A stretch of DNA of 64,000 nt, taken from positions 372,001 to 436,000 of the forward strand of contig NZ_CP034450.1 of NCBI RefSeq assembly GCF_003952505.1, in the 5' to 3' direction. Positions 1 through 64,000 of the stretch are shown here, piece by piece. Made by a program: the position numbers and the translations under genes. The number at the start of each line of letters is the position of its first letter. Position 1 is the first letter of the stretch. Below the pieces are notes generated by a model. The model was not told the DNA's origin and did no database searches. It saw nothing but the letters and a program-made list of their open reading frames with translations. The stretch comes from Mesorhizobium sp. M4B.F.Ca.ET.058.02.1.1. Its GTDB lineage: Bacteria > Pseudomonadota > Alphaproteobacteria > Rhizobiales > Rhizobiaceae.

Positions 1-888
1 AAGACCGCGAGTGGCTGGGTGAACGGATTCATCGGCGTGTTGATTTTCAGTGGCTCGCTGCCGGCGACGCGCGTGGCGGTTGCGGATCTCGATCCGACAT
101 TCCTGACCTCGGCCCGAGCGGCGATTGCCGGCCTGCTTGGCCTGGCGATGCTCGCCTTGTTCCGGCAGAAGCGGCCGGAGCGCGAGGATCTGCTGTCGCT
201 GGCGATCGTCGCACTGGGTGTGGTCGTTGGTTTTCCGCTGCTCACGGCGCTGGCGCTCAAGCATGTCACCTCGGCCCACTCCATCATCTTCGTCGGCCTG
301 CTGCCGCTGGCGACGGCGATCTTCGGCGTGCTGCGCGGCGGCGACCGTCCAAGACCGGCATTCTGGCTGTTCTCATGCCTCGGCAGCGCGCTGGTGGCGG
401 GTTTTGCTCTGACGCAAGGCGTGACCGCATCGCCGGTCGGCGACGGCCTGATGCTGGCTGCCATCATCGCCTGCGGACTGGGCTATGCCGAGGGTGCAGC
501 GCTGTCGCGCAGATTGGGCGGCTGGCAGGTGATCTGCTGGGCTTTGGTGCTGTCGCTGCCGATCACGCTGGTGCTGACCTTTGCGACGCTGCCGCCATCC
601 TTCGCCGACGTCGGCTCAAGCGCCTGGATCGGTCTCGCCTATGTCTCGCTGTTCAGCATGCTGATTGGTTTCGTGTTCTGGTATCGCGGCCTTGCGCAAG
701 GCGGCATCGCCGCCGTCGGCCAGTTGCAACTGCTGCAGCCCTTCTTCGGCCTGGCGCTGGCGGCGACGCTGCTGCACGAGCAGGTCAGCCCGCTGATGTT
801 GGTCGTCACGCTCGGCGTAGTGCTGTGCGTCGTCGGCGCCAAGAAATTCGCAAAGCAGGAGTTGCCGAGACGCGCGGCTTCGGCGTGA
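1..888 (+). CDS. DMT-superfamily (EamA) transporter, 5' end outside window
   Basis: The reading frame is open from the first base, and the first possible start seen (GTG at 19) falls inside the first membrane segment, so the true start probably lies upstream. About 290 residues are visible. They form a string of hydrophobic helices with two EamA-like halves, starting near FSGSLPATRVAV and near residue 150. Proteins of this family are 10-helix inner-membrane exporters of amino acids, metabolites or drugs; the substrate cannot be read from sequence. The C-terminus is short and basic, as usual. The next gene is convergent, 15 bases downstream. Confidence 0.85.
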   Translation, partial: KTASGWVNGFIGVLIFSGSLPATRVAVADLDPTFLTSARAAIAGLLGLAMLALFRQKRPEREDLLSLAIVALGVVVGFPLLTALALKHVTSAHSIIFVGLLPLATAIFGVLRGGDRPRPAFWLFSCLGSALVAGFALTQGVTASPVGDGLMLAAIIACGLGYAEGAALSRRLGGWQVICWALVLSLPITLVLTFATLPPSFADVGSSAWIGLAYVSLFSMLIGFVFWYRGLAQGGIAAVGQLQLLQPFFGLALAATLLHEQVSPLMLVVTLGVVLCVVGAKKFAKQELPRRAASA

Positions 889-903
889 CGGCGCCATCCG
901 CAC

Positions 904-1944
904 CTAGAACTTCGTCACCACGCCGATGCCGATGCCCTCGAAGCCGCCCATCGCCATCAAGGCCGCGGGCGCTTCTTCGAGGCTGATCTTCTTGCCGACC
1001 AGAAGTTCCGGCTTCAGCTTGCCGGTGCGGATCATCTCCATCATCGCCGTATAGCGGTACGCCTGCATGCCGTGGCTGCCGAGAATCTCGAGCTCGAAGG
1101 CGATCACCTTGTCCATCGGCACCTGCGGGCGCGCGTCGTCGGCCAGCATCAGGCCGACCTGAACGTGACGGCCGCGCCGGCGCAGATTGGCGATCGAGTT
1201 GAACGAGGTGGTCGGGTGACCGAGCGCGTCCATGGACATGTGCGCGCCGCCATTGGTGATCTGCTTGACCGCCTTGACCACGTTGGGCGTGTTCGAGGCA
1301 TTGATGGTCGCCACGGCGCCGATCTTCCTGGCGAAGTCCAGCTTCTCGTCGGTGAGGTCGATGGCGATGACGTTGGCGCCCATCGAACTGGCGATCATGA
1401 TCGCCGACAGGCCGACGCCGCCGCAGCCATGCACGGCCACCCATTCGCCCGGCTTCACCCGGCCCTGGTCGACGATAGCGCGGAAGGAGGTGACGAAGCG
1501 GCAGCCGAGGCTGGCGGCGGTGGCGAAGTCCATCTCGTCCGGCAGGCGCACCAGGTTGGTGTCGGCATGGTCGATGGCGACATATTCGGCGAAGGAACCC
1601 CAGCCGGTGAAGCCCGGCTGCGTCTGGTGCTCGCAGACCTGGTGATTGCCCGACGTGCATTCGAAGCAGCGGCCGCAGCCGACGGCGAACGGCACGGTGA
1701 CACGGTCGCCGGCTTTCCAGCGGGTCACGCGCTTGCCGGCGGCGACGACAATGCCGGCCAGTTCGTGGCCGGGCACATGCGGCAGGGTGATGCCGTCATC
1801 ATGGCCCATCCAGCCGTGCCAGTCGCTGCGGCAAAGCCCGGTCGCCTCGACCTTGATGACGACGCCTTCCGGGGCGGGCTTGGGGTCGGGAACGGTCTGG
1901 ATCGTCGGCGTCTCGCCGAACTTCTCGAACACGACAGCTTTCAT
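904..1944 (-). CDS. Zinc-dependent alcohol dehydrogenase (MDR family)
   Basis: A medium-chain dehydrogenase of about 346 residues. Catalytic zinc ligands are visible as GLCRSDWHG (Cys about 38) and GHELAG (His about 60). The structural zinc loop [15 protein letters not shown] has all four cysteines in canonical spacing. The Rossmann motif GCGGVG is followed by an Asp, favouring NAD over NADP. The ATG at 1944 has GGGAG six bases upstream; a TTG two codons earlier is also open but less likely. The gene is last in a minus-strand group with maiA and an FAH-family hydrolase, 35 bases after maiA. It oxidises a primary or secondary alcohol, or reduces the aldehyde; the substrate is unknown. Confidence 0.88.
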
Positions 1945-1979
1945 CGGCAACTCCCAATGCTCTACCCAGAATTGTGCGG

Positions 1980-2630
1980 CTACTCCGCGTCTATCTGATT
2001 CTCCGGCGCCGCCTTGCGGAAAGCCGGCAGCGCCATGCAGGCGGCGTGGATCCGCGAGATCACCGGGTAGGGCGCCATGTCGACGCCGAAGCGGGCATTG
2101 TTGGTGACCTGGGCGGCGAGGCAGATATCTGCAAGGCCGGGCGTGTCGCCGTGACAGAAGGTGCCGGTCTCGGGCGCTGAAGCGAGAATCGTCTCAAGCG
2201 GCTGAAACCCTTCGTTCACCCAGTGCCGGAACCAGTTGACGACATCCTGGTCGCCGGCGCCGAACAGCGTGCGCAGCGAGGTCAGCACGCGCAGATTGTT
2301 CACCGGATGGATGTCGCAGGCGATCATCTGCGCCAGCATTCTGACGCGCGCCCGGCCGCGCGCGTCCTTCGGCAGAAGCGGCGGCTCGGGCACGGTCTCG
2401 TCGAGATATTCGATGATCGCCAGCGACTGCGTCAAAAGCCGGCCGTCGCCAAGGATCAGCGCCGGCACCAGCCCTTGCGGATTGACCGCGAGATAGGTGG
2501 CTTCGAGGTGCTCGCCGTGGCGCAGATGGTGCGGCACGTAATCGTAACTGAGGCCCTTCATCTCCAGCGCGATGCGCACGCGGTAGGAGGTGGAGGAGCG
2601 GTAGTAGTTATGGAGGATTAGGTCGCTCAT
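1980..2630 (-). CDS. maiA: Maleylacetoacetate isomerase (zeta-class GST)
   Basis: A 216-residue glutathione transferase of zeta type. It would perform the glutathione-dependent cis-trans isomerisation of maleylacetoacetate (or maleylpyruvate) to the fumaryl form in cytosolic aromatic degradation. The N-terminal thioredoxin-like domain carries [13 protein letters not shown], the family signature, with Thr where Cys is usual. The glutathione-site NPQGLVPAL and the C-terminal helical domain follow. It lies four bases after an FAH-family hydrolase, which would take the product of this reaction, so the two are almost certainly co-transcribed. Whether the route is homogentisate or gentisate cannot be decided from the isomerase alone. 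Confidence 0.88.
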
Positions 2631-2634
2631 CGCT

Positions 2635-3333
<699 letters not shown>

Positions 3334-3656
3334 GCGCTTCTTTCAATCTATATTTCTGGCCGGCACATTCGGCCGAATTGGGCCACCGGGCAAGGGATGC
3401 GCAATTGCAAGGCACTGGTCCTGCCGGCGGGCGCCCGCTGGACATCAGCGGAACAAGGCCGCGCCGAGTTTCAAAAATCGTCGCGGCCAAAAGAAACAGC
3501 GCTGTGGGCCATCCGGCGGCATGTCGTTTACTTTCGCGGGTATGGCGCCGCCTGGGCACTGCAATCGACGGCAAGAATGGCGATGTATTGTTTGCCAATA
3601 ATCTGGCCATGGTTGCCGGATTATCCTATTCTGAGCGCAAGTGAAGCGACCACATC
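3334..3656. other. Divergent intergenic region, no gene seen
   Basis: This 323-base stretch separates the FAH-family gene (minus) from the response regulator (plus), so it should hold both promoters. It has a perfect 12-base palindrome, ATTCGGCCGAAT, at 3367-3378, close to the FAH-family start, which could be an operator. The open frames crossing it have no recognisable protein content and no convincing ribosome sites. Confidence 0.45.
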
Positions 3657-4340
3657 ATGACCGCAGTCAACGATCGCGCCCGGTTTCTGATCATCGACGA
3701 CCATCCGCTGTTCCGCGAGGCGCTGCACAGCGCCGTGCAGATGGCCTATCCGGACGTCGATACGGTCGAGGCGCGCTCGATCGCCGAGGCGCTCGACCTG
3801 CTGGCCGGCCCGAAGCCGTTCGACCTCGCGCTGCTCGACCTCAGCATGCCCGACGTTCACGGGTTCGACGGGCTGCTGCAGCTCAGGACCCGCCATCCGC
3901 GCCTGCCGGTGGTGATCGTCTCGGGCTATGAGGAGCCGCGCATCATTTCCGAGGCGCTGTCCTACGGCGCGGCCGGCTTCATCCCGAAATCGGCGCGTAA
4001 GAGCGATCTCGCCGCCGCCATCCGCTCGGTGATGGATGGCGCGATCTATGTGCCGGAGACCTATGAGATCCAGGCGCCCGACGCCGACAGCGTCGACCGC
4101 GCCGACATGGTGCAGCGCCTGGCGCGGCTGACGCCGCAGCAACTGAGGGTCCTCCAGATGCTGCGCCAGGGTATGCTCAACAAGCAGATCGCCTATGAGC
4201 TGCAGGTCGGCGAGACCACGGTGAAGGCGCATGTCTCCGAAATCCTGCGCAAGCTCAACGTCTACAGCCGTACGCAAGCGGTGATCGAGGTGTCGAAGCT
4301 CGACAATGCGGAGCTGTTTCGGGATCAGGCGGGGTTTTGA
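3657..4340 (+). CDS. LuxR/NarL-family response regulator
   Basis: A 227-residue two-component regulator. The receiver domain spans about residues 8-125, with the acidic pair in LIIDDHP, the phospho-acceptor Asp61 in LLDLSMPD and the conserved Lys111 in GFIPKS. The C-terminal helix-turn-helix (about 149-213) has the LuxR-type core LTPQQLRVLQMLRQGMLNKQI and VGETTVKAHVSEILRKL. It lies next to an orphan-looking hybrid histidine kinase and a FIST-domain sensor on the other strand. In Pseudomonas and Legionella the FIST/NahK-type kinases work with similar regulators, so this is the likely output of that locus. Two foreign-looking genes now separate it from the kinase. Confidence 0.9.
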   Translation: MTAVNDRARFLIIDDHPLFREALHSAVQMAYPDVDTVEARSIAEALDLLAGPKPFDLALLDLSMPDVHGFDGLLQLRTRHPRLPVVIVSGYEEPRIISEALSYGAAGFIPKSARKSDLAAAIRSVMDGAIYVPETYEIQAPDADSVDRADMVQRLARLTPQQLRVLQMLRQGMLNKQIAYELQVGETTVKAHVSEILRKLNVYSRTQAVIEVSKLDNAELFRDQAGF

Positions 4341-4430
4341 GGTTTGCAATCACCCTGCAGGTGATAACGCCGAGCGAGCACGAAAAAGTGCACTGTCACC
4401 GTAATTCATTTCCGACAGACCCACAGGCCC

Positions 4431-4859
4431 CTAAAACGATATCGACGAAACGACTGCTCTCACTTCATCCAGTTCTTCATTCATAATCTCGCTTTCTTCG
4501 CCAAGGCCGACATAGGTCACGAAAGCAAAATCGTTCCCATTCGACAAGTACCAAGCAGACAACGTTTCATCTGCTTTCCGATACAATACGCCAACACTCA
4601 TTGTGCTTGCGAATTTCTCCTCCGAAATATGATTGGTGTCTATGAGGTTGTTGTGGCAAAATTCGATCATGAACGATCTAAGAACATCGAAACCCGCGTT
4701 TGGTTTTTCCCCGCTCCGATATTTGGCGATAGAGAATTGAAGAGCGCCGACACCCGATGCCTTGGCTAAGGTAGGGGGCCACGCTCCAGGAACGTCGTCG
4801 GTTATGTCTTCCCATCCGGCAGCCAGGTCGAATGTGATGCCATGGAATTGTACTATCAT
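4431..4859 (-). CDS. Hypothetical protein, DUF1795-like, AT-richer than surroundings
   Basis: A 142-residue soluble, acidic protein with no signal peptide. The pattern of an early FDLAAGWEDITD, a central AKYRSGEKPNAGF and a late SAWYLSNGNDFAFVTYV resembles DUF1795-type small domains, found in bacterial housekeeping proteins and also in some immunity-like proteins. I do not recognise a specific function. Base composition is clearly lower in GC than the kinase and regulator on either side. It follows the 84-residue gene at 4873-5127 by 13 bases, so the two form a small operon. Both were probably acquired together by transfer. Confidence 0.7.
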   Translation of the reverse strand: MIVQFHGITFDLAAGWEDITDDVPGAWPPTLAKASGVGALQFSIAKYRSGEKPNAGFDVLRSFMIEFCHNNLIDTNHISEEKFASTMSVGVLYRKADETLSAWYLSNGNDFAFVTYVGLGEESEIMNEELDEVRAVVSSISF

Positions 4860-4872
4860 TGCGATTTCTGGA

Positions 4873-5127
4873 TCACTCCTGAGCTACTTGCTTAAGCTCG
4901 CGGCCATCGACAAAAAGTTGGACAATTCCTCCATCCGGGGGCCACAGGGACAGATATTTTCCGCTTTCCTCGATTTCGATGCGATTGGCAGAAGCGGATT
5001 CGGCGAAGAATCGGAATTCCACTTCTACTGTGGGATCGATCAGGTACTGGCGCGCCCAAGGCTCTACGACGATCCGGATCGCCCTATCTGTGTTGTTTCT
5101 GTAGACGATGGTTTGGTTGAGAGGCAT
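4873..5127 (-). CDS. Hypothetical 84-residue protein paired with 4431-4859
   Basis: Starts at the ATG at 5127 (MPLNQTIVYRN) and has 84 residues. The longer upstream open frame is a shadow of the kinase gene. The protein is predicted soluble and beta-rich, with TIVYRNNTDRAIRIVVEPWA near the start and a C-terminal GGIVQLFVDGREL. I do not recognise the family. It is AT-richer than its surroundings, like the gene after it, and starts only 14 bases after the end of the kinase gene. An operon of two small acidic cytosolic proteins of foreign composition could be an orphan immunity pair, but nothing here proves it. Confidence 0.65.
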   Translation of the reverse strand: MPLNQTIVYRNNTDRAIRIVVEPWARQYLIDPTVEVEFRFFAESASANRIEIEESGKYLSLWPPDGGIVQLFVDGRELKQVAQE

Positions 5128-5141
5128 CTGCAAGGACAGCC

Positions 5142-6485
5142 CTAAGCCAACAAATGCGCCAGCAGCGCCCGAAGCTGCGCCGGCTTCAGCGGCTTGCGCA
5201 TCAGCTCGATGCCGGCGGAGCGGGCGGCCTTGGCGACAGGTTCCGAGCCGTCGGCGGTGACGATCAGCGCCGGCACCGGGCGGCCGAGATAGTCGCGGAC
5301 CTCGGCGATGGTCGCGGTGCCGAGGTCGCCGCCGTCGAGATGCTGGTCGGCAATGACGATGTCGGGCACCCAGTCGGTGTCGCCGAGGAGATCGAGCGCA
5401 TCGTCGGTCGAGGTCGCGGCGCGCACCTGGCACTGCCAGCGTTCGAGCAGGAAGGTCATCGCCTGCAGTACGTCGGCATCGTTCTCGACCAGCAAAACCT
5501 TGGTGCCGAACAGGCCGTAGCCGCGCGGCCGCTCCAGATCCGCCGTGCTGACGATCGCGTCGGCCGCGGCCCCCATGCCGACCGGAACGTCGATGTGGAA
5601 GATGGTGCCACGGCCGAGCTTCGACGAGAACGTCACGGGATGGCCGAGCGCCGCCGCCATGCGGCGTACGATGGCGAGGCCCAGTCCCAGCCCGCCGCCG
5701 GAAAGCCCGGTGTCGGTGAGCGCCGTGCTACCACGATGGAACTCCTCGAACACCGCCTCGCGCTGGTCGTCGGCGATGCCGCAGCCGGTGTCGGCGACGT
5801 CTATGCGGATGATATCGCCGCGATGCCTGGTGCCGACCAGCACGCCGCCGGAGCGGGTATAGCGCAGCGCATTGGACAGGATGTTCTGCAGGATGCGGCG
5901 CAACAGCGTGCGGTCGGAGCGCACCAGGACATGGACCGGCCGGAATTTCAGCGACAAGCCCTTCTTCTCCGCCTCCGGCAGGAAGTCCGAACGCAGCGAG
6001 GAAAACAGCGCCTCCAGGCTGACATCGCCGATCTCGGGCTGCACCACGCCGGCGTCGAGCTTGGAGATATCGAGCAGCGTGCGCAGTAGGTCCTCCATGG
6101 TCTCCAGCGAGCGCTCGACCTGGCGCACAAGCTTCTTGCCTTCCTCGCTGGTCTGCACTTCGGCCAGCGCCGAGACGGAGAGATGGGCGGCGTTCAGCGG
6201 CTGCAGCACGTCGTGGCTGGCGGCGGCCAGGAACCTGGTCTTGGAAAGGTTCGCCAGCTCGGCGGTTTCCTTGGCGGCGATGAGGTCGATGTTGGTCTGC
6301 TCGAGCCGGCGCAGGGTTGAGTGCAGCTCCTCGGTGCGGTTGCGCACCCGGTTCTCCAGCGAGATCGCGGTCTGGAACAGCGAGAAGGCATTGCCCTGCT
6401 GGTCCATCGAGCGCTCGACGCGGCTGACGAGGGCGGCGTTGATCTTCTTCAGCTTTTCGAGGTCGTTGATATCCCGGAGCGGCAT
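5142..6485 (-). CDS. Hybrid sensor histidine kinase with receiver domain (NahK-like)
   Basis: A 447-residue cytosolic hybrid kinase. An N-terminal coiled region (about 1-80) leads to the H-box AASHDVLQPLNAA with His91. The N-box is ILQNILSNALRY, and the ATP-lid motifs are DTGCGIAD and GGGLGLGLAIV. The C-terminal receiver (about 325-445) has acidic residues in LLVEND, the acceptor Asp in VIADQHL and the Lys in MRKPLKP, so it looks functional. There are no membrane helices and no PAS domain, so the signal probably comes from a partner. That partner is likely the FIST protein encoded 15 bases upstream in the same operon. The H-box type matches NahK/ErcS-like kinases. Confidence 0.9.
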   Translation of the reverse strand: MPLRDINDLEKLKKINAALVSRVERSMDQQGNAFSLFQTAISLENRVRNRTEELHSTLRRLEQTNIDLIAAKETAELANLSKTRFLAAASHDVLQPLNAAHLSVSALAEVQTSEEGKKLVRQVERSLETMEDLLRTLLDISKLDAGVVQPEIGDVSLEALFSSLRSDFLPEAEKKGLSLKFRPVHVLVRSDRTLLRRILQNILSNALRYTRSGGVLVGTRHRGDIIRIDVADTGCGIADDQREAVFEEFHRGSTALTDTGLSGGGLGLGLAIVRRMAAALGHPVTFSSKLGRGTIFHIDVPVGMGAAADAIVSTADLERPRGYGLFGTKVLLVENDADVLQAMTFLLERWQCQVRAATSTDDALDLLGDTDWVPDIVIADQHLDGGDLGTATIAEVRDYLGRPVPALIVTADGSEPVAKAARSAGIELMRKPLKPAQLRALLAHLLA

Positions 6486-6500
6486 GGGGCGGCCCGCGCG

Positions 6501-7736
6501 CTATTCGGCGGCCAGGCGATCGCCGAAGGCGATGCCGGTGAAGGTCTGGTTGAGGTGCATCGAGCGGTACTGTTCGCCGTAGGTGCCAAAACCGATGACG
6601 TTGTTGACGCGGTAGAGTTCGGAAATATCCCTGAACACCTGGCGGTTGCGCGCGTCGAGCCGCCGCAGCACGCAGTCGAAGCCGAGGATCATGTCGATGC
6701 CGCCCAGCCGCTCCCGGACGTCGCTGAGCGCGGCGCGCGTCGCCTCCACCATGTTCTTCGGCTGGGCGATGGAGAGCACGACGCCGTCGTCGATGGCGCA
6801 GAAGAAGGAGAGCGAGCCGTCGGCATGCATCCTCTGGATCGAGCGGCAGTAATATTCGCCGCGCACCTTCACCACCACCGGATGCGAGGCGAAGCTCAGC
6901 GGCGTCAGCGTATGCGGCAGGATCCCCACCGAGGCGGCATATTCCTCGGCGGCGTTGACGGCGTTGAATTCGCGCACGATGCGGTGATCGGGGTCGGAAG
7001 CGGTCACCACCAGCTTCTCGTCGGTGGGGATGAAATTGTCGGTCTTGAAGACGTGGAAGGGGATTTCGGTGGCGATCAGCATGATGATGGCGCTGTCGGA
7101 GGTGACCTTGCCGTTCGAGATCAGCGTGGTGGTCTCGAATTTGAGATCGTCGCCCGCCGAGCCGCCGATCAGCGGAATGCCGTCGAGCCCCCAATGGATG
7201 GCCGACGTCACTGCCTCCTCGGCATAGGACAGCCCGTCGATGAAGCAGAGCGCGAAGGTATCCTTGGCCCGTTCGTGCCCGACGCGGCCGCGCAGCGAGC
7301 GCCTGAGCGCCGCCACCTCGCCGGTGATCCTGTCCATGCCCGAGGAAGAGAGATTGTCGACCATGATGCTGGCCGTCGCGAACGAGGCGGAAGGCAGGAG
7401 CAGGGCAAGGATGTGGCCTTCCTCGAGGCCTTGCGGCGTGATTTCGCCTGCGGTCGAGCAGCCGGCATAGGCAAGCGCCGGCGCATGCTCCGTCAGCGCT
7501 TCCGACAGCACCCCCGCATCGACCAGGCTTTGGGAGAAGAACAGCAGCGCGAAGCCGGCGTCGATCGCCGCGGATTCCGCCGCGACCGCACGGGCAAAGG
7601 CGCCGGCGTCGGGCTCATCCGTGGTGAGCGCCGAGAGGCCGCATGCATAGCGCGTGCGCGAACTGGCCAGCTGCCTTCTCCTGCGTTTTCCTCCGACGTG
7701 TTTTTGTGCGCGTCGGGCGCGCGGCGTCGAAGGCAT
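6501..7736 (-). CDS. FIST-domain sensor protein (NosP-like)
   Basis: The ATG at 7736 ([13 protein letters not shown]) gives 411 residues; a longer frame exists, but its extra N-terminus is arginine-rich and has no protein-like features. FIST_N occupies about residues 30-220, with [12 protein letters not shown] and [12 protein letters not shown], and FIST_C follows with the late SDVRERLGG and [13 protein letters not shown] proteins are cytosolic ligand sensors. The characterised NosP members bind heme and nitric oxide and control an adjacent hybrid kinase. Here the kinase follows at once, so the gene is probably its input module. No heme ligand can be assigned from sequence alone. Confidence 0.85.
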
Positions 7737-7950
7737 TGTTGTCTTCAAGGGGAGGCTTTGGCAATGGGCCGCCCCCCTCCGGCGTGACCGAAAGTACAAT
7801 ATGCGCCGTTTCGGGCGAACTGCATTCTCGCGCCGTGGAGGGGCTCGGTGTACTTTTTCCCGCATTTCTGTGCGGCATCAAGCAAACAGCCGGCGCGCCG
7901 GGAGGAAACGGCGCCAGGACACCAAGGCAAAAAATACCCAGGGAGGTTTC

Positions 7951-8451
7951 ATGTCGGACATATCGTTGACGGTGAACGGCAAACGGGTCAGCGGCGCCGT
8001 CGAGGACCGCACGCTTCTGGTTCATTTCCTGCGGGAGGTTCTCGGCCTCACCGGGACGCATGTCGGCTGCGACACATCGCAATGCGGCGCCTGCATAGTG
8101 CATCTCGATGGCAGGGCGGTGAAGTCCTGCTCGATGCTGGCGGCGCAGGCCGCGGGGTCGAGCGTGGTGACGATCGAGGGGCTCGCCAACGGCGCCGACC
8201 TGCACCCGGTGCAGGCCGCGTTCAAGGAGCATCACGGTCTGCAATGCGGCTTCTGCACGCCGGGCATGATCATGACGGCGACCGACATGATCGCGCGCCA
8301 TCCGGAAGGCCTCGACGAGGCCACGGTGCGCGCCGAGCTCGAAGGCAATATCTGCCGCTGCACCGGCTACCACAACATCGTGAAGGCGATCCTCGCCGCC
8401 TCGAAGGCGATGTCGAAGGGCGCCAAGGGCAAGGCGAAACAAGCTGCTTGA
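7951..8451 (+). CDS. Molybdenum hydroxylase small subunit, 2Fe-2S (CoxS-like)
   Basis: A 166-residue iron-sulfur subunit of the xanthine dehydrogenase / carbon monoxide dehydrogenase family. The plant-type 2Fe-2S centre is [12 protein letters not shown] with a later Cys in KSC; the second centre is CGFCTPGM and CRCTGYHNI. The ATG at 7951 is preceded by GGGAGG at 7941-7946. The longer upstream open frame is not coding. The protein passes electrons from the molybdenum site in the large subunit to FAD in the medium subunit. It is first in an S-L-M gene order, the arrangement of form II CO dehydrogenase-like enzymes. Confidence 0.9.
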
Positions 8452-8556
8452 TAGGGGAGTAAGGGAGTAGGGCAGTAAGGGAGTAGGTGAGTACGCCGTA
8501 CCGAACCCGCTGCCGATTTCCCTACTGCCTTACTCCCTTACTGACCTACTCCCCTA
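8452..8556. repeat. Large imperfect inverted repeat built of GGGAGTA units, inside the cox operon
   Basis: Two 36-base arms, 8452-8487 and 8521-8556, are inverted copies matching at 30 of 36 positions, with a 33-base spacer. Each arm is itself a short direct-repeat array of GGGAGTA-like 7-8-mers. The transcript could fold into a long hairpin between the small- and large-subunit genes. It is not a typical terminator, as there is no T-run. It may be a dispersed intergenic palindrome or an mRNA-processing element. Confidence 0.75.
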
Positions 8557-8575
8557 AATTCCGGAGGAATTGCTA

Positions 8576-10927
8576 ATGGGCATTGAAGGTGTTGGCGCCC
8601 GGGTGGCGCGCAAGGAAGACAAGCGGTTCATCACCGGCGCCGGCCGCTATGTCGACGACATGGTGGTTCCCGGCATGAAGCATGCCGCGTTCGTGCGCAG
8701 CCCGCACGCGCATGCGCAGATAAAGAAGATCGACGTCAAGAAGGCGCAAGCCATGCCGGGCGTCATCGGCGTCCTGACCGGCAAGGAGCTCAAGGCCGAC
8801 GGCATCGGCAACCTCATCTGCGGCTGGATGATCCATTCCAAGGACGGCACGCCGATGAAGATGGGCGCATGGTCGCCGCTGGCCGTCGACAAGGTCCGCT
8901 ATGTCGGCGATGCGGTCGTCATCGTGGTGGCCGAAACCAAGGGCCAGGCGCGAGACGCGGCCGAAGCTGTCGAGATCAGCTACAAGGAACTGAAGGCGGT
9001 GGTCGACGCGACCAAGGCGCTGGAGAAAGGCGCGTCGCAGATCCATACCGAAGCCGAGAACAACCTGATCTTCGACTGGGAGATCGGCGACGCCAAGGCG
9101 GTCGACGCGGCGATCAAGGGCGCGGCGCACGTCACCCGCATGAAGATCGTCAACAACCGGCTGGTGCCCAACGCGATGGAGCCCAGGGCAGCGCTTGGCC
9201 ACTACGACAAGGCCGAGGATCACTACACCTGCTGGACGACATCGCAGAACCCGCATGTCGCGCGGCTGGTGATGAGCGCCTTCTACAACATCGCGCCGGA
9301 GAACAAATTGCGCGTCATCGCCCCCGATGTCGGCGGCGGCTTCGGCTCGAAGATCTACATCTACCCGGAAGAGATCGTCTGCCTGTGGGCCTCGAAGAAG
9401 ACCGGCGTGCCGGTGAAATGGGTCGCCGACCGCACCGAGAGCTTCCTTTCGGATGCGCATGGCCGCGACCATGTCTCGACGGTGGAGATGGCCTTCGACA
9501 GGAACAACCGCATCACCGGCCTCAAGGTCGACACGATCGCCAATCTTGGCGCCTACATGTCGCTGTTCTCGTCCTGCGTGCCGACCTATCTCTATGCCAC
9601 GCTGTTGTCGGGCCAGTACGACATCCCGGCGATCCACGCCAACGTTCGCACCGTCTACACCAACACGGCGCCCGTCGATGCCTATCGCGGGGCAGGGCGG
9701 CCGGAAGCGACCTATCTGCTGGAGCGCACGATGGAGACCGCCGCGCGCGAGCTCGGCGTGTCGCCGGCGGAGCTTCGACGCGCGAACTTCATCACATCCT
9801 TCCCGCACCAGACACCGGTGATCATGAACTATGACGCCGGCGACTATGGAGCCTCGCTCGACGCGGCGATGAAGGCATCGGACTATGTGGGCTTTGCCAA
9901 GCGTAAGGCCGCAGCCGCCAAGCAAGGCAAGCTGCGCGGCATCGGCATGAGCTGCTATATCGAGGCCTGCGGCATCGCGCCGTCGGCGGCGGTCGGCTCG
10001 CTCGGCGCCGGCGTCGGCCTGTGGGAATCAGCCGAGGTGCGCGTCAACGCCGTCGGCACGATTGAGGTGCTGACCGGCTCGCACAGCCATGGCCAGGGCC
10101 ATGAGACGACCTTCGCGCAACTGGTCAACCAGCGCTTCGGGGTGCCGATCGACAGCGTGTCGATCGTCCATGGCGACACCGACAAGGTGCAGATGGGCAT
10201 GGGCACCTACGGCTCGCGCTCGGGCGCAGTCGGCATGTCGGCGATCTCCAAGGCGCTCGACAAGGTCGAGGCCAAGGCGAAGAAGATCGCCGCGCATCTG
10301 CTCGAGGCCGACGAGAGCGACATCGTCATCGAAAACGGCGCGTTGAAGGTCGCCGGTACCGACAAGAACGTGCCGTGGTTCCAGATGGCGCTCGCCGCCT
10401 ACACCGCCCACAATCTGCCGGCAGGCATGGAACCGGGCCTCAAGGAGACGGCGTTCTACGATCCGGCCAATTTCACCTTCCCGGCCGGCTGCTACATTTG
10501 CGAGGTCGAGATCGATCCGGAGACCGGGTCGACCGAGATCGTCCAGTTCGTGGCCGCCGACGATTTCGGCAACATCATCAACCCGATGATCGTCGAGGGC
10601 CAGGTGCATGGCGGCATCGCCCAGGGCGTCGGCCAGGCGCTGCTGGAAGGCGCCTACTACGACGCCAGCGGTCAATTGCTGACGGCGAGTTATATGGATT
10701 ATACGATGCCCCGCGCGGACGACCTGCCGTCGTTCAAGGTCTCGACCTCGAACACGCCCTGCCCGAGCAATCCGCTGGGCATCAAGGGCTGCGGCGAGGC
10801 CGGTGCCATCGGCTCACCGCCGGCAGTGATCAATGCCATCACCGACGCCATCGGCATCGCCGACATCGCCATGCCGGCATCGCCCTCCACGGTGTGGACC
10901 GCGATCCGTTCGAAGACCAAGCACTGA
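8576..10927 (+). CDS. Molybdenum hydroxylase large subunit, form II CoxL-like
   Basis: A 783-residue molybdopterin-binding subunit. The ATG at 8576 has GGAGG at 8563-8567, while a TTG two codons earlier is less well placed. Landmarks are [16 protein letters not shown], the active-site loop AYRGAGR near residue 368 and the C-terminal [14 protein letters not shown] with the catalytic Glu. AYRGAGR is the form II signature; true CO dehydrogenases of form I have AYxCSFR. The enzyme therefore hydroxylates an unknown substrate with water and molybdenum-MCD, and CO oxidation should not be assumed. It is co-transcribed with the medium-subunit gene 14 bases downstream. Confidence 0.9.
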
Positions 10928-10941
10928 GGGAGGGAGCAAGC

Positions 10942-11736
10942 ATGTATTCGGTCAACTATCACCGCGCCGCCTCGGTTGCCGAGGCCGCCAAGCTGCTGAA
11001 GAACGGCGATGCCAAGCTCCTGTCGGGCGGCATGACGCTGATCCCCGCCATGAAGACGCGGCTCGCCGCGCCCTCCGACCTCGTCGACGTGTCGCGGCTG
11101 AAGGACCTTCAGGGCGTCAAGGTGTCGGGCAAGACGGTGACCATCGGCGCCGCCACCACGCACCATGATGTCGCCAATGACGAGAAGCTGAGGAAGGCCT
11201 GCCCGGCGCTCGCCCATTTGGCCTCGCTGATCGGCGACCCGGCCGTGCGCCACAGAGGCACCATCGGCGGTTCGATCGCCAACAACGATCCGGCGGCCGA
11301 CTATCCGGCGGCACTGCTGGCGCTGGGGGCCACGATCGTGACCAACAAACGCGAGATCGCCGCCGACAAGTTCTTCAAGGGCCTGTTCGAGACGGCGCTG
11401 AAGGATGGCGAGATCATCACGGCGGTGAGCTTCACCGCGCCGGCCAAGGCGGCCTACGAAAAGTTCCGCAACCCGGCCTCGCGCTATGCGATCGTCGGCG
11501 TGTTCGTGGCCAAGGGCAAGGACGGGGTCCGTGCCGCCGTTACCGGCGCCGGCGACGATGGCGTGTTCCGCTCGAAGGAGATTGAGGCGGCGCTGGCGAA
11601 GAACTTCGCGGCTGCGGCTCTCGATGGCGTGAAGGTGCCGGCGAAGAACCTGATGAGCGACATCCACGCTTCGGCGGAGTACCGGGCCAATCTAATCGCG
11701 GTCATGGCCAAGCGCGCTGTTGCCGCCGCCGGCTGA
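10942..11736 (+). CDS. Molybdenum hydroxylase medium subunit, FAD-binding (CoxM-like)
   Basis: A 264-residue flavoprotein. The FAD-binding PCMH-type fold shows LLSGGMTLIPAMKTRL near residue 30, the pyrophosphate loop RHRGTIGGSIANNDPAADYP near 110 and a C-terminal CO_deh_flav_C domain. It receives electrons from the iron-sulfur subunit and passes them to an acceptor. The purine-rich run GGGAGGGAGC precedes the start. It closes the S-L-M operon, and a hairpin terminator follows at 11760-11784. No accessory genes for cofactor maturation (CoxD/E/F/G) are adjacent, apart from a convergent SRPBCC gene. Confidence 0.9.
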   Translation: MYSVNYHRAASVAEAAKLLKNGDAKLLSGGMTLIPAMKTRLAAPSDLVDVSRLKDLQGVKVSGKTVTIGAATTHHDVANDEKLRKACPALAHLASLIGDPAVRHRGTIGGSIANNDPAADYPAALLALGATIVTNKREIAADKFFKGLFETALKDGEIITAVSFTAPAKAAYEKFRNPASRYAIVGVFVAKGKDGVRAAVTGAGDDGVFRSKEIEAALAKNFAAAALDGVKVPAKNLMSDIHASAEYRANLIAVMAKRAVAAAG

Positions 11737-11759
11737 CACTTGCCATCACGTGAATAGAG

Positions 11760-11784
11760 AAGGGGCCGTTATGGCCCCCTTTTC
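11760..11784 (+). terminator. Terminator after coxM-like gene
   Basis: The stem AAGGGGCC / GGCCCC with loop GTTAT runs into CCTTTTC. It lies 24 bases after the coxM stop and just before the convergent SRPBCC gene, so it could serve both directions. Confidence 0.65.
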
Positions 11785-11805
11785 GCCGCCGTCGCTGGGC
11801 CTGGA

Positions 11806-12294
11806 TCAGGCTGCCTGGCGATTTTTCCGTCCGGACAGATAGCGGCGCAGGCCGGCTTCGCCACGCGGCGTCGTCCAGCGGTGGTTCCAGGCAAAGGCCT
11901 GCCTCAGCAGTGGCGCCAGAAACTTCAGGATCGGCCTCAGCACCGTGACCTGCCAGATCAGGTTGACCCGGGTGCCATTCCCCGAGGGCGACAGCTCCGC
12001 CCGCCACAGACCGTCGAAATCGCCAAAGGTCTTGACCACCACAAGCCGGCCGGGTTCGAGCTCGGCCGCCTCGATGATGAAGTTCAGTTCGTAGGGCAGG
12101 GCGCCGCGGGCGCGGGCCCTGGCCCGCGAGCCGACCACGCCCTTGCCCTTCTTGTCGAGCGGCACGACCTCCTTGTAGACGTCGCCCCACCAGAGCGGAA
12201 GCAACTCGGCGTCGGACAGCACATCCCACACTTCCTGCGGCGTCGCTTCTGGAATGTCCCAGCGCTCGTCGAAGCGGAAGACGTTGCTTGGCAT
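11806..12294 (-). CDS. SRPBCC-family lipid/polyketide-binding-fold protein
   Basis: A 162-residue protein of the START/SRPBCC fold, with the opening [21 protein letters not shown], the mid-strand [20 protein letters not shown] and the terminal amphipathic helix [11 protein letters not shown]. The ATG at 12294 is preferred; a GTG codon directly before it is also possible. Proteins of this fold bind hydrophobic ligands or act as polyketide-cyclase-like enzymes; the actual ligand is unknown. CoxG of CO dehydrogenase clusters belongs to the same superfamily, and this gene is convergent with the cox-like operon, but a role with that enzyme is only a guess. Confidence 0.8.
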
Positions 12295-12370
12295 CACGGT
12301 TCGCCCCCAGTGGCGGAGACGATCACTTTAGCGACGGCTTGTTTCATGCGCCAGTGCCGCTCGCCGGCGC

Positions 12371-12865
12371 TCAGGCGAGTTGTCGGAGGTAGTAGCGCAC
12401 GGCCTTCTTGCCGCCATGGATGACCGCGTCGCCGACCTCGGCGAATCCCAGCGCCGCATGAAAGGCGTCCGAAGCCGGATTGGGCGGATCGGCATTCACC
12501 TCGCAGGTGACGATCGCTTGGCCGGAGCGCGCGACATACTCGAACAGATCCTCGTAGAGCCGGCGGGCATGGCCAAGGCCGCGCGCCGCTGCGGCGACGA
12601 CGACCCGGTCGACATAGACGAAGCGCGGGTAGCGTTCGCGGAACCAGAGGAAGTTCGGGCTGTCGTAGTCGGCGTCCTGGTCGAAGGTCATGATGAAGGC
12701 CTCGAGCGCGCCAATGCGGCGCGCATAAAACGCCTCTCCGAGCAGGAAGGAGAGCCGCTCGGCTTCAAGCCAGGACAGTTCCGCCGCATGCTCGTTGTTG
12801 AGCGCGAGGATGGCGGGCTCATCTTCGGGCGAAACGCGGTCGATCGGCGAGCGTCCTTCGGTCAT
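12371..12865 (-). CDS. GNAT-family N-acetyltransferase
   Basis: A 164-residue protein with GNAT landmarks. The core beta-strand FVYVDRVVVAAAARGLGHARRLYEDLF contains the acetyl-CoA pyrophosphate loop (R-G-x-G-x-A). It is followed by VTCEVNADPPNPASDAFHAALGF and a C-terminal KAVRYYLRQL. Such enzymes transfer an acetyl group from acetyl-CoA to an amine; the acceptor is not predictable. It ends 76 bases before the SRPBCC start and begins 16 bases after the cutC stop, so it is probably co-transcribed with cutC. Confidence 0.85.
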   Translation of the reverse strand: MTEGRSPIDRVSPEDEPAILALNNEHAAELSWLEAERLSFLLGEAFYARRIGALEAFIMTFDQDADYDSPNFLWFRERYPRFVYVDRVVVAAAARGLGHARRLYEDLFEYVARSGQAIVTCEVNADPPNPASDAFHAALGFAEVGDAVIHGGKKAVRYYLRQLA

Positions 12866-12881
12866 CGCATCTTCCCCGGGG

Positions 12882-13679
12882 TCAGGCCCTGACGGCCGCG
12901 ATGGTCGCCGCCACCAATGCCCCGTCGGTCACCGTGGTTCGGTATTCGCGGTCGAGATCGCTGCCGCCCATGCCGACGCGCGGGTTGCGGTAGCGCATGG
13001 CGCTCGGCACATCGGCAAGTGCCGCGAAATGCATTTCCTTCAGCCCGGTCCTGGCGAGCACCTCGGCGATATTGTCGGGATCGAGCCCGCCGCAGCCGAG
13101 GATGATGATGCGCTCGCCAGCCTGGCGGACGAGCGCGGCCAGAAGCTCGGCGCCCTCCAGTGCCGAGTCGCGCTGGCCGCTGGTCAGCACGCGGCCGACC
13201 TTGCAGCGGACCAGTGCCTCGAGTGCCTCGGCCGGGTCGCGCGTCATGTCGAAGGCGCGGTGGCAGGTGACGTTGAGCGCGCCAGCCGCACGCGCCAGTT
13301 CACCCATGCGGGTCTCGTCGATGGTGCCGTCGGCGTTCAGGCAGCCGACGACGACGCCGGCGACGCAGAGGTCGGCAAGCGCGCTGACATCGGCGAGCAT
13401 CGAACGGTATTCGGCCTCGCTATAGAGGAAATCGCCGCCGCGCGGCCTGACGATGACGTGGAACGGAATGGTGGCAAGCTCGAGCGCCGCGCGCACAGTG
13501 CCGAGGCTCGGCGTGATGCCGCCTTCGACCAGGCTGGCGCAGAGTTCGACCCGGTCGGCGCCGGCGGCCTGCGCGGCAAGCAGCCCGTCAATGCCTTCGA
13601 CACAGAGCTCGATCAGGGTTGGCTGAGAATTCTTGGTCAAGATGCGGTCCGTCCGTATTTTCGGCGACAGCCCTAGCAT
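12882..13679 (-). CDS. cutC: CutC-family (copper homeostasis) TIM-barrel protein
   Basis: The conserved core begins at LIELCVEGIDGLLAAQAAGADRVELC (here split across the first beta-strand and helix) and continues with GGITPSLGTVRAALE, HVIVRPRGGDFLYS, CHRAFDMTRDP and ILGCGGLDPDNI, all CutC hallmarks. I use the ATG at 13679; the family usually starts just before LIELC, so a downstream TTG is possible, and an upstream TTG at 13745 is also open. CutC is a cytosolic TIM-barrel protein linked to copper tolerance in enterobacteria, though its biochemical role remains unclear. The fold assignment is firm; the copper role is inherited from the family name. Confidence 0.85.
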   Translation of the reverse strand: MLGLSPKIRTDRILTKNSQPTLIELCVEGIDGLLAAQAAGADRVELCASLVEGGITPSLGTVRAALELATIPFHVIVRPRGGDFLYSEAEYRSMLADVSALADLCVAGVVVGCLNADGTIDETRMGELARAAGALNVTCHRAFDMTRDPAEALEALVRCKVGRVLTSGQRDSALEGAELLAALVRQAGERIIILGCGGLDPDNIAEVLARTGLKEMHFAALADVPSAMRYRNPRVGMGGSDLDREYRTTVTDGALVAATIAAVRA

Positions 13680-13752
13680 CGGGTCCGCTGCCGTGAAAGC
13701 GGCAATGATCGGTCCAGCAGGCGGCGGGCGGCCTGCATTCGACAAGGTATGC

Positions 13753-13781
13753 TTGACAATTCAATAACTGAGGAGTTATGA
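13753..13781 (+). promoter_or_regulatory. Candidate sigma-70 promoter with overlapping operator for the AhpD-like gene
   Basis: TTGACA at 13753-13758 and TTATGA at 13776-13781 are 17 bases apart. The perfect inverted repeat ATAACT-gagg-AGTTAT (13764-13779) covers the spacer and part of the -10, and a second near-palindrome ATGAGTTAATTCAT follows. This looks like a repressor-controlled promoter reading toward the gene at 13933. Confidence 0.5.
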
Positions 13782-13932
13782 GTTAATTCATAGCCGACGG
13801 GTTATTTATCGGGTGCGGCGGGAAAGGCGTCGCCCAGCCCGCCGCTCGGCGAAACAAGGAACCCTGGAGAAGCCAGGAACTCCGGATGCTCGGCACCCGG
13901 GGCTTGTAATAACACGCCCGAAGGAGACCATT

Positions 13933-14388
13933 GTGCAAGCACGACTGAAAAACCCCGTAATGCTCATTCCCGGCGCACTGCAGGCATTGCTGGCCCTGGA
14001 CAAGTCGACCGAGGCGGCCGACGTGCCGTATGTGACGCGCAAGCTCGTCCACCTGCGCGCCAGCCAGATCAATGGCTGCAGCGTCTGCGTCGATATGCAC
14101 GCGCGTGAGTTGAAGAAGGCCGGCGAGAAGGACGAGCGCATCTTTGCCGTCTCCGCCTGGCGGCGGACGCCTTACTTCAGCGAGCCGGAACGCGCCGCGC
14201 TTGCGCTGGCGGAAGCCACGACCCGGCTGAGCGACCGGGCCGACCCGGTGCCGGATCCGATCTGGGACGAAGCTGCCCGGCACTATGATGAAAAGCAACT
14301 GGCCGCACTGGTGGTGCAGATCGCCCTGATCAACGCCTTCAACCGCCTCAACGCCGCCACCGAGCAACCTGTCGGCGCGTGGGGGTGA
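13933..14388 (+). CDS. Carboxymuconolactone decarboxylase / AhpD-family protein
   Basis: A 151-residue protein that starts at GTG 13933, six bases after AAGGAGA. The AhpD signature is complete: LRASQINGCSVCVDMHARE carries the redox CxxC and the downstream His, and the C-terminal LVVQIALINAFNRLNA helix is typical of the CMD fold. Members use the cysteine pair as thiol-based peroxidases or reductases, so a role in peroxide stress is likely. The promoter region has an operator-like palindrome, suggesting induction through a dedicated repressor that is not encoded in the immediate vicinity. Confidence 0.88.
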   Translation: MQARLKNPVMLIPGALQALLALDKSTEAADVPYVTRKLVHLRASQINGCSVCVDMHARELKKAGEKDERIFAVSAWRRTPYFSEPERAALALAEATTRLSDRADPVPDPIWDEAARHYDEKQLAALVVQIALINAFNRLNAATEQPVGAWG

Positions 14389-14394
14389 GGGCGA

Positions 14395-14823
14395 TTACTG
14401 GCGCAGCACCGTGTTCTTGGCGCCTTGCTCGACCTGGTCGATGACCAGCAGCTTCACCGGACTGTCGCCGATATTGGTGGCCTGGTGCCACTGGCCGATC
14501 ATCTCGACGATGAAATCGCCGGTCTTGTAGGTGTTGCTGTTGCCGGTCTCGACATTGGTCACCTTGAGCGTCCCGGCCTCGACATAGGCGTAGCGCGGAA
14601 ACGGATGCTTGTGGACCGGCAAGGTCGCGCCGACGGCGATCTCGAAGGTCGAAACGATGACCTCGACATTCTTCTGCGGCAGCGTGATCGGCTGGCCGGA
14701 CGCCGTTTCCGTGCGATCGGCGAGCGGGGTCACGACGACAGGGTTTGCGCCGCTGTCCAGAGCGTTGGCGGCGGTTGCGGACAGCGCGACGGTCAGCAGC
14801 GCCGATGCCAGGACGTTTCGCAT
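14395..14823 (-). CDS. Secreted cupin-domain protein
   Basis: Starts at ATG 14823 with a good GAGGAGG upstream and encodes 142 residues. Residues 1-22 (MRNVLASALLTVALSATAANA) form a Sec signal peptide. The rest is a single beta-barrel cupin with LPVHKHPFPRYAYVEAGTLKV, giving the metal-binding His pair and Glu-like positions, and a late GQWHQATNIG carrying the second-motif His. Periplasmic small cupins of this type are common in rhizobia and have no settled substrate. It is convergent with the AhpD-like gene, ending seven bases after that gene's stop. Confidence 0.82.
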   Translation of the reverse strand: MRNVLASALLTVALSATAANALDSGANPVVVTPLADRTETASGQPITLPQKNVEVIVSTFEIAVGATLPVHKHPFPRYAYVEAGTLKVTNVETGNSNTYKTGDFIVEMIGQWHQATNIGDSPVKLLVIDQVEQGAKNTVLRQ

Positions 14824-15003
14824 GATTCCTCCTCGGGTCTGGCAGACCATGGCGCGACGTGCGTGCGGGCGCAAGATTCGATGACAGTCCGCGCGCCACA
14901 TCAGCATGACTGACGGCACGGGCTGTCGTGGCCGCAGCGGTGAGGAGTGCGAAAATGCGAGAATTGCGCGTCAGCCGCCGCTTCGGCTCATTCTGAGAGC
15001 CCT

Positions 15004-15183
15004 TCAACGCTTCATGAGGTCACGGTTGGACCGGATCTCGTGGCCGTACGAGCCGCTCGGCAGGTCAGCGGCCGCCTGCCGGAAGCTGTCTTCTATCCGT
15101 GTTGTGTAACGGCCTTCATTCTCCAGCCTGTCCCACAGGACAAAGCAGACTGCCAAGGCGATCACAATGAGCACCGGTCGCAT
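15004..15183 (-). CDS. Small single-pass membrane protein, 59 residues
   Basis: ATG at 15183 with AGGGAGA upstream, so translation is well supported. The N-terminus MRPVLIVIALAVCFVLWDRL is one transmembrane segment or uncleaved signal. It is followed by a charged tail with GRYTTRIEDSFRQAAADLP. I do not recognise a family beyond its resemblance to short, unannotated rhizobial membrane proteins. It is the last of three tiny genes on this strand between 15004 and 15830. Confidence 0.6.
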   Translation of the reverse strand: MRPVLIVIALAVCFVLWDRLENEGRYTTRIEDSFRQAAADLPSGSYGHEIRSNRDLMKR

Positions 15184-15334
15184 CGGAAAATCTCCCTGAA
15201 GAGCTCCCGACAAAGCGCCTTGCATGATGATCCTGGTTTGGTCGAAATACAAGCGATTGCTAATATATAATGCCAACGCCTGCCGCACGCCTCTCAAATG
15301 GAGCGGCGGAATTTGTGACGAGCAGGTTACCGCG

Positions 15335-15493
15335 CTAGCCGGCGATGGCCATGCCAATGGCAATTCCCAGCCCGATGGCGATACCCATCAGGAGCTTGCC
15401 GGCGAGGTTGAGCGCGATAGCGCGGCCAACGGCGCGCACGTTGCTGCGGGGCTGTGCCACAGCCCTGGTCAGGTCGTCGAAAGTCGCTTCCAC
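15335..15493 (-). CDS. Small glycine/alanine-rich membrane protein, about 52 residues
   Basis: The minus-strand frame from GTG 15493 to the stop at 15335 encodes an amphipathic start (VEATFDDLTRAVAQPRSN) and a C-terminal hydrophobic helix with GIAIGLGIAIGMAIAG. A second GTG at 15502 would add three residues. AGGG lies upstream within ribosome-site range. The Gly-every-few-residues helix pattern suggests packing against other helices or oligomerisation. No function is known to me; the evidence is the coherent domain structure and the neighbouring small genes. Confidence 0.5.
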   Translation of the reverse strand: MEATFDDLTRAVAQPRSNVRAVGRAIALNLAGKLLMGIAIGLGIAIGMAIAG

Positions 15494-15650
15494 GGTTGCC
15501 ACCCTGCGATCTTTTGAGGGTAGCCTAAATCATATCTCGGGTTATGTGAATCCCCATTTTGCTCTATGGCGGCGGCAAGCCACCGGCTGGCGCCACGAGG
15601 TGCATCTCCGCCCAGGACAGGCCCAGCCGCAACACCCGTTCAGCGCCCGC

Positions 15651-15830
15651 TCAGCGCCCGCTCAGGCGGCGCGCGGTGGCCGGCCCGGGCCCGCGCATAT
15701 AGTGGAGTTCCGGCCGGTAGCGTGGCGCGACGAACTCGCGAAAGGCCAATGCCAAGCGGGTGAGGGCCATGCCCAGGGCCGTGACCAGGACCATCGTGGG
15801 AAGGCCGAACAGAAGTTTGTGCGACATCAT
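15651..15830 (-). CDS. Small membrane protein, 59 residues
   Basis: Begins at ATG 15830 (or the adjacent ATG 15827), with a GAGG about eight bases upstream. One hydrophobic segment, LLFGLPTMVLVTALGMAL, is followed by a basic tail (FREFVAPRYRPELHYMRG). The longer open frame upstream of the start is not protein-like. The function is unknown. It may belong with the two other tiny genes downstream on the same strand, although 157 and 151 bases separate them. Confidence 0.5.
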   Translation of the reverse strand: MMSHKLLFGLPTMVLVTALGMALTRLALAFREFVAPRYRPELHYMRGPGPATARRLSGR

Positions 15831-16315
15831 TGTCCCAACCTCATATGCCGGTGTCGATAGGAACAGCGTCTTTGCGCCGGCATGCCTGAAGCTGTGGCAG
15901 CAAGAACCGTGCCACGCCTGCCCGGCGCGCGATTTGCCGCCTGAACCGAGGCGCGCAGGCGTCTCATAATGGGTCATTTGCTGCTGGCACCACAATTGCA
16001 ACGTCAGCAGTGCCGGGTGTTGGGACCGGCACTTGGGGCGCAGGGGTGCCTCGCCGCTCCGCGAATGGAGCGGCGAGGTCGCTGCTTCGTTGTCATCGCT
16101 CTCGGTCGTACTCGCTGGTCATCGCCGAGCGGCAATCGGAGTGCTCACCGCTTCTCCCGAGGTCGCCAGCTATCCCGCAGGAAGCACGCCGCACGCGAGC
16201 CAACGCCGATCGATTCCGCGTGCAACTCGGCGCCTGGCGAAGTCGAATTGCGCAAATATGCCGTGGATCGGCCGTCTTCGGCCAATCCTGAAAACTCTGC
16301 AAATCTTGAAATTGT
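15831..16315. other. Intergenic region with a perfect 11-bp hairpin, no gene seen
   Basis: This 485-base stretch has several open frames on both strands, but none has a recognisable domain or a good start. The only structured element is the perfect inverted repeat CTCGCCGCTCC / GGAGCGGCGAG (16051-16061 and 16068-16078, loop GCGAAT). It has no T-run on either side, so terminator function is doubtful. Confidence 0.4.
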
Positions 16316-16390
16316 TGGCTCCCCGGGCCGGATTCGAACCAGCGACCAACCGGTTAACAGCCGGTTGCTCTACCACTGAGCTACCGGGGA
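16316..16390 (-). tRNA. tRNA-Asn (anticodon GTT)
   Basis: A complete cloverleaf on the minus strand. Acceptor TCCCCGG pairs with CCGGGGA, the D-arm is GCTC..GAGC, the anticodon stem is ACCGG/CCGGT with loop CTGTTAA giving anticodon GTT, and the T-loop is TTCGAAT. The CCA end is encoded. Confidence 0.97.
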
Positions 16391-16606
16391 ACAGAGGCTC
16401 TTGTGTAAGTGGCGCTGCCTATAGCAAACCCGTTTCGGCTTTGCAAAGAAGCATTTCACATTTTTTTCCGCCATTTTGTGCATGGCAGTTTCTGGCAATC
16501 GCCGGCCGGGCTCCTCATATGAGCAATTCCGCAGGGAACGTGAGCGGGAAAAGGCCGTTCTGGCTATTGCTGGCCGATGACTCTATTCATGGAAACCAGG
16601 CACGAC

Positions 16607-16864
16607 ATGACTGCAGCAGGCGACAACGCACCGGCGCGGAAAATCACGGTCTTCGGCCGTGAATTCACCATGCCGCGCTCGCGCGGGCTCAGGATCGCCA
16701 TCGGCGTCGTGCTGATTCTGGGCGGCATTCTCGGCTTCCTGCCCATCCTGGGCTTCTGGATGATCCCGATCGGATTGCTGGTGCTCTCCTATGAATTCGC
16801 CATGGTGCGCCGGCACCGGCGCCGCATCGTGGTATGGTGGGAACGCCGGCGTCGTCCGGATTGA
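16607..16864 (+). CDS. Small membrane protein of PGPGW-like type
   Basis: About 85 residues from ATG 16607; in-frame ATGs at 16577 and 16589 would add 6-10 residues and cannot be excluded. The core has two hydrophobic segments joined by LPILGFWMIPIG, which occupies the place of the PGPGW motif in that family. It is followed by LSYEFAMVRRHRRR and a strongly basic tail (WWERRRRPD). PGPGW-type proteins are short inner-membrane proteins of unknown function. The gene stands alone between tRNA-Asn and tRNA-Cys. Confidence 0.7.
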   Translation: MTAAGDNAPARKITVFGREFTMPRSRGLRIAIGVVLILGGILGFLPILGFWMIPIGLLVLSYEFAMVRRHRRRIVVWWERRRRPD

Positions 16865-17018
16865 CTTGTCGGCCGGCGGCCACGGGCGCGCTGATGGAAA
16901 CCGATCGGAAACGGTGTCCAGTTGTCCAATGAGGGAAAGCGCCGGGATTAACGCGCGGGCGCTTGACGGCATTTCACCGCCAACATATTGAGTTCGCTCG
17001 GAACGCCGGGAGCAACGA

Positions 17019-17092
17019 GGCCTCGTGGCGGAGTGGTTACGCAGAGGACTGCAAATCCTTGCACCCCGGTTCGATTCCGGGCGAGGCCTCCA
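17019..17092 (+). tRNA. tRNA-Cys (anticodon GCA)
   Basis: A complete cloverleaf. Acceptor GGCCTCG pairs with CGAGGCC, the anticodon stem AGGAC.. encloses a loop with GCA, and the T-arm CCCGG..CCGGG has loop TTCGATT. The CCA end is encoded. Confidence 0.96.
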
Positions 17093-17184
17093 GTTGCCGG
17101 CCCCCAATGGGGCAGGGGTTCCGGTTGGATTGAACCGCGGTCGAGGTGCGGCAAGCGGGATTTGTTGGGCGGACTGGTAGGAAA

Positions 17185-17784
17185 ATGAGCGCTGATTTCT
17201 CCGAACGCCGCGTCAAGATGGTCGATGGCCAGGTCCGCACCACCGACGTGACCAGCGCGCCGCTGATCGAGGCCATGCTGTCGGTGCCGCGTGAGGCCTT
17301 TGTCGGCGACGGACAGCGCGATCTAGCCTATATCGATGAGGACATCCGCATTTCCAGCGGCGCCAACGGCAGCGGCGCGCGCTATCTGATGGAACCGTCT
17401 CCCCTCGCCAAGCTCCTGCAACTGGCTGAGATCGGCGCCGGTGATTCGGTGCTGGATGTCGGTTGCGGCACCGGCTATTCGGCGGCTCTTCTGTCGAGGC
17501 TGGCCCGCTCTGTCGTTGCACTGGAAAGCGATTCGGTGCTGGCGGACGGCGCTCGATCGGCGCTCGCGGCGCTGGCCTGCGACAATGTGACAGTGATCAC
17601 CGGGCCGCTCCCGCAGGGTCATGCCTCCAAGGCGCCCTACGACGTCATCTTCATCGGCGGAAGCGTCGAGGAAGTGCCGGCCGCTTTGCTCGACCAGCTT
17701 GCGGAGGAGGGCCGACTCGTTGCCGTGGAAGGTCAGGGCAATTCCGGCGTGGCCCGGCTGTTTTTCAAGGCAGGGGGGTTGTAA
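17185..17784 (+). CDS. pcm: Protein-L-isoaspartate methyltransferase paralogue, 3' end frameshifted
   Basis: From ATG 17185 (MSADFSERRVKMVDGQVR) the frame encodes a PCMT with RYLMEPSPLAKLLQL and the SAM-binding VLDVGCGTGYSAALL. It stops at 17782-17784, right after a run of six G (17773-17778). One extra G would restore a frame that reads on to 17858 as GGVVTGRRAFNAAIKPLPGF and ends in FEF, the normal C-terminus of rhizobial homologues. So the annotated stop is caused by a one-base deletion, or by a sequencing error in the homopolymer. The family repairs isoaspartyl residues in damaged proteins, and a second intact pcm lies at 43940. tRNA-Cys is just upstream and tolC downstream. Confidence 0.85.
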   Translation: MSADFSERRVKMVDGQVRTTDVTSAPLIEAMLSVPREAFVGDGQRDLAYIDEDIRISSGANGSGARYLMEPSPLAKLLQLAEIGAGDSVLDVGCGTGYSAALLSRLARSVVALESDSVLADGARSALAALACDNVTVITGPLPQGHASKAPYDVIFIGGSVEEVPAALLDQLAEEGRLVAVEGQGNSGVARLFFKAGGL

Positions 17785-18041
17785 CGGGAAGACGGGCATT
17801 CAATGCGGCAATAAAGCCACTACCCGGATTTGAACGTACCCACGCATTTGAATTCTGAGCGGTTTTGCCTTGCAGTGAAGGCGCTGTCGTGATCGCTTGT
17901 GTTTGAACAATCGTTGCTGATCGCATAAACCGGGCATTTCGGGGCAGTCAGCGGGGGAACGATAGAAGCGCGGCGCCGGCTGTTCAGAGATGAGTGGCTG
18001 TCGTGGCGCGGTTCCCATGCAAAACGAATGAGGGATATTAC

Positions 18042-19430
18042 GTGCCGTCCGTAAGCAAGACTGTTCTAGCCGCCTTCCTGGCCTCCGCGACCACCCTTTC
18101 GCCGCTGGCCGCCTCCGCGGAAAGCATCACCGGAGCGCTCGCAAAGGCCTACCAGAACAATTCCACACTGAATTCCGCCCGGGCCGGGGTGCGGGTCACC
18201 GACGAGGGCGTGGCCATCGCCAAGTCCGGCTGGCGCCCGACCGTCACCGGTTCCGGCAGCATCGACTACTCGAGCAGCCATCTCAACGGCACGAACCAGA
18301 GCGTGCGGCTGACCACCGGCAATTTCGGCGTCCAGATCGACCAGACGCTGTTCGACGGCTTTCAGACCAAGAACAATGTCGCGGCCGCGGAAGCCCAGGT
18401 GAGGGCCTCGGTCGAAAGTCTGCGCAACACCGAGGAGAACATCCTGTTCAACGCGGCGAGCGCCTATATGGACGTGATTCGCGACCGCCAGGTCGCTGTG
18501 CTCACCGAACAGAATCTGCAGTTCCTGACCGAGCAGGCGCGCGCCGCGCGTTCGCGATTCGAGGTCGGCGAGGGCACAAGAACCGACGTCGCCCAGGCTG
18601 ATGCCTCGCGCTCGACGGCGGTGGCGCAGCTCAGCGCCGCCCGCGCCCAGGCGCTGGCCAGCGCGGCGACCTATCACCAGATCGTTGGCGACGAGCCCGG
18701 CAAGCTCAAGGCCGCGGCGCCGCTGGCCAAGCTGTTGCCGTCCAGCCTCGACGGCGCGATCGCGATTGCCGCCACCGAACATCCCGCCATCCTCGCGACG
18801 GAGCATCTGGTCGATGCCGCGGCATTCTCGGTCAAATCCCAGGAGGGCGCGCTGCTGCCGCAGCTTTCCGCCAATGCCGGTGTTTCCAGCGCTTACCGCA
18901 ACACCGTTCCCGGCGTGCTGAGCACGTCCGACGGCACGACGAATTCGGCCAGCATCGGCGCGACGCTGACCATTCCGATCTATTCGGGCGGCCGTACCTC
19001 GGCGCTGGTGCGCCAGAGGAAAGAATCGCTGAGCCAGGCCCGGATCGAGGTCGATGTCAGCCGCGACACCGTGCGCCAGGCGGTGACGTCGGCCTGGACG
19101 CAATACACCGCCGCGCAGCAAAGCGTCGCCGCCAACAGGCAAGTCATCGCCGCCGCGCAACTGGCGCTCAACGGCGTCATCGAGGAGCGCAATGTCGGCC
19201 AGCGCACCACGCTCGACGTGTTGAACGCGCAGAACGCCGTCATCAGCGCCAAGATCAACCTTGCCAGTTCCGAGCGCGACGTGGTGGTGGCGAGCTATGC
19301 CATCCTGTCCGCGATCGGTCGCCTTTCGGTCGATCGTCTCGCCCTGAACGTGACGAAGTACAAGCCCGAAGAGCACTACAAGGCCGTCAAGGACAAGTGG
19401 TACGGGCTGCGCACGCCGGACGGCCGCTGA
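18042..19430 (+). CDS. tolC: TolC-family outer-membrane efflux channel
   Basis: GTG at 18042 follows GAGGG by seven bases and opens a 462-residue protein. Residues 1-25 are a signal peptide ending SPLAASA. Two repeats of the outer membrane efflux fold follow, each with long helical segments. IDQTLFDGFQTKNNV and LTIPIYSGGRTSALV are the paired beta-strand signatures, and RTDVAQADASR and QRTTLDVLNAQNA are the helix motifs. It forms the trimeric exit duct for type I secretion and RND or MFS efflux, and in rhizobia for exopolysaccharide-modifying enzymes and adhesins. No inner-membrane partner is adjacent, as is usual for tolC. Confidence 0.93.
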   Translation: MPSVSKTVLAAFLASATTLSPLAASAESITGALAKAYQNNSTLNSARAGVRVTDEGVAIAKSGWRPTVTGSGSIDYSSSHLNGTNQSVRLTTGNFGVQIDQTLFDGFQTKNNVAAAEAQVRASVESLRNTEENILFNAASAYMDVIRDRQVAVLTEQNLQFLTEQARAARSRFEVGEGTRTDVAQADASRSTAVAQLSAARAQALASAATYHQIVGDEPGKLKAAAPLAKLLPSSLDGAIAIAATEHPAILATEHLVDAAAFSVKSQEGALLPQLSANAGVSSAYRNTVPGVLSTSDGTTNSASIGATLTIPIYSGGRTSALVRQRKESLSQARIEVDVSRDTVRQAVTSAWTQYTAAQQSVAANRQVIAAAQLALNGVIEERNVGQRTTLDVLNAQNAVISAKINLASSERDVVVASYAILSAIGRLSVDRLALNVTKYKPEEHYKAVKDKWYGLRTPDGR

Positions 19431-19454
19431 CCGCTGCGTGTTGCCAGGTTCAAG

Positions 19455-19490
19455 AGCGCCGCGCGTCCGGGGATGCGCGGCGCTTTTGCT
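19455..19490 (+). terminator. Terminator after tolC
   Basis: The perfect 10-base stem AGCGCCGCGC / GCGCGGCGCT is followed by TTTGCTTT, 24 bases after the tolC stop. Confidence 0.8.
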
Positions 19491-19696
19491 TTAGGCGGCT
19501 GTCCCAATGTCGCAGCGACCAGCTCCAGCCGTAGATGCGCTGATCGGCCTGTGTCGCCTAATCTGTTGAAATCCCACATCTCCCCAGATTGGGGATTCTC
19601 GGACGACGATCCGTCGGTTACCCTGTCGCCATGATTCGAATCCGGCCTTGCCGGAGCGGAAATCTGGAATGAGTCACAAGGGCGGCGGATGTGACA

Positions 19697-20521
19697 ATGG
19701 CGACGGCAAGCAGCGCGCAGCGCGAACCCTCCATGGAAGAGATACTGGCTTCCATCCGGAGGATCATTGAGGACAGCGACACCGGCCGCAAACAGGCGGG
19801 GGACGCGAACGAATTGCGCCAGGATCTCCAGCCCGCGCCGACCGCCGCGCCGGCAAATGACGTGGATGCCTTCCGCGCCGAGCTCAATGCGGAGGTCCGC
19901 AAGCCCGCCTCCCTGGCCGAGGTTCAGGCACAGCTGGCGGCAGAGCCGACCGCCGCCCGCGTGGAAACGCCATCGCGCACGGATGCGGCCGCGGCCGTTG
20001 CGGCCAAGGCGCCGGTGACACTCGCGGAGGTGAGTGCAAGGATCGCCGCCGAACCGGCACTGGCTCAGCCGGCGGGATTTGCGGAAACCAGCGACACGAT
20101 CGTCGCCGACTGGCAGCGCGAGATCGCCGCTGTCGGTGAAACGGCGAAGGCGGGTGCCGCGAGGCCGGAAAGGGTCGAGCCGAGCGCCCCGGATGTTGTG
20201 CCGGACGTTGCGATTGCCGAGGACGAGCTGGCGGATGAGGCCGCCTATGAACCGGCTGTTTCGCGCGTCGCTGCGGCGCCACCGCCCGAGGCGCCGCCCG
20301 CCCGCACGGCGATCCTTTCCGAGCATGTCGGCCGCCAGGTCGCCGCTGCCTTTGGCGAGCTTTCCGATGCCTTCGCCAGCCGCAGCAAGAAGACCTTCGA
20401 CGAGATGGCCGAGGACATGCTGCGGCCGATGCTGCAGGATTGGCTGGACAACAACCTGCCGACGCTGGTCGAGCGCCTGGTACGCGAGGAAATCGAGCGC
20501 GTGGCGCGCGGCGCGCAATAG
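19697..20521 (+). CDS. popZ: PopZ-like polar organising protein (DUF2497)
   Basis: A 274-residue protein starting at ATG 19697 (a GTG two codons earlier is also open). It has the three-part layout of PopZ. The N-terminal helix EPSMEEILASIRRIIEDSD is followed by a long Pro/Ala/Glu-rich disordered linker (about residues 30-200). The C-terminal oligomerisation module is LRPMLQDWLDNNLPTLVERL plus VREEIERVAR. PopZ forms a polymeric matrix at the cell pole that anchors chromosome centromeres through ParB and recruits cell-cycle regulators. In polar-growing rhizobia it marks the growing pole. It sits between tolC and valS and has its own strong terminator. Confidence 0.9.
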   Translation: MATASSAQREPSMEEILASIRRIIEDSDTGRKQAGDANELRQDLQPAPTAAPANDVDAFRAELNAEVRKPASLAEVQAQLAAEPTAARVETPSRTDAAAAVAAKAPVTLAEVSARIAAEPALAQPAGFAETSDTIVADWQREIAAVGETAKAGAARPERVEPSAPDVVPDVAIAEDELADEAAYEPAVSRVAAAPPPEAPPARTAILSEHVGRQVAAAFGELSDAFASRSKKTFDEMAEDMLRPMLQDWLDNNLPTLVERLVREEIERVARGAQ

Positions 20522-20547
20522 TTCCGTCGATAAGGTCAAACAAATGA

Positions 20548-20575
20548 AAGCGCCGCCTCAGGCGGCGCTTTTTTT
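20548..20575 (+). terminator. Terminator after popZ
   Basis: The perfect 10-bp stem AAGCGCCGCC / GGCGGCGCTT with a three-base loop is followed by TTTTT, giving a seven-T run in all. Confidence 0.92.
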
Positions 20576-20601
20576 GGCCGTGGCTCGGTCGGCTGACCTG
20601 G

Positions 20602-20880
20602 ATGGCCAGGATCAGCGGTCAAGGACCGGCCCTTCAAAGCCATATACCGCCGTTATTCTCGGCTGATGCGCCGACGACTGACTTACAGCTATCGACTGCG
20701 GGCAACCCGGCCGCCGATCGCTATCGTGACCTGACGGGGGTTACAATTCACCATACTTTCTGGCACTTGCATGTCCGCCGCTCCGACTACGGCCCCGACT
20801 GTCAGGCATGTGGAAAGCCGTACCGCACATCAAGGGCAAAGTTCTGCGCCGAATGCGGGCATGGCCTGGCGTTGAAATGA
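20602..20880 (+). CDS. Possible small zinc-ribbon protein, start uncertain
   Basis: The C-terminal 35 residues read as a classic zinc ribbon: [20 protein letters not shown] has two CxxC pairs with correct spacing, and the frame ends shortly after with GHGLALK. The upstream part of the open frame is not protein-like, and no good ribosome site is seen before 20602. A shorter product from TTG 20767, of about 37 residues, is possible. The frame lies in the 474-base gap between popZ and valS. Ribbon proteins of this size often act as adaptors or RNA-binding accessories, but no function can be assigned. Confidence 0.4.
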
Positions 20881-20995
20881 CCGGGGCGAAGCCTATTTGC
20901 CGCTGAAGGATCAAGGCAGCCCTGCGGTTGACTTGGCCAAAACCTTCCGATTTACACCGGGTCAGCAAACTCCCGACAGCGCGGACCGTTTTCCC

Positions 20996-23779
20996 ATGCT
21001 CGAAAAAACCTACGACGCCAAAACCGTCGAGCCGAAGATCGCCAAAATCTGGGAAGTGGCCGATGCCTTCCGCGCCGGTGCCGGCGCGGAGGAGGGGGCG
21101 GAGGCCTTCACCATCGTTATCCCGCCGCCGAACGTCACCGGCTCGCTGCATATGGGCCATGCGCTCAACAACACGCTGCAGGACATTTTGGTGCGCTTCG
21201 AGCGCATGCGCGGCAAGAACGTGCTGTGGCAGCCTGGCATGGACCATGCCGGCATCGCCACGCAAATGGTGGTCGAGCGCCAGCTGATGGAAAAGCAGAT
21301 CCATCGCCGCGACCTGGCTCGCGAGGAGTTCATCGAGAAGGTCTGGGAGTGGAAGGCCGAATCCGGCGGTGCGATCTTCAACCAGCTGAAGCGGCTCGGC
21401 GCCTCGGCCGATTGGTCGCGCGAACGCTTCACCATGGACGAGGGCCTGTCCAGGGCGGTTCTGGAAGTGTTCGTGACGCTCTACAAGGAAGGGCTGATCT
21501 ACAAGGACAAGCGCCTTGTGAACTGGGACCCGAAGCTGCTCACCGCGATCTCCGATCTCGAAGTCGAGCAGCATGAGGTCAACGGCAATCTCTGGCATTT
21601 CCGCTATCCGGTCGAGGGCGCGGCGTTCGACCCGGAAGACCCCAGGACGTTCATCACGGTCGCGACGACGCGTCCCGAGACGATGCTTGGCGATACGGCG
21701 GTGGCGGTGCACCCGGACGACGAGCGCTTCCGGCACCTGGTCGGCAAGAACGTCATCCTGCCGATCGTCGGCCGCAGGATTCCCGTCGTGGCGGACGAAT
21801 ATTCCGATCCGGAAAAGGGCTCGGGCGCGGTCAAGATCACGCCGGCGCACGACTTCAACGACTTCGAGGTGGGCAAGCGCCACAAGCTGCCGGCGATCAA
21901 CATCCTCACCGTCGAGGCGGCGATCAACCTCAAGGACAATGAGGATTTCCTGGCCGGTCTCGAGGGGACGCCAGAACGCCAGGCCGTATGGGACGAACTC
22001 AACGGCCTCGACCGTTTCGTCGCGCGCAAGAAGATCGTCGAGCTGATGGAGGCCGGTGGCTTCCTCGACAAGATCGAGCCGCACCGCCACACCGTGCCGC
22101 ATGGCGACCGCGGTGGCGTGCCGATCGAGCCGTTCCTGACCGACCAGTGGTATGTCAACGCGGCCGAGCTGGCGAAGCCCGCGATCGCCTCGGTTCGCGA
22201 GGGCCGTACCAATTTCGTGCCGAAGAATTGGGAAAAGACCTATTACGACTGGATGGAGAACATCCAGCCCTGGTGCATCTCGCGCCAGCTGTGGTGGGGC
22301 CATCAGATCCCGGCCTGGTACGGGCCGGATGGACGCGTCTTTGTCGAGAAGACCGAGGAAGAGGCGCTCGCCGCGGCGATCGAATACTATCTGGCGCTGG
22401 AGGGGCCGTGGAAGGCCTGGGTCGAGGACAAGCTCGAGAATTTCAAGCCGGGCGAGATCCTGACCCGCGACGAGGACGTGCTGGACACCTGGTTCTCTTC
22501 CGCGCTTTGGCCGTTCTCGACGCTGGGCTGGCCGGACCAGACGCCGGAGCTCAAGACCTACTATCAGACCGACGTTCTGGTCACCGGCTTCGACATCATC
22601 TTCTTCTGGGTCGCCCGCATGATGATGATGGGCCTGCATTTCATGGACGAGGAGCCGTTCCACACGGTCTATGTCCATGCGCTGGTGCGCGACAAGAACG
22701 GGCAGAAGATGTCGAAGTCGAAAGGCAACGTCATCGATCCGCTCGAGCTCATCGACGAATACGGCGCCGACGCGCTGCGCTTCACGCTTGCGGTGATGGC
22801 CGCGCAGGGGCGCGATGTGAAGCTCGATCCGGCGCGCATCGCCGGCTACCGCAATTTCGGCACCAAGCTCTGGAACGCGACACGCTTCGCCGAGATGAAC
22901 GAGGTGGCGCGCAACGACGATTTCCGGCTGAACGACGCCAAGCTCGCGGTCAACCGCTGGATCCTCACCGAGCTGACGCGGGCGGCGCGTGAAATCACCG
23001 ACGGCATTTCCTCATACCGCTTCAACGACGCGGCGGGTGCCGCCTACCGGTTCGTCTGGAATCTGTTCTGCGACTGGTACCTGGAACTCCTGAAGCCTGT
23101 ATTCATGGGCACGGACGAGGCGGCCAAGGCTGAGAGCCGAGCTTGCGTCGCCTTCGTGCTCGACGAGATCTACAAGCTGTTGCATCCGATGATGCCGTTC
23201 ATGACCGAGGAGTTGTGGGCGCAGACCGCCGGCGAGGGCCAGGAGCGCGCTTCGCTGCTTTGCCACGCCGCCTGGCCGTCGCCGGACTTCGAGGACGCGG
23301 ACGCGGCCGCCGACATCAACTGGCTGGTCGATCTCGTCTCCGGCATCCGCTCGGTGCGCTCGGAAATGAACGTGCCGCCGGCGGCGATCGCGCCGCTGAT
23401 GGTGATCGGCGCCAACACGCTGACGCAAGAGCGGCTGGAGCGCCACGCCCAGGCCATCAAGCGGCTGGCGCGCGTCGGCGACATCGCGCTGGTCGACGCG
23501 CCGCCGAAGGGCTCGGCGCAGATGGTGCTCAACGAGGCGACGGTGTGCCTGCCGCTCGGCAGCCTGATCGACCTCGCGGCGGAAGCGGCGCGGCTGCAGA
23601 AGGAACTGGCCAAGGTGACCGAGGAGATCGCCCGCCTGCACAAGAAGCTGTCGAACGAGAAATTCGTCGCCAACGCGCCGGAAGAAGTGGTCGAGGCCGA
23701 GCGTGAAAAACTCGACGAATACCGCGAGGCGCAAGAGAAGCTTTCGGTGGCGTTGACCCGGGTGCGCGACGCCGGCTGA
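20996..23779 (+). CDS. valS: Valyl-tRNA synthetase
   Basis: A class I synthetase of 927 residues from ATG 20996 ([19 protein letters not shown]); the open frame extends 33 codons upstream but without homology-like content. The HIGH-type motif is [15 protein letters not shown] near residue 45, and the KMSKS loop is [12 protein letters not shown] near 575. A large editing domain containing [17 protein letters not shown] lies between them. The anticodon-binding helical domain and a C-terminal coiled arm ([18 protein letters not shown]) complete it. It charges tRNA-Val in the cytosol and edits mischarged Thr. Confidence 0.97.
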
Positions 23780-24139
23780 AGTCAAGATTCGCCTCTACTA
23801 GCAGGCAGGTTTCCGGTAGGTTAATTGCCTCGAAAACGGCCATGCCGTTGCGTTAATTTTGACGTAAACGGAAAGTTTTAGCCCCATTGTTGCCATAATG
23901 TAACAATGGGGCCAAATAGCCCCGAAAGGCCTTGTTTTTGAGCTTTTTGTGACAGGTTTCACAGATTTTTTCCGCCGAGTTGCCCCGGCAAAGCCATTTT
24001 TCGGCTAGGCGGCGGCATAGGCCGATAGGCCCGAAAGGAAGCCGGCCAAGGTGTACATGTACGCCTCCTGAATTCATTGTTGCGCCGTTAACCCGAATTG
24101 GTTCTAGCTTGATCCACTAGTATTTCGGGGAGGATATCC
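23780..24139. other. Intergenic region with perfect 11-bp inverted repeat upstream of the FadL-like gene
   Basis: This 360-base stretch is AT-richer than its surroundings and should hold the promoter of the porin gene. GCCCCATTGTT (23881-23891) and AACAATGGGGC (23902-23912) form a perfect inverted repeat with a 10-base loop. There is no T-run after it, so it is more like an operator or an RNA hairpin than a terminator. The small minus-strand frame here (23853-24077) has no coding features. Confidence 0.5.
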
Positions 24140-25405
24140 ATGAACAATTTGCGTTTGAAAGCACTGCTGGGGGCGGGGTGCTTTTCGCTGGCCGCGATCG
24201 GTTCCGCGCATGCCGGCGGCCTGGAACGCGGCGGTTACGACATCGACCTGCTGTTCGATCCAGCGCAGGTCACCGGCGAGGCTTCCGCCACCTATGTGAT
24301 GCCGCAACGAGACCTGAAGAACGTGGTGGACATCGACCCGACAAATGGGCCGCTTAATTTGTTGGGCGCATCCAACTCCGCCCGCGATACCGAAAGCTAC
24401 TGGGTGCCAAGTGCCGGCATCAAGATCGGCATGGGCCCTGTCGATTGCCTCGGCGACTACGGCCAACCGATCGGAGCGTTCAGCAATCCCGGCGCCAATT
24501 GGGCCGGTGCGAACGGCAATATCATAACCAAGGTAAAGAGCGAAGCGCTGGGCGCAACCTGCTCGTACAAGATGGACCTTGGCAAAGGTCAGTTTCGGGT
24601 TCTTGGCGGCGTATTTCACGAGGATGTTTCGGGCTTCAAGGAGCAGTTGGTTGCTCCTCTCCCGGCATTCTTGGGCACGGGCGTAGGACGCCTCGATCTC
24701 GAGGGAGATGGCTGGGGATGGCGTGCCGGTGTCGCCTATGAGATTCCGGAAATCGCTCTGCGCGCCAGCCTGGTCTACAATTCGGCGGTGAAGCTCGACA
24801 ACCTCGCCGGAACGCTCGACCTGACCCAGGTTTCCAGCATCATCGATCCGACAAATCCGCTGCTAGGTACCGTAACCAATGTCTATGGCTCCTCTGAAGT
24901 GCCGGACTCGGTGGAACTGAAGCTGCAGTCTGGTATCGCGCCAGGATGGCTGGCCTTCGGCTCCATCAAGTGGATGAACTGGAGCCAATTGCAGAGCATT
25001 CCGTTCTGCCCGACTGCGACGAAGGGCGTGTTTGCCTGCACCACCACCAGCGTGGTTCGCGCGACGTCATTGGATCTGCTCTACAGGGACGGATGGACTG
25101 TCTCCGGCGGCATCGGCCACAAGTTCAACGATCAGTGGAGCGGTGCGGCAGTTCTTACCTGGGATCGTGGTACCACCACCGGCCTCAGCGCCCAGACCGA
25201 CACCTGGACCATCAGCGGCGGCGTGGCGTACACGCCGACCCAGAACATCGAGCTCCGTTTCGGTGGCGCGCTGGGCGTGCTCACCAGCGGGTCGATACAT
25301 CCTGTCGTCGGCAGCGACGGCGTCACCTACGGCACCGACTATACCGCCGACTTCGGCAACGACCTTGTTTCCGCCGTCTCCACCTCGTTTAAGGTGAAGT
25401 GGTAA
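24140..25405 (+). CDS. Outer-membrane transport protein, OmpP1/FadL family
   Basis: A 421-residue beta-barrel protein. The signal peptide [25 protein letters not shown] is cleaved before [15 protein letters not shown], the FadL-type N-terminal plug (usually NPA-containing; here a divergent variant). Amphipathic strands follow throughout, ending at FKVKW with the aromatic C-terminal residue needed for outer-membrane insertion. FadL homologues carry long-chain fatty acids and other hydrophobic compounds across the outer membrane. An AGGA-like site lies before the ATG. It is a single-gene unit with a strong terminator just downstream. Confidence 0.88.
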
Positions 25406-25423
25406 GCCCTTCAAACTGAACAC

Positions 25424-25451
25424 AAAAGGCCGGGCATTGCCCGGCCTTTTT
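25424..25451 (+). terminator. Terminator after the FadL-like gene
   Basis: The perfect 12-base stem AAAAGGCCGGGC / GCCCGGCCTTTT with loop ATT runs into TT. Confidence 0.92.
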
Positions 25452-25534
25452 CGTTGGTGCCGTCAGGCGTGCGGGCGTCGCCGTAGCCGCACCAATCTCG
25501 CCGCGGTGCAGATTCGCCGCACATCCCGCGCCCC

Positions 25535-25568
25535 TCACAATTGTGACGTTTTAGCAACACTTTATGAA
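25535..25568 (+). promoter_or_regulatory. Candidate promoter and palindromic operator upstream of ilvD-exoR
   Basis: The perfect 12-base palindrome TCACAATTGTGA (25535-25546) overlaps a possible -35 TTGTGA. It is followed after 16 bases by a -10-like TATGAA (25563-25568). The rest of the 301-base gap between the porin gene and ilvD, apart from the terminator, shows no gene or leader peptide. Confidence 0.4.
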
Positions 25569-25706
25569 CAACCCCAGCGCTACAGTTCCGGCCAGGGGGA
25601 TTGCCCATTTCCCGCCATAAACCCGGCGCACCTCGAAATGGTCTCGGGACACGCGCCAAAAGGCTCGGCGATGGGGCAGGCCGCACCGCCCGCGGCAAGG
25701 ACGAGT

Positions 25707-27431
25707 ATGGACGCCAGAGTTATCTCCAAGGCCAAGCTGCCCAGCCGCTACGTGACCGTGGGTCCGGCGCGCGCGCCGCATCGCTCGTACCTCTACGCCA
25801 TGGGATTGTCGGCGGCCGAGATCGCGCAGCCGCTGGTCGGCGTCGCCAGCTGCTGGAACGAGGCGGCACCCTGCAACATCTCGCTGATGCGTCAGGCGCA
25901 GGTGGTCAAGAAAGGCGTCGCCGCCGCCAACGGCACACCGCGCGAGTTCTGCACCATCACCGTCACCGACGGCATCGCCATGGGCCACCAGGGCATGAAA
26001 TCGTCGCTTGTGTCGCGCGAGGTGATCGCCGATTCCGTCGAGCTGACCATGCGCGGCCATTGCTACGACGCGCTGGTCGGTCTTGCCGGTTGCGACAAGT
26101 CGCTGCCCGGCATGATGATGGCCATGGTGCGCCTCAACGTGCCATCGATCTTCATCTATGGCGGCTCGATCCTTCCCGGCAGCTATCGCGGCCGGCAGAT
26201 CACCGTGCAAGACGTGTTCGAGGCGGTCGGCCAGCATTCGGTCGGCACGATCAGCGACGCCGAACTGCTCGAGATCGAACAGGCAGCCTGTCCGTCGGCC
26301 GGCTCGTGCGGCGCCCAGTTCACCGCCAACACGATGGCCACCGTCGCCGAGGCGATCGGCCTGGCGCTGCCCTATTCCTGCGGCGCGCCGGCACCCTACG
26401 AGATGCGCGACCGCTTCAACTACGCCTCCGGCGAAAAGGTTATGGAGCTGATCGCGAAGAACATCCGGCCACGCGACATCATCACGCTGAAGTCGCTGGA
26501 GAACGCCGCGACCGTCGTGTCCGCCACCGGCGGCTCGACCAATGCCGCGCTGCACCTGCCGGCGATCGCGCATGAGGCCGGGATCAAGTTCGACCTCTTC
26601 GACGTCGCCGCGATCTTCGAGAAGACACCTTACATCGCCGATCTCAAGCCCGGCGGCAAATATGTCGCCAAGGACATGTTCGAGGCCGGCGGCATTCCGC
26701 TGTTGATGAAGACACTGCTCGACCATGGTTACCTGCATGGCGATTGCATGACCGTGACCGGCCGTACTTTGGCCGAAAACATGCAGCATGTTGCCTGGAA
26801 TGACAGCCAGGATGTGGTCCGTCCCGCCAACCGGCCAATCACCAAGACAGGCGGTGTCGTGGGCCTGAAGGGCAACCTTGCCCCCGAAGGCGCGATCGTG
26901 AAGGTCGCGGGCATGTCGGAACTGAAATTCTCGGGTCCGGCGCGTTGCTTCGATTCGGAAGAGGAGTGCTTCGAAGCGGTCACGCAGCGCAACTACAAGG
27001 AAGGCGAGGTTCTCGTCATCCGCTACGAGGGTCCGCGCGGCGGTCCGGGCATGCGGGAAATGCTGTCGACGACGGCGGCTCTCTACGGTCAGGGCATGGG
27101 CGGCAAGGTGGCGCTGATCACCGACGGACGGTTCTCGGGCGCGACGCGCGGCTTCTGCATCGGCCATGTCGGGCCGGAGGCGGCTATCGGCGGTCCGATC
27201 GGGCTCATCAGGGACGGTGACGTGATCTCGATCGATGCGGTCAACGGCACGATCGAGGTGGCGCTGTCCGACGCCGAGCTGGCGGCGAGGAAGAAGACGT
27301 GGAAGGCGCGCAAGACCGACTATCAGTCGGGCGCGATCTGGAAATATGCGCAGACGGTCGGATCGGCCCGCGACGGCGCGGTGACCCACCCGGGCGGTGC
27401 GAAAGAAACACATTGCTATGCGGATATCTGA
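25707..27431 (+). CDS. ilvD: Dihydroxy-acid dehydratase
   Basis: A 574-residue IlvD/Edd-family dehydratase from ATG 25707, six bases after AAGGA. Iron-sulfur cysteines are visible in [24 protein letters not shown] and [16 protein letters not shown], and the C-terminal [22 protein letters not shown] is diagnostic. It converts 2,3-dihydroxy-3-methylbutanoate and its methylpentanoate homologue to the 2-oxo acids of valine and isoleucine synthesis. A related sugar-acid dehydratase activity is possible in this superfamily, but the sequence follows the short IlvD type. The 3' end overlaps exoR by 14 bases, so the two are coupled. Confidence 0.93.
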
Positions 27432-28242
27432 GGTGTTGAGGTCGTCTGTCTTTTCGGCACTGGTCGCTGTGGCGACCTTGGGCGCCGTGGGCCAAGCCAT
27501 GGCCTTCGACGACAAGGTATTCGACGACAAGACCGGCGTGAAGCCGCAGTCCAGCCCGTGGGCGGTGTTCCAGTTCGGCTTTTCCGCCTACAAGAACGGC
27601 CACAAGGACCAGGCGGTCGAGGCTTATAAATACGCCGCCGAGAACGGCCAGATTGGCGCCACCTGGAAGCTTGCGCGCATGTATGCCGAAGGCGACGGCG
27701 TGGCACGCGACGACTATGCGGCCTTCAAGTTCTTCTCGGAGATCGTCGACCAGGATGTCGAGCCGGGTTCGCCGGAGGAGAGCTATGTCTCCGACGCGCT
27801 GGTGGCGCTCGGCGACTATCTGCGCAAGGGCATACCCGGCAGCCCCGTCACGGAGAACGAGGTCGCGGCGCAGGAATACTACATGCGCGCGGCCGCCAAC
27901 TACCGCAATCCGAACGCCCAATTCGAGATCGGGCAGATGTTCCTGAAGGGCGAGGGCGGCGTCAAGGCAAGCGTCAAGCAGGCCGGGCGCTGGCTCCAAC
28001 TGGCGGCCGAGAAGGGCCATGCCGGCGCGCAGGCGACGCTCGGCAACCTCCTGTTCCAGAGCGGCAAGGTGGTGCGCGGCCTGGCGATGATGACGGCCGC
28101 ACTCGAGCGTGCCGCACCGGCCGACCAGCCGTGGATCCGCAGCATGCAGGAAGAGGCCTTCGCCGCCGCCGGCGAAGCCGACCGCCGCACGGCCATCTCC
28201 CTGGCCGACGACATCCTGACGAAGGGCGGCGGCGACCAGTAA
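27418..28242 (+). CDS. exoR: ExoR, periplasmic Sel1-repeat regulator of exopolysaccharide and motility
   Basis: A 274-residue protein from ATG 27418; a GTG seven codons upstream would spoil the signal peptide. Residues 1-28 end AVGQAMA and are followed by FDDK. Tandem Sel1-like repeats follow, for example [37 protein letters not shown] and [20 protein letters not shown]. The stretch [16 protein letters not shown] and the end [16 protein letters not shown] match rhizobial ExoR closely. In Sinorhizobium, ExoR binds the ExoS sensor in the periplasm and holds down succinoglycan synthesis while permitting flagella; proteolysis of ExoR relieves this. It overlaps ilvD by 14 bases. The exoS-chvI genes are not in this window. 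Confidence 0.9.
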
Positions 28243-28273
28243 GCCGCGCCGCTGCCAAGTCACCCCAGGTAAA

Positions 28274-28567
28274 TCAGTTCTCGGTCGGTTCCGTCGGCAC
28301 CATGCTTGGCGCAGGCGTCGAGATCGGCGTGGTCATGACCGGCGGGGTCGTGCCCCGGCAGTCGTCATGGATCTTGGTCCACGAGGTGTTGTTGAGAACC
28401 ATGTCGCAGCGGGCGAGGTGGCTTTCGCCGGCAATCGTCAGGCAGGCGGTCTCACCAATCTTGAACGATTTGCCGTTGGCAAGGCATGCCTGGGCGGCAA
28501 GCACCGGTGCCGGCGCGATCAACGCCAACACAAGACCAGCCGAGCAAAGAACAAACCGGATCGCCAT
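28274..28567 (-). CDS. Small secreted hypothetical protein, 97 residues
   Basis: The ATG at 28567 follows a GGGGG site. MAIRFVLCSAGLVLALIAP..VLAA is a clear signal peptide, and the mature part (about 70 residues) has four cysteines (ACLANG, ACLTIAG, RCDMV, DDCRG), suggesting two periplasmic disulfides. The C-terminus is Pro/Thr-rich (TPPVMTTPISTPAPS). It resembles unnamed short exported proteins of rhizobia, and I cannot assign a function. It is convergent with exoR, stopping 31 bases from it. Confidence 0.75.
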   Translation of the reverse strand: MAIRFVLCSAGLVLALIAPAPVLAAQACLANGKSFKIGETACLTIAGESHLARCDMVLNNTSWTKIHDDCRGTTPPVMTTPISTPAPSMVPTEPTEN

Positions 28568-28646
28568 CGAACCCCCGCAGCAAGTCGCATCAAACGCGCA
28601 ATTTGTGGCGATATCAGGGTTTTGCGGAGATTTGCGTGAGTAGCCG

Positions 28647-29441
28647 TCAGGCGGGCTGCAGCGCCAGTTCGATCGCCACCGGCACGTGGTCGGATGGCTT
28701 CTCCCAGGCGCGGACATGCTTTTCGACCGAGGCCGAGGAAAAACGGTTGGCGGCTTCGGGCGACAAAAGCAGGTGGTCGATGCGGATGCCGTTGTTCTTC
28801 TGCCAGGCGCCGGCCTGATAGTCCCAGAACGTGTAGACATCGGACGAATCGGTGACGGCGCGCACTGCTTCGGTGAAGCCGAGGTTCTTCAGCCGACGGA
28901 AGGCCTGCCGCGTCTGCGGCTGGAACAGCGCGTCGCCCAGCCAGTTGTCCGGGAACCGGGCGTCGGCGGCTTCGGGGATGACATTGTAGTCGCCGGCCAG
29001 CACCAGCGCCTCCTCGAGCCGCAGCCGCTCCTGCGCCCACCTCTCCAGCCGCGCCATCCAGGACAGCTTGTAGGAGAACTTCTTCTCGTCGTCGATCGGA
29101 TTGCCGTTCGGCAGATAGAGCGAGGCGACACGCAGCGCGCCCCTGTCGGTCGAGAACACGCCCTCGATGAAGCGCGCCTGCTCGTCCTCGTCATCGCCGG
29201 GCAGGCCCTTGATAACTTCGTCGAAGCGCAGCTTCGACAGGAGGGCGACGCCGTTGAAGCCCTTCTGGCCATGGGTCTCGACATTGTAGCCGAGCGCCTC
29301 GACCTCGGCGCGCGGGAACTGTTCGTCGACCGATTTGATCTCCTGCAGGCAGACGATGTCGGGCGCGCTTTCGGTCAGCCAGTGGGTGAGGTTGCCGATG
29401 CGGGCGCGCACGCCGTTGATGTTCCAGGTGACGATTTTCAT
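28647..29441 (-). CDS. xthA: Exodeoxyribonuclease III
   Basis: A 264-residue endonuclease/exonuclease/phosphatase-fold protein from ATG 29441 (MKIVTWNINGVRARI). Catalytic landmarks are in order: Asn in NINGVR, the metal-binding Glu in CLQEIKS, ALVLAGDYNVIPEA with the Asp-Asn pair, FWDYQAGAWQKNNGIRIDHLL and the terminal SDHVPV. It acts at abasic sites and trims damaged 3' ends in base excision repair. The start overlaps the stop of the VOC gene by four bases (ATGA), so the two are translationally coupled. Confidence 0.94.
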   Translation of the reverse strand: MKIVTWNINGVRARIGNLTHWLTESAPDIVCLQEIKSVDEQFPRAEVEALGYNVETHGQKGFNGVALLSKLRFDEVIKGLPGDDEDEQARFIEGVFSTDRGALRVASLYLPNGNPIDDEKKFSYKLSWMARLERWAQERLRLEEALVLAGDYNVIPEAADARFPDNWLGDALFQPQTRQAFRRLKNLGFTEAVRAVTDSSDVYTFWDYQAGAWQKNNGIRIDHLLLSPEAANRFSSASVEKHVRAWEKPSDHVPVAIELALQPA

Positions 29442-29842
29442 GGATTGCCCTTGGGATCTTCGGACGGGAGGCGTTCGACGAGGCCGATCGTATTGCCTGC
29501 CGGGTCCTTTAGGAAGGCCATCCACTCGCTTTCCCCCGCCGGACCGAACTGGCCCTCGGTGTCGCGATGGACGAGTGCCGGCGGCGCGGTGAAGGGAATG
29601 CCCGCGGCCTTCGCCTGCGCATGGAAGGCTTCGAGGCCGGTAATGTCGAGATAGACGATGCCCGCCGGCACGCCATCGGTGAAGAACAGGCGCACGTCGC
29701 CGGCCATGATGAAGGCGATGCCCGGCGGATCGTAGCGCGCATGCACGCCCATGCCGAGCACGTCACGCCAGAAGGCGAGCGTGATGTCGAGATCGCGGCC
29801 GGCCGAGAGCGCGACCTGACGGACCGCGCCGATCGCAGGCAT
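29438..29842 (-). CDS. VOC (glyoxalase/bleomycin-resistance fold) family protein
   Basis: A 134-residue VOC domain from ATG 29842 (MPAIGAVRQVALSAGRDLD). The paired beta-alpha-beta-beta-beta modules are visible, with FWRDVLGMGVHARYDPPGIAF, IVYLDITGLEAFHAQAKAAG and the C-terminal EWMAFLKDPAGNTIGLVE, whose Glu is a usual metal ligand. The activity is not predictable within this fold (dioxygenase, isomerase or resistance protein). It lies between erpA and xthA in a minus-strand operon, with a four-base overlap into xthA. Confidence 0.85.
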   Translation of the reverse strand: MPAIGAVRQVALSAGRDLDITLAFWRDVLGMGVHARYDPPGIAFIMAGDVRLFFTDGVPAGIVYLDITGLEAFHAQAKAAGIPFTAPPALVHRDTEGQFGPAGESEWMAFLKDPAGNTIGLVERLPSEDPKGNP

Positions 29843-29852
29843 CCGATTTCTG

Positions 29853-30200
29853 CTAAACAGAGAAACTGGTGCCGCAGCCGCAGGAGGCGACGGCATTGGG
29901 GTTCCTGATCTGGAACGACTGGCCCATCAGGTCGTCGACGAAGTCGATCACCGAGCCGCCCATATAGACCAGCGACAGGTCGTCGATCAGCACGGTGGCG
30001 CCGTCCTTCTCGATGGCGACGTCGTCGTCGTTGCGCGTGTCGACGAGGTCGAACTTGTAGGAAAAGCCGGAGCAGCCGCCGCCTTCGACCGAGACGCGCA
30101 GCGCCGTCTTGCCCGGCTCGCCGGAAACGATCCTGGCGATCCGCTTGGCGGCGGCGTCGGTCATCTCGACCTTCATGGCAGTCTTGGCATCCGCGCCCAT
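29853..30200 (-). CDS. erpA: Iron-sulfur cluster insertion protein ErpA
   Basis: An A-type carrier of 115 residues from ATG 30200, with AAGGTG upstream; an internal ATG at 30176 is possible. The three ligand cysteines sit in GGGCSGFSY and SCGCGTSF, as expected for HesB/IscA/ErpA proteins. It carries 4Fe-4S or 2Fe-2S clusters to apoproteins in the cytosol. It is divergent from dgt, with about 70 bases for both promoters, a pairing conserved across Rhizobiales. Distinguishing ErpA from other A-type carriers rests mainly on this synteny. Confidence 0.88.
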   Translation of the reverse strand: MGADAKTAMKVEMTDAAAKRIARIVSGEPGKTALRVSVEGGGCSGFSYKFDLVDTRNDDDVAIEKDGATVLIDDLSLVYMGGSVIDFVDDLMGQSFQIRNPNAVASCGCGTSFSV

Positions 30201-30270
30201 CGGCGTCACCTTGCTTTCGGTTTCATATGATAGGTATGAAGCGGGCGGGGCCAAGTCAACTGGTGGGTGA

Positions 30271-31500
30271 ATGGACGTGCGGCAGGGCAAGGATGCTCTC
30301 GGCGACATAGGGTTCGGCTACCGGCCGCGCGCCGCCTATGCCAGCGATCCCGCGCGCTCGCGCGGCCGCCTGTTCGAGGAGGCCGAAAGCCCGACCCGCA
30401 CGCCGTTCCAGCGCGATCGCGACCGCATCATCCATTCGACCGCCTTCCGCCGCCTGAAGCACAAGACGCAGGTGTTCGTCGCGCATGAGGGCGACCACTA
30501 CCGCACGAGGCTGACGCATTCGATCGAAGTGGCGCAGATCGCACGCGCGCTGGCGCGGGCGCTGCGCGGCGACGAGGATCTGGCGGAGGCGGTGGCGCTG
30601 GTGCATGATTTTGGCCATACGCCGTTCGGCCATACCGGCGAGGAGGCGTTGAACGAGAAGATGGCCGCCTGGGGCGGCTTCGACCACAATGCGCAGTCGC
30701 TGCGCGTGGTGACGCGGCTGGAGCGGCGCTATGCCGAGTTCGACGGTCTGAACCTCACCTGGGAGACGCTGGAGGGGCTGGTCAAGCACAACGGGCCATT
30801 GACGAATGCCAAAGGGCAGGGGCTGAAGGGCCCGGTGCCGCAGGCGATCCGTGACTATTCGCAATTGCACGATCTCGAGCTCGACCGGTTCGCCGGCATC
30901 GAGGCGCAATGCGCGGCGATCGCCGACGACATCGCCTACAACACCCATGACATCGACGACGGTCTGCGGTCGGGCTTCCTGACGCTCGACATGCTGGAGG
31001 ACGTCACCTTGCCGGGCTCGATCCTGGCGAGCGTACGAGCGCGCTACCCGGCGCTCGATCCGGTGCGCACCGGCCACGAGCTGATGCGGCGGCAGATCAC
31101 TATGATGGTCGAGGACGTGATTGCCTCCACCCACGCCAACCTCGAGCGGCTAAAGCCCGAGAGCGCCGACGCGGTGCGGGCGGCGGGCGAGACGATGGTG
31201 ACCTTCTCGGCCGGCATGGCCGCGACCGAGAAGGAGTTGAAAGCCTTTCTCTACAAGCACCTTTACCGGCACAGCGAGGTCATGCGGGTGCGGGCCGATG
31301 CCGAACGGATCGTGCGCGACCTGTTCGACTTCTATTTCGCCGCGCCGCGCGCCATGCCGGACGGCTGGCGCGAAGGACTCGATAGAGCGCAGGACCGCAT
31401 CAAGGCGCGCGCCGTGGCGGATTTCCTGGCAGGCATGACCGACACCTATGCGCTGAAGGAACATCGGCGCTTGTTTGACCACACGCCCGATTTGAGCTAG
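30271..31500 (+). CDS. dgt: Deoxyguanosinetriphosphate triphosphohydrolase-like protein
   Basis: A 409-residue HD-domain dNTPase. The family opening [20 protein letters not shown] is followed by the metal site in [20 protein letters not shown] [20 protein letters not shown] and [19 protein letters not shown], with the HD pair. [14 protein letters not shown] completes the site. It hydrolyses dGTP (or other dNTPs) to the nucleoside and tripolyphosphate, controlling dNTP pools. It is first of a long plus-strand series; argS starts 64 bases after its stop. Confidence 0.93.
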
Positions 31501-31564
31501 GGCGGACGCGATTTTGCCGGCCAACGAGCCGGATTCCCTTGCACAGCCGCCAGAGCCAGACCCA

Positions 31565-33322
31565 ATGAACATATTCGCCGATTTCAACGCGCGAGTCATA
31601 AAAGCCGTCGAAGCGCTTGATCTGAGAGACAAGGATGGCGCGTTGCTCGACTTGTCGCGCATCGCCGTCGAGCCGCCGCGCGACGCCAGCCATGGCGATC
31701 TCGCCACCAACGCCGCGATGGTGCTGGCCAAGCCGACCGGGCAGAACCCGCGCGCGTTGGCCGAAAGGCTGGCCGAGGCGCTGCGTGGCGACGCCGACGT
31801 CGCGGCGGCCGACGTCGCCGGTCCGGGCTTCGTCAATCTCAGGCTGCAGGATGGGTTCTGGCAGGCGCATCTGGCGGCGCTCCTCGGCGAAGGTCGCAAC
31901 TATGGCCGCTCGACCATCGGCGGCGGCCGCAAGGCCAATGTCGAATATGTCTCGGCCAATCCGACCGGGCCCATGCATGTCGGCCATTGCCGGGGCGCGG
32001 TGGTGGGCGACACGCTCGCCAATCTGATGGCCTTCGCCGGCTACGATGTGACCAAGGAATATGTCATCAACGACGCTGGCTCGCAGATCGACGTGCTCGG
32101 CCGCTCGGCCCTGCTGCGCTATCGCGAGGCGCTCGGCGAGACGATCGGCGAGATCCCGCCCGGCCTCTATCCGGGCGACTATCTCGTGCCGGTCGGCCAG
32201 GCGCTGGCGCAGGAGTTCGGCGGCAAACTGCTGCAGATGCCGGAGGACGAGGCGCTGGCCATCGTCAAGGATCGCACTATCGACGCAATGATGGCGATGA
32301 TCCGTGAGGACCTGGCGCTGCTCAACGTGCATCACGACGTGTTCTTCTCCGAGCGCACGCTGCACGCCGACCATGCCAAGAAGATCAGGGCGGCGATCGC
32401 CGACCTGACGCTGAAGGGTCATATCTACAAGGGCAAGCTGCCGCCGCCCAAGGGCGAGAAGCCGGACGACTGGGAAGACCGCGAGCAGACCCTGTTCCGC
32501 TCGACGGCCGTCGGCGACGACATGGACCGGGCGCTGGTCAAGTCGGACGGTTCCTTCACCTATTTCGCCGCCGATGTCGCCTACCTCAAGGACAAGGTGG
32601 AGCGCGGCTTCGTCGACCTGATCTATGTGCTGGGCGCCGACCATGGCGGATACGTCAAGCGGCTGGAGGCGCTCGCCCGGGCCATCGCCGGCGACGAGGT
32701 GAAGCTCACAGTGCTGCTTTGCCAACTGGTGAAGTTGTTCCGCGACGGCGAGCCGGTCCGCATGTCCAAGCGCTCCGGCGATTTCGTCACACTGCGCGAG
32801 GTGGTCGAAGAGGTCGGTCGCGATCCGATCCGCTTTATGATGCTTTACCGCAAGAACGACGCGCCGCTCGACTTCGATTTCGCCAAGGTGACCGAGCAAT
32901 CGAAGGACAATCCGGTGTTCTACGTGCAGTACGCCTCGGCGCGCTGCCACTCGGTGTTCCGGCAGGCGAGCGAGCAGTTGGGCGAGGCTAATTTCGATCG
33001 CAACCGGCTGACGGCTTCGGTGGCTTCGCTCTCGGACGAGGGCGAAATCGGCCTGATCCGGAAGCTGGCTGAATATCCCAGGCTGATTGAGTCCGCGGCT
33101 CTTGCATTGGAGCCGCACAGGCTGGCATTCTACCTCTACGATCTGGCTTCCAGCTTCCATGGACACTGGAACCGGGGGACCGATAATCCCGACTTACGTT
33201 TTGTTAAGGTTAACGACCGACAATTGACGTATGCCAGACTAGGGCTGGTGCAGGCTGTTTCGGACGTTTTGACGTCCGGCCTGACGCTGATAGGGGCGGA
33301 TGCGCCCACCGAGATGCGTTAG
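31565..33322 (+). CDS. argS: Arginyl-tRNA synthetase
   Basis: A class I synthetase of 585 residues, read from ATG 31565 ([16 protein letters not shown]); 17 further codons upstream are open but lack the family N-terminus. The HIGH region is [15 protein letters not shown] near residue 130. The KMSK-like loop is [15 protein letters not shown], degenerate as is normal for ArgRS. The C-terminal DALR anticodon-binding domain ends the protein with the usual [16 protein letters not shown]. It attaches arginine to tRNA-Arg and requires tRNA for activation. The stop is 103 bases before the SPOR gene. Confidence 0.96.
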
Positions 33323-33425
33323 GTTTGACTAAAAAACCTGTCACCTTTTGCCCACATTGCGCTGGTAAGGGCCAACCCTGCGCGACGTCCATGGCGTCCG
33401 ACTGTGTGCGAGTTCGGGAACAATA

Positions 33426-36400
33426 ATGGCAGACAGAACCCAGCTGAAAGTAGCCGATCGCAACGACATCGCTGACGACGATCCGTTTGCGGAACTGACC
33501 AGGATCATGGGTTTCGACCCGCGCCAGCCGGTAAAGCCGCAGGCGCCTGTCCAGAAGGCTGCGCCCGCCAATCAGCCTGCCGCGGAGGGCGATTTCGACA
33601 TCGACCTCGAGAAGGAACTGATGGGCGAGTTCGGCGCGGAGGAGAGCAAAGCCGTCGCGCAACCGAAAGAGCCGGCTTTCGAAGCCGCGGCCCGCAACGC
33701 GCTTGACGACGAGCTTGCGGCGTCGCTCGACCAGGACTTCGTGTTCGACGATATCGAGGACCATCATTTCGCCACCGCGCCCGCGGCAGGCGCTGTAGCG
33801 GCGCCGCAGGTCGATGCGGAGCCTGAGCTCGCAGCGGCCTTCGATGATGATCTCGGCCAGGCGGTCGCCAGTTCGCTCGAAGACGTCTCTCCGCTCGACG
33901 ACGATCTGCCGATGGACGACGAGCTTGCCGCGTCGCTCGATCGGGAATTCCAGCTCGGCGATCATGCCGTCGAGGCAGTCGACCATCGTGCCGCAGAGGT
34001 TGCAGCGCCGGCGGTCGAAACCGCGTTCGAGGACGATTTCGATAATGCTGTTTCCCTGTCGCTCGAGGATGAACTGACGCTCGACGACCACGCGTCCGCT
34101 GATGACTACGTCGCTCTGGCCGTTGCCGAACATCCGGCGCCTGTTCAGGCTGTTGCCGACCAAGCGATTTCAGAGGAGGACTTTTCTGGTCACTTCGACG
34201 AGGCGATGGCCGATGTCGACACGGATATCGAGGCGCAGGCGGAACACCCGGCTGAAATCGATGAGCCGCTGACCGTCGAACAGCCTGCCGACGCTGCTTA
34301 TGCCGCCGACACAGACGGTTCCGAGCTTGCCGAGCAGGCGTCCTTCGACGACGATTTCGCGCTCAGCATCGACGATGCCGAAGAGTCGCTGGCTGCCGCA
34401 GTGCCTGTCGAGCCTGTATATGCCGTCGAAGGCGATGCCACAGACCTTGCCGCGCAGGAAGCCTTCGAAGATGATGTCGAGCATGCGCTGACCGAAGAGG
34501 TTGAAGAGCCGGCTGCCGAATTCGCCGCCTTTGCGGACGAGCCGATCGCGCCTGCGGTCTTCGAGCTTGATATCGAAGATGCGCCGGCCGGAGAGGTTGA
34601 AGAACCTGCTGCCGAGATCGCCGCCGCTGCGGCCGAACCGATCACGCCCGCGGCCGTTGCGGTCGAGCCATCGGAACCTGCGACCGCCGCCAATGAGCGA
34701 AGCCTCGAGGATGAGCTTAACGCGCTGCTCGGCGCAATGAGCGCGCGGCCGATGCCCGTCGCTAGGGAACCCGAACCTATCCGTCAGCCGGTGGCGGAGA
34801 AGCCCGCGGATCAGCAGACCGTCGATGACCTCGATTGGGATCTCGACGGCCACGAGGACGCCCAGCCGCAGCAGGATGAGGCGGCCAAATCGGCCGAAGC
34901 CGATTCCGGCGATCTTCCGGGGGGTGAACTCGAAGGCCTGGATCTTTCTGCCAAGAATGCAACGGCCTCCGCCGACATTGACTTCGACGATGACGCATTT
35001 GATGCCGCCTTTGCCAAGGGCATTGAGGGCGATCGGGAGCCTGGCCATTCCGTGGCACCCGCCTCGCCTTCGCAGGACTGGCTGCGCTCGACCCCGCCCG
35101 AACCGGCGCGGTCGTGGAGCCGCGTGACCCCGGTCGCCGCACCTGCCCAGGCTTCATTCACAGCCCAGCCGACGGCGTCGGTGGCGCCGGTTTCGATCGC
35201 GCCGTCATACCGGCAGGAGCCGGTCGTGGAGGACGTTCCGGTCTATGCAGAGCCTGAGCCTGAGCCCGCGCAGCCGGACTATCAGCAAGCCTATGACGAG
35301 ATGCCTGACGTCGAGACGGTCGACGTGCCGGAGCGTGTGGTGGCGCTTGCCGACGACCTCGAAATTCCCGAACTGGACTTCGAGGAAGAAAAGCCGGCAG
35401 CGCCGGCCTATGACGATCTCGATGCCGAGTTTGCCGGTCTGCTGAATGAAATGAACGCGGTCGAGGTCGCGCCCGCGCCGACACCGGCTCGAGCCGCCGC
35501 CTATGAGGACGACAGCTACGGCGCCGGATTCAAGCCGGGCCACGATCACGGCGACGCGCGCGCCTATGCGGCGGCGAAGCCGGCTGAAATGCTCGCAGCC
35601 CCAGCGCCGGTTTCCCAGGCCGCCGCGACGGGCGGCTTCGATATGGACAACCTGCCCGGCAGCCGGCCGGTCGCGCAGGCCGACGATTTCGCGGTCGATG
35701 AGCTCGACTACGACCCCGAGCTTGACCAGGAGATGGCGGTGCCGGGCCTTGCCGAGCGTGAGGCCGCTAGGCCGCGCGGCCGTGGCGTGCTGATCGCCGC
35801 CGTGGTCGGCGCCGTGGCCCTGGCCGGTGGTCTTGGCGCCTTTGCCTTGTCCTTTGGCGGCAAGGGCGGCAGCGAGGCGCCGGTTATCGTCAAGGCCGAC
35901 AACGCGCCAATCAAGGTCAAGCCGGAGAATCCGGGCGGCACGGTGGTGCCAAACCAGGACAACAAGGTCTACGACGCGGTGGTCAAGGGTACCAAGCCGG
36001 CCGAGCCGGTGCAGGAAAAGCTGGTCACCAACACCGAAGAGCCAGTCGATGTGAAAGCCAAGGAGCCGGAGAGCCGCGTCGTCGATCTTTCGCCGGCCGA
36101 TACCGACGCCGCTGCGGGCACGGACGCCGTGGGCAATGCCGCCGCGACGGCGATGCCGGGCGTGGATGCGCCGGGCAGCGCCGATGCGGCGCCGGCGCCG
36201 AAATCCGAGGATCGCATAGCCCAGGTCCTGCAGGAAGCCGACAAGGGGACCAATCCGGAAGTCGTCGCCGTCGCGCCACGCAAGGTCAGGACCATGATGG
36301 TCAAGCCCGATGGCTCGCTGGTTGCGCGCGAGGATCCTGCACCCGAGGCTGCTTCGCAGGTTGCTGCCGCCGAACCGGCCGATCCGGCGCCGCAGCATGT

Positions 36401-36962
36401 CGCCCCCGCGGCGCAGGCCGGCGCCGAGCAGACCGGCACAGTGGCGCCGGCGACCGATCAGGCGAGCGATCAGCCGACCGACCAGGTTGTCAGCGCCGAC
36501 CAGACCGAGGCCGCACAGCCGCTCAAGCCGGCCGAGGCGCCAAAGGCCGAGGCGAAGGCCGAAGCCAAGACGCAGGCCGCCCACACCCAGTCGGCCAACA
36601 CGCCGGCCACTGTTCCGGTGGCGCCGCAGCGTCCGTCCGACCAGCCGGTCGACGTCGTCGGCGAGGTGAAGCCCGACCAGGTCGCCTCCATATCGCCGAG
36701 CGCAGCAGCGGCAGGTGGTGGTTCGTGGTCGATGCAGATCGCCTCGCAGCCGACGGTTGAAAGCGCGCAGTCCACATACCAGGACCTGCAGCGCCGCTAC
36801 GGCAGCGTGCTGTCGGGCCGCACCGCCAACATCGTCAAGGCCGAGATCGCCGGCAAGGGCACCTTCTACCGCGTCCGCGTGCCGGCGCAGTCGCGCAACG
36901 ACGCGATCGCCCTGTGCACCAGCTATAAGGCGGCCGGCGGCAACTGCTTCGTGTCGCGCTGA
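33426..36962 (+). CDS. Giant acidic SPOR-domain membrane protein
   Basis: A 1178-residue protein with three parts. The cytosolic N-terminus (about 1-780) is very acidic and low in complexity, built on a loose repeat with core DELAASLD or similar (for instance near residues 97, 160 and 205). One transmembrane helix follows (GVLIAAVVGAVALAGGLGAF, about 785-805). The periplasmic part is a Pro/Ala/Glu-rich linker ending in a SPOR domain (last 80 residues, from WSMQIASQPTVESAQ to AGGNCFVSR). SPOR domains bind peptidoglycan denuded of stem peptides at the septum, so a cell-division or polar-growth role is likely. The location between argS and nagZ is conserved in Rhizobiales, though the tail length is variable. 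Confidence 0.88.
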   Translation: MADRTQLKVADRNDIADDDPFAELTRIMGFDPRQPVKPQAPVQKAAPANQPAAEGDFDIDLEKELMGEFGAEESKAVAQPKEPAFEAAARNALDDELAASLDQDFVFDDIEDHHFATAPAAGAVAAPQVDAEPELAAAFDDDLGQAVASSLEDVSPLDDDLPMDDELAASLDREFQLGDHAVEAVDHRAAEVAAPAVETAFEDDFDNAVSLSLEDELTLDDHASADDYVALAVAEHPAPVQAVADQAISEEDFSGHFDEAMADVDTDIEAQAEHPAEIDEPLTVEQPADAAYAADTDGSELAEQASFDDDFALSIDDAEESLAAAVPVEPVYAVEGDATDLAAQEAFEDDVEHALTEEVEEPAAEFAAFADEPIAPAVFELDIEDAPAGEVEEPAAEIAAAAAEPITPAAVAVEPSEPATAANERSLEDELNALLGAMSARPMPVAREPEPIRQPVAEKPADQQTVDDLDWDLDGHEDAQPQQDEAAKSAEADSGDLPGGELEGLDLSAKNATASADIDFDDDAFDAAFAKGIEGDREPGHSVAPASPSQDWLRSTPPEPARSWSRVTPVAAPAQASFTAQPTASVAPVSIAPSYRQEPVVEDVPVYAEPEPEPAQPDYQQAYDEMPDVETVDVPERVVALADDLEIPELDFEEEKPAAPAYDDLDAEFAGLLNEMNAVEVAPAPTPARAAAYEDDSYGAGFKPGHDHGDARAYAAAKPAEMLAAPAPVSQAAATGGFDMDNLPGSRPVAQADDFAVDELDYDPELDQEMAVPGLAEREAARPRGRGVLIAAVVGAVALAGGLGAFALSFGGKGGSEAPVIVKADNAPIKVKPENPGGTVVPNQDNKVYDAVVKGTKPAEPVQEKLVTNTEEPVDVKAKEPESRVVDLSPADTDAAAGTDAVGNAAATAMPGVDAPGSADAAPAPKSEDRIAQVLQEADKGTNPEVVAVAPRKVRTMMVKPDGSLVAREDPAPEAASQVAAAEPADPAPQHVAPAAQAGAEQTGTVAPATDQASDQPTDQVVSADQTEAAQPLKPAEAPKAEAKAEAKTQAAHTQSANTPATVPVAPQRPSDQPVDVVGEVKPDQVASISPSAAAAGGGSWSMQIASQPTVESAQSTYQDLQRRYGSVLSGRTANIVKAEIAGKGTFYRVRVPAQSRNDAIALCTSYKAAGGNCFVSR

Positions 36963-36984
36963 GTCTGGGCGCAATCCAGTCAAC

Positions 36985-37016
36985 CCGGCGCGGCCGCAGG
37001 GCCGCGCCGGTTTTTT
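36985..37016 (+). terminator. Terminator after the SPOR gene
   Basis: The perfect 11-bp stem CCGGCGCGGCC / GGCCGCGCCGG with loop GCAG is followed by TTTTTT. Confidence 0.93.
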
Positions 37017-37089
37017 GCGGGATCGGGCCTTCAACCGCTTGTCATGCGGGTGATTCCCTTTGTCCGCGCGAAGCCCTAAGCTCCAAGGC

Positions 37090-38109
37090 ATGACCGAATC
37101 AAAATCCATGATCCTCGGCTGCGCCGGGAAATCGCTCACCCCAGAGGAAATCCGCTTCTATCGCGACGAGCGGCCCTGGGGTTTCATCCTGTTTGCCCGC
37201 AATGTCGGCGAGACCGAGCAGATCCGCGATCTGGTGGCTTCGATGCGCGACGCCGTCGGGCGTACGGACGCGCCGGTGTTCATCGACCAGGAAGGCGGCC
37301 GGGTGCAGCGCCTGCGGCCGCCGCTGGCACCGAACTATCCTGCGGGTGGCGCGCTCGGCGCGCTGTGGCGCAATGACCGCGAGGCCGGCCGCCGCGCCGC
37401 ATGGCTGATGGCGCGCTTGCATGCCTTCGACCTGCTTCGTCATGGCATAACCGCCGATTGCCTGCCCGTGCTCGACGTGCCGGTGGAAGGCGCCAGCGAT
37501 GTCATCGGCGCGCGCGCCTACGGCAAGGAGCCGGGTGCCGTGATCGAGCTCGGCCGCGCCGCGGCCGAGGGGCTGATGTCGGGCGGCGTGCTGCCGGTGA
37601 TGAAGCACATTCCCGGGCACGGGCGGGCCTTTGCCGACACGCATTTCGAACTGCCGACCGTCGACACGCCGCTCAGCGAACTGCGCAGCCATGATTTCGC
37701 TCCGTTCAAGGCGCTCAACGATTTGCCGATGGCAATGACGGCGCATGTCGTCTACAGCGCCGTCGATCCGGAAAACCCGGCAACGACCTCGGCAAAGGTG
37801 GTCAACGACATCATCCGCGGCGAGATCGGCTTCGACGGTCTGCTGATGAGCGACGACACCTCGATGAAGGCACTTTCTGGGGATTTCCCGACAAAGGCGG
37901 CGGCGATCCTTGCGGCGGGCTGCGATCTGGTCCTTCACTGCAACGGCGTTTTCGAGGAAATGTCAGGCATTGCGTCACGCACCACGGCGCTTGCCGGCAA
38001 GTCGCTCGAGCGCGCCGAGCGGGCGCTGTCCTATATTAAAGATCGCGACCTCGCGAACGAGACCGAGATACGCGCCGAGTTTGCCACCTATTTCGACGCG
38101 GTGGCCTGA
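37090..38109 (+). CDS. nagZ: Beta-N-acetylhexosaminidase (GH3)
   Basis: A 339-residue GH3 hydrolase from ATG 37090 (MTESKSMILGCAG). The substrate loop GGRVQRLRPP, the catalytic dyad loop KHIPGHGRAFADTH (His and Asp) and the nucleophile Asp in GLLMSDDTSMKAL are all present. There is no signal peptide, so it is the cytosolic enzyme that removes N-acetylglucosamine from anhydromuropeptides during cell-wall recycling. These products can be the AmpR-type inducers of beta-lactamase. It lies between the SPOR protein and scpA, 21 bases before the latter, so a wall-and-division unit is plausible. Confidence 0.94.
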   Translation: MTESKSMILGCAGKSLTPEEIRFYRDERPWGFILFARNVGETEQIRDLVASMRDAVGRTDAPVFIDQEGGRVQRLRPPLAPNYPAGGALGALWRNDREAGRRAAWLMARLHAFDLLRHGITADCLPVLDVPVEGASDVIGARAYGKEPGAVIELGRAAAEGLMSGGVLPVMKHIPGHGRAFADTHFELPTVDTPLSELRSHDFAPFKALNDLPMAMTAHVVYSAVDPENPATTSAKVVNDIIRGEIGFDGLLMSDDTSMKALSGDFPTKAAAILAAGCDLVLHCNGVFEEMSGIASRTTALAGKSLERAERALSYIKDRDLANETEIRAEFATYFDAVA

Positions 38110-38130
38110 CAGGGGAAAGAGACAGGGGCA

Positions 38131-38973
38131 GTGGCGGAAACATTGGACAGCAAGGCCGCGAAGGCCGCACCGATGGACCGTCTGTGGGCCGAGAACGACG
38201 ATGCGCGCGTCACCGGCGATCCGTCGCTGGTCGTCGACGTCGCCGGCTTCGAGGGCCCGCTCGACCTTCTCCTGCACCTGGCGCGCAACCAGAAGGTCGA
38301 TCTGGCGCGCATATCGATCCTGGCGCTGGCTGAGCAGTACCTCGCCTTCATCGAGAAGGTGAGGGCGCTGAGGCTGGAGCTTGCCGCCGACTATCTGGTG
38401 ATGGCGGCGTGGCTCGCCTTCCTGAAGTCGAAACTTCTGATCCCCAAGCAGCCGGGCGAAGAGGGCGAGAGCGGCGAGGAACTGGCGGCGGTGCTGCAGT
38501 TCCGGCTGAAGCGGCTGGAGGCGATGCGCGATGCCTCGGCAAGGCTGGTCAACCGCAACCGGCTCGGCCGCGACGTGTTCGCGCGCGGCATGCCGGAGAT
38601 GGTCATCATCGAGAAGCGCAACGCGTACTCCGCCTCGCTTTACGATCTGCTCACCGCCTATGCGCAGCAGCGCCAGAAGCAGGCGATCAACAATGTGACG
38701 ATCGCCAGGCGTGGCGTGTGGTCGCTCAAAGATGCGCGCGACATCCTGAACAGGCTGGTCGGCACGCTCAGCGACTGGACGGCGCTGGACAGTTTCCTGA
38801 TCGAGTATCTCGCGGCGCCGGAGGAGCGGCGCACGGCGGTCGCCAGCTCCTTCGCCGCGACGCTCGAACTGGTGCGTGAGGGCAAATTGGACTTGCGGCA
38901 GGAGCAGGTGTTCGCGCCGATCTATCTGCGCGGCCGCGCGCAAGGCATAAAGGCAGTCGAGGTGGTAGCATGA
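38131..38973 (+). CDS. scpA: Segregation and condensation protein A
   Basis: A 280-residue kleisin. The N-terminal VDVAGFEGPLDLLLHLARNQKVD and the ScpA-type YLAFIEKVRALRLELAADYLVMAAWLA are highly characteristic, and the C-terminal winged-helix RREAQ-like LVREGKLDLRQEQVFAPIYL binds SMC heads. GTG at 38131 is taken as start; an ATG at 38173 would remove 14 residues. With ScpB it bridges the SMC ATPase heads into the condensin that compacts and segregates chromosomes. It overlaps scpB by four bases (ATGA). Confidence 0.93.
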   Translation: MAETLDSKAAKAAPMDRLWAENDDARVTGDPSLVVDVAGFEGPLDLLLHLARNQKVDLARISILALAEQYLAFIEKVRALRLELAADYLVMAAWLAFLKSKLLIPKQPGEEGESGEELAAVLQFRLKRLEAMRDASARLVNRNRLGRDVFARGMPEMVIIEKRNAYSASLYDLLTAYAQQRQKQAINNVTIARRGVWSLKDARDILNRLVGTLSDWTALDSFLIEYLAAPEERRTAVASSFAATLELVREGKLDLRQEQVFAPIYLRGRAQGIKAVEVVA

Positions 38974-39725
38974 GCGAACGCGCCAACGCTTCGGTCATTC
39001 CGTTCAAGGTCGAGGACGAGGCCGAGGAACCTGCGGTCGAGCAGGCTTGCGTCGAGAATCCGGCCGAGCGGCTCGCTCTGGCGGAAGCCGTGCGCATGGC
39101 CGAGGCAATCATCTTCGCCAGCGCCGAGCCGGTCAGCGAAAAGCAGCTTGCCGCACGTCTGCCCGACGGCATCAACGTCACCGCTGCTATGGCCGACCTG
39201 CAGCAGATCTATGCCAGGCGCGGCGTCAATCTGGTGCGTGTCGGCGATGCCTGGGCCTTCCGTACCGCCGGCGATCTCGCCTTCCTGATGAGCCGCGACA
39301 CCATCCAGCAAAGGAAGCTCTCCCGCGCGGCGCTCGAAGTGCTGGCGATCATCGCCTATCACCAGCCGGTGACGCGGGCCGAGATCGAGGACATCAGAGG
39401 CGTCGAAACCTCCAAGGGCACGCTCGACACGCTGATGGAGACGGAATGGATCAGGATGCGCGGCCGACGCCGTACGCCCGGCCGTCCCGTCACCTACGGC
39501 ACGACGGACGCCTTCCTCGATCATTTCGCGCTGGAGGAGATCCGCGATCTTCCCGGCATGGAGGAACTGAAAGGCGCCGGGCTGCTTTCGACCCGCATGC
39601 CATCGAATTTCTCCGTGCCGCTGCCGCCGGCCGACCCTGACGCGCTGACCGAGGACGAGGATGCATTGACCGACATCGACCTCGAGGAACTCGGCCTGTT
39701 GACGCCGCGCGTCACGGAAGATTGA
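38970..39725 (+). CDS. scpB: Segregation and condensation protein B
   Basis: A 251-residue tandem winged-helix protein. The core ALAEAVRMAEAIIFASAEPVSEKQLAARL and LSRAALEVLAIIAYHQPVTRAEIEDIRGVE are standard ScpB. It ends in an acidic alphaproteobacterial tail (DALTEDEDALTDIDLEELG). It dimerises and stabilises ScpA on SMC. The start codon overlaps the scpA stop, giving coupled translation. A 180-base gap to tatA follows, with no recognisable terminator; readthrough into tatABC is possible. Confidence 0.94.
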   Translation: MSERANASVIPFKVEDEAEEPAVEQACVENPAERLALAEAVRMAEAIIFASAEPVSEKQLAARLPDGINVTAAMADLQQIYARRGVNLVRVGDAWAFRTAGDLAFLMSRDTIQQRKLSRAALEVLAIIAYHQPVTRAEIEDIRGVETSKGTLDTLMETEWIRMRGRRRTPGRPVTYGTTDAFLDHFALEEIRDLPGMEELKGAGLLSTRMPSNFSVPLPPADPDALTEDEDALTDIDLEELGLLTPRVTED

Positions 39726-39905
39726 CCCGTAAGATCCGTTGAAAACGGGCGGCAGGCGATGGGCTGCGCGGATTCGTAGCGGGCACTCGCGGCAAAAGTG
39801 CGTGACTTCCGACCGCCTTTCATCAACTCTGTTGCGGTTGTGTTTGAATCCCAACGCGAAAACGCATAGATCATCGCCAGGGAAATCATTCGAGAGAGAG
39901 TAGCT

Positions 39906-40124
39906 ATGGGTTCGTTTTCGATTTGGCACTGGATGATCGTGCTGGTGATCGTGCTGCTGGTGTTCGGCCGCGGCAAGATTCCCGAGCTGATGGGCGACAT
40001 GGCCAAGGGCATCAAGAGCTTCAAGAAGGGCATGGCCGACGACGACGCTGACGACAAGCGCACCGTCGAGCACCGCGCCGACGAAACCGTTTCGGCGGTG
40101 AAGGAGAAGGCCAGCAAGAGCTGA
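39906..40124 (+). CDS. tatA: Twin-arginine translocase subunit TatA
   Basis: 72 residues. A short N-terminal membrane helix ([20 protein letters not shown]) is followed by an amphipathic helix ([20 protein letters not shown]) and an acidic/basic soluble tail. The FGRGKIPEL hinge is the family mark. TatA oligomers form the pore for folded proteins carrying twin-arginine signals. GAGAGAG precedes the start. The gene begins the tatABC operon. Confidence 0.95.
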
Positions 40125-40153
40125 GCCCGAGGTTCTAGTCGGAACAGATTGCC

Positions 40154-40912
40154 ATGTTTGAAGTCGGCTGGACCGAGATGCTGGTGATCGCGGTCGTCAT
40201 GATCGTGGTCGTCGGGCCGAAGGATTTGCCCAATATGCTGCGCACCTTCGGCCGCACGACGGCAAAGCTGCGCGCCATGGCCGCCGACTTCCAGAAGCAG
40301 TTCAACGAGGCGCTGAAGGAAGCCGAGCTCGACGACGTCAAGAAGTCGGTCGACGAGCTCAGGGGGCTCAGCCCGGTCGCCGAGATCCGCAAGCAGCTCA
40401 ATCCGTTCGAGCAGGCGGCGGCCGATGTCCGCTCTGGCGTCGATGCGGCGATGAAGCCGAAGCCTGCCGTCGATCCGGCCACGCCCGTTGCTTCGACGCC
40501 ACAAGCCAGCGAACCGCTGAAGAACGGCGCCACGGTATTGCCTGGCGTCGAGGCGCCGGAAGCGACGCCGGCGGCGCCGATCTTTCCAGCGATGACCGAC
40601 GATGCCGTGGTAACGCCGGCGGTTGCCGCTGCAACGGCGGCGCCGCAGACGGTGGAAGCCAAGAAGCCGGCCACGGCGAAGGCCGTCAAGGCACCAGCAA
40701 CCGTGGCGAGGGCGACGGCTGCGAAGGCAAAGCCGACGCCAGCGAAAGCGGCCAAGCCAGCCGCGCCAGCAAAGACATCCAAGCCGGCCGCAACCAAGGC
40801 GGCGAGCAAGGCTGATGTGAAGCCCGCGCCGGCGACGAAGCCCGCGCCGGCGACGAAGCCCGCGCCGGCGACGAAGCCCGCGCCTAAGAAGACGGCGGGA
40901 GCCGCCAAGTGA
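40154..40912 (+). CDS. tatB: Twin-arginine translocase subunit TatB
   Basis: 252 residues. The N-terminal helix MFEVGWTEMLVIAVVMIVVVG carries the conserved Glu, and GPKDLPNMLRTFGRTTAKLR is the TatB-type hinge and amphipathic helix. The C-terminal 130 residues are a Lys/Pro/Ala-rich disordered tail. Near its end a PAPATK hexapeptide is repeated three times, matching an 18-base DNA tandem repeat. With TatC it recognises twin-arginine signal peptides. The stop overlaps the tatC start by four bases (GTGA). Confidence 0.94.
   Translation: MFEVGWTEMLVIAVVMIVVVGPKDLPNMLRTFGRTTAKLRAMAADFQKQFNEALKEAELDDVKKSVDELRGLSPVAEIRKQLNPFEQAAADVRSGVDAAMKPKPAVDPATPVASTPQASEPLKNGATVLPGVEAPEATPAAPIFPAMTDDAVVTPAVAAATAAPQTVEAKKPATAKAVKAPATVARATAAKAKPTPAKAAKPAAPAKTSKPAATKAASKADVKPAPATKPAPATKPAPATKPAPKKTAGAAK
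40823..40884 (+). repeat. 18-bp in-frame tandem repeat in tatB
   Basis: Three perfect copies of an 18-base unit encoding PAPATK (40823-40840, 40841-40858, 40859-40876) are followed by eight bases of a fourth. The region is liable to copy-number change by slippage, altering only tail length. Confidence 0.9.
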
Positions 40913-41784
40913 GCGTCACGGACCAGGAAAGAGACGAAATTGAGAAATCGTCGGCGCCGCTGATCGAGCATCTGATCGAGCTGCGCCGGCGGCTGATCTG
41001 GTCGCTCGGCGGCTTCTTTGTCGCCTTCCTCGTCTGCTTCTTCTTTGCCAAGCGGCTGTTCAACCTTCTGGTCATCCCGTTCAAGTGGGCGACCCAGTGG
41101 GCCGGGCTCGACCCGCACAAGGTCGAGCTGATCTACACCGCGCCGCAGGAGTTCTTCTTCACGCAGGTGAAGCTTGCCATGTTCGGCGGCATGGTCATCG
41201 CCTTTCCGCTGATCGCTACGCAGATCTACAAATTCATCGCGCCCGGCCTCTACAAGAACGAGCGCAACGCATTCCTGCCGTTCCTGATCGCCTCGCCGAT
41301 CCTGTTCCTGATGGGCGCGTCGCTGGTCTATTTCTTCTTCACGCCGATGGTGATGTGGTTCTTCCTCGCCATGCAGCAGACCGGCACCAACGACCAGGTG
41401 CAGATATCGCTGCTGCCAAAAGTGTCGGAATATCTCAGCCTGATCATGACGCTGATCTTCTCCTTCGGCCTGGTGTTCCAGTTGCCCGTGGTGACCAGCC
41501 TGATGACCAGAGTCGGCATGCTGTCGTCGAAGGCGCTGGCCGAGAAGCGCAAATGGGCGATCGTCATCGCCTTCGTCGTCGCCGCCGTGCTGACGCCGCC
41601 CGATCCGATGAGCCAGATCGGCCTCGCCATCCCGACCATCCTGCTCTACGAGGTCGCCATCTGGTCGGCCCGGCTGATCGAACGCGGCCAGGAGCGGGAC
41701 CGTCTGGCGCGCGAGAAGCAGGAGGCCGGAGCGGAAATGGCCGAGAAGGCCGCTGATGCGTCGTCGACGCAGGCTCCAAGCTAG
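40909..41784 (+). CDS. tatC: Twin-arginine translocase subunit TatC
   Basis: 291 residues with six membrane helices. The N-terminal APLIEHLIELRRRLIWSL contains the conserved signal-binding segment, and TAPQEFFFTQVKLAMFGG is the other hallmark. The start is the GTG at 40909, overlapping the tatB stop. TatC is the polytopic receptor for twin-arginine signal peptides. The C-terminal cytosolic tail is charged and Ala-rich. A weak hairpin follows before serS. Confidence 0.95.
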   Translation: MSVTDQERDEIEKSSAPLIEHLIELRRRLIWSLGGFFVAFLVCFFFAKRLFNLLVIPFKWATQWAGLDPHKVELIYTAPQEFFFTQVKLAMFGGMVIAFPLIATQIYKFIAPGLYKNERNAFLPFLIASPILFLMGASLVYFFFTPMVMWFFLAMQQTGTNDQVQISLLPKVSEYLSLIMTLIFSFGLVFQLPVVTSLMTRVGMLSSKALAEKRKWAIVIAFVVAAVLTPPDPMSQIGLAIPTILLYEVAIWSARLIERGQERDRLAREKQEAGAEMAEKAADASSTQAPS

Positions 41785-41800
41785 GCAGAGCCGGAAAAAC

Positions 41801-41825
41801 ACGGGCGGCGGCATTCGCCCGTCTT
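41801..41825 (+). terminator. Weak hairpin between tatC and serS
   Basis: The seven-base stem ACGGGCG / CGCCCGT encloses GCGGCATT and is followed only by CTTG. It could give partial termination. Confidence 0.35.
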
Positions 41826-41880
41826 GCATCGATCATGGATGCGGTTTACGCCCTCGGGCCTTAGCCAAGGACGGACAACC

Positions 41881-43185
41881 ATGCTTGACATCAAATGGAT
41901 TCGCGACAACCCGAAGGCTCTTGCCGAGGCGTTGGTGAAGCGCTCGTGGTCAGCCGGGGAGGCGCAATCCACTGTCGACGGGCTGATCGCCAAGGACGAG
42001 GCGCGGCGCGAGCATTTGACAGAGCTGCAGGTGAAGCAGGAACGCCGCAACGCCGCCTCAAAGGAGATCGGCAACGCCATGCGTTCGGGCGACGCGGCGC
42101 TTGCCGAGAAGCTCAAGGCCGAAGTCGGCGAGATCAAGGCCTTCATCCAGAACGGCGAAGCGCGCGAGCGCGAGCTCGACAAGGCGCTGAACGACGCGCT
42201 GGCCGTGCTGCCCAACGTGCCGCTGGACGATGTGCCGGTCGGCAGGGACGAGCATGACAATGTCGTCAAGCGCATTGTCGGCAAGGCGCCGGCGCGGCCG
42301 AACTGGGTGAAGGAGCACTTCGAGGTCGGCGAAGCGCTGGGCATGATGGATTTCGAGCGGGCGGCGAGGCTTTCCGGCTCGCGCTTCACGGTGCTGACCG
42401 GCCAACTCGCGCGTATGGAGCGCGCGCTTGGCCAGTTCATGCTCGACCTGCACACGACCGAACATGGCTACGAGGAAGTCCAGCCACCATTGATGGTGCG
42501 CGACGAGGTGCTGTTCGGCACCGGGCAATTGCCGAAATTCGAGGGCGACCTCTTCTTCACTCCGCATGGCGATGGCCGCCTGGGCTTGATCCCCACCGCC
42601 GAAGTGTCGCTTACCAACCTCGTGCGCGAGGAGATCACCGCGCACGAAAAACTGCCGTTGCGCTTTACAGCGCTGACGCCATGCTTCCGCTCGGAAGCGG
42701 GGTCGGCAGGGCGCGACACGCGCGGCATGCTGCGCCAGCACCAATTTTACAAGGTGGAGCTGGTCTCTCTCACCGATCAGGAGACGTCGATCGCCGAGCA
42801 TGAGCGCATGACGGAATGCGCCGAGGCGGTGCTGAAGCGACTGGAGCTGCCGTTCCGCACGGTGACGCTGTGCACCGGCGACATGGGGTTCGGCGCGCGC
42901 AAGACCTATGACATCGAGGTGTGGCTGCCCGGCCAGAACGCCTATCGCGAAATCTCGTCCTGCTCGGTCTGCGGCGATTTCCAGGCCAGGCGCATGGATG
43001 CCCGCTACAAGGACAAGGACGGCAAAGGCAACCGCTTCGTCCATACACTCAACGGTTCGGGCACCGCCGTCGGCCGCGCGCTGATCGCCGTCATCGAAAA
43101 CTACCAGAATGAGGATGGCAGCGTAACCATTCCTGAAGCGCTGCGGCCTTACATGGGCGGTCTGACGAAGATCGAATCGAAGTAA
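41881..43185 (+). CDS. serS: Seryl-tRNA synthetase
   Basis: A class II synthetase of 434 residues from ATG 41881 ([18 protein letters not shown]). The N-terminal tRNA-binding coiled coil runs to about residue 105. Motif 2 is [20 protein letters not shown], and motif 3 is [19 protein letters not shown]. It charges tRNA-Ser and, in organisms with SelA, tRNA-Sec. The last base of the stop codon is the first base of the surE start, so the two genes are tightly coupled. Confidence 0.97.
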
Positions 43186-43943
43186 TGCGCATTCTGCTGA
43201 CCAATGACGACGGCATCCACGCCGAGGGCCTGGCGTCGCTCGAGCGCATCGCGCGTACGCTGTCGGACGACGTCTGGGTGGTGGCGCCGGAGCAGGATCA
43301 ATCCGGCTACGCGCATTCGCTGTCGATCTCCGAGCCGCTGCGGCTAAGGAAGATCGGCGACAAGCACTACGCCGTGCGCGGCACGCCGACCGATTGCGTC
43401 ATCATGGGTGTCAAGAAGATCCTGCCGGGCATGCCCGACCTCATCCTGTCCGGCGTCAATTCCGGCGCCAACATCGCCGACGACGTCACCTATTCGGGCA
43501 CCGTCGCGGGCGCCATGGAGGGCGCGCTGCTCGGCGTCCGCTCAATCGCGGTCAGCCAGGCCTATTCCTATGCCGGCGAGGACCGCGTCGTTCCCTACGA
43601 GACCACCGAGGCGCTGGCGCCTGCGCTGCTGAAAAAGCTGGTCGCAATGCCATTGCCGGACGGCGTGCTGCTCAACGTCAATTTTCCGAATTGCGCGCCC
43701 GACGAGATCGAGGGCACCGTCGTCACCTCGCAAGGCAAGCTGGTGCACAGCCTGTGGGTGGACGAGCGCCGCGACGGGCGCGGCCTGCCTTACTACTGGC
43801 TGCGCTTCGGTCGCGAGCCGGTCGAAGGCAAGAAGGGCACCGATCTCCATGCCATGCGCAACCGGCTGGTGTCGGTGACGCCGTTGCAGCTCGACCTTAC
43901 CGCTCATGAAATTCGCGACCAACTGACCAAGGCGCTCGCATGA
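43185..43943 (+). CDS. surE: 5'/3'-nucleotidase SurE
   Basis: A 252-residue metallophosphatase. The metal site is [12 protein letters not shown] with the Asp pair at positions 8-9, then [13 protein letters not shown] and the Asn in [20 protein letters not shown]. It dephosphorylates nucleoside monophosphates and short polyphosphate, and is linked to stationary-phase survival. It overlaps serS by one base and pcm by four (ATGA). Confidence 0.95.
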
Positions 43944-44599
43944 ACCAGCCGATTTCAGTCGACGACCGCGAAGGTTTTGCCGCCTTCCTGCTGCGCCTGC
44001 GCGGCCGGGGGTCGGCGCCGAAGCCGCTGATTGCCGCCTTCGAGGCGACGCCGCGCCGTGGCTTCCTGTCCGGCCAGTTCCATTCGCTCGCCTGGTCGGA
44101 CGGCATGCTGCCGATCGAATGCGGCGAGGCGATCGAGGGCGCCGACCTGCAGGCCGCGGTACTCGCGGCGCTTGGCATCGAGCCCGGCAACCGCGTGCTG
44201 GAGATTGGCACCGGGACTGGCTACACGGCGGCGGTGATGTCGCGGCTGGCGTCGCGCATCGTCACCATCGACCGTTACAAGACGCTGACCGAGCAGGCCA
44301 AACAGCGCTTCGAGGCGCTCGGCATCGGCAACGTCATCGTCCGCCAGGCGGATGGCTCCAACGGATTGCCGAATGAAGGGCCGTTCGACCGCATCGTCGC
44401 CTGGGCGGCCTTCGACAGCCTGCCGCGTTTCCTGCTCGACCAGTTGTCGAGCGGCGGTGTGGTCATCGCGCCGATCGGCCCGGAGGAGGGCGAGCAGGTG
44501 CTGGCAAAGCTCACCAAAGTCGGCAGCCGCTTCGAGCGCGAGGACATCGGTATCGTCAGGCTGCAGCCGATCCTGCGCAGCGTCGCCTCGGTTATCTAA
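43940..44599 (+). CDS. pcm: Protein-L-isoaspartate O-methyltransferase
   Basis: An intact 219-residue PCMT. The substrate loop [20 protein letters not shown] is present, with motif [20 protein letters not shown] for SAM. The order surE-pcm-nlpD equals that of Escherichia coli, where rpoS follows. It methylates isoaspartyl residues to start their repair. It is the second PCMT of this window, distantly related to the frameshifted copy at 17185, and probably the functional one. Confidence 0.94.
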
Positions 44600-44644
44600 C
44601 CCTCCTCGAATATTTTAAGAAAATTTTCGCCGGATTCTAAGGGG

Positions 44645-44660
44645 TTAACCGGCCAGTAAC
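44645..44660 (+). promoter_or_regulatory. Candidate CtrA-binding site upstream of nlpD-like gene
   Basis: TTAA-N7-GTAAC matches the CtrA box TTAA-N7-TTAAC at eight of nine positions. It lies 55 bases before the nlpD-like start. A nearby TTAACGCGCTTTAA is also rich in TTAA half-sites but spaced by six. Confidence 0.35.
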
Positions 44661-44714
44661 ATTAACGCGCTTTAATCATGACCAGTTTGTACCGGGTCTG
44701 TGCGGGTTAGTGCG

Positions 44715-46232
44715 ATGCAATTCAGTGTTTTGAAGGCAAACGGACGCAATCTGGCGCGTGGCTGCGCCGTCCTCATGATCGCAGGCGCCGCCGCGGGGTG
44801 CAGCTCCCAGGTCGCCCGCTTCAATGGTGTCGACGACGTCTTCACCTCGTCGACCAACAATCAGCGCGCCATCATCGACAAGCAGGACGTCGCCCAGCCC
44901 TATCCGGGCGATGCGGTGGCGCCGGCGCCTGTCGACGGCAGTCATACCCAGTCGGTGAGCCGCTCCAGCCTCGAGCCGGTTTCGGTGCAGCAGTTGCCGC
45001 CGCCGGTGTCACAGCCAGCCCAGGCGTCCGCGGCGAAGCCGGTGCGCACCGCTTCGGAGCCGGTCCTGGCGCCGCCCGCCACGCATGTCGACAGGACGAC
45101 GACCGGCACCGCCGCCCCGGCGACGAAGCCGTTCAAGGAGGCGCAGCCCGACGCGCCGAAGATGGCGGCCGCCGGCACGCCGCGCGCCACCGAGATCGTG
45201 GTCCGGGACGGCGAGACCATCTCCGGCCTGGCGCAGCACTACAAGGTGCCGGCCGACGTGATCATGAAGGTCAACGGGCTGAGCGCGACCAAGGGCCTGA
45301 AGACGGGCCAAAAGCTGGTCATTCCCGCCTATGCCTATTCGAGCAAGGAGCCGGCACAGAAACTCGCCGACACCAAGCCCGCCAATGCGCCGAAGCCCGC
45401 AAGCGCGCCCGAGAAGATCGCCGTGCTGCCGCAGCAGCCGAAGCTCAAGGACGGCAAGTCGGCCGCGCCGGTCGACGCTAACGCCGCCGCTAGCGGATCG
45501 AAGGACGCCAAGCCTGCGACGCAGGTCGCTTCGGCTAAGCCGGCCGGCGCCGGCGGCACCTACACGGTCCAGCAGGGCGACACCCTGTCGTCCATCGCCA
45601 GGAAGACCGGTGTCGGCGTCGTGGCGCTGAAGCAGGCGAACGGCATGCAGGACGGCCTGCTCAAGATCGGCCAGACGCTGAAGGTTCCAGCCGGCGGCAC
45701 CGCGACTGTCGCCGCCGCCAAGCCGGTCAAGGTCGACCCGGTGACGACCGCCACCACTCAGCCGGCCGCGAAGCCGACCGAGACGCTCGCCTCCTACACG
45801 CCGCCGAAGAAGGACGCCAAGGTCATCCAGCAGGCCGAGGACGACGACGCGGTGGCGCCGGATGCAACCGGCATCGGCAAAATGCGCTGGCCGGTGCGCG
45901 GCCGCGTGATCTCCAATTTTGGCGGCGGCAAGGACGGCGTCGACATTGCGGTCCCGGAGGGCACGCCAGTCAAGGCTGCAGAGAACGGCGTCGTCATCTA
46001 TGCCGGCGACGGGCTGAAGGAATTCGGCAACACCGTCCTGGTGCGGCACGAGAACGGGCTGGTCACCGTCTACGGCCACGCCAGCTCGATCGAGGTGCAG
46101 CGCGGCCAGAAGGTCAAGCGCGGCCAGGAGATCGCGCTGTCCGGCATGAGCGGCACCACCGACTCGCCGAAGCTGCACTTCGAAGTGCGCAAGAACTCCG
46201 CCCCGGTCGATCCGTCGGGCTATCTCGAATAG
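44715..46232 (+). CDS. nlpD: NlpD-like LysM/LytM lipoprotein
   Basis: 505 residues. The signal peptide ends at the lipobox-like AGAAAGC-SS, so the protein is probably lipid-anchored. Two LysM domains bind peptidoglycan (starting near 160 and 282), with Ala/Pro-rich spacers. The C-terminal M23/LytM domain is about residues 390-500. Its first zinc ligand is absent (GKDGVDIAVP where active enzymes have HxGxD) and the HLHFE motif reads KLHFEVR. E. coli NlpD is degenerate in the same way and acts by activating an amidase, so this protein is likely an activator for septal wall splitting. It is last in the surE-pcm-nlpD series and has its own terminator. Confidence 0.88.
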   Translation: MQFSVLKANGRNLARGCAVLMIAGAAAGCSSQVARFNGVDDVFTSSTNNQRAIIDKQDVAQPYPGDAVAPAPVDGSHTQSVSRSSLEPVSVQQLPPPVSQPAQASAAKPVRTASEPVLAPPATHVDRTTTGTAAPATKPFKEAQPDAPKMAAAGTPRATEIVVRDGETISGLAQHYKVPADVIMKVNGLSATKGLKTGQKLVIPAYAYSSKEPAQKLADTKPANAPKPASAPEKIAVLPQQPKLKDGKSAAPVDANAAASGSKDAKPATQVASAKPAGAGGTYTVQQGDTLSSIARKTGVGVVALKQANGMQDGLLKIGQTLKVPAGGTATVAAAKPVKVDPVTTATTQPAAKPTETLASYTPPKKDAKVIQQAEDDDAVAPDATGIGKMRWPVRGRVISNFGGGKDGVDIAVPEGTPVKAAENGVVIYAGDGLKEFGNTVLVRHENGLVTVYGHASSIEVQRGQKVKRGQEIALSGMSGTTDSPKLHFEVRKNSAPVDPSGYLE

Positions 46233-46283
46233 AAGAAGAAAAATTGCGGGCCGTCTGAGACCTCCAGTCCAGCCCGCCGGCTC

Positions 46284-46311
46284 AGCCCGCTCCGCAAGGG
46301 GCGGGCTTTTT
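46284..46311 (+). terminator. Terminator after nlpD-like gene
   Basis: The stem AGCCCGCTCC / GGGGCGGGCT (one G-T wobble) with loop GCAA is followed by TTTT. Confidence 0.88.
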
Positions 46312-46328
46312 CAGCTGTCTGCCTGACC

Positions 46329-47204
46329 TCAATCCTTCAGCGGCTTGCCGAGACGGCCGGCAAGGTCCTGGGTGAACTGCCATGCGACGCGGCCGGAGCG
46401 GCTGCCGCGCGTCGTCGCCCATTCCAGCGCCTCGGCGCGCAGCGCATCGGGGTCGATGGCCAGGCCGTGATAGCGGACATAGCCGTCGATCATGTCGAGA
46501 TATTCGTCCTGCGAACATTTGTGGAAGCCGAGCCAGAGGCCGAAGCGATCGGACAGCGAGACCTTTTCTTCCACGGCTTCCGACGGGTTGATGGCGGTCG
46601 AGCGTTCATTGTCGATCATGTCGCGCGGCAAAAGATGCCGCCGGTTCGAGGTGGCGTAGAAGATGACGTTGGCGGGGCGGCCCTCGACACCGCCTTCAAG
46701 TGCTGCCTTCAGCGACTTGTAGGAGGTGTCGTCGTGGTCGAAGGAGAGGTCATCGCAAAACAGGATGAACCGGAAAGGCGCCGCCTTGAGCAAACCCATC
46801 AGCTTGGGCAGCGTGTCGATATCCTCGCGGTGGATCTCGATCAGCTTGAGCGGCCGATCGAGCTCGTCGGAGGCGTTGACGGCGGCGTGCACCGCCTTGA
46901 CCAGCGACGATTTGCCCATGCCGCGCGCGCCCCACAACAGCACATTGTTGGCGGCAAAGCCCGAGGCGAAGCGCTCGGTGTTGTCGAGCAGGATGTCGCG
47001 CACCCGGTCGACGCCTCGGATCAGCCCGATGTCGACGCGGTTGACCTTGCGCACCGGCTCCAGATAGCCGGGATCGGCCTGCCAGACGAAGCAGTCGGCC
47101 GCCGCAAGGTCGGTTTGCGGTACCGGCGGCGGGGCGAGGCGAGTGACCGCTTCGATCAGGCGGTCGAGCTTCTGGTTCAGGGCGTCAAGGGTGCTGTCGG
47201 TCAT
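46329..47204 (-). CDS. DUF815 AAA-type ATPase
   Basis: A 291-residue P-loop ATPase from ATG 47204 (MTDSTLDALNQKLDRL). The Walker A is GARGMGKSS, the Walker B region is FRFILFCDDLSFD, and NVIFYATSNRRHLLPRD is the sensor segment. The C-terminal part is helical, with FTQDLAGRLG. The family is conserved in many proteobacteria and has no settled role. It is convergent with the nlpD-like gene and divergent from yajC. Confidence 0.85.
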   Translation of the reverse strand: MTDSTLDALNQKLDRLIEAVTRLAPPPVPQTDLAAADCFVWQADPGYLEPVRKVNRVDIGLIRGVDRVRDILLDNTERFASGFAANNVLLWGARGMGKSSLVKAVHAAVNASDELDRPLKLIEIHREDIDTLPKLMGLLKAAPFRFILFCDDLSFDHDDTSYKSLKAALEGGVEGRPANVIFYATSNRRHLLPRDMIDNERSTAINPSEAVEEKVSLSDRFGLWLGFHKCSQDEYLDMIDGYVRYHGLAIDPDALRAEALEWATTRGSRSGRVAWQFTQDLAGRLGKPLKD

Positions 47205-47480
47205 GTCTTGTCTTTTTGGTCTGGCGTTCGGGATCGGCACCGGCGGAAATCCGCTCTTTCGCGGCGGGATAAGAACCGCTTCCAACCTTTTGCCGGAGCA
47301 TGATCTTTTCCGCGGACCGCACCCGGCATTCGGCGATCATGCTCTAACACGCGCCAACCGGCCGGAAAAGCAGCGGATTCGCCCGGCGGCGCAGTTGCAT
47401 TGGCAACTTTACCGACTATATTCCGGCCAAATTTCGCGGGGCCGCCTCGTGGCGGTTTTTCACCTTCCAGGAGTATCTTG

Positions 47481-47819
47481 ATGTTCGTTACACCGGCATA
47501 CGCCCAGGGCGTCGGCGCCTCGCCAGACATGTTCATCAGCATTTTGCCGTTTGTCCTGATTTTCGTGATCATGTATTTTCTGATCATCAGGCCGCAGCGC
47601 GCGCAGCTGAAGAAGCGCCAGGAGATGCTCTCGGCGGTGCGGCGCGGCGACACGGTCGTGACCGGCGGCGGTTTCGTCGGCAAGGTGACCAAGGTGATCG
47701 ACGACCACGAACTCGAGATCGACCTCGGCGGTGGCACCAAGGTGACGGCGCTGCGCTCGACGATCTCGGACGTGCGCGTCAAGGGCGAGCCAGTGGCGAA
47801 CCAGAATGCCAAGAAATAA
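47481..47819 (+). CDS. yajC: Preprotein translocase subunit YajC
   Basis: 112 residues from ATG 47481, 11 bases after AGGAG. The periplasmic start MFVTPAYAQGVGAS precedes one membrane helix (SILPFVLIFVIMYFLIIRPQ). The cytosolic domain has RRGDTVVTGGGFVGKVTKV and ends basic. YajC is an accessory of SecDF in the holo-translocon. secDF starts 52 bases downstream in the same orientation, and the upstream gene is divergent. Confidence 0.95.
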   Translation: MFVTPAYAQGVGASPDMFISILPFVLIFVIMYFLIIRPQRAQLKKRQEMLSAVRRGDTVVTGGGFVGKVTKVIDDHELEIDLGGGTKVTALRSTISDVRVKGEPVANQNAKK

Positions 47820-47871
47820 CCGAATTGAAGGCGGAACGCTGCCGCATGTACGCCTGAACGGATAAGAACGA

Positions 47872-50427
47872 ATGCTCTATTTTTCGCGCCTGAAGATGAT
47901 CCTGATCTGGCTGGCCGTGGCCGCCACAGTGGTCCTCGCCGCGCCCAATCTCTTCCCTGCCAGCACGTTGGCGCAACTGCCCAACTGGGTGCCGAAGCGG
48001 CAGATGACGCTCGGTCTCGACCTGCAGGGTGGTTCGCACATCCTGCTTCAGATGAACCAGAACGACCTGATCAAGGATCGACTGGAGACGTCACGCGACG
48101 AGATCAGGACGCTGCTGCGCGACGCCAACCCCAAGATCAACTATACCGGCCTGTCCGGATCCGGGCGCACGGTGCAGGTCCGCATCACCGATCCCAGCCA
48201 GATCGACGCCGCCAAGAAGGTGCTGAAGCCGCTGACCGACCCGGTGGCGGCGGGGCTGTTCACCGGCGGCTCCGTCCAGGAGATGACGCTGGACGATTCC
48301 GAGCCGGGCCTGCTCAAGTTCACCGTCACCGACGCCGGCATCAAATACCGCACCTCGACGGCGCTGACGCAGTCGATCGAGGTCGTCGAACGGCGCGTCA
48401 ACGAACTCGGCACCACCGAACCGATCGTGCAGCGGCAGGGCGACGACCGTATTCTTGTCCAGGTGCCGGGCTTGCAGGACCCGCAAAGGCTGAAGGAAAT
48501 CCTTGGCCAGACCGCCAAGCTGACATTCCAGATGGTCGACCAGTCGATGCCGGTGCAGGACGCGCTCAACGGCCGTCCGCCGGCAGGCTCCTCGATCCTC
48601 TATTCGCAGGACGATCCGCCGGTACCCTATCTGATCGAAAACCGCGTCATCGTTTCGGGCGAGAATCTCGTCGACGCGCAGGCGACCTACAATTCGCAGA
48701 ACAACGAGCCTGTCGTTTCCTTCCGTTTCGATTCCAAGGGAGCCACCCGCTTCGGCCAGGCGACGGCGCAAAATGTCGGCAAGCTGTTCGCCATCATCCT
48801 CGACAACCAGGTGATCTCGGCGCCGCAGATCCGTGAGCCGATCCTCGGCGGCACCGGTCAGATCTCCGGCAATTTCACCGCTCAGAGCGCCAACGACCTC
48901 GCCGTGCTGCTGCGCGCAGGCGCGCTGCCGGCGACGCTGACCGTGATCGAGGAGCGCACGGTGGGTCCGGGCCTGGGACAGGATTCCATCCATGCCGGCA
49001 AGGTCGCCGGCATCATCGGCTCGATCCTCGTCGTCGCCTTCATGTTCGTCGCTTACGGCTTCCTCGGCTTCCTCGCCAATATCGCGCTCGCGGTGCATGT
49101 GGCGATGATCGTCGGGCTGTTGTCGCTGCTCGGCGCGACGCTGACCTTGCCTGGTATCGCCGGTATCGTGCTGACCATCGGCATGGCGGTCGATTCCAAC
49201 GTGCTGATCTACGAGCGTATCCGCGAGGAGCGGCGCAACGGCCGCTCGGTGATCCAGGCGATCGATACCGGCTTCACCAAGGCGCTGGCGACCATCGTCG
49301 ATTCCAACGTCACGTCGCTGATCGCGACAGTGGTGCTGTTCTACCTCGGCACCGGCCCGGTGAAGGGTTTTGCCATCACCTACGCCATCGGCATCCTGAC
49401 CACGGTCTTCACCGCCTTCACCTTCACCAGGCTGCTAGTGTCGATCTGGCTGCGCCGCGCCCGGCCGAAGGAACTGCCGAAGGCGCCGGTGACCTTCATT
49501 CCGCCGGGTACGAAGATTCCGTTCATGGGTATCCGCCGTTGGACCTTCGCGCTGTCCAGCCTGCTGTCGATCCTGTCGGTCGTGCTGTTCATGACCGTCG
49601 ACATCAATTACGGCATCGACTTCAAGGGCGGCTCGCTGATCGAGGTGCAGGCCAAGACCGGCAATGCCGATCTCGCCGACATCCGCGGCAGGCTCACGGA
49701 GCTCAACATCGGCGAAGTGCAAGTGCAGCAGTTCGGCGAGCCGAACGACGTGCTGATCCGCGTCGGCACCCAGGACGGCGGCGAGAACGCCGAGCAGACC
49801 GTCATCGACAAGGTGCGCGGCGAGTTGCAGGACCAGTATGATTTCCGCCGCGTCGAAGTGGTGGGACCGACGGTTTCGGGCGAACTCGCCAAGCAGGGCA
49901 CGATCGCCATGCTGATCGCGCTGGTCGGCATCCTGATCTATGTCTGGTTCCGTTTCGAATGGCAGTTCGCTGTCGGCGCCATCATCGCCACGATCCACGA
50001 TGTGGTCATGACGATCGGCTTCTTCGTCATCACCGGGCTGGAATTCAACCAGTCGTCGCTGGCGGCAATCCTGACCATCATCGGTTATTCGCTGAACGAC
50101 ACCATCGTCGTCTACGACCGCGTCCGCGAGGATCTTCGAAAATACAAGAAGATGCCGCTGCCGCAGCTGTTGAACAACGCCATCAACGAGACCCTGTCGA
50201 GAACGACGCTGACCTCGGTGACCACGATCCTGGCACTGCTGGCGCTGGTGCTGTTCGGCGGCGAGGTGATCCGTTCGTTCACCATGGCGATGCTGTTCGG
50301 CGTGGTGTTCGGCACCTATTCGTCGATCTTCATCGCCGCGCCGCTGCTGATCCTGTTCAAGTTGCGGCCGCAGGCCACGGCCGCCGACGAGGAGAAGCCG
50401 GTGAACGGCAAGGCCGTGGCGACCTGA
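47872..50427 (+). CDS. secDF: Fused protein translocase SecDF
   Basis: 851 residues, with SecD (about 1-530) and SecF (from about 545) in one chain, as in many Rhizobiales. SecD begins with one helix and DLQGGSHILLQM, then a large periplasmic P1 domain and the helix pack with GMAVDSNVLIYERIREE. SecF starts with FKGGSLIEVQ-like DFKGGSLIEVQ and has IIGYSLNDTIVVYDRVRED and TLSRTTLTSVTTILALL. It uses the proton gradient to pull exported proteins from SecYEG on the periplasmic side. It is followed in ten bases by the Mth938-domain gene. Confidence 0.96.
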   Translation: MLYFSRLKMILIWLAVAATVVLAAPNLFPASTLAQLPNWVPKRQMTLGLDLQGGSHILLQMNQNDLIKDRLETSRDEIRTLLRDANPKINYTGLSGSGRTVQVRITDPSQIDAAKKVLKPLTDPVAAGLFTGGSVQEMTLDDSEPGLLKFTVTDAGIKYRTSTALTQSIEVVERRVNELGTTEPIVQRQGDDRILVQVPGLQDPQRLKEILGQTAKLTFQMVDQSMPVQDALNGRPPAGSSILYSQDDPPVPYLIENRVIVSGENLVDAQATYNSQNNEPVVSFRFDSKGATRFGQATAQNVGKLFAIILDNQVISAPQIREPILGGTGQISGNFTAQSANDLAVLLRAGALPATLTVIEERTVGPGLGQDSIHAGKVAGIIGSILVVAFMFVAYGFLGFLANIALAVHVAMIVGLLSLLGATLTLPGIAGIVLTIGMAVDSNVLIYERIREERRNGRSVIQAIDTGFTKALATIVDSNVTSLIATVVLFYLGTGPVKGFAITYAIGILTTVFTAFTFTRLLVSIWLRRARPKELPKAPVTFIPPGTKIPFMGIRRWTFALSSLLSILSVVLFMTVDINYGIDFKGGSLIEVQAKTGNADLADIRGRLTELNIGEVQVQQFGEPNDVLIRVGTQDGGENAEQTVIDKVRGELQDQYDFRRVEVVGPTVSGELAKQGTIAMLIALVGILIYVWFRFEWQFAVGAIIATIHDVVMTIGFFVITGLEFNQSSLAAILTIIGYSLNDTIVVYDRVREDLRKYKKMPLPQLLNNAINETLSRTTLTSVTTILALLALVLFGGEVIRSFTMAMLFGVVFGTYSSIFIAAPLLILFKLRPQATAADEEKPVNGKAVAT

Positions 50428-50437
50428 CGCCGCGGCC

Positions 50438-50827
50438 GTGGCCAAGGGCATCGTCATCCGCGAGGCGCATTTCCCCGGCCGGGCGCCGATCGAGGCCTAT
50501 GGCAATGGCGGCTTCCGCTTCGCCGATATGTCGCATCGCGGCTCGCTGCTCTGCCTGCCGTCCGGCATCCATGGCTGGGAGCCGGCCGATCCGCTGGCGT
50601 TGACGGTGGCGGACTTCAGCAAGCTGCTCGCCGAGGCCGGCAAGGTCGAGATCGTGCTGGTCGGCACCGGCAAGGATCTGCGGCCGCTGCCTACGGCGCT
50701 GCGCGCGGCATTGAAAGAGGCCGGCATCGCCGCCGATCCGATGTCGACCGGCGCGGCGGTGCGGACCTACAATGTCCTGCTCGCCGAAGACCGCGCCGTG
50801 GCCGCGGCGCTGATTGCCGTCGACTGA
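50438..50827 (+). CDS. Mth938-like (NDUFAF3-homologous) protein
   Basis: 129 residues from GTG 50438. The Mth938/DUF498 fold is shown by PIEAYGNGGFRFADMSHRGSLLCLPSG, LAEAGKVEIVLVGTGKDL and the end GIAADPMSTGAAVRTYNVLLAEDR. The human homologue NDUFAF3 is an assembly factor of respiratory complex I. Its bacterial counterparts occur next to secDF, as here. It is followed by a squalene-synthase-like gene that starts one base after this stop, so the two are coupled. Confidence 0.88.
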   Translation: MAKGIVIREAHFPGRAPIEAYGNGGFRFADMSHRGSLLCLPSGIHGWEPADPLALTVADFSKLLAEAGKVEIVLVGTGKDLRPLPTALRAALKEAGIAADPMSTGAAVRTYNVLLAEDRAVAAALIAVD

Positions 50828-50828
50828 C

Positions 50829-51677
50829 GTGGCTGATACCGCCAACATCGTCATGGATGCGGTGCGCGCTTCTGACCATGACCGTTATCTCAGCGCGCTC
50901 TACGCGCCCGCCGACAAGCGCGACGCGCTGTTTTCGCTCTATGCCTTCAATGCAGAGATCGCGTCCGTGCGCGACCGTATCCACGAGCCGTTACCCGGCG
51001 AGGTACGGCTGCAATGGTGGCGCGATGTCATCGCGGCAGAGAACGATGCGGAGACCGGTCACCCGATCGCCGACGCACTGAGGGCGACGATTTCCGCCAA
51101 TCGACTGCCGAAGACAGCCTTCGACAACATGCTCGAAGCGCGCATCTTCGACCTCTACGATGATCCGATGCCGTCGCGCACCGATCTCGAAGGCTATTGT
51201 GGCGAGACCGCCGCGGCACTCATCCAGCTTGCGGCGATGATGCTCGATCCCCAGGAGGCACCGCGTTTTGCCGACCTGGCGGGGAGGGCGGGTTGTGCGC
51301 AAGCGATCACCGGTCTTTTGCTGCTGTTGCCGCTGTACCGGAGGCGTGGCCAATGTTTTGTGCCTGCGGACATCCTCGCAGCGGCCGGCTCATCATCGGA
51401 AGAGTTCGTCAAAGGGGAGGGCGGCCCCGGCGCGCAACGCGCAGTGGCGGCGATGATCGCGCTCGCGCGAGACCATCTCGGTGCCTTCGAGCGAGGCGCC
51501 CCGGCGCTGCCGGCTTCGCTGCGCCCCGCATTCCTGCCGCTCGCGCTGACGCGTGCCTATCTCGGCAGGATGGAGAAGACTGAGCAATCGCCGCGCGGCG
51601 GTGCAGCAAAGCTTTCCACCTTGCGCAAGCATTGGCTGCTCCTGCGTCATGCCAGCCGAGGCTGGACGCCCCTTTGA
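50829..51677 (+). CDS. Squalene/phytoene-synthase-like protein (NDUFAF6 type)
   Basis: 282 residues from GTG 50829. The trans-isoprenyl synthase fold is seen in LYAPADKRDALFSLYAFNAEIASVRDRI and VRLQWWRDVI. However, the first aspartate-rich motif (DxxxD) is not present at AEIASVRDRI, and the second region (AQAITGLLLLLPLYRRRG) also lacks the paired acidic residues. Without these, Mg-diphosphate chemistry is unlikely. The human NDUFAF6, a complex I assembly factor, belongs to this subgroup. It is coupled with the Mth938-like gene, so an assembly role is a better guess than carotenoid or hopanoid synthesis. Confidence 0.85.
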   Translation: MADTANIVMDAVRASDHDRYLSALYAPADKRDALFSLYAFNAEIASVRDRIHEPLPGEVRLQWWRDVIAAENDAETGHPIADALRATISANRLPKTAFDNMLEARIFDLYDDPMPSRTDLEGYCGETAAALIQLAAMMLDPQEAPRFADLAGRAGCAQAITGLLLLLPLYRRRGQCFVPADILAAAGSSSEEFVKGEGGPGAQRAVAAMIALARDHLGAFERGAPALPASLRPAFLPLALTRAYLGRMEKTEQSPRGGAAKLSTLRKHWLLLRHASRGWTPL

Positions 51678-51758
51678 CGTAAACGTCAATCGTGCTAGGG
51701 GTTCTGCCTGTCGGACTCGCGTCGAAGAAGCGTGAGCCGCCGGAGGAGACGCCTTTCC

Positions 51759-52187
51759 ATGAGCCTGCCCGTGCTGGTCGTCCTTGTCGTGTTTGGCATC
51801 GCGCTGTCGGTCGCGGCCGTGCATTTCACCGGCGGCACTACTACCGCGATGCTTGCCGGCGCGGATCGGGCACTTCAACGCTTCGCCGAGGACTTTCCGG
51901 ACGAAATGGTGGCGAGGGTGCGTCTAACGGCGGATCGGCGGGCGGCGTTTCTCGAGCTTGGGCCGGCGCGCACCGGCATCGTCAGCAGCATCGGCGATTG
52001 CTTCCTGACGCGCATCGTCACGCCGCGCGATATCCTGGCCCTGACCGCAGACGACCCGCGGTCGATCTCCATCAGGCTCAACGACTTCACCTGGAAGGGC
52101 GGGCGCTTTGTCTTTGCCGACGAGGCCGACGCCAGGGCGGTGGCGGCGGCCTTGCAAGACCATGATCGGAACCGGGAGGCCGCGTGA
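51759..52187 (+). CDS. Hypothetical membrane-anchored protein
   Basis: 142 residues from ATG 51759, nine bases after GGAGGAGA; an upstream GTG at 51732 would place that site inside the gene. One N-terminal membrane helix (LPVLVVLVVFGIALSVAAVHF) is followed by a soluble domain with FPDEMVARVRLTADRRAAFLEL and a late SIRLNDFTWKGGRFVFADEADA. I do not recognise a domain. It overlaps the sterol-desaturase-like gene by one base, so the two are co-translated and may act together at the membrane. Confidence 0.75.
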   Translation: MSLPVLVVLVVFGIALSVAAVHFTGGTTTAMLAGADRALQRFAEDFPDEMVARVRLTADRRAAFLELGPARTGIVSSIGDCFLTRIVTPRDILALTADDPRSISIRLNDFTWKGGRFVFADEADARAVAAALQDHDRNREAA

Positions 52188-53137
52188 TGGACGATTACAA
52201 TTTCCCGGAGGTCACCAAGCTTGCCATCCCGTTCTTCGTCGCCGCCATCCTGATCGAGCTCTGGCTGGTGCGAACCGGCCGCGCCAAGGGCTCGTTCGAA
52301 ACGCGCGACACGCTGACCAGCCTGATGATGGAGACCGGCAATGTCGTGGCCGGCCTGTTGCTCGGTGTTTTGTCCTACTGGGCGCTGCTGTGGCTGTGGC
52401 AGTTTCGCTTCTTCAATCTCGGCCTGTCGGTCTGGGTGTTTTTGGCTGCCTTCCTGCTCGATGATTTGCGCTACTATGTCTATCACCGCATCGCGCACCG
52501 GGTGCGTTGGGTGTGGGCCGAGCACGTCAACCACCACTCCAGCCAGCACTACAATCTGTCGACGGCGCTCAGGCAAAGCTGGACCGGGCTGTTCACCTTC
52601 ATGTTCGTGCTGCAGGCGCCGCTGGTGCTGCTCGGCTTCCACCCGGCGGTGATTGCCTTCACCTTCGGCTTCAACCTGGTCTGGCAGTTCTGGATCCACA
52701 CCGAAGCGATCGGCAAGATGTGGGGCTGGTTCGAGTTCATCTTCAATACGCCCTCGCACCACCGCGTCCACCACGCCACCAATCCGCGCTATCTGGACGC
52801 CAACTATGCCGGCACGCTGATCATCTGGGACCGCATGTTCGGCACGTTCGTCGAGGAACTGGAGGAGGACCGGCCACGCTATGGCATCGTCAAGAACATC
52901 GGCACCTTCAACCCGCTGAAAGTGGCCTTCCACGAATGGATCGGCATGTTCAAGGACACGCTGATGCCAGGGCTGACGCTGCGCCAGCGTTTCAACTATT
53001 TCGTCCGGCCGCCCGGCTGGAGCCATGACGGTTCGCGCGAGACGTCGGAGACGCTGAAGGCGGCCTATGTCAGGCGAAATCCAGGCGATGCGGGCAAGCC
53101 GGGCTTGCCGACTGCGAACGCGGAGCCTGCGGAGTAG
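52187..53137 (+). CDS. Sterol desaturase / fatty acid hydroxylase family protein
   Basis: 316 residues from ATG 52187 (a GTG at 52184 is also open). Several membrane helices and the three histidine clusters of the family are present: YHRIAHR, VNHHSSQHYN and SHHRVHHATN, enough to bind a di-iron centre. Proteins of this family hydroxylate or desaturate lipids, carotenoids or ornithine lipids. The substrate is not evident. The stop is directly adjacent to the trmFO stop, in convergent orientation. Confidence 0.9.
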   Translation: MDDYNFPEVTKLAIPFFVAAILIELWLVRTGRAKGSFETRDTLTSLMMETGNVVAGLLLGVLSYWALLWLWQFRFFNLGLSVWVFLAAFLLDDLRYYVYHRIAHRVRWVWAEHVNHHSSQHYNLSTALRQSWTGLFTFMFVLQAPLVLLGFHPAVIAFTFGFNLVWQFWIHTEAIGKMWGWFEFIFNTPSHHRVHHATNPRYLDANYAGTLIIWDRMFGTFVEELEEDRPRYGIVKNIGTFNPLKVAFHEWIGMFKDTLMPGLTLRQRFNYFVRPPGWSHDGSRETSETLKAAYVRRNPGDAGKPGLPTANAEPAE

Positions 53138-54547
53138 CTATTCAGCCGCCTCTGCCTGCGCCGGCAGGCCCAGCCATTGGCGGCAATCGGCCAGCGCGCG
53201 CCCCGTGATCGCGTGGCGCTTGGCGACCGTCTTGTCCTTGCCGCGCAGGCGTTTGCCTTCGATCTTCGGCGCTTCCACCGGCGGGAAAAGGCCGAAATTG
53301 ACGTTCATCGGCTGGAAGGAGCGTTTGCCCGGTTCGTCGTCGGAAACGAGGTGGCCGCCGGTGATGTGGTTGAGCAGGGCGCCGAAGGCGGTGGTGAGTG
53401 GCGGCAACGATGGCGCATGGCCGAGACGCTCGGCGGCGGCGAAGCGGCCGGCGAGCAGGCCGATGGCCGCGCTCTCGACATAGCCTTCGCAGCCGGTGAT
53501 CTGGCCGGCAAAGCGCAGGCCTGGCCGCGATTTAAGCTGCAGCGAAGCGTCAAGCAGGGTCGGCGAGTTGATGTAGGTGTTGCGGTGCAGGCCGCCGAGG
53601 CGGGCGAAATCGGCGTTTTCCAGGCCGGGAATGGTGCGGAACACGCGCACCTGCTCGGCATGCTTCAGCTTGGTCTGGAAGCCGACCATATTGTAGAGCG
53701 TGCCCAGTGCATTGTCCTGGCGCAGCTGGACGACGGCGTACGCCTTCACCGATGGATTGTGGACGTTGGTCAGCCCCATCGGCTTCATCGGTCCGTGGCG
53801 CAGCGTCTCGACGCCGCGTTCAGCCATCACCTCGATCGGCAGGCAACCGTCGAAATAGGGCGTGCCTTCCCATTCTTTGAACTCGGTCTTCTGGCCGTCG
53901 ACCAGCGCCTGGACGAAGGCGAGATACTGGTCCTTGTCCATCGGGCAGTTGATGTAGTCCTTGCCGGTGCCGCCGGGGCCGACCTTGTCGTAGCGCGACT
54001 GGAACCAGCAGGTGTCCATGTCGATCGTGTCGAAATGCACGATCGGCGCGATCGCATCGAAGAAGGCGAGCGCATCGGCGCCAGTGGCCTGCGCGATCGA
54101 TTGGGCCAGCGAAGGTGCGGTCAGCGGGCCGGTGGCGATGATCGCCTGGTCCCAGTCCGCCGGCGGCAGGCCGGGCACTTCCTCGCGCTGGATGGTGATC
54201 AGCGGATGCGCTTCGATCTTTCGGGTCACCGCCTCGGAAAAGCCGTCGCGGTCGACGGCCAGCGCGCCGCCGGCCGGCACCTGGTTCGCGTCGCCCGCGC
54301 TCATGATCAGCGAACCGGCAAGCCGCATTTCGGCATGCAACAGGCCGACCGCGTTGGTTTCGGCATCGTCGGAACGGAAGGAGTTGGAGCAGACGAGCTC
54401 GGCCAGACCATCGGTCTTGTGCGCATCGGTGCCGCGGACGGGCCGCATCTCATGCAGCACGACCGGAACGCCGGCCTCAGCGATCTGCCAGGCGGCTTCG
54501 GAGCCGGCGAGGCCGCCGCCGATGACGTGAACGGGATTTTTGCTCAT
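53138..54547 (-). CDS. trmFO: Folate-dependent tRNA (uracil-54-C5)-methyltransferase TrmFO
   Basis: 469 residues from ATG 54547 ([19 protein letters not shown]). The FAD-binding [10 protein letters not shown], the TrmFO mark [31 protein letters not shown] and [16 protein letters not shown] are diagnostic. The enzyme makes ribothymidine at position 54 of tRNA with methylenetetrahydrofolate and FADH2, as in Gram-positives and many alphaproteobacteria. Its stop touches that of the sterol-desaturase-like gene. Upstream lie the cuckoo RNA units, transcribed in the same direction. Confidence 0.95.
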
Positions 54548-54639
54548 GGGCGCCGGAATAATCGCTTGTCGCCGCGATTGCAATTGGCGCGAAGGACAGG
54601 AAAGGGCCGAAGGGCGGCAAAGCCGGCCTCAGAAACACA

Positions 54640-54747
54640 ACACCCGCCGGGGAGGAGGTCCGGCGGGTGTCGTTTTGGGGGTCGATCCTCGGGAGGAGGT
54701 GAAGATCGACCGTATTCGTCATCGCCGGGGAGGAGGTCGGCTCTGAC
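54640..54747 (-). ncRNA. Cuckoo-type small RNA unit, distal copy (three CCUCCUCCC hairpins)
   Basis: Read on the minus strand, this unit has three hairpins in order 54718-54747, 54680-54711 and 54640-54670. Every loop exposes ACCUCCUCCC or a one-base shorter form. The last has an 11-base perfect stem (ACACCCGCCGG / CCGGCGGGTGT) followed by TTGTGTTT, so it likely also ends transcription. The loop motif resembles the anti-Shine-Dalgarno end of 16S rRNA. Loop sequence, repeat structure and the DUF1127 genes upstream match the cuckoo (CcsR) small RNAs known from Rhodobacter. The unit is 200 bases from its paralogue at 54840-54945. Confidence 0.8.
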
Positions 54748-54839
54748 GAAATTCCTTTCGCCGTTTGAAAAGGGGCGAAACCTTTGGAAGACGAACTGCA
54801 TTCGCTTCGAAAGACGAACAATGTTCGCTTCGGGAACAA

Positions 54840-54945
54840 CGCCCGCCGGGGGAGGAGGTCCGGCGGGCGCCGTTTCAGTGGTCAACCCTTGGGAGGAGGT
54901 AAGGGTTGGCCGTATCCGTCAGGGTCGGGGAGGAGGTCGACCCTG
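54840..54945 (-). ncRNA. Cuckoo-type small RNA unit, proximal copy (three CCUCCUCCC hairpins)
   Basis: On the minus strand, 15 bases after the second DUF1127 stop, three hairpins follow: 54920-54945 (stem CAGGGTCG), 54880-54911 (10 of 11 pairs) and 54840-54869 (10 perfect pairs, then TTGTT). Each loop is ACCUCCUCCC. Compared with the distal copy, loops are conserved while stem bases change on both sides together, indicating selection on structure. It is probably transcribed with the DUF1127 genes and then processed, as in the Rhodobacter CcaF1-CcsR locus. Confidence 0.8.
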
Positions 54946-54960
54946 GCGAAATTCTTGTAC

Positions 54961-55101
54961 TTAGACCGCCTTGCGGGCGACCATCTTGATCTCGTCACGG
55001 ACGATGCCGAGATCATGGAGCTGGCGATTCGACAGACGACCCAGCTCGGTAACCGTCTCGCGATAAACGCGCCAGTTACGATAGTTGCGGATCAGGTTCA
55101 T
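54961..55101 (-). CDS. DUF1127 small protein, second copy
   Basis: 46 residues from ATG 55101. The sequence begins MNLIRNYRNWRVYRETV and contains LGRLSNRQLHDLGIVRDEI and ends MVARKAV, the DUF1127 pattern (an aromatic/basic N-terminal helix and the L-S-N-R-x-L-x-D-L-G-I core). It shares 35 of 46 residues with the copy upstream. Members are strongly basic and one, CcaF1 of Rhodobacter, acts as an RNA-binding protein affecting the cuckoo RNAs. Such an RNA unit starts 15 bases after this stop. Confidence 0.92.
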   Translation of the reverse strand: MNLIRNYRNWRVYRETVTELGRLSNRQLHDLGIVRDEIKMVARKAV

Positions 55102-55152
55102 TGTCGTTCTCTTCTTCAAAACTGGTTCGGACCATTCGCGGCCCGAAGCGGA

Positions 55153-55293
55153 TTAGACCGCCTTGCGAGCGACGTAGTGGATGTCGCTGCGGCTGATGCC
55201 GAGGTCGGTCAGTTCACGGTTCGACAGGCGGCTCAGCTCGGAGACGGTGTCCCGGTAGCGGCGCCAGTTGCGGTAGTTGCGGATCAGGTTCAT
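55153..55293 (-). CDS. DUF1127 small protein, first copy
   Basis: 46 residues from ATG 55293 (MNLIRNYRNWRRYRDTV), with LSRLSNRELTDLGISRSDI as the DUF1127 core, ending YVARKAV. It is the upstream member of a tandem pair, 51 bases before the second copy, and both appear to come from one duplication. Length, charge (Arg/Lys-rich) and context suggest an RNA-binding or RNA-chaperone role in stress responses. A possible heat-shock-sigma-type promoter lies upstream at 55346-55375. Confidence 0.92.
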   Translation of the reverse strand: MNLIRNYRNWRRYRDTVSELSRLSNRELTDLGISRSDIHYVARKAV

Positions 55294-55345
55294 GGTAGTG
55301 CTCGTTTCGTCTTTCGTTCGGGTCATTCCGTTTGTGTACGAACAG

Positions 55346-55375
55346 AAAATAGGTGGGGTCATATCGATTTAAAAG
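55346..55375 (-). promoter_or_regulatory. Candidate promoter of the DUF1127-cuckoo RNA operon
   Basis: On the minus strand CTTTTA and CCTATTTT are 16 bases apart. This loosely resembles RpoH-type promoters (CTTG.. and C-T-A-T-A-T-like -10). The Rhodobacter counterpart is driven by RpoH sigma factors. The match is weak, and the rest of the 231-base gap to 55525 has no gene. Confidence 0.3.
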
Positions 55376-55524
55376 TGCCATTGGCGCATGGCAGCAATGC
55401 AAATTGTGCAATGCAACACTAACGGCCATACGGCTTCGACATAAAGAAGCCCGAATCCGAAAATGCCGTGGTGTCAACGGTTTGACCGTGTGGGCTGGAA
55501 AAAGATCGAGGGCAGGGGGAAGGC

Positions 55525-56643
55525 ATGGCGAGTTATGCGTCGCGGGTCAGGTCCGACATCGCCCGATGGCGGCAGGCTGGGCTGATCGATACGCCGACAG
55601 CCGAGGCGTTGACGCGCGATGTCGAAGCCAATGATCGGAGGTCGCTGAGCTTCGGGTCGATCCTGGCGATGATGGCGGCGCTTTTGTTCGGTGCCGCTAT
55701 CCTGATCTTCGTCGCCGCCAATTGGGAAGCCATCCCACGGCTCGTTCGCGTCGCGGCGCTGTTCGCCGTCATCGTCGCCGGCTACGTCGGCGGCGCGGTG
55801 CTGAAGACACGCGACCATGGGGCAATCGGCGAGGCGCTGTGGATCGTGGCGGCGGCCGCTTTCGGCGGTTCGATCGCGCTGATCGGCCAGATGTACCACC
55901 TGACAGGCGACGAGGCCTCGGCGCTGCTCACATGGGGAGCCGGCACGGCCTTGGCGGCGGTCGCGTTGCGCTCGAACCCGCTCACCGTCGCCTCCCTCGG
56001 CATCGCCGACGCCTGGCTGCTTCTCAAATGGGGCGGTTTTTTCCGGCGCTCGGAATTTCCCCATCTCTTCGCAGCCATTGCGCTGGTGCTGTTCGCGATT
56101 TCGTTCTGGACCCGCAGCCGGGCGGCGCGGCATCTGATCATTCTGTCGGTCCTCTTCTATCTCGTGCTGCTGTCAATGGATCACAACACGCTGCAGGTCT
56201 CCGTTCCGCTGACGTTCGTTTCGGCGCTACTTTTTGCCGCCGCGGTCTTCGCCGCCGCACCGGTCGACAGAATCGTGCAGCTTGGCGGCCGGCTGCCCCT
56301 GCACGCGCTGATCGGCTTCCTCACCGGCATGGCGATGATCCAGTTCGAACTGGCCGACGAGGCGAGCTACAATGGCGCCTTCGCCATTGCCTCGGCGGTC
56401 GCGCTTGCCGCCATTGTCGCGGCGATCATGCTGGGTGGCCGCGAGAGCAGGGGCCTGCGCTGGGTCGCCTATGCCGGCTTCGCCTTTGAGCTCGCCATCA
56501 TCTATGTGGTGATGTTGCAGTCGATGCTTGGCACCGCCGGCTTCTTCCTGGCCGCTGCAGTGCTGCTCGGCATAATGGCGCTGGTCATCATCCGCGTCGA
56601 AAAACGCATGAACGCGCCGACCACCGAAGGAGCCAAGGCATGA
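55525..56643 (+). CDS. DUF2157 integral membrane protein
   Basis: 372 residues. A cytosolic start (about 1-45) with DIARWRQAGLIDTPTAEAL is the DUF2157 signature. At least ten hydrophobic segments follow. The start at ATG 55525 follows GGGGGAAGGC. The role of DUF2157 proteins is unknown; they are often found with GDYXXLXY-domain proteins, as here. Overlap with the next gene is four bases (ATGA). Confidence 0.88.
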   Translation: MASYASRVRSDIARWRQAGLIDTPTAEALTRDVEANDRRSLSFGSILAMMAALLFGAAILIFVAANWEAIPRLVRVAALFAVIVAGYVGGAVLKTRDHGAIGEALWIVAAAAFGGSIALIGQMYHLTGDEASALLTWGAGTALAAVALRSNPLTVASLGIADAWLLLKWGGFFRRSEFPHLFAAIALVLFAISFWTRSRAARHLIILSVLFYLVLLSMDHNTLQVSVPLTFVSALLFAAAVFAAAPVDRIVQLGGRLPLHALIGFLTGMAMIQFELADEASYNGAFAIASAVALAAIVAAIMLGGRESRGLRWVAYAGFAFELAIIYVVMLQSMLGTAGFFLAAAVLLGIMALVIIRVEKRMNAPTTEGAKA

Positions 56644-57221
56644 CCGGCAAAAGACTGATCATCTCGGCGCTGCTGCTGGCGCTCGTCCAGATCGGCTTCC
56701 TCGGATGGATCATCGTCGGCAGGGCCGCAATCCTGCGGGATGGCAAGGAGGTCCTCCTGAAGGTCGAGCCGATCGATCCGCGCGATCTTCTGCGCGGCGA
56801 CTATATCGTGCTGGGCTACGAGATCTCGCGCATCCCAGTGAAGCTGATCGCCAACATTCCGCCCGGCAAGTTCACCAGCAACGACTCAGAGCTCGTCGTC
56901 AGGTTGAAGCAGGGCGTCGAAGGCTATTGGCAGCCGAGCGCAGCCTGGTTTGATGCCGCACCGATGCCTGCGGCCTCCGACGAGGTCGACATCGTCGGGC
57001 AGGTGGCCGATGGCTGGGACCTGCGCGAGCCCGAAGCGACGATCGCGCCGGACTACGGCATCGAGCGCTTCTATCTGCCGGAAGGCGAGGGCATGGCGAT
57101 CCAGAACGACATGCGGGTGCGGCCGTTCGCCGTCCGTGTCGCCATCGCCGCAAACGGGACACCGCAGGTCAAGGCGTTGATGGATGGCGACAAGACGCTG
57201 TTCGAGGAGCCGCTCTACTAG
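56640..57221 (+). CDS. GDYXXLXY-domain membrane protein
   Basis: 193 residues. An N-terminal membrane helix (LIISALLLALVQIGFLGWIIVG) and the family motif GDYIVLGYEI after DPRDLLR define it. The rest is a soluble extracytoplasmic domain with a second motif-like YGIERFYLPEGEG. It is translationally coupled with the DUF2157 gene, suggesting a joint membrane function that remains undefined. A 63-base gap separates it from the HAL-like gene. Confidence 0.9.
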   Translation: MTGKRLIISALLLALVQIGFLGWIIVGRAAILRDGKEVLLKVEPIDPRDLLRGDYIVLGYEISRIPVKLIANIPPGKFTSNDSELVVRLKQGVEGYWQPSAAWFDAAPMPAASDEVDIVGQVADGWDLREPEATIAPDYGIERFYLPEGEGMAIQNDMRVRPFAVRVAIAANGTPQVKALMDGDKTLFEEPLY

Positions 57222-57284
57222 GGGCGGCCGCACCCGTGCGCATCTCGCGAAAACCTTGGATCTCCCGTCCGAGCAGTGTGAAGC

Positions 57285-58733
57285 ATGACAATTGAACTGA
57301 CGGCGCGCGGAGACATCAACCTCGATGCGGTCTTTCGTGTCGCCTGGCGGAAGGAGCCGGTGCGGATTAGCGACAAGGCTTTGCGTCGGATCGAGGAATG
57401 CCGCGCCTCGTTTCTGCGTCTCATCGAGACGGATCCCGCACCGATCATCTATGGCGTCACCACGGCGATGGGCGAACTGGCGAGCCGCAAGCTCGAGCGT
57501 GACGAGCGCGACCGCCATGCGCGCATCAAGGCGTTCGCTGCCGCGACCTCTTTCGGCGAGCCGCTGCCGGAGCGCGTGGTCAGGGCGATCGTGCTTGCCC
57601 GTCTCACCAACTTCATTGAAGGCAATGCCGCCACCTCGCCGCGCATCGCGCAAGCTGTTGCCGCCATGCTGGACGGCGGGCCGATGCCGATCGTGCCGTC
57701 GCAGGGCCAGGGCGGCGCCGGCGAGATCCTGGCTCTCTATCCGCTGTTCGCCGGGCTTTCGACGCGCTTCGACCTGGAGGTCAAGGAGCGGGGATCGCTC
57801 ATCAACGGCTCGCCCTGCGCGGCGGCGCTGGTGGCGGACGCCGCGCTCGCGGCGCGCCGCCGCATCGGCCTCGCGCACAAGGTGTTTGCGCTGTCGATCG
57901 AAGCCTTTCGCGCACCGCTCGAACATTACGACGCCGCACTCGACGGGCTTTGGGGCGACGAACACGAGGCGGCAGCGCTGCAAGGTTTGAGGGAATATCT
58001 CACCGGCGCCGGCGACGGACGGCGCAACTACCAGGCGCCGGTCAGCTACCGCATCGTGCCGCGCGTGCTTGGCCAGGCGCATCGCGCGCTTTCCGGCGCG
58101 GAACGGGCGGCGACCGTGTCGCTGGCGTCGATCTCGGACAATCCGGTCTACGTACCGCCGGACGAGGCGTATCCGCTCGGGCGCTGCATCAGCACCGGCG
58201 GCTATCACAATGCGATGGCCACGCCTGCGCTCGACGATCTGGCAGCGATCTGGGCCGACGTCTGCCTGCTCTGCGACCGCCACGCCTCGAAGCTCCTGAA
58301 CGGTAAGGTCTCCCTGCTGCCCGATCTTTTGATGACGGACCGGCATTGGGCCGACAGCGACGGCCACGGCAATGTCGGCTATGTGCCGATGGCGATCACC
58401 GGTTATCTGGAGCAGGCGAAGCTCGCGGCGCAACGCACCTTCATCCCAGGAACGGAATCTGCCGGTGCCGGCCAGGACGATGTCGCGACCACGGCGTTCC
58501 TCGCCTGGACCAAGGAGGCGACCGCCGGCCGCTGCCTCGACGCGGCGATGGCGATGCTGGCGATGATCGCCTCGCAGGCCCTTCACGTCACCGGCCGCGA
58601 GGCACCGCCTGCGCTGCAGCCGTTCGTTGCCGACGTCAGGACCATCGTACCGGCGGTCGGGGCCGACCGCGTGCTCGGTCCTGAACTGGCGGGATTGAGC
58701 GAATGGTTCACCGGCAAGGTCTTCGAGACGTGA
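57285..58733 (+). CDS. HAL/PAL-family protein lacking the MIO-forming triad
   Basis: 482 residues with the histidine/phenylalanine ammonia-lyase fold: IIYGVTTAMGELASRKL (the Tyr loop), NFIEGNAATSPRI, LINGSPCAAALVAD, ASISDNPVY and YQAPVSYRIVPRVLGQAH are all in the usual order and spacing. At the place where active lyases have Ala-Ser-Gly in GSVGASGDL, this sequence reads GQGGAGEIL (residues 141-149). The serine is lost and residues 145-147 are Ala-Gly-Glu, so the MIO electrophile cannot form by the normal route. The protein may bind amino acids or act in another way. The start follows no strong ribosome site. It is followed by tRNA-Leu on the other strand. Confidence 0.85.
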   Translation: MTIELTARGDINLDAVFRVAWRKEPVRISDKALRRIEECRASFLRLIETDPAPIIYGVTTAMGELASRKLERDERDRHARIKAFAAATSFGEPLPERVVRAIVLARLTNFIEGNAATSPRIAQAVAAMLDGGPMPIVPSQGQGGAGEILALYPLFAGLSTRFDLEVKERGSLINGSPCAAALVADAALAARRRIGLAHKVFALSIEAFRAPLEHYDAALDGLWGDEHEAAALQGLREYLTGAGDGRRNYQAPVSYRIVPRVLGQAHRALSGAERAATVSLASISDNPVYVPPDEAYPLGRCISTGGYHNAMATPALDDLAAIWADVCLLCDRHASKLLNGKVSLLPDLLMTDRHWADSDGHGNVGYVPMAITGYLEQAKLAAQRTFIPGTESAGAGQDDVATTAFLAWTKEATAGRCLDAAMAMLAMIASQALHVTGREAPPALQPFVADVRTIVPAVGADRVLGPELAGLSEWFTGKVFET

Positions 58734-58764
58734 CCGTGGCGACTCGGTTTGTCAGCCGATGGGC

Positions 58765-58847
58765 TGGTGCGGGTAGAGGGACTCGAACCCCCACGTTTTC
58801 ACGCCAGAACCTAAATCTGGTGCGTCTACCAATTCCGCCATACCCGC
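58765..58847 (-). tRNA. tRNA-Leu (anticodon TAG)
   Basis: A class II tRNA with acceptor GCGGGTA / TACCCGC. The anticodon stem CCAGA/TCTGG holds loop TTTAGGT (anticodon TAG), followed by a short variable arm and the T-loop TTCGAGT. CCA is encoded. Confidence 0.95.
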
Positions 58848-59190
58848 GTCGCCCGGCAATCCCATGTAGCCATCATTCTGTCAATGTCGCGATCAAAATG
58901 ACCCTCAACCGCCTGAATGCGAAGATAGTTGAAAATTAGGCTGGCCTGTGACAAAAGGCGTGTCGAATGTGACGGGACGCGACGATCCGCTTCTACAGAA
59001 TGTGATAAGAAGTAGGAAAAACAAAGACTTATTCACATTTTGGAACGCAGTTTGGAAAGGCTTTGAGCCGCTTTAGCGGTCAAACCGCAAGTTTCCGTTA
59101 CCAAAAGCCATTCCCGGCAAGATTATACCGGCAGGCTGTAAGCGGCATGGGCCGTCTGGCAGTCTCATGGGTGAGAACAAAGGTTTTATG
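58848..59190. other. Upstream region of trigger factor with an imperfect inverted repeat
   Basis: This AT-richer 343-base gap between tRNA-Leu and tig must contain the tig promoter. AATGTGATAAG (58999-59009) and CTTATTCACATT (59028-59039) are inverted copies with one bulged base, a possible regulator site or mRNA hairpin. No gene or conserved riboswitch is seen. Confidence 0.35.
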
Positions 59191-60681
59191 ATGCAGGTCA
59201 CCGAAACGCTCAACTCCGGTCTCAAGCGCGAGATCAAGATCACCGTGCCGGCCGGTGACATGGAAGCCAAGCTGATGGCGCGGCTTACGGATGCCCGCAA
59301 CAAGGTTCGCATCAATGGCTTCCGCCCCGGCAAAGTGCCGGTGCAGCACCTGCGCAAGGTCTACGGCAAGTCGTTCATGGCCGAGGTCGTCAACGAGATC
59401 CTCAACGATTCGACGCGTTCGATCATCACCGGGCGCGGCGAGAAGGCCGCCATGCAGCCTGAAGTGATCATGACCGAGGACGAGAAAGAGGCCGAAAAGA
59501 TCCTGGCCGGCGGCGCCGATTTCGAGTTCCGCCTCAACTACGAGATCATCCCGGCGATCGAGATCAAGGATTTCTCCGACATCAAGGTGACACGCCAGGT
59601 GTTCGATGTGCCGGACACGGAAATCGACGAGCAGGTCAAGCGCATCGCGGAATCGGCGCGCAGCTATGAGCCGAAGACCGGCAAGGCAGCCGAAGGCGAC
59701 CGCGTGACCATTGACTATGTCGGCAAGATCGGTGGCGAGGCGTTCTCCGGCGGCGCCGGCAACGACCAGCCGCTGGTGTTGGGTTCCAAAGAGTTCATCC
59801 CGGGCTTCGAGGACCAGCTGATCGGCGCCAAGGCCGGCGACGAGAAGCAGGTCACCGTCACCTTCCCGGAAAACTACCAGGCTGCGCATCTGGCCGGCAA
59901 GGAAGCCACCTTCGACGTCACCGTCAAGGAAGTGGCGAAGCCGGGCGAACTCGAGATCAATGACGAGACGGCCAAGAACCTCGGCCTGGAATCGCTGGAG
60001 CGCCTGCGCGAGATCGTGCGCGGCCAGATCGAGAACCAGTTCGGCTCGATGACGCGCCAGAAGGTCAAGCGCCAGCTGCTCGACCAGCTCGACGCATCCT
60101 ATTCGTTCGAGGCGCCCTCGAAGCTCGTCGAGGCCGAGTTCAACAACATCTGGAACCAGGTCAACCGCGATCTGGAAGCCGCCGGCCGCACCTTCGCCGA
60201 CGAAGAGACGACGGAAGAAGAGGCGCGCGCGGAATATATGCGCCTGGCGGAGCGCCGCGTGCGCCTCGGCCTGGTGCTCGCCGAAATCGGCGAGAAGGCC
60301 GGCGTCACCGTCTCTGACGAGGAATTGCAGCGCGGCCTGTTCGAGCAGGTTCGCCGCTTTCCCGCCAACCAGCAGCAGGAAGCCTTCGAGTTCTACCGCA
60401 ACAACCCGGACGCGCTGAACACGCTGCGCGCGCCGATGTTCGAGGAGAAGGTGGTCGACCATCTGCTCGGCCAGATCTCCGTCACCGACGTCAAGGTCGG
60501 CAAGGAAGAACTGATGGCCGACGACGAGGACAGCGAGACCGTGGCCAAGGCGAAGCCGGCGAAAAAGGCTGCATCGAAGAAGGCCGAAGCCAAGGCAAGT
60601 GAAGCCAAGGCCGGCGACGACGCAGAGGAACCAAAAAAGAAGGCGGCGCCGAAAAAGAAGGCCGCCAAGGACGCCGAGTAA
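59191..60681 (+). CDS. tig: Trigger factor, ribosome-associated chaperone and peptidyl-prolyl isomerase
   Basis: 496 residues from ATG 59191 ([15 protein letters not shown]), with AAGG seven bases upstream; eight earlier in-frame codons are open. The ribosome-binding signature [21 protein letters not shown] lies near residue 42. The FKBP domain (about 150-245) has [20 protein letters not shown] and [18 protein letters not shown]. The C-terminal arms follow, ending in a Lys/Ala-rich tail. It binds nascent chains at the ribosome exit. Terminated by a strong hairpin. Confidence 0.97.
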
Positions 60682-60706
60682 CGCGCGTACCAGACTTGAA
60701 TTTGCC

Positions 60707-60732
60707 AAAGGCCGCCCTCGGGCGGCCTTTTT
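60707..60732 (+). terminator. Terminator after tig
   Basis: The 11-base stem AAAGGCCGCCC / GGGCGGCCTTT with minimal loop is followed by TT. Confidence 0.9.
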
Positions 60733-60860
60733 CGTTGAGGCCTGGTGTTGTGGCTTCGGCGCAACAGCGGCGTGCTCGAATGGTGGCGCGCGGCTGGCGA
60801 TACGAAACCTTGATGATTATCTGCGCTTGTGTCGCGAAACAGAGGGCGTTGGAGGCATCG

Positions 60861-61385
60861 TTGAGGCGGTTCGTCGAAAAGGGCGGCGTGGTGGCGGCGG
60901 CGCTCGCTTTCATCTCTGCCTGCGGCGTGGCCGAGGCCGATGCCGCTCTCGACAATTGGCGTTTCGATACCAGCAATGACGGTCTGGTCACCGCCTCGCT
61001 TTATGCCGACAACAAGCTTCTCACCGGTGGCGGCGCGCTGGGCTACAGTCCGGTGCTGACCATCGCCTGCCAGCCGGGTGGCGAGCCGCACTGGAGCGAA
61101 TGGGTGCAGCTCAACGATGCCGTGTCCGCCAGCCGCAAGATCACCATGTCGGTTACTGTCGACGGCGACCGCAAATTCGATGAGAGCTGGTCCGTCGGTA
61201 CGCGCGGCAAGGTGCTGGTCAGGGATGGCGCCGATGGCATCAAGCGGCTGGTGCCGGCGAGCCGGCTTCTGCTTTCCTGGCGCTTCGGCCTGCTGGCGGG
61301 ACGCGGCGAGGCGGATTTCGACCTTTCCGGACTTGGCGAGGCGGTCGACAGGATCGCCGGGGCTTGCAACACCGATCCACCCTGA
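60861..61385 (+). CDS. Secreted protein resembling TagO/VasI
   Basis: About 174 residues from TTG 60861, which has GGAGG at 60851-60855; an ATG at 60813 gives a longer, less convincing leader. A signal peptide ends GVAEADA, followed by ALDNWRFDTSNDGLVTASLYADN. The pattern of an early W, a PVLTIACQPG strand and late LLLSWRFGLLAGRGEADFDLSGL resembles TagO/VasI-type proteins linked to type VI secretion. No other type VI gene is in the window, so a general periplasmic role is equally possible. Confidence 0.65.
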   Translation: MRRFVEKGGVVAAALAFISACGVAEADAALDNWRFDTSNDGLVTASLYADNKLLTGGGALGYSPVLTIACQPGGEPHWSEWVQLNDAVSASRKITMSVTVDGDRKFDESWSVGTRGKVLVRDGADGIKRLVPASRLLLSWRFGLLAGRGEADFDLSGLGEAVDRIAGACNTDPP

Positions 61386-61570
61386 GCGCGTCCTAAACCA
61401 TCGCAATCTCTGGCTTTTTCTATCCGCCGTTCGGAATCCGTGGTATGTAGGTGCCGCAATTCCACTGCGGCAGTGCGGATATTCCGTACTTGCCATCAAA
61501 GGGCGCAAGCCGACGTGATCGGCTGCGTGAATCGTCCAAGGCAGGATGACGACCAGGGAGGAAGTGCCAT

Positions 61571-61951
61571 ATGCGCGCCATCGCATTTATTGCAGCCGTG
61601 TCCGTAACAGCCTTCACCGCCCATCCCTCGCAGGCGCAGGACGCCGCGGCGGGTGAGAAGGTTTTCGTCAAATGCAAGGTCTGCCACATCGCGGACGAGG
61701 ACAAGAACAAGATCGGCCCTTCATTGCATGGCGTTATTGGCCGCACGGCGGGCACGCACCCTGATTTCGCATACTCCCAGGCGATGATCGATGCCGGCAA
61801 GTCCGGCGTCAAATGGGACGACCCGACGCTGACGACCTATCTTCACGATCCCAAGGCCATGGTCAAAGGGACCAAGATGGCGTTTGCCGGTCTCAAGAAC
61901 GACCAGGACGTGGCCAACGTCATCGCCTATCTCAAGCAGTTCTCGCAATAG
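61571..61951 (+). CDS. Class I cytochrome c (c550/c552 type)
   Basis: 126 residues. The signal peptide ends SQAQD, the heme-binding site is CKVCH, and the axial Met is in [24 protein letters not shown] and VIAYLKQFS complete the c2-like fold. It would carry electrons in the periplasm between complex III and terminal oxidases or denitrification enzymes. The GGAGG-like site upstream is good. It is followed by ctaB after 34 bases. Confidence 0.92.
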
Positions 61952-61985
61952 TCATTCTTCCTGCCTCCATCGGTGGTCGCCTGCA

Positions 61986-62915
61986 ATGTCGACTAGGGAA
62001 AGCCGCCTCGAGGACAACGGCATTCGCCTCTCGGAAGCGACGGCCGCCGATTTCTTCGCGCTGCTCAAACCGCGCGTCATGGCGCTTGCCGTCTTCACTG
62101 CTTTCGTCGGCTTGATGGTGGCGCCCGGCGTGATGAACCCGGTCATCGCCGTGATCGCGATCGCGGCGATCGCCATCGGGGCAGGTGCGGCCGGTGCGCT
62201 CAACATGTGGTACGACGCCGATATCGATGCGTTGATGACGCGTACGTCGAAGCGGCCGGTGCCTTCGGGCCGCGTCACGCCGGGCGAAGCGCTCGGCTTT
62301 GGCCTGGTGCTTTCGGCGCTCTCAGTGATGACGCTGGGCGTGCTGGTTGGCTGGCTCGCGGCGTCGCTGCTTGCCTTCACCATCTTCTTTTACGTCGTGA
62401 TCTACACGATGTGGCTGAAGCGTTCGACGCCGCAGAACATCGTCATCGGCGGTGCGGCGGGCGCGCTTCCTCCGGTCATCGGCTGGGCGGCCGCCACCGG
62501 TGCCGTCGGTGTCGAAAGCCTCATCCTGTTCCTGATCATCTTCCTGTGGACGCCGCCGCATTTCTGGGCGCTGGCCTTGTTCAAGGTCGGCGACTACGCC
62601 GCCGCCGGTATTCCGATGATGCCGAACGTGGCGGGCGAGGCTTCAACGCGCAGACAGATCTTCGCCTACGCGCTCATCCTGGCGCCGATCGGGGTGCTGC
62701 CCTGGCCTTTCGGATTCGCCAGCGGATTCTACGGGGTCGTCGCAGCGGCGCTGGGTATCGGTTTCATCTGGCGTGCCTGGAAGGTGCTGGCCGCTCGCGA
62801 CAATGAGATGACGCCGGCAAAGGCGCTGTTTGCTTTTTCGATCGCTTATCTCTTCGCGATTTTCGCCACGCTGCTCTGCGACAGGATCGTTTCGCGCGTG
62901 GTCGCCTCACTCTGA
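61986..62915 (+). CDS. ctaB: Protoheme IX farnesyltransferase (heme o synthase)
   Basis: 309 residues with about eight membrane helices. The prenyl-diphosphate site [28 protein letters not shown] motif is visible as [15 protein letters not shown] and KRPVPSG, and the second loop is [16 protein letters not shown]. It adds farnesyl to heme b to make heme o for cytochrome oxidases. coxAB and ctaG are not next to it, so either this is an extra copy or the oxidase genes lie elsewhere; the preceding cytochrome c may be its operon partner. Confidence 0.95.
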
Positions 62916-62984
62916 TCCCGATGGGCATGAGCCAGGTTCGCAGCCGCAGCCCGCGGGCCGCCTAGAACCTTGCTTCCAAAGCCA

Positions 62985-63065
62985 TCACGCCGGCAGCGCA
63001 AAGAATCCGAGCAGCAGCAGAATGAGTATCCCAAGGCCGAGTATGAGAAGCGTCCGAGTGTCCAT
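62985..63065 (-). CDS. Possible 26-residue hydrophobic peptide
   Basis: ATG at 63065 with AAGGTG at good distance. The product is almost entirely one membrane helix (RTLLILGLGILILLLLGFF) ending ALPA. Peptides of this form occur as unannotated membrane proteins in rhizobia. It lies between convergent-facing ends, with no other gene in 62916-63281. Confidence 0.4.
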   Translation of the reverse strand: MDTRTLLILGLGILILLLLGFFALPA

Positions 63066-63281
63066 GACCTTCACCTTCGACCTGCAGGAGAATAGCGAAA
63101 AAAGGATCTTCGAGCCAGCCTGTGCTTGGGCCCACCCGGATCCCTTGCCGACAAAGGGCGACAAGTCCCGCGCAAAAGTGTATGGTGTTTGTGGTGCAGG
63201 TTGCGGTTTGCGTGACCAATCACGCAGAACGATAGCACCATGAAACCGCGACCGCGCCGGACCTGATCTGGAGGAATGGTC

Positions 63282-64000
63282 ATGGCGAGCTTTCACGTTA
63301 TTGCAGGTGCCAGCGAAACGCTGGAGCATACGAGAATTCGAAAAATCGGCGTTTCCGATCTTTTCGACGCGCTCAGACGCGGCGTCGACGATTTTATGGT
63401 CAAGCCCTCGCATATCGTGTTTCTCTGCCTGATCTATCCGCTGGTCGGCGTGGTTCTCGCCGCCTGGACATCGGGCGCCAACGCGTTGCCGTTGCTGTTT
63501 CCGCTGGTCTCCGGCTTCGCGCTGCTCGGCCCGTTCGCCGCGATCGGCCTCTACGAAATCAGCCGCCGGCGGGAGGCCGGTCTCGATGCCTCCTGGAGCC
63601 ATGCCTTCGAGGTCAAGAACTCGCCCGCCTTGCCGTCGATCGCGGCGGTCGGAATCATGCTGTTTGCGATCTTCATCGCCTGGCTTCTGACCGCCCAGGC
63701 ATTCTACGTGCATCTCTTCGGCCCGACGCCGCCGGCATCGCTGTCCGGCTTCATCAACGAAATATTCGCCACCGGGCGCGGCTGGACGCTGATCGTGCTC
63801 GGCCATGCCATCGGCTTCGTCTTTGCCGTGGTGGTGCTGTGCACCACGGTCGTCGCCTTCCCGCTGCTGCTCGATCGTGATGTCGGCGCGTACGAGGCGA
63901 TCCACACCTCGGTGCGCGTGGTGATGGCGAACCCGATCGTGATGGCGGTCTGGGGGTTGATCGTCGCCGTTGCGCTGATCATCGGATCGATCCCGGTCTT
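63282..64000 (+). CDS. DUF2189 integral membrane protein, 3' end outside window
   Basis: ATG at 63282, six bases after GGAGGA. 239 residues are visible and the frame is still open at the right edge. After the cytosolic start (ETLEHTRIRKIGVSDLFDALRRGVDDF) come repeated pairs of membrane helices, with FALLGPFAAIGLYEISRRREAG as the DUF2189 mark. The end of the visible part is a further helix (WGLIVAVALIIGSIPV). The family is widespread in alphaproteobacteria with no defined role. Confidence 0.85.
   Translation, partial: MASFHVIAGASETLEHTRIRKIGVSDLFDALRRGVDDFMVKPSHIVFLCLIYPLVGVVLAAWTSGANALPLLFPLVSGFALLGPFAAIGLYEISRRREAGLDASWSHAFEVKNSPALPSIAAVGIMLFAIFIAWLLTAQAFYVHLFGPTPPASLSGFINEIFATGRGWTLIVLGHAIGFVFAVVVLCTTVVAFPLLLDRDVGAYEAIHTSVRVVMANPIVMAVWGLIVAVALIIGSIPV

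Follow-up and report, generated by a model that had tools for sequence, protein, structure and literature searches.

The locus studied here is probably a Mesorhizobium DUF1127-αr14 operon of the 'CIN1' type, in which an LsrB/VtlR-activated transcript would be processed into αr14 RNAs that block ribosome-binding sites. We computed the genes, the predicted fold, the covariation, the family membership, the operator match, the spacing of the -10 element and the co-conservation of these parts. The window, meaning the whole 64-kb stretch of DNA that was analysed, comes from a host genome of 6.46 Mb in one contig, and on its minus strand a promoter region is followed by two DUF1127 genes, two triple hairpins and trmFO:

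55388..55410, minus strand: LsrB/VtlR-type operator predicted from sequence, exact match to TGCA-N6-GCAT-N3-TG-N3-T
55370..55375, minus strand: -35-like hexamer CTTTTA, 17 nt before the -10
55347..55352, minus strand: -10-like hexamer CTATTT, at the CTAT spacing from the box
55153..55293, minus strand: DUF1127 gene 1, 46 aa (PF06568, 61.8 bits, cut-off 23.3)
54961..55101, minus strand: DUF1127 gene 2, 46 aa (PF06568, 55.9 bits, cut-off 23.3), with no box of its own at -145..-90
54834..54955, minus strand: αr14 small RNA copy 1, three hairpins (RF02344, 95.2 bits, full length)
54928..54936, minus strand: anti-Shine-Dalgarno (anti-SD) motif 1, CCTCCTCCC, in loop (motif count and fold)
54891..54899, minus strand: anti-SD motif 2, in loop (motif count and fold)
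54850..54858, minus strand: anti-SD motif 3, in loop (motif count and fold)
54635..54755, minus strand: αr14 small RNA copy 2, three hairpins with a T-rich stretch after the last (RF02344, 81.9 bits, full length)
54728..54736, minus strand: anti-SD motif 4, in loop (motif count and fold)
54691..54699, minus strand: anti-SD motif 5, in loop (motif count and fold)
54650..54658, minus strand: anti-SD motif 6, last C paired in the best fold (motif count and fold)
53138..54547, minus strand: trmFO, the gene that follows on this strand (NCBIfam NF003739, 681.2 bits, cut-off 262), a neighbour outside the system

The first-pass annotation had described a pair of 46-residue DUF1127 genes followed within 15 bases by six hairpins, and this description is borne out: both proteins match the DUF1127 domain, folding returns six hairpins at the six motifs downstream of the pair, and the distance holds because the first αr14 match starts at 54955, 5 bases after the second stop codon. 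The span that it gave, 54640..55293, takes in the core of the locus but not its edges, as αr14 copy 2 extends to 54635 and the promoter, at about 55347-55410, is not included. Its broader proposal, a rhizobial locus of DUF1127 genes and cuckoo RNAs like ccaF1-CcsR, is supported in a refined form, with RNAs of the αr14 family (RF02344) rather than CcsR and a promoter that carries an LsrB/VtlR-type box.

The family assignment comes from covariance models. Both triple hairpins score above the αr14 cut-off of 58.8 bits, while the scores of 37.6 and 31.1 bits against CcsR1 (RF02791) fall below that model's own cut-off of 65.3, and CcsR1 membership was rejected. Published descriptions give αr14 RNAs, NfeR1 of Sinorhizobium meliloti among them, three hairpins in which a CCUCCUCCC anti-SD motif is unpaired (PMC10746234, PMC7143759). 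Each unit at the locus likewise has three hairpins whose stems vary and whose loops carry CCUCCUCCC, with the last C of the sixth hairpin's motif paired in the best fold. The longer form GGGAGGAGG occurs six times in the window, always at the locus and at the six motif starts given above, against a mean of 0.66 in shuffled windows, none of which (0/100) reached six. The minus strand of 54630-54985 folds at -161.2 kcal/mol (z -8.69; 0/100 shuffles as low), and five of the six predicted loops are ACCUCCUCCC, fully unpaired, the sixth being ACCUCCUCC. We take the CCUCCUCCC loop to resemble the 3' end of 16S rRNA; the host's own 16S tail was sought in the assembly with GGATCACCTCCTTTCT and TGGATCACCTCCTT, neither of which gave a match.

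Covariation supports these hairpins. Among 53 aligned αr14 first units (66 were available, and the 13 omitted all come from single-DUF1127 loci), 98.3% of cells are paired, and two-sided changes occur at 18 of the 37 pairs. Values as high were reached in 0 of 500 shuffles, and sliding the partners abolishes the signal. Across 253 hairpins from 62 loci, the two arms of a hairpin form 11.1 pairs on average, compared with 4.9 for randomly dealt arms, and the stems are highly diverse, with 209 distinct arm pairs among these motif-picked hairpins. Both sets were searched by the motif, which is therefore invariant in them by design. In the 253-hairpin count, as in the box and layout counts and the stricter in-cis count below, 'αr14' denotes two or more closely spaced CCTCCTCC motifs and not a model match.

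The stem covariation and the strand-specific model matches also argue against the repeats being DNA elements, or being read from the plus strand. One promoter-like site (55436-55464) and one terminator-like site (54917-54948) on that strand could be cited for such a reading, but both scan matches are near shuffle expectation, and DUF1127 genes and promoter elements lie on the same strand as the hairpins in many genera. We reject this reading as barely credible. On the minus strand the same scan returned no promoter and a single terminator-like site, at 55393-55376; it takes loops of at most 8 bases, and is thus blind to αr14 loops. A purely cis-acting role, in which the hairpins stabilise the 3' end of the DUF1127 mRNA, terminate it and insulate trmFO, would fit hairpins that begin 5 bases past the second stop codon and a last hairpin that is a strong stem followed by T-rich sequence. 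Yet a terminator needs no shared 9-base motif in hairpins 1 and 2, some αr14 units stand alone with their own box, and NfeR1 is described as acting in trans (PMC10746234), all of which makes a role confined to cis very improbable. Of the 80 named loci among the matches listed, each at most 8 kb long, 57 include the N-terminus of trmFO.

In the spacer between the two αr14 units, at 54756-54833 of the window on the minus strand, CGAAGCGAANNNNGTTCGTCTT can be seen twice by eye, and this stretch is perhaps a processing region. A point against the operon model is that in a published small RNA screen of M. huakuii none of the 40 table entries carries the name αr14, though many of the entries are unannotated (PMC5596092); the same screen describes MH_s25, a small RNA with a complex banding pattern.

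The promoter carries a predicted operator. The sequence TGCACAATTTGCATTGCTGCCAT occupies 55388-55410, 117 nt upstream of the first DUF1127 gene, and fits two published consensus forms joined together: TGCA-N6-GCAT, through which LsrB is reported to activate NfeR1 from the RNA's own promoter (PMC10746234), and GCAT-N3-TG-N3-T, also given for LsrB/VtlR (PMC8844928). The putative NfeR1-type part occupies 55397-55410. The joint pattern has no second match in the window (shuffle mean 0.04) and four in the whole genome, where a reversed control pattern has one. With a loose pattern, TGC(A/G)-N5-6-(G/A)CA(T/A), a box lies at -145 to -90 of 55 of 68 first DUF1127 genes, where shuffling predicts 0.95, and a control stretch further up contains it in 3/68. 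At the same distance none of eight second DUF1127 genes has a box, nor does any of 55 embedded αr14 units at -80 to -60. Stand-alone αr14 units do: 15 of 35 have one at -80 to -60 (0.18 expected) and 20 of 35 at -130 to -60 (0.55 expected). At the tested spacing, 13/68 first DUF1127 genes and 20/35 stand-alone αr14 units are without a loose box. These counts omit 18 loci (15 repeats of an already counted place, and L008-L010, which hold the host's longer DUF1127 genes) as well as elements with less than 250 nt upstream. The two stand-alone αr14 genes of the host genome, at 2484344-2484462 (+) and 3065183-3065298 (-), are among the units that have no box at the usual spacing.

In a reverse test, genomes were scanned with a strict, longer box pattern built from DUF1127-headed promoters, and 80 named loci are among the matches listed. 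In all 80 of these listed loci the box precedes DUF1127 or αr14. The next element after it is DUF1127 in 77 of the listed 80 and αr14 in two, and one further locus (L091) ends after MNLIRNY; the two stand-alone αr14 genes behind a strict box in this list score 81.0 and 82.9 bits. αr14 motifs follow in 71 of the 77 listed loci that begin with DUF1127, and among the six that lack them, five end at the locus edge and one (L093) does not. Two consecutive DUF1127 genes occur in 57 of the 80 loci listed, and the layout of the window locus, two DUF1127 genes and then two αr14 units, is the commonest among them (36/80), which makes the locus ordinary for its genus. Most of the listed loci belong to Mesorhizobium, with others from Aminobacter, Phyllobacterium, Chelativorans, Aurantimonas, Jiella, Nitratireductor, Aquamicrobium and some unassigned bins.

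αr14 itself is widespread, reaching E ≤ 0.001 in 97 of 101 genomes of the host's family and the cut-off in 91 of them; the host genome has four αr14 matches, two at the locus, and six DUF1127 matches. The operon and separate forms of DUF1127 and αr14 both exist. In a group of other genera (L041-L046, L055 and others), αr14 units and DUF1127 genes are neighbors, and several have their own box. Because loci outside the reverse test were selected by their αr14 content, they give no population estimate of how many DUF1127 genes are accompanied by αr14.

The core promoter bears on how far the locus resembles its best-known relative. Of the 80 named loci examined among the matches listed, 62 carry CTAT somewhere between offsets 54 and 61 from the box start, and in 61 of these it stands at offset 58; CTT(T/C)(T/A)A prevails as the -35 in the 62 that could be aligned. 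The elements of the window locus resemble both the RpoH1 and the RpoD consensus. In the named loci the -35 fits RpoH1 CTTGAA (mean 3.97 of 6) better than RpoD CTTGAC (3.10), and input from a stress sigma factor is thus possible. The locus could work exactly as ccaF1-CcsR does in Rhodobacter, as a heat or oxidative-stress operon of the RpoH type whose DUF1127 proteins bind the RNAs and steer their maturation by RNase E. Gene order and loop motif are shared, and ccaF1-CcsR is described as driven by RpoHI/RpoHII, with CcaF1 taking part in CcsR maturation (PMC10253847). The LsrB/VtlR-type box at fixed spacing and the sub-threshold CcsR1 scores count against full equivalence, as do reports that RNA binding was not found for the DUF1127 protein YjiS and that Agrobacterium DUF1127 proteins act through PhoR (PMC12501420), and on balance we think full equivalence unlikely. 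The role of DUF1127 is disputed more generally: CcaF1 is described as binding RNA, and Salmonella YjiS and the Agrobacterium proteins as binding other proteins (PMC12501420). A further known arrangement, the attenuator of S. meliloti duf1127_1, is described with a 29-aa uORF and 279 nt between start site and start codon. It was ruled out for the window locus, where some 53 nt between the -10-like element and the ATG leave no room for such a uORF.

Under the operon model that we favor, a LysR regulator of the LsrB/VtlR type would activate a single promoter upstream of DUF1127 gene 1, and the transcript would run through both DUF1127 genes into the two tandem αr14 units. Since a box is missing before both the second DUF1127 gene and the αr14 units, a single transcript from one activated promoter is the simplest reading. 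The αr14 units would be cut from the 3' region of the mRNA as RNAs of about 120 nt, in each of which three CCUCCUCCC loops could pair with GGAGG-type ribosome-binding sites of many mRNAs and block their translation; six loops may add dose and redundancy. LsrB binding, anti-SD silencing and RNase E maturation are drawn by analogy from relatives: the CcsR RNAs are described as RNase E processing products of the 3' region of the ccaF1 mRNA (PMC8307010, PMC10253847), and NfeR1 loops as silencing by pairing at the ntrB start region (PMC10746234). For the host species we infer co-transcription, processing and targets.

For S. meliloti, the predicted targets are described as transport and metabolic genes. 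In the host genome the loop meets only GGAG at the start region of ntrB, at -5.8 kcal/mol, so this S. meliloti target is not clearly kept, and ntrB finds weak support as a conserved target. Rather than selecting mRNAs, the RNAs might serve as a general decoy for the anti-SD tail of the ribosome, and so as a global brake on SD-led translation. One loop motif repeated six times on very different stems would suit a decoy, bearing in mind that the hairpins in which stem diversity was counted were picked by that motif, and the related AbcR1/2 are reported to touch 6% of S. meliloti genes (PMC8844928). A decoy would presumably need RNA in near-ribosomal amounts, however, and the experiments described for NfeR1 indicate base pairing at the ntrB start region (PMC10746234); we give the decoy little weight beside pairing with individual mRNAs.

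A candidate for the activator is a LysR-family gene (PF00126, PF03466) directly after trxB in the host genome. In Brucella, vtlR is described as adjoining a thioredoxin reductase gene, and VtlR as activating DUF1127 genes (PMC12595884). The host gene reached no named NCBIfam regulator cut-off among the 25 of 55 families listed, and we take it as a putative LsrB from its position.

DUF1127 start regions in the operon contain no GGAGG, which raises the idea that αr14 RNAs shut SD-led mRNAs while the DUF1127 genes of the same transcript, having little SD, stay translated. Across 133 distinct small DUF1127 genes, a match of at least four bases to GGGAGGAGG is found in 25 of 76 with αr14 in cis and in 47 of 57 without it (p 1e-8, uncorrected for ancestry), and median loop pairing is -3.9 versus -7.0 kcal/mol. 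The set omits genes that have no ATG near the domain, exceed 60 aa, lie too near a locus end or are duplicated. The contrast recurs among box-bearing DUF1127 genes (15/50 in cis, 35/38 not) and with a stricter first definition of 'in cis' (22/70 versus 50/63), and weaker pairing with the loop for the cis copies is seen in 15 of the 18 genomes that contain both kinds (p 0.0075). Against this, 34% of 177 long ORFs reach the four-base level when the first ATG is crudely taken as the start; this background is about the cis level, so the contrast may reflect strong SDs in the other DUF1127 genes. A gene tree provides three supported independent pairs, with a median p of 1 and no trend in SD length, and pairing energies on this quick tree lean slightly opposite to self-exemption. 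Loci L016, L268 and L071 are counter-examples. Ancestry may explain the weaker SDs of the cis genes, and given the background level and the three-pair tree test we reject cis-exemption as an established fact; as an idea, we find it doubtful.

Several parts of this arrangement are already published separately, namely the DUF1127-CcsR-like locus, the control of an αr14 RNA by LsrB and that of DUF1127 genes by VtlR. The association of DUF1127 with CcsR-like cuckoo RNAs is known as the 'CIN1 locus' (as cited in PMC10253847), and the window locus, with short DUF1127 genes beside CcsR-like RNAs, falls within that description. Like ccaF1-CcsR1-4 of Rhodobacter sphaeroides, it has DUF1127 immediately before tandem hairpin RNAs with CCUCCUCCC, all on one strand; unlike that locus, which has one DUF1127 protein of 71 aa and is described with an RpoHI/RpoHII promoter (PMC10253847), it encodes two of 46 aa, scores below the CcsR1 model and has a putative LsrB-type box. 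LsrB-dependent conditions may therefore be relevant in Mesorhizobium, beside heat and singlet oxygen. With NfeR1 it shares the three hairpins, the CCUCCUCCC loops, the variable stems, a score above the αr14 cut-off and an LsrB-type box in the presumed driving promoter. NfeR1 is described with its own promoter and box (PMC10746234), whereas the two αr14 copies here lie behind DUF1127 genes and have none. The predicted operator fits both consensus forms of the VtlR/LsrB regulon, which comprises AbcR RNAs and small DUF1127 genes, and a DUF1127 gene lies downstream; the accounts of that regulon covered here, PMC12595884 among them, treat DUF1127 and small RNA targets as separate genes, and at this locus both would stand behind one operator.

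What appears to be new is a useful regulatory link, in which DUF1127 and αr14 lie behind one predicted LsrB/VtlR-type box. Neither the titles and abstract openings listed nor the cited passages report LsrB, DUF1127 and αr14 joined in one operon, although the bodies of further papers may hold one; the literature base also included PMC12218461, PMC7486931, PMC3927594, PMC11975290 and PMC10117765, in part. One operator would thus connect three subjects: anti-SD RNAs of the NfeR1 type, the LsrB/VtlR regulon, and small DUF1127 proteins, whose function is disputed between RNA binding and kinase binding. Should the DUF1127 genes under LsrB/VtlR control often front transcripts of anti-SD RNAs, phenotypes ascribed to the proteins may partly stem from the RNAs.

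The host genome holds further sites of this kind. A third small DUF1127 gene, at genome 5174115-5174336 (+), has the same LsrB-type box with 0 mismatches, a better Shine-Dalgarno (CTGGAGAC) and no αr14 motifs downstream (L007/L062). At genome 3349180 (+), a box-like site with 2 mismatches precedes a 54-aa ORF, beginning MGSRKLFSAIGDIF, that looks DUF1127-like by eye and has no Pfam match at E 0.1 (L207). Finally, a box-like site with 2 mismatches at genome 1085583-1085607 (-) precedes two hairpin-like, G+C-rich repeats, each followed by a T run (L206); this stretch has no Rfam match at gathering score, and is a candidate for an unlisted small RNA.
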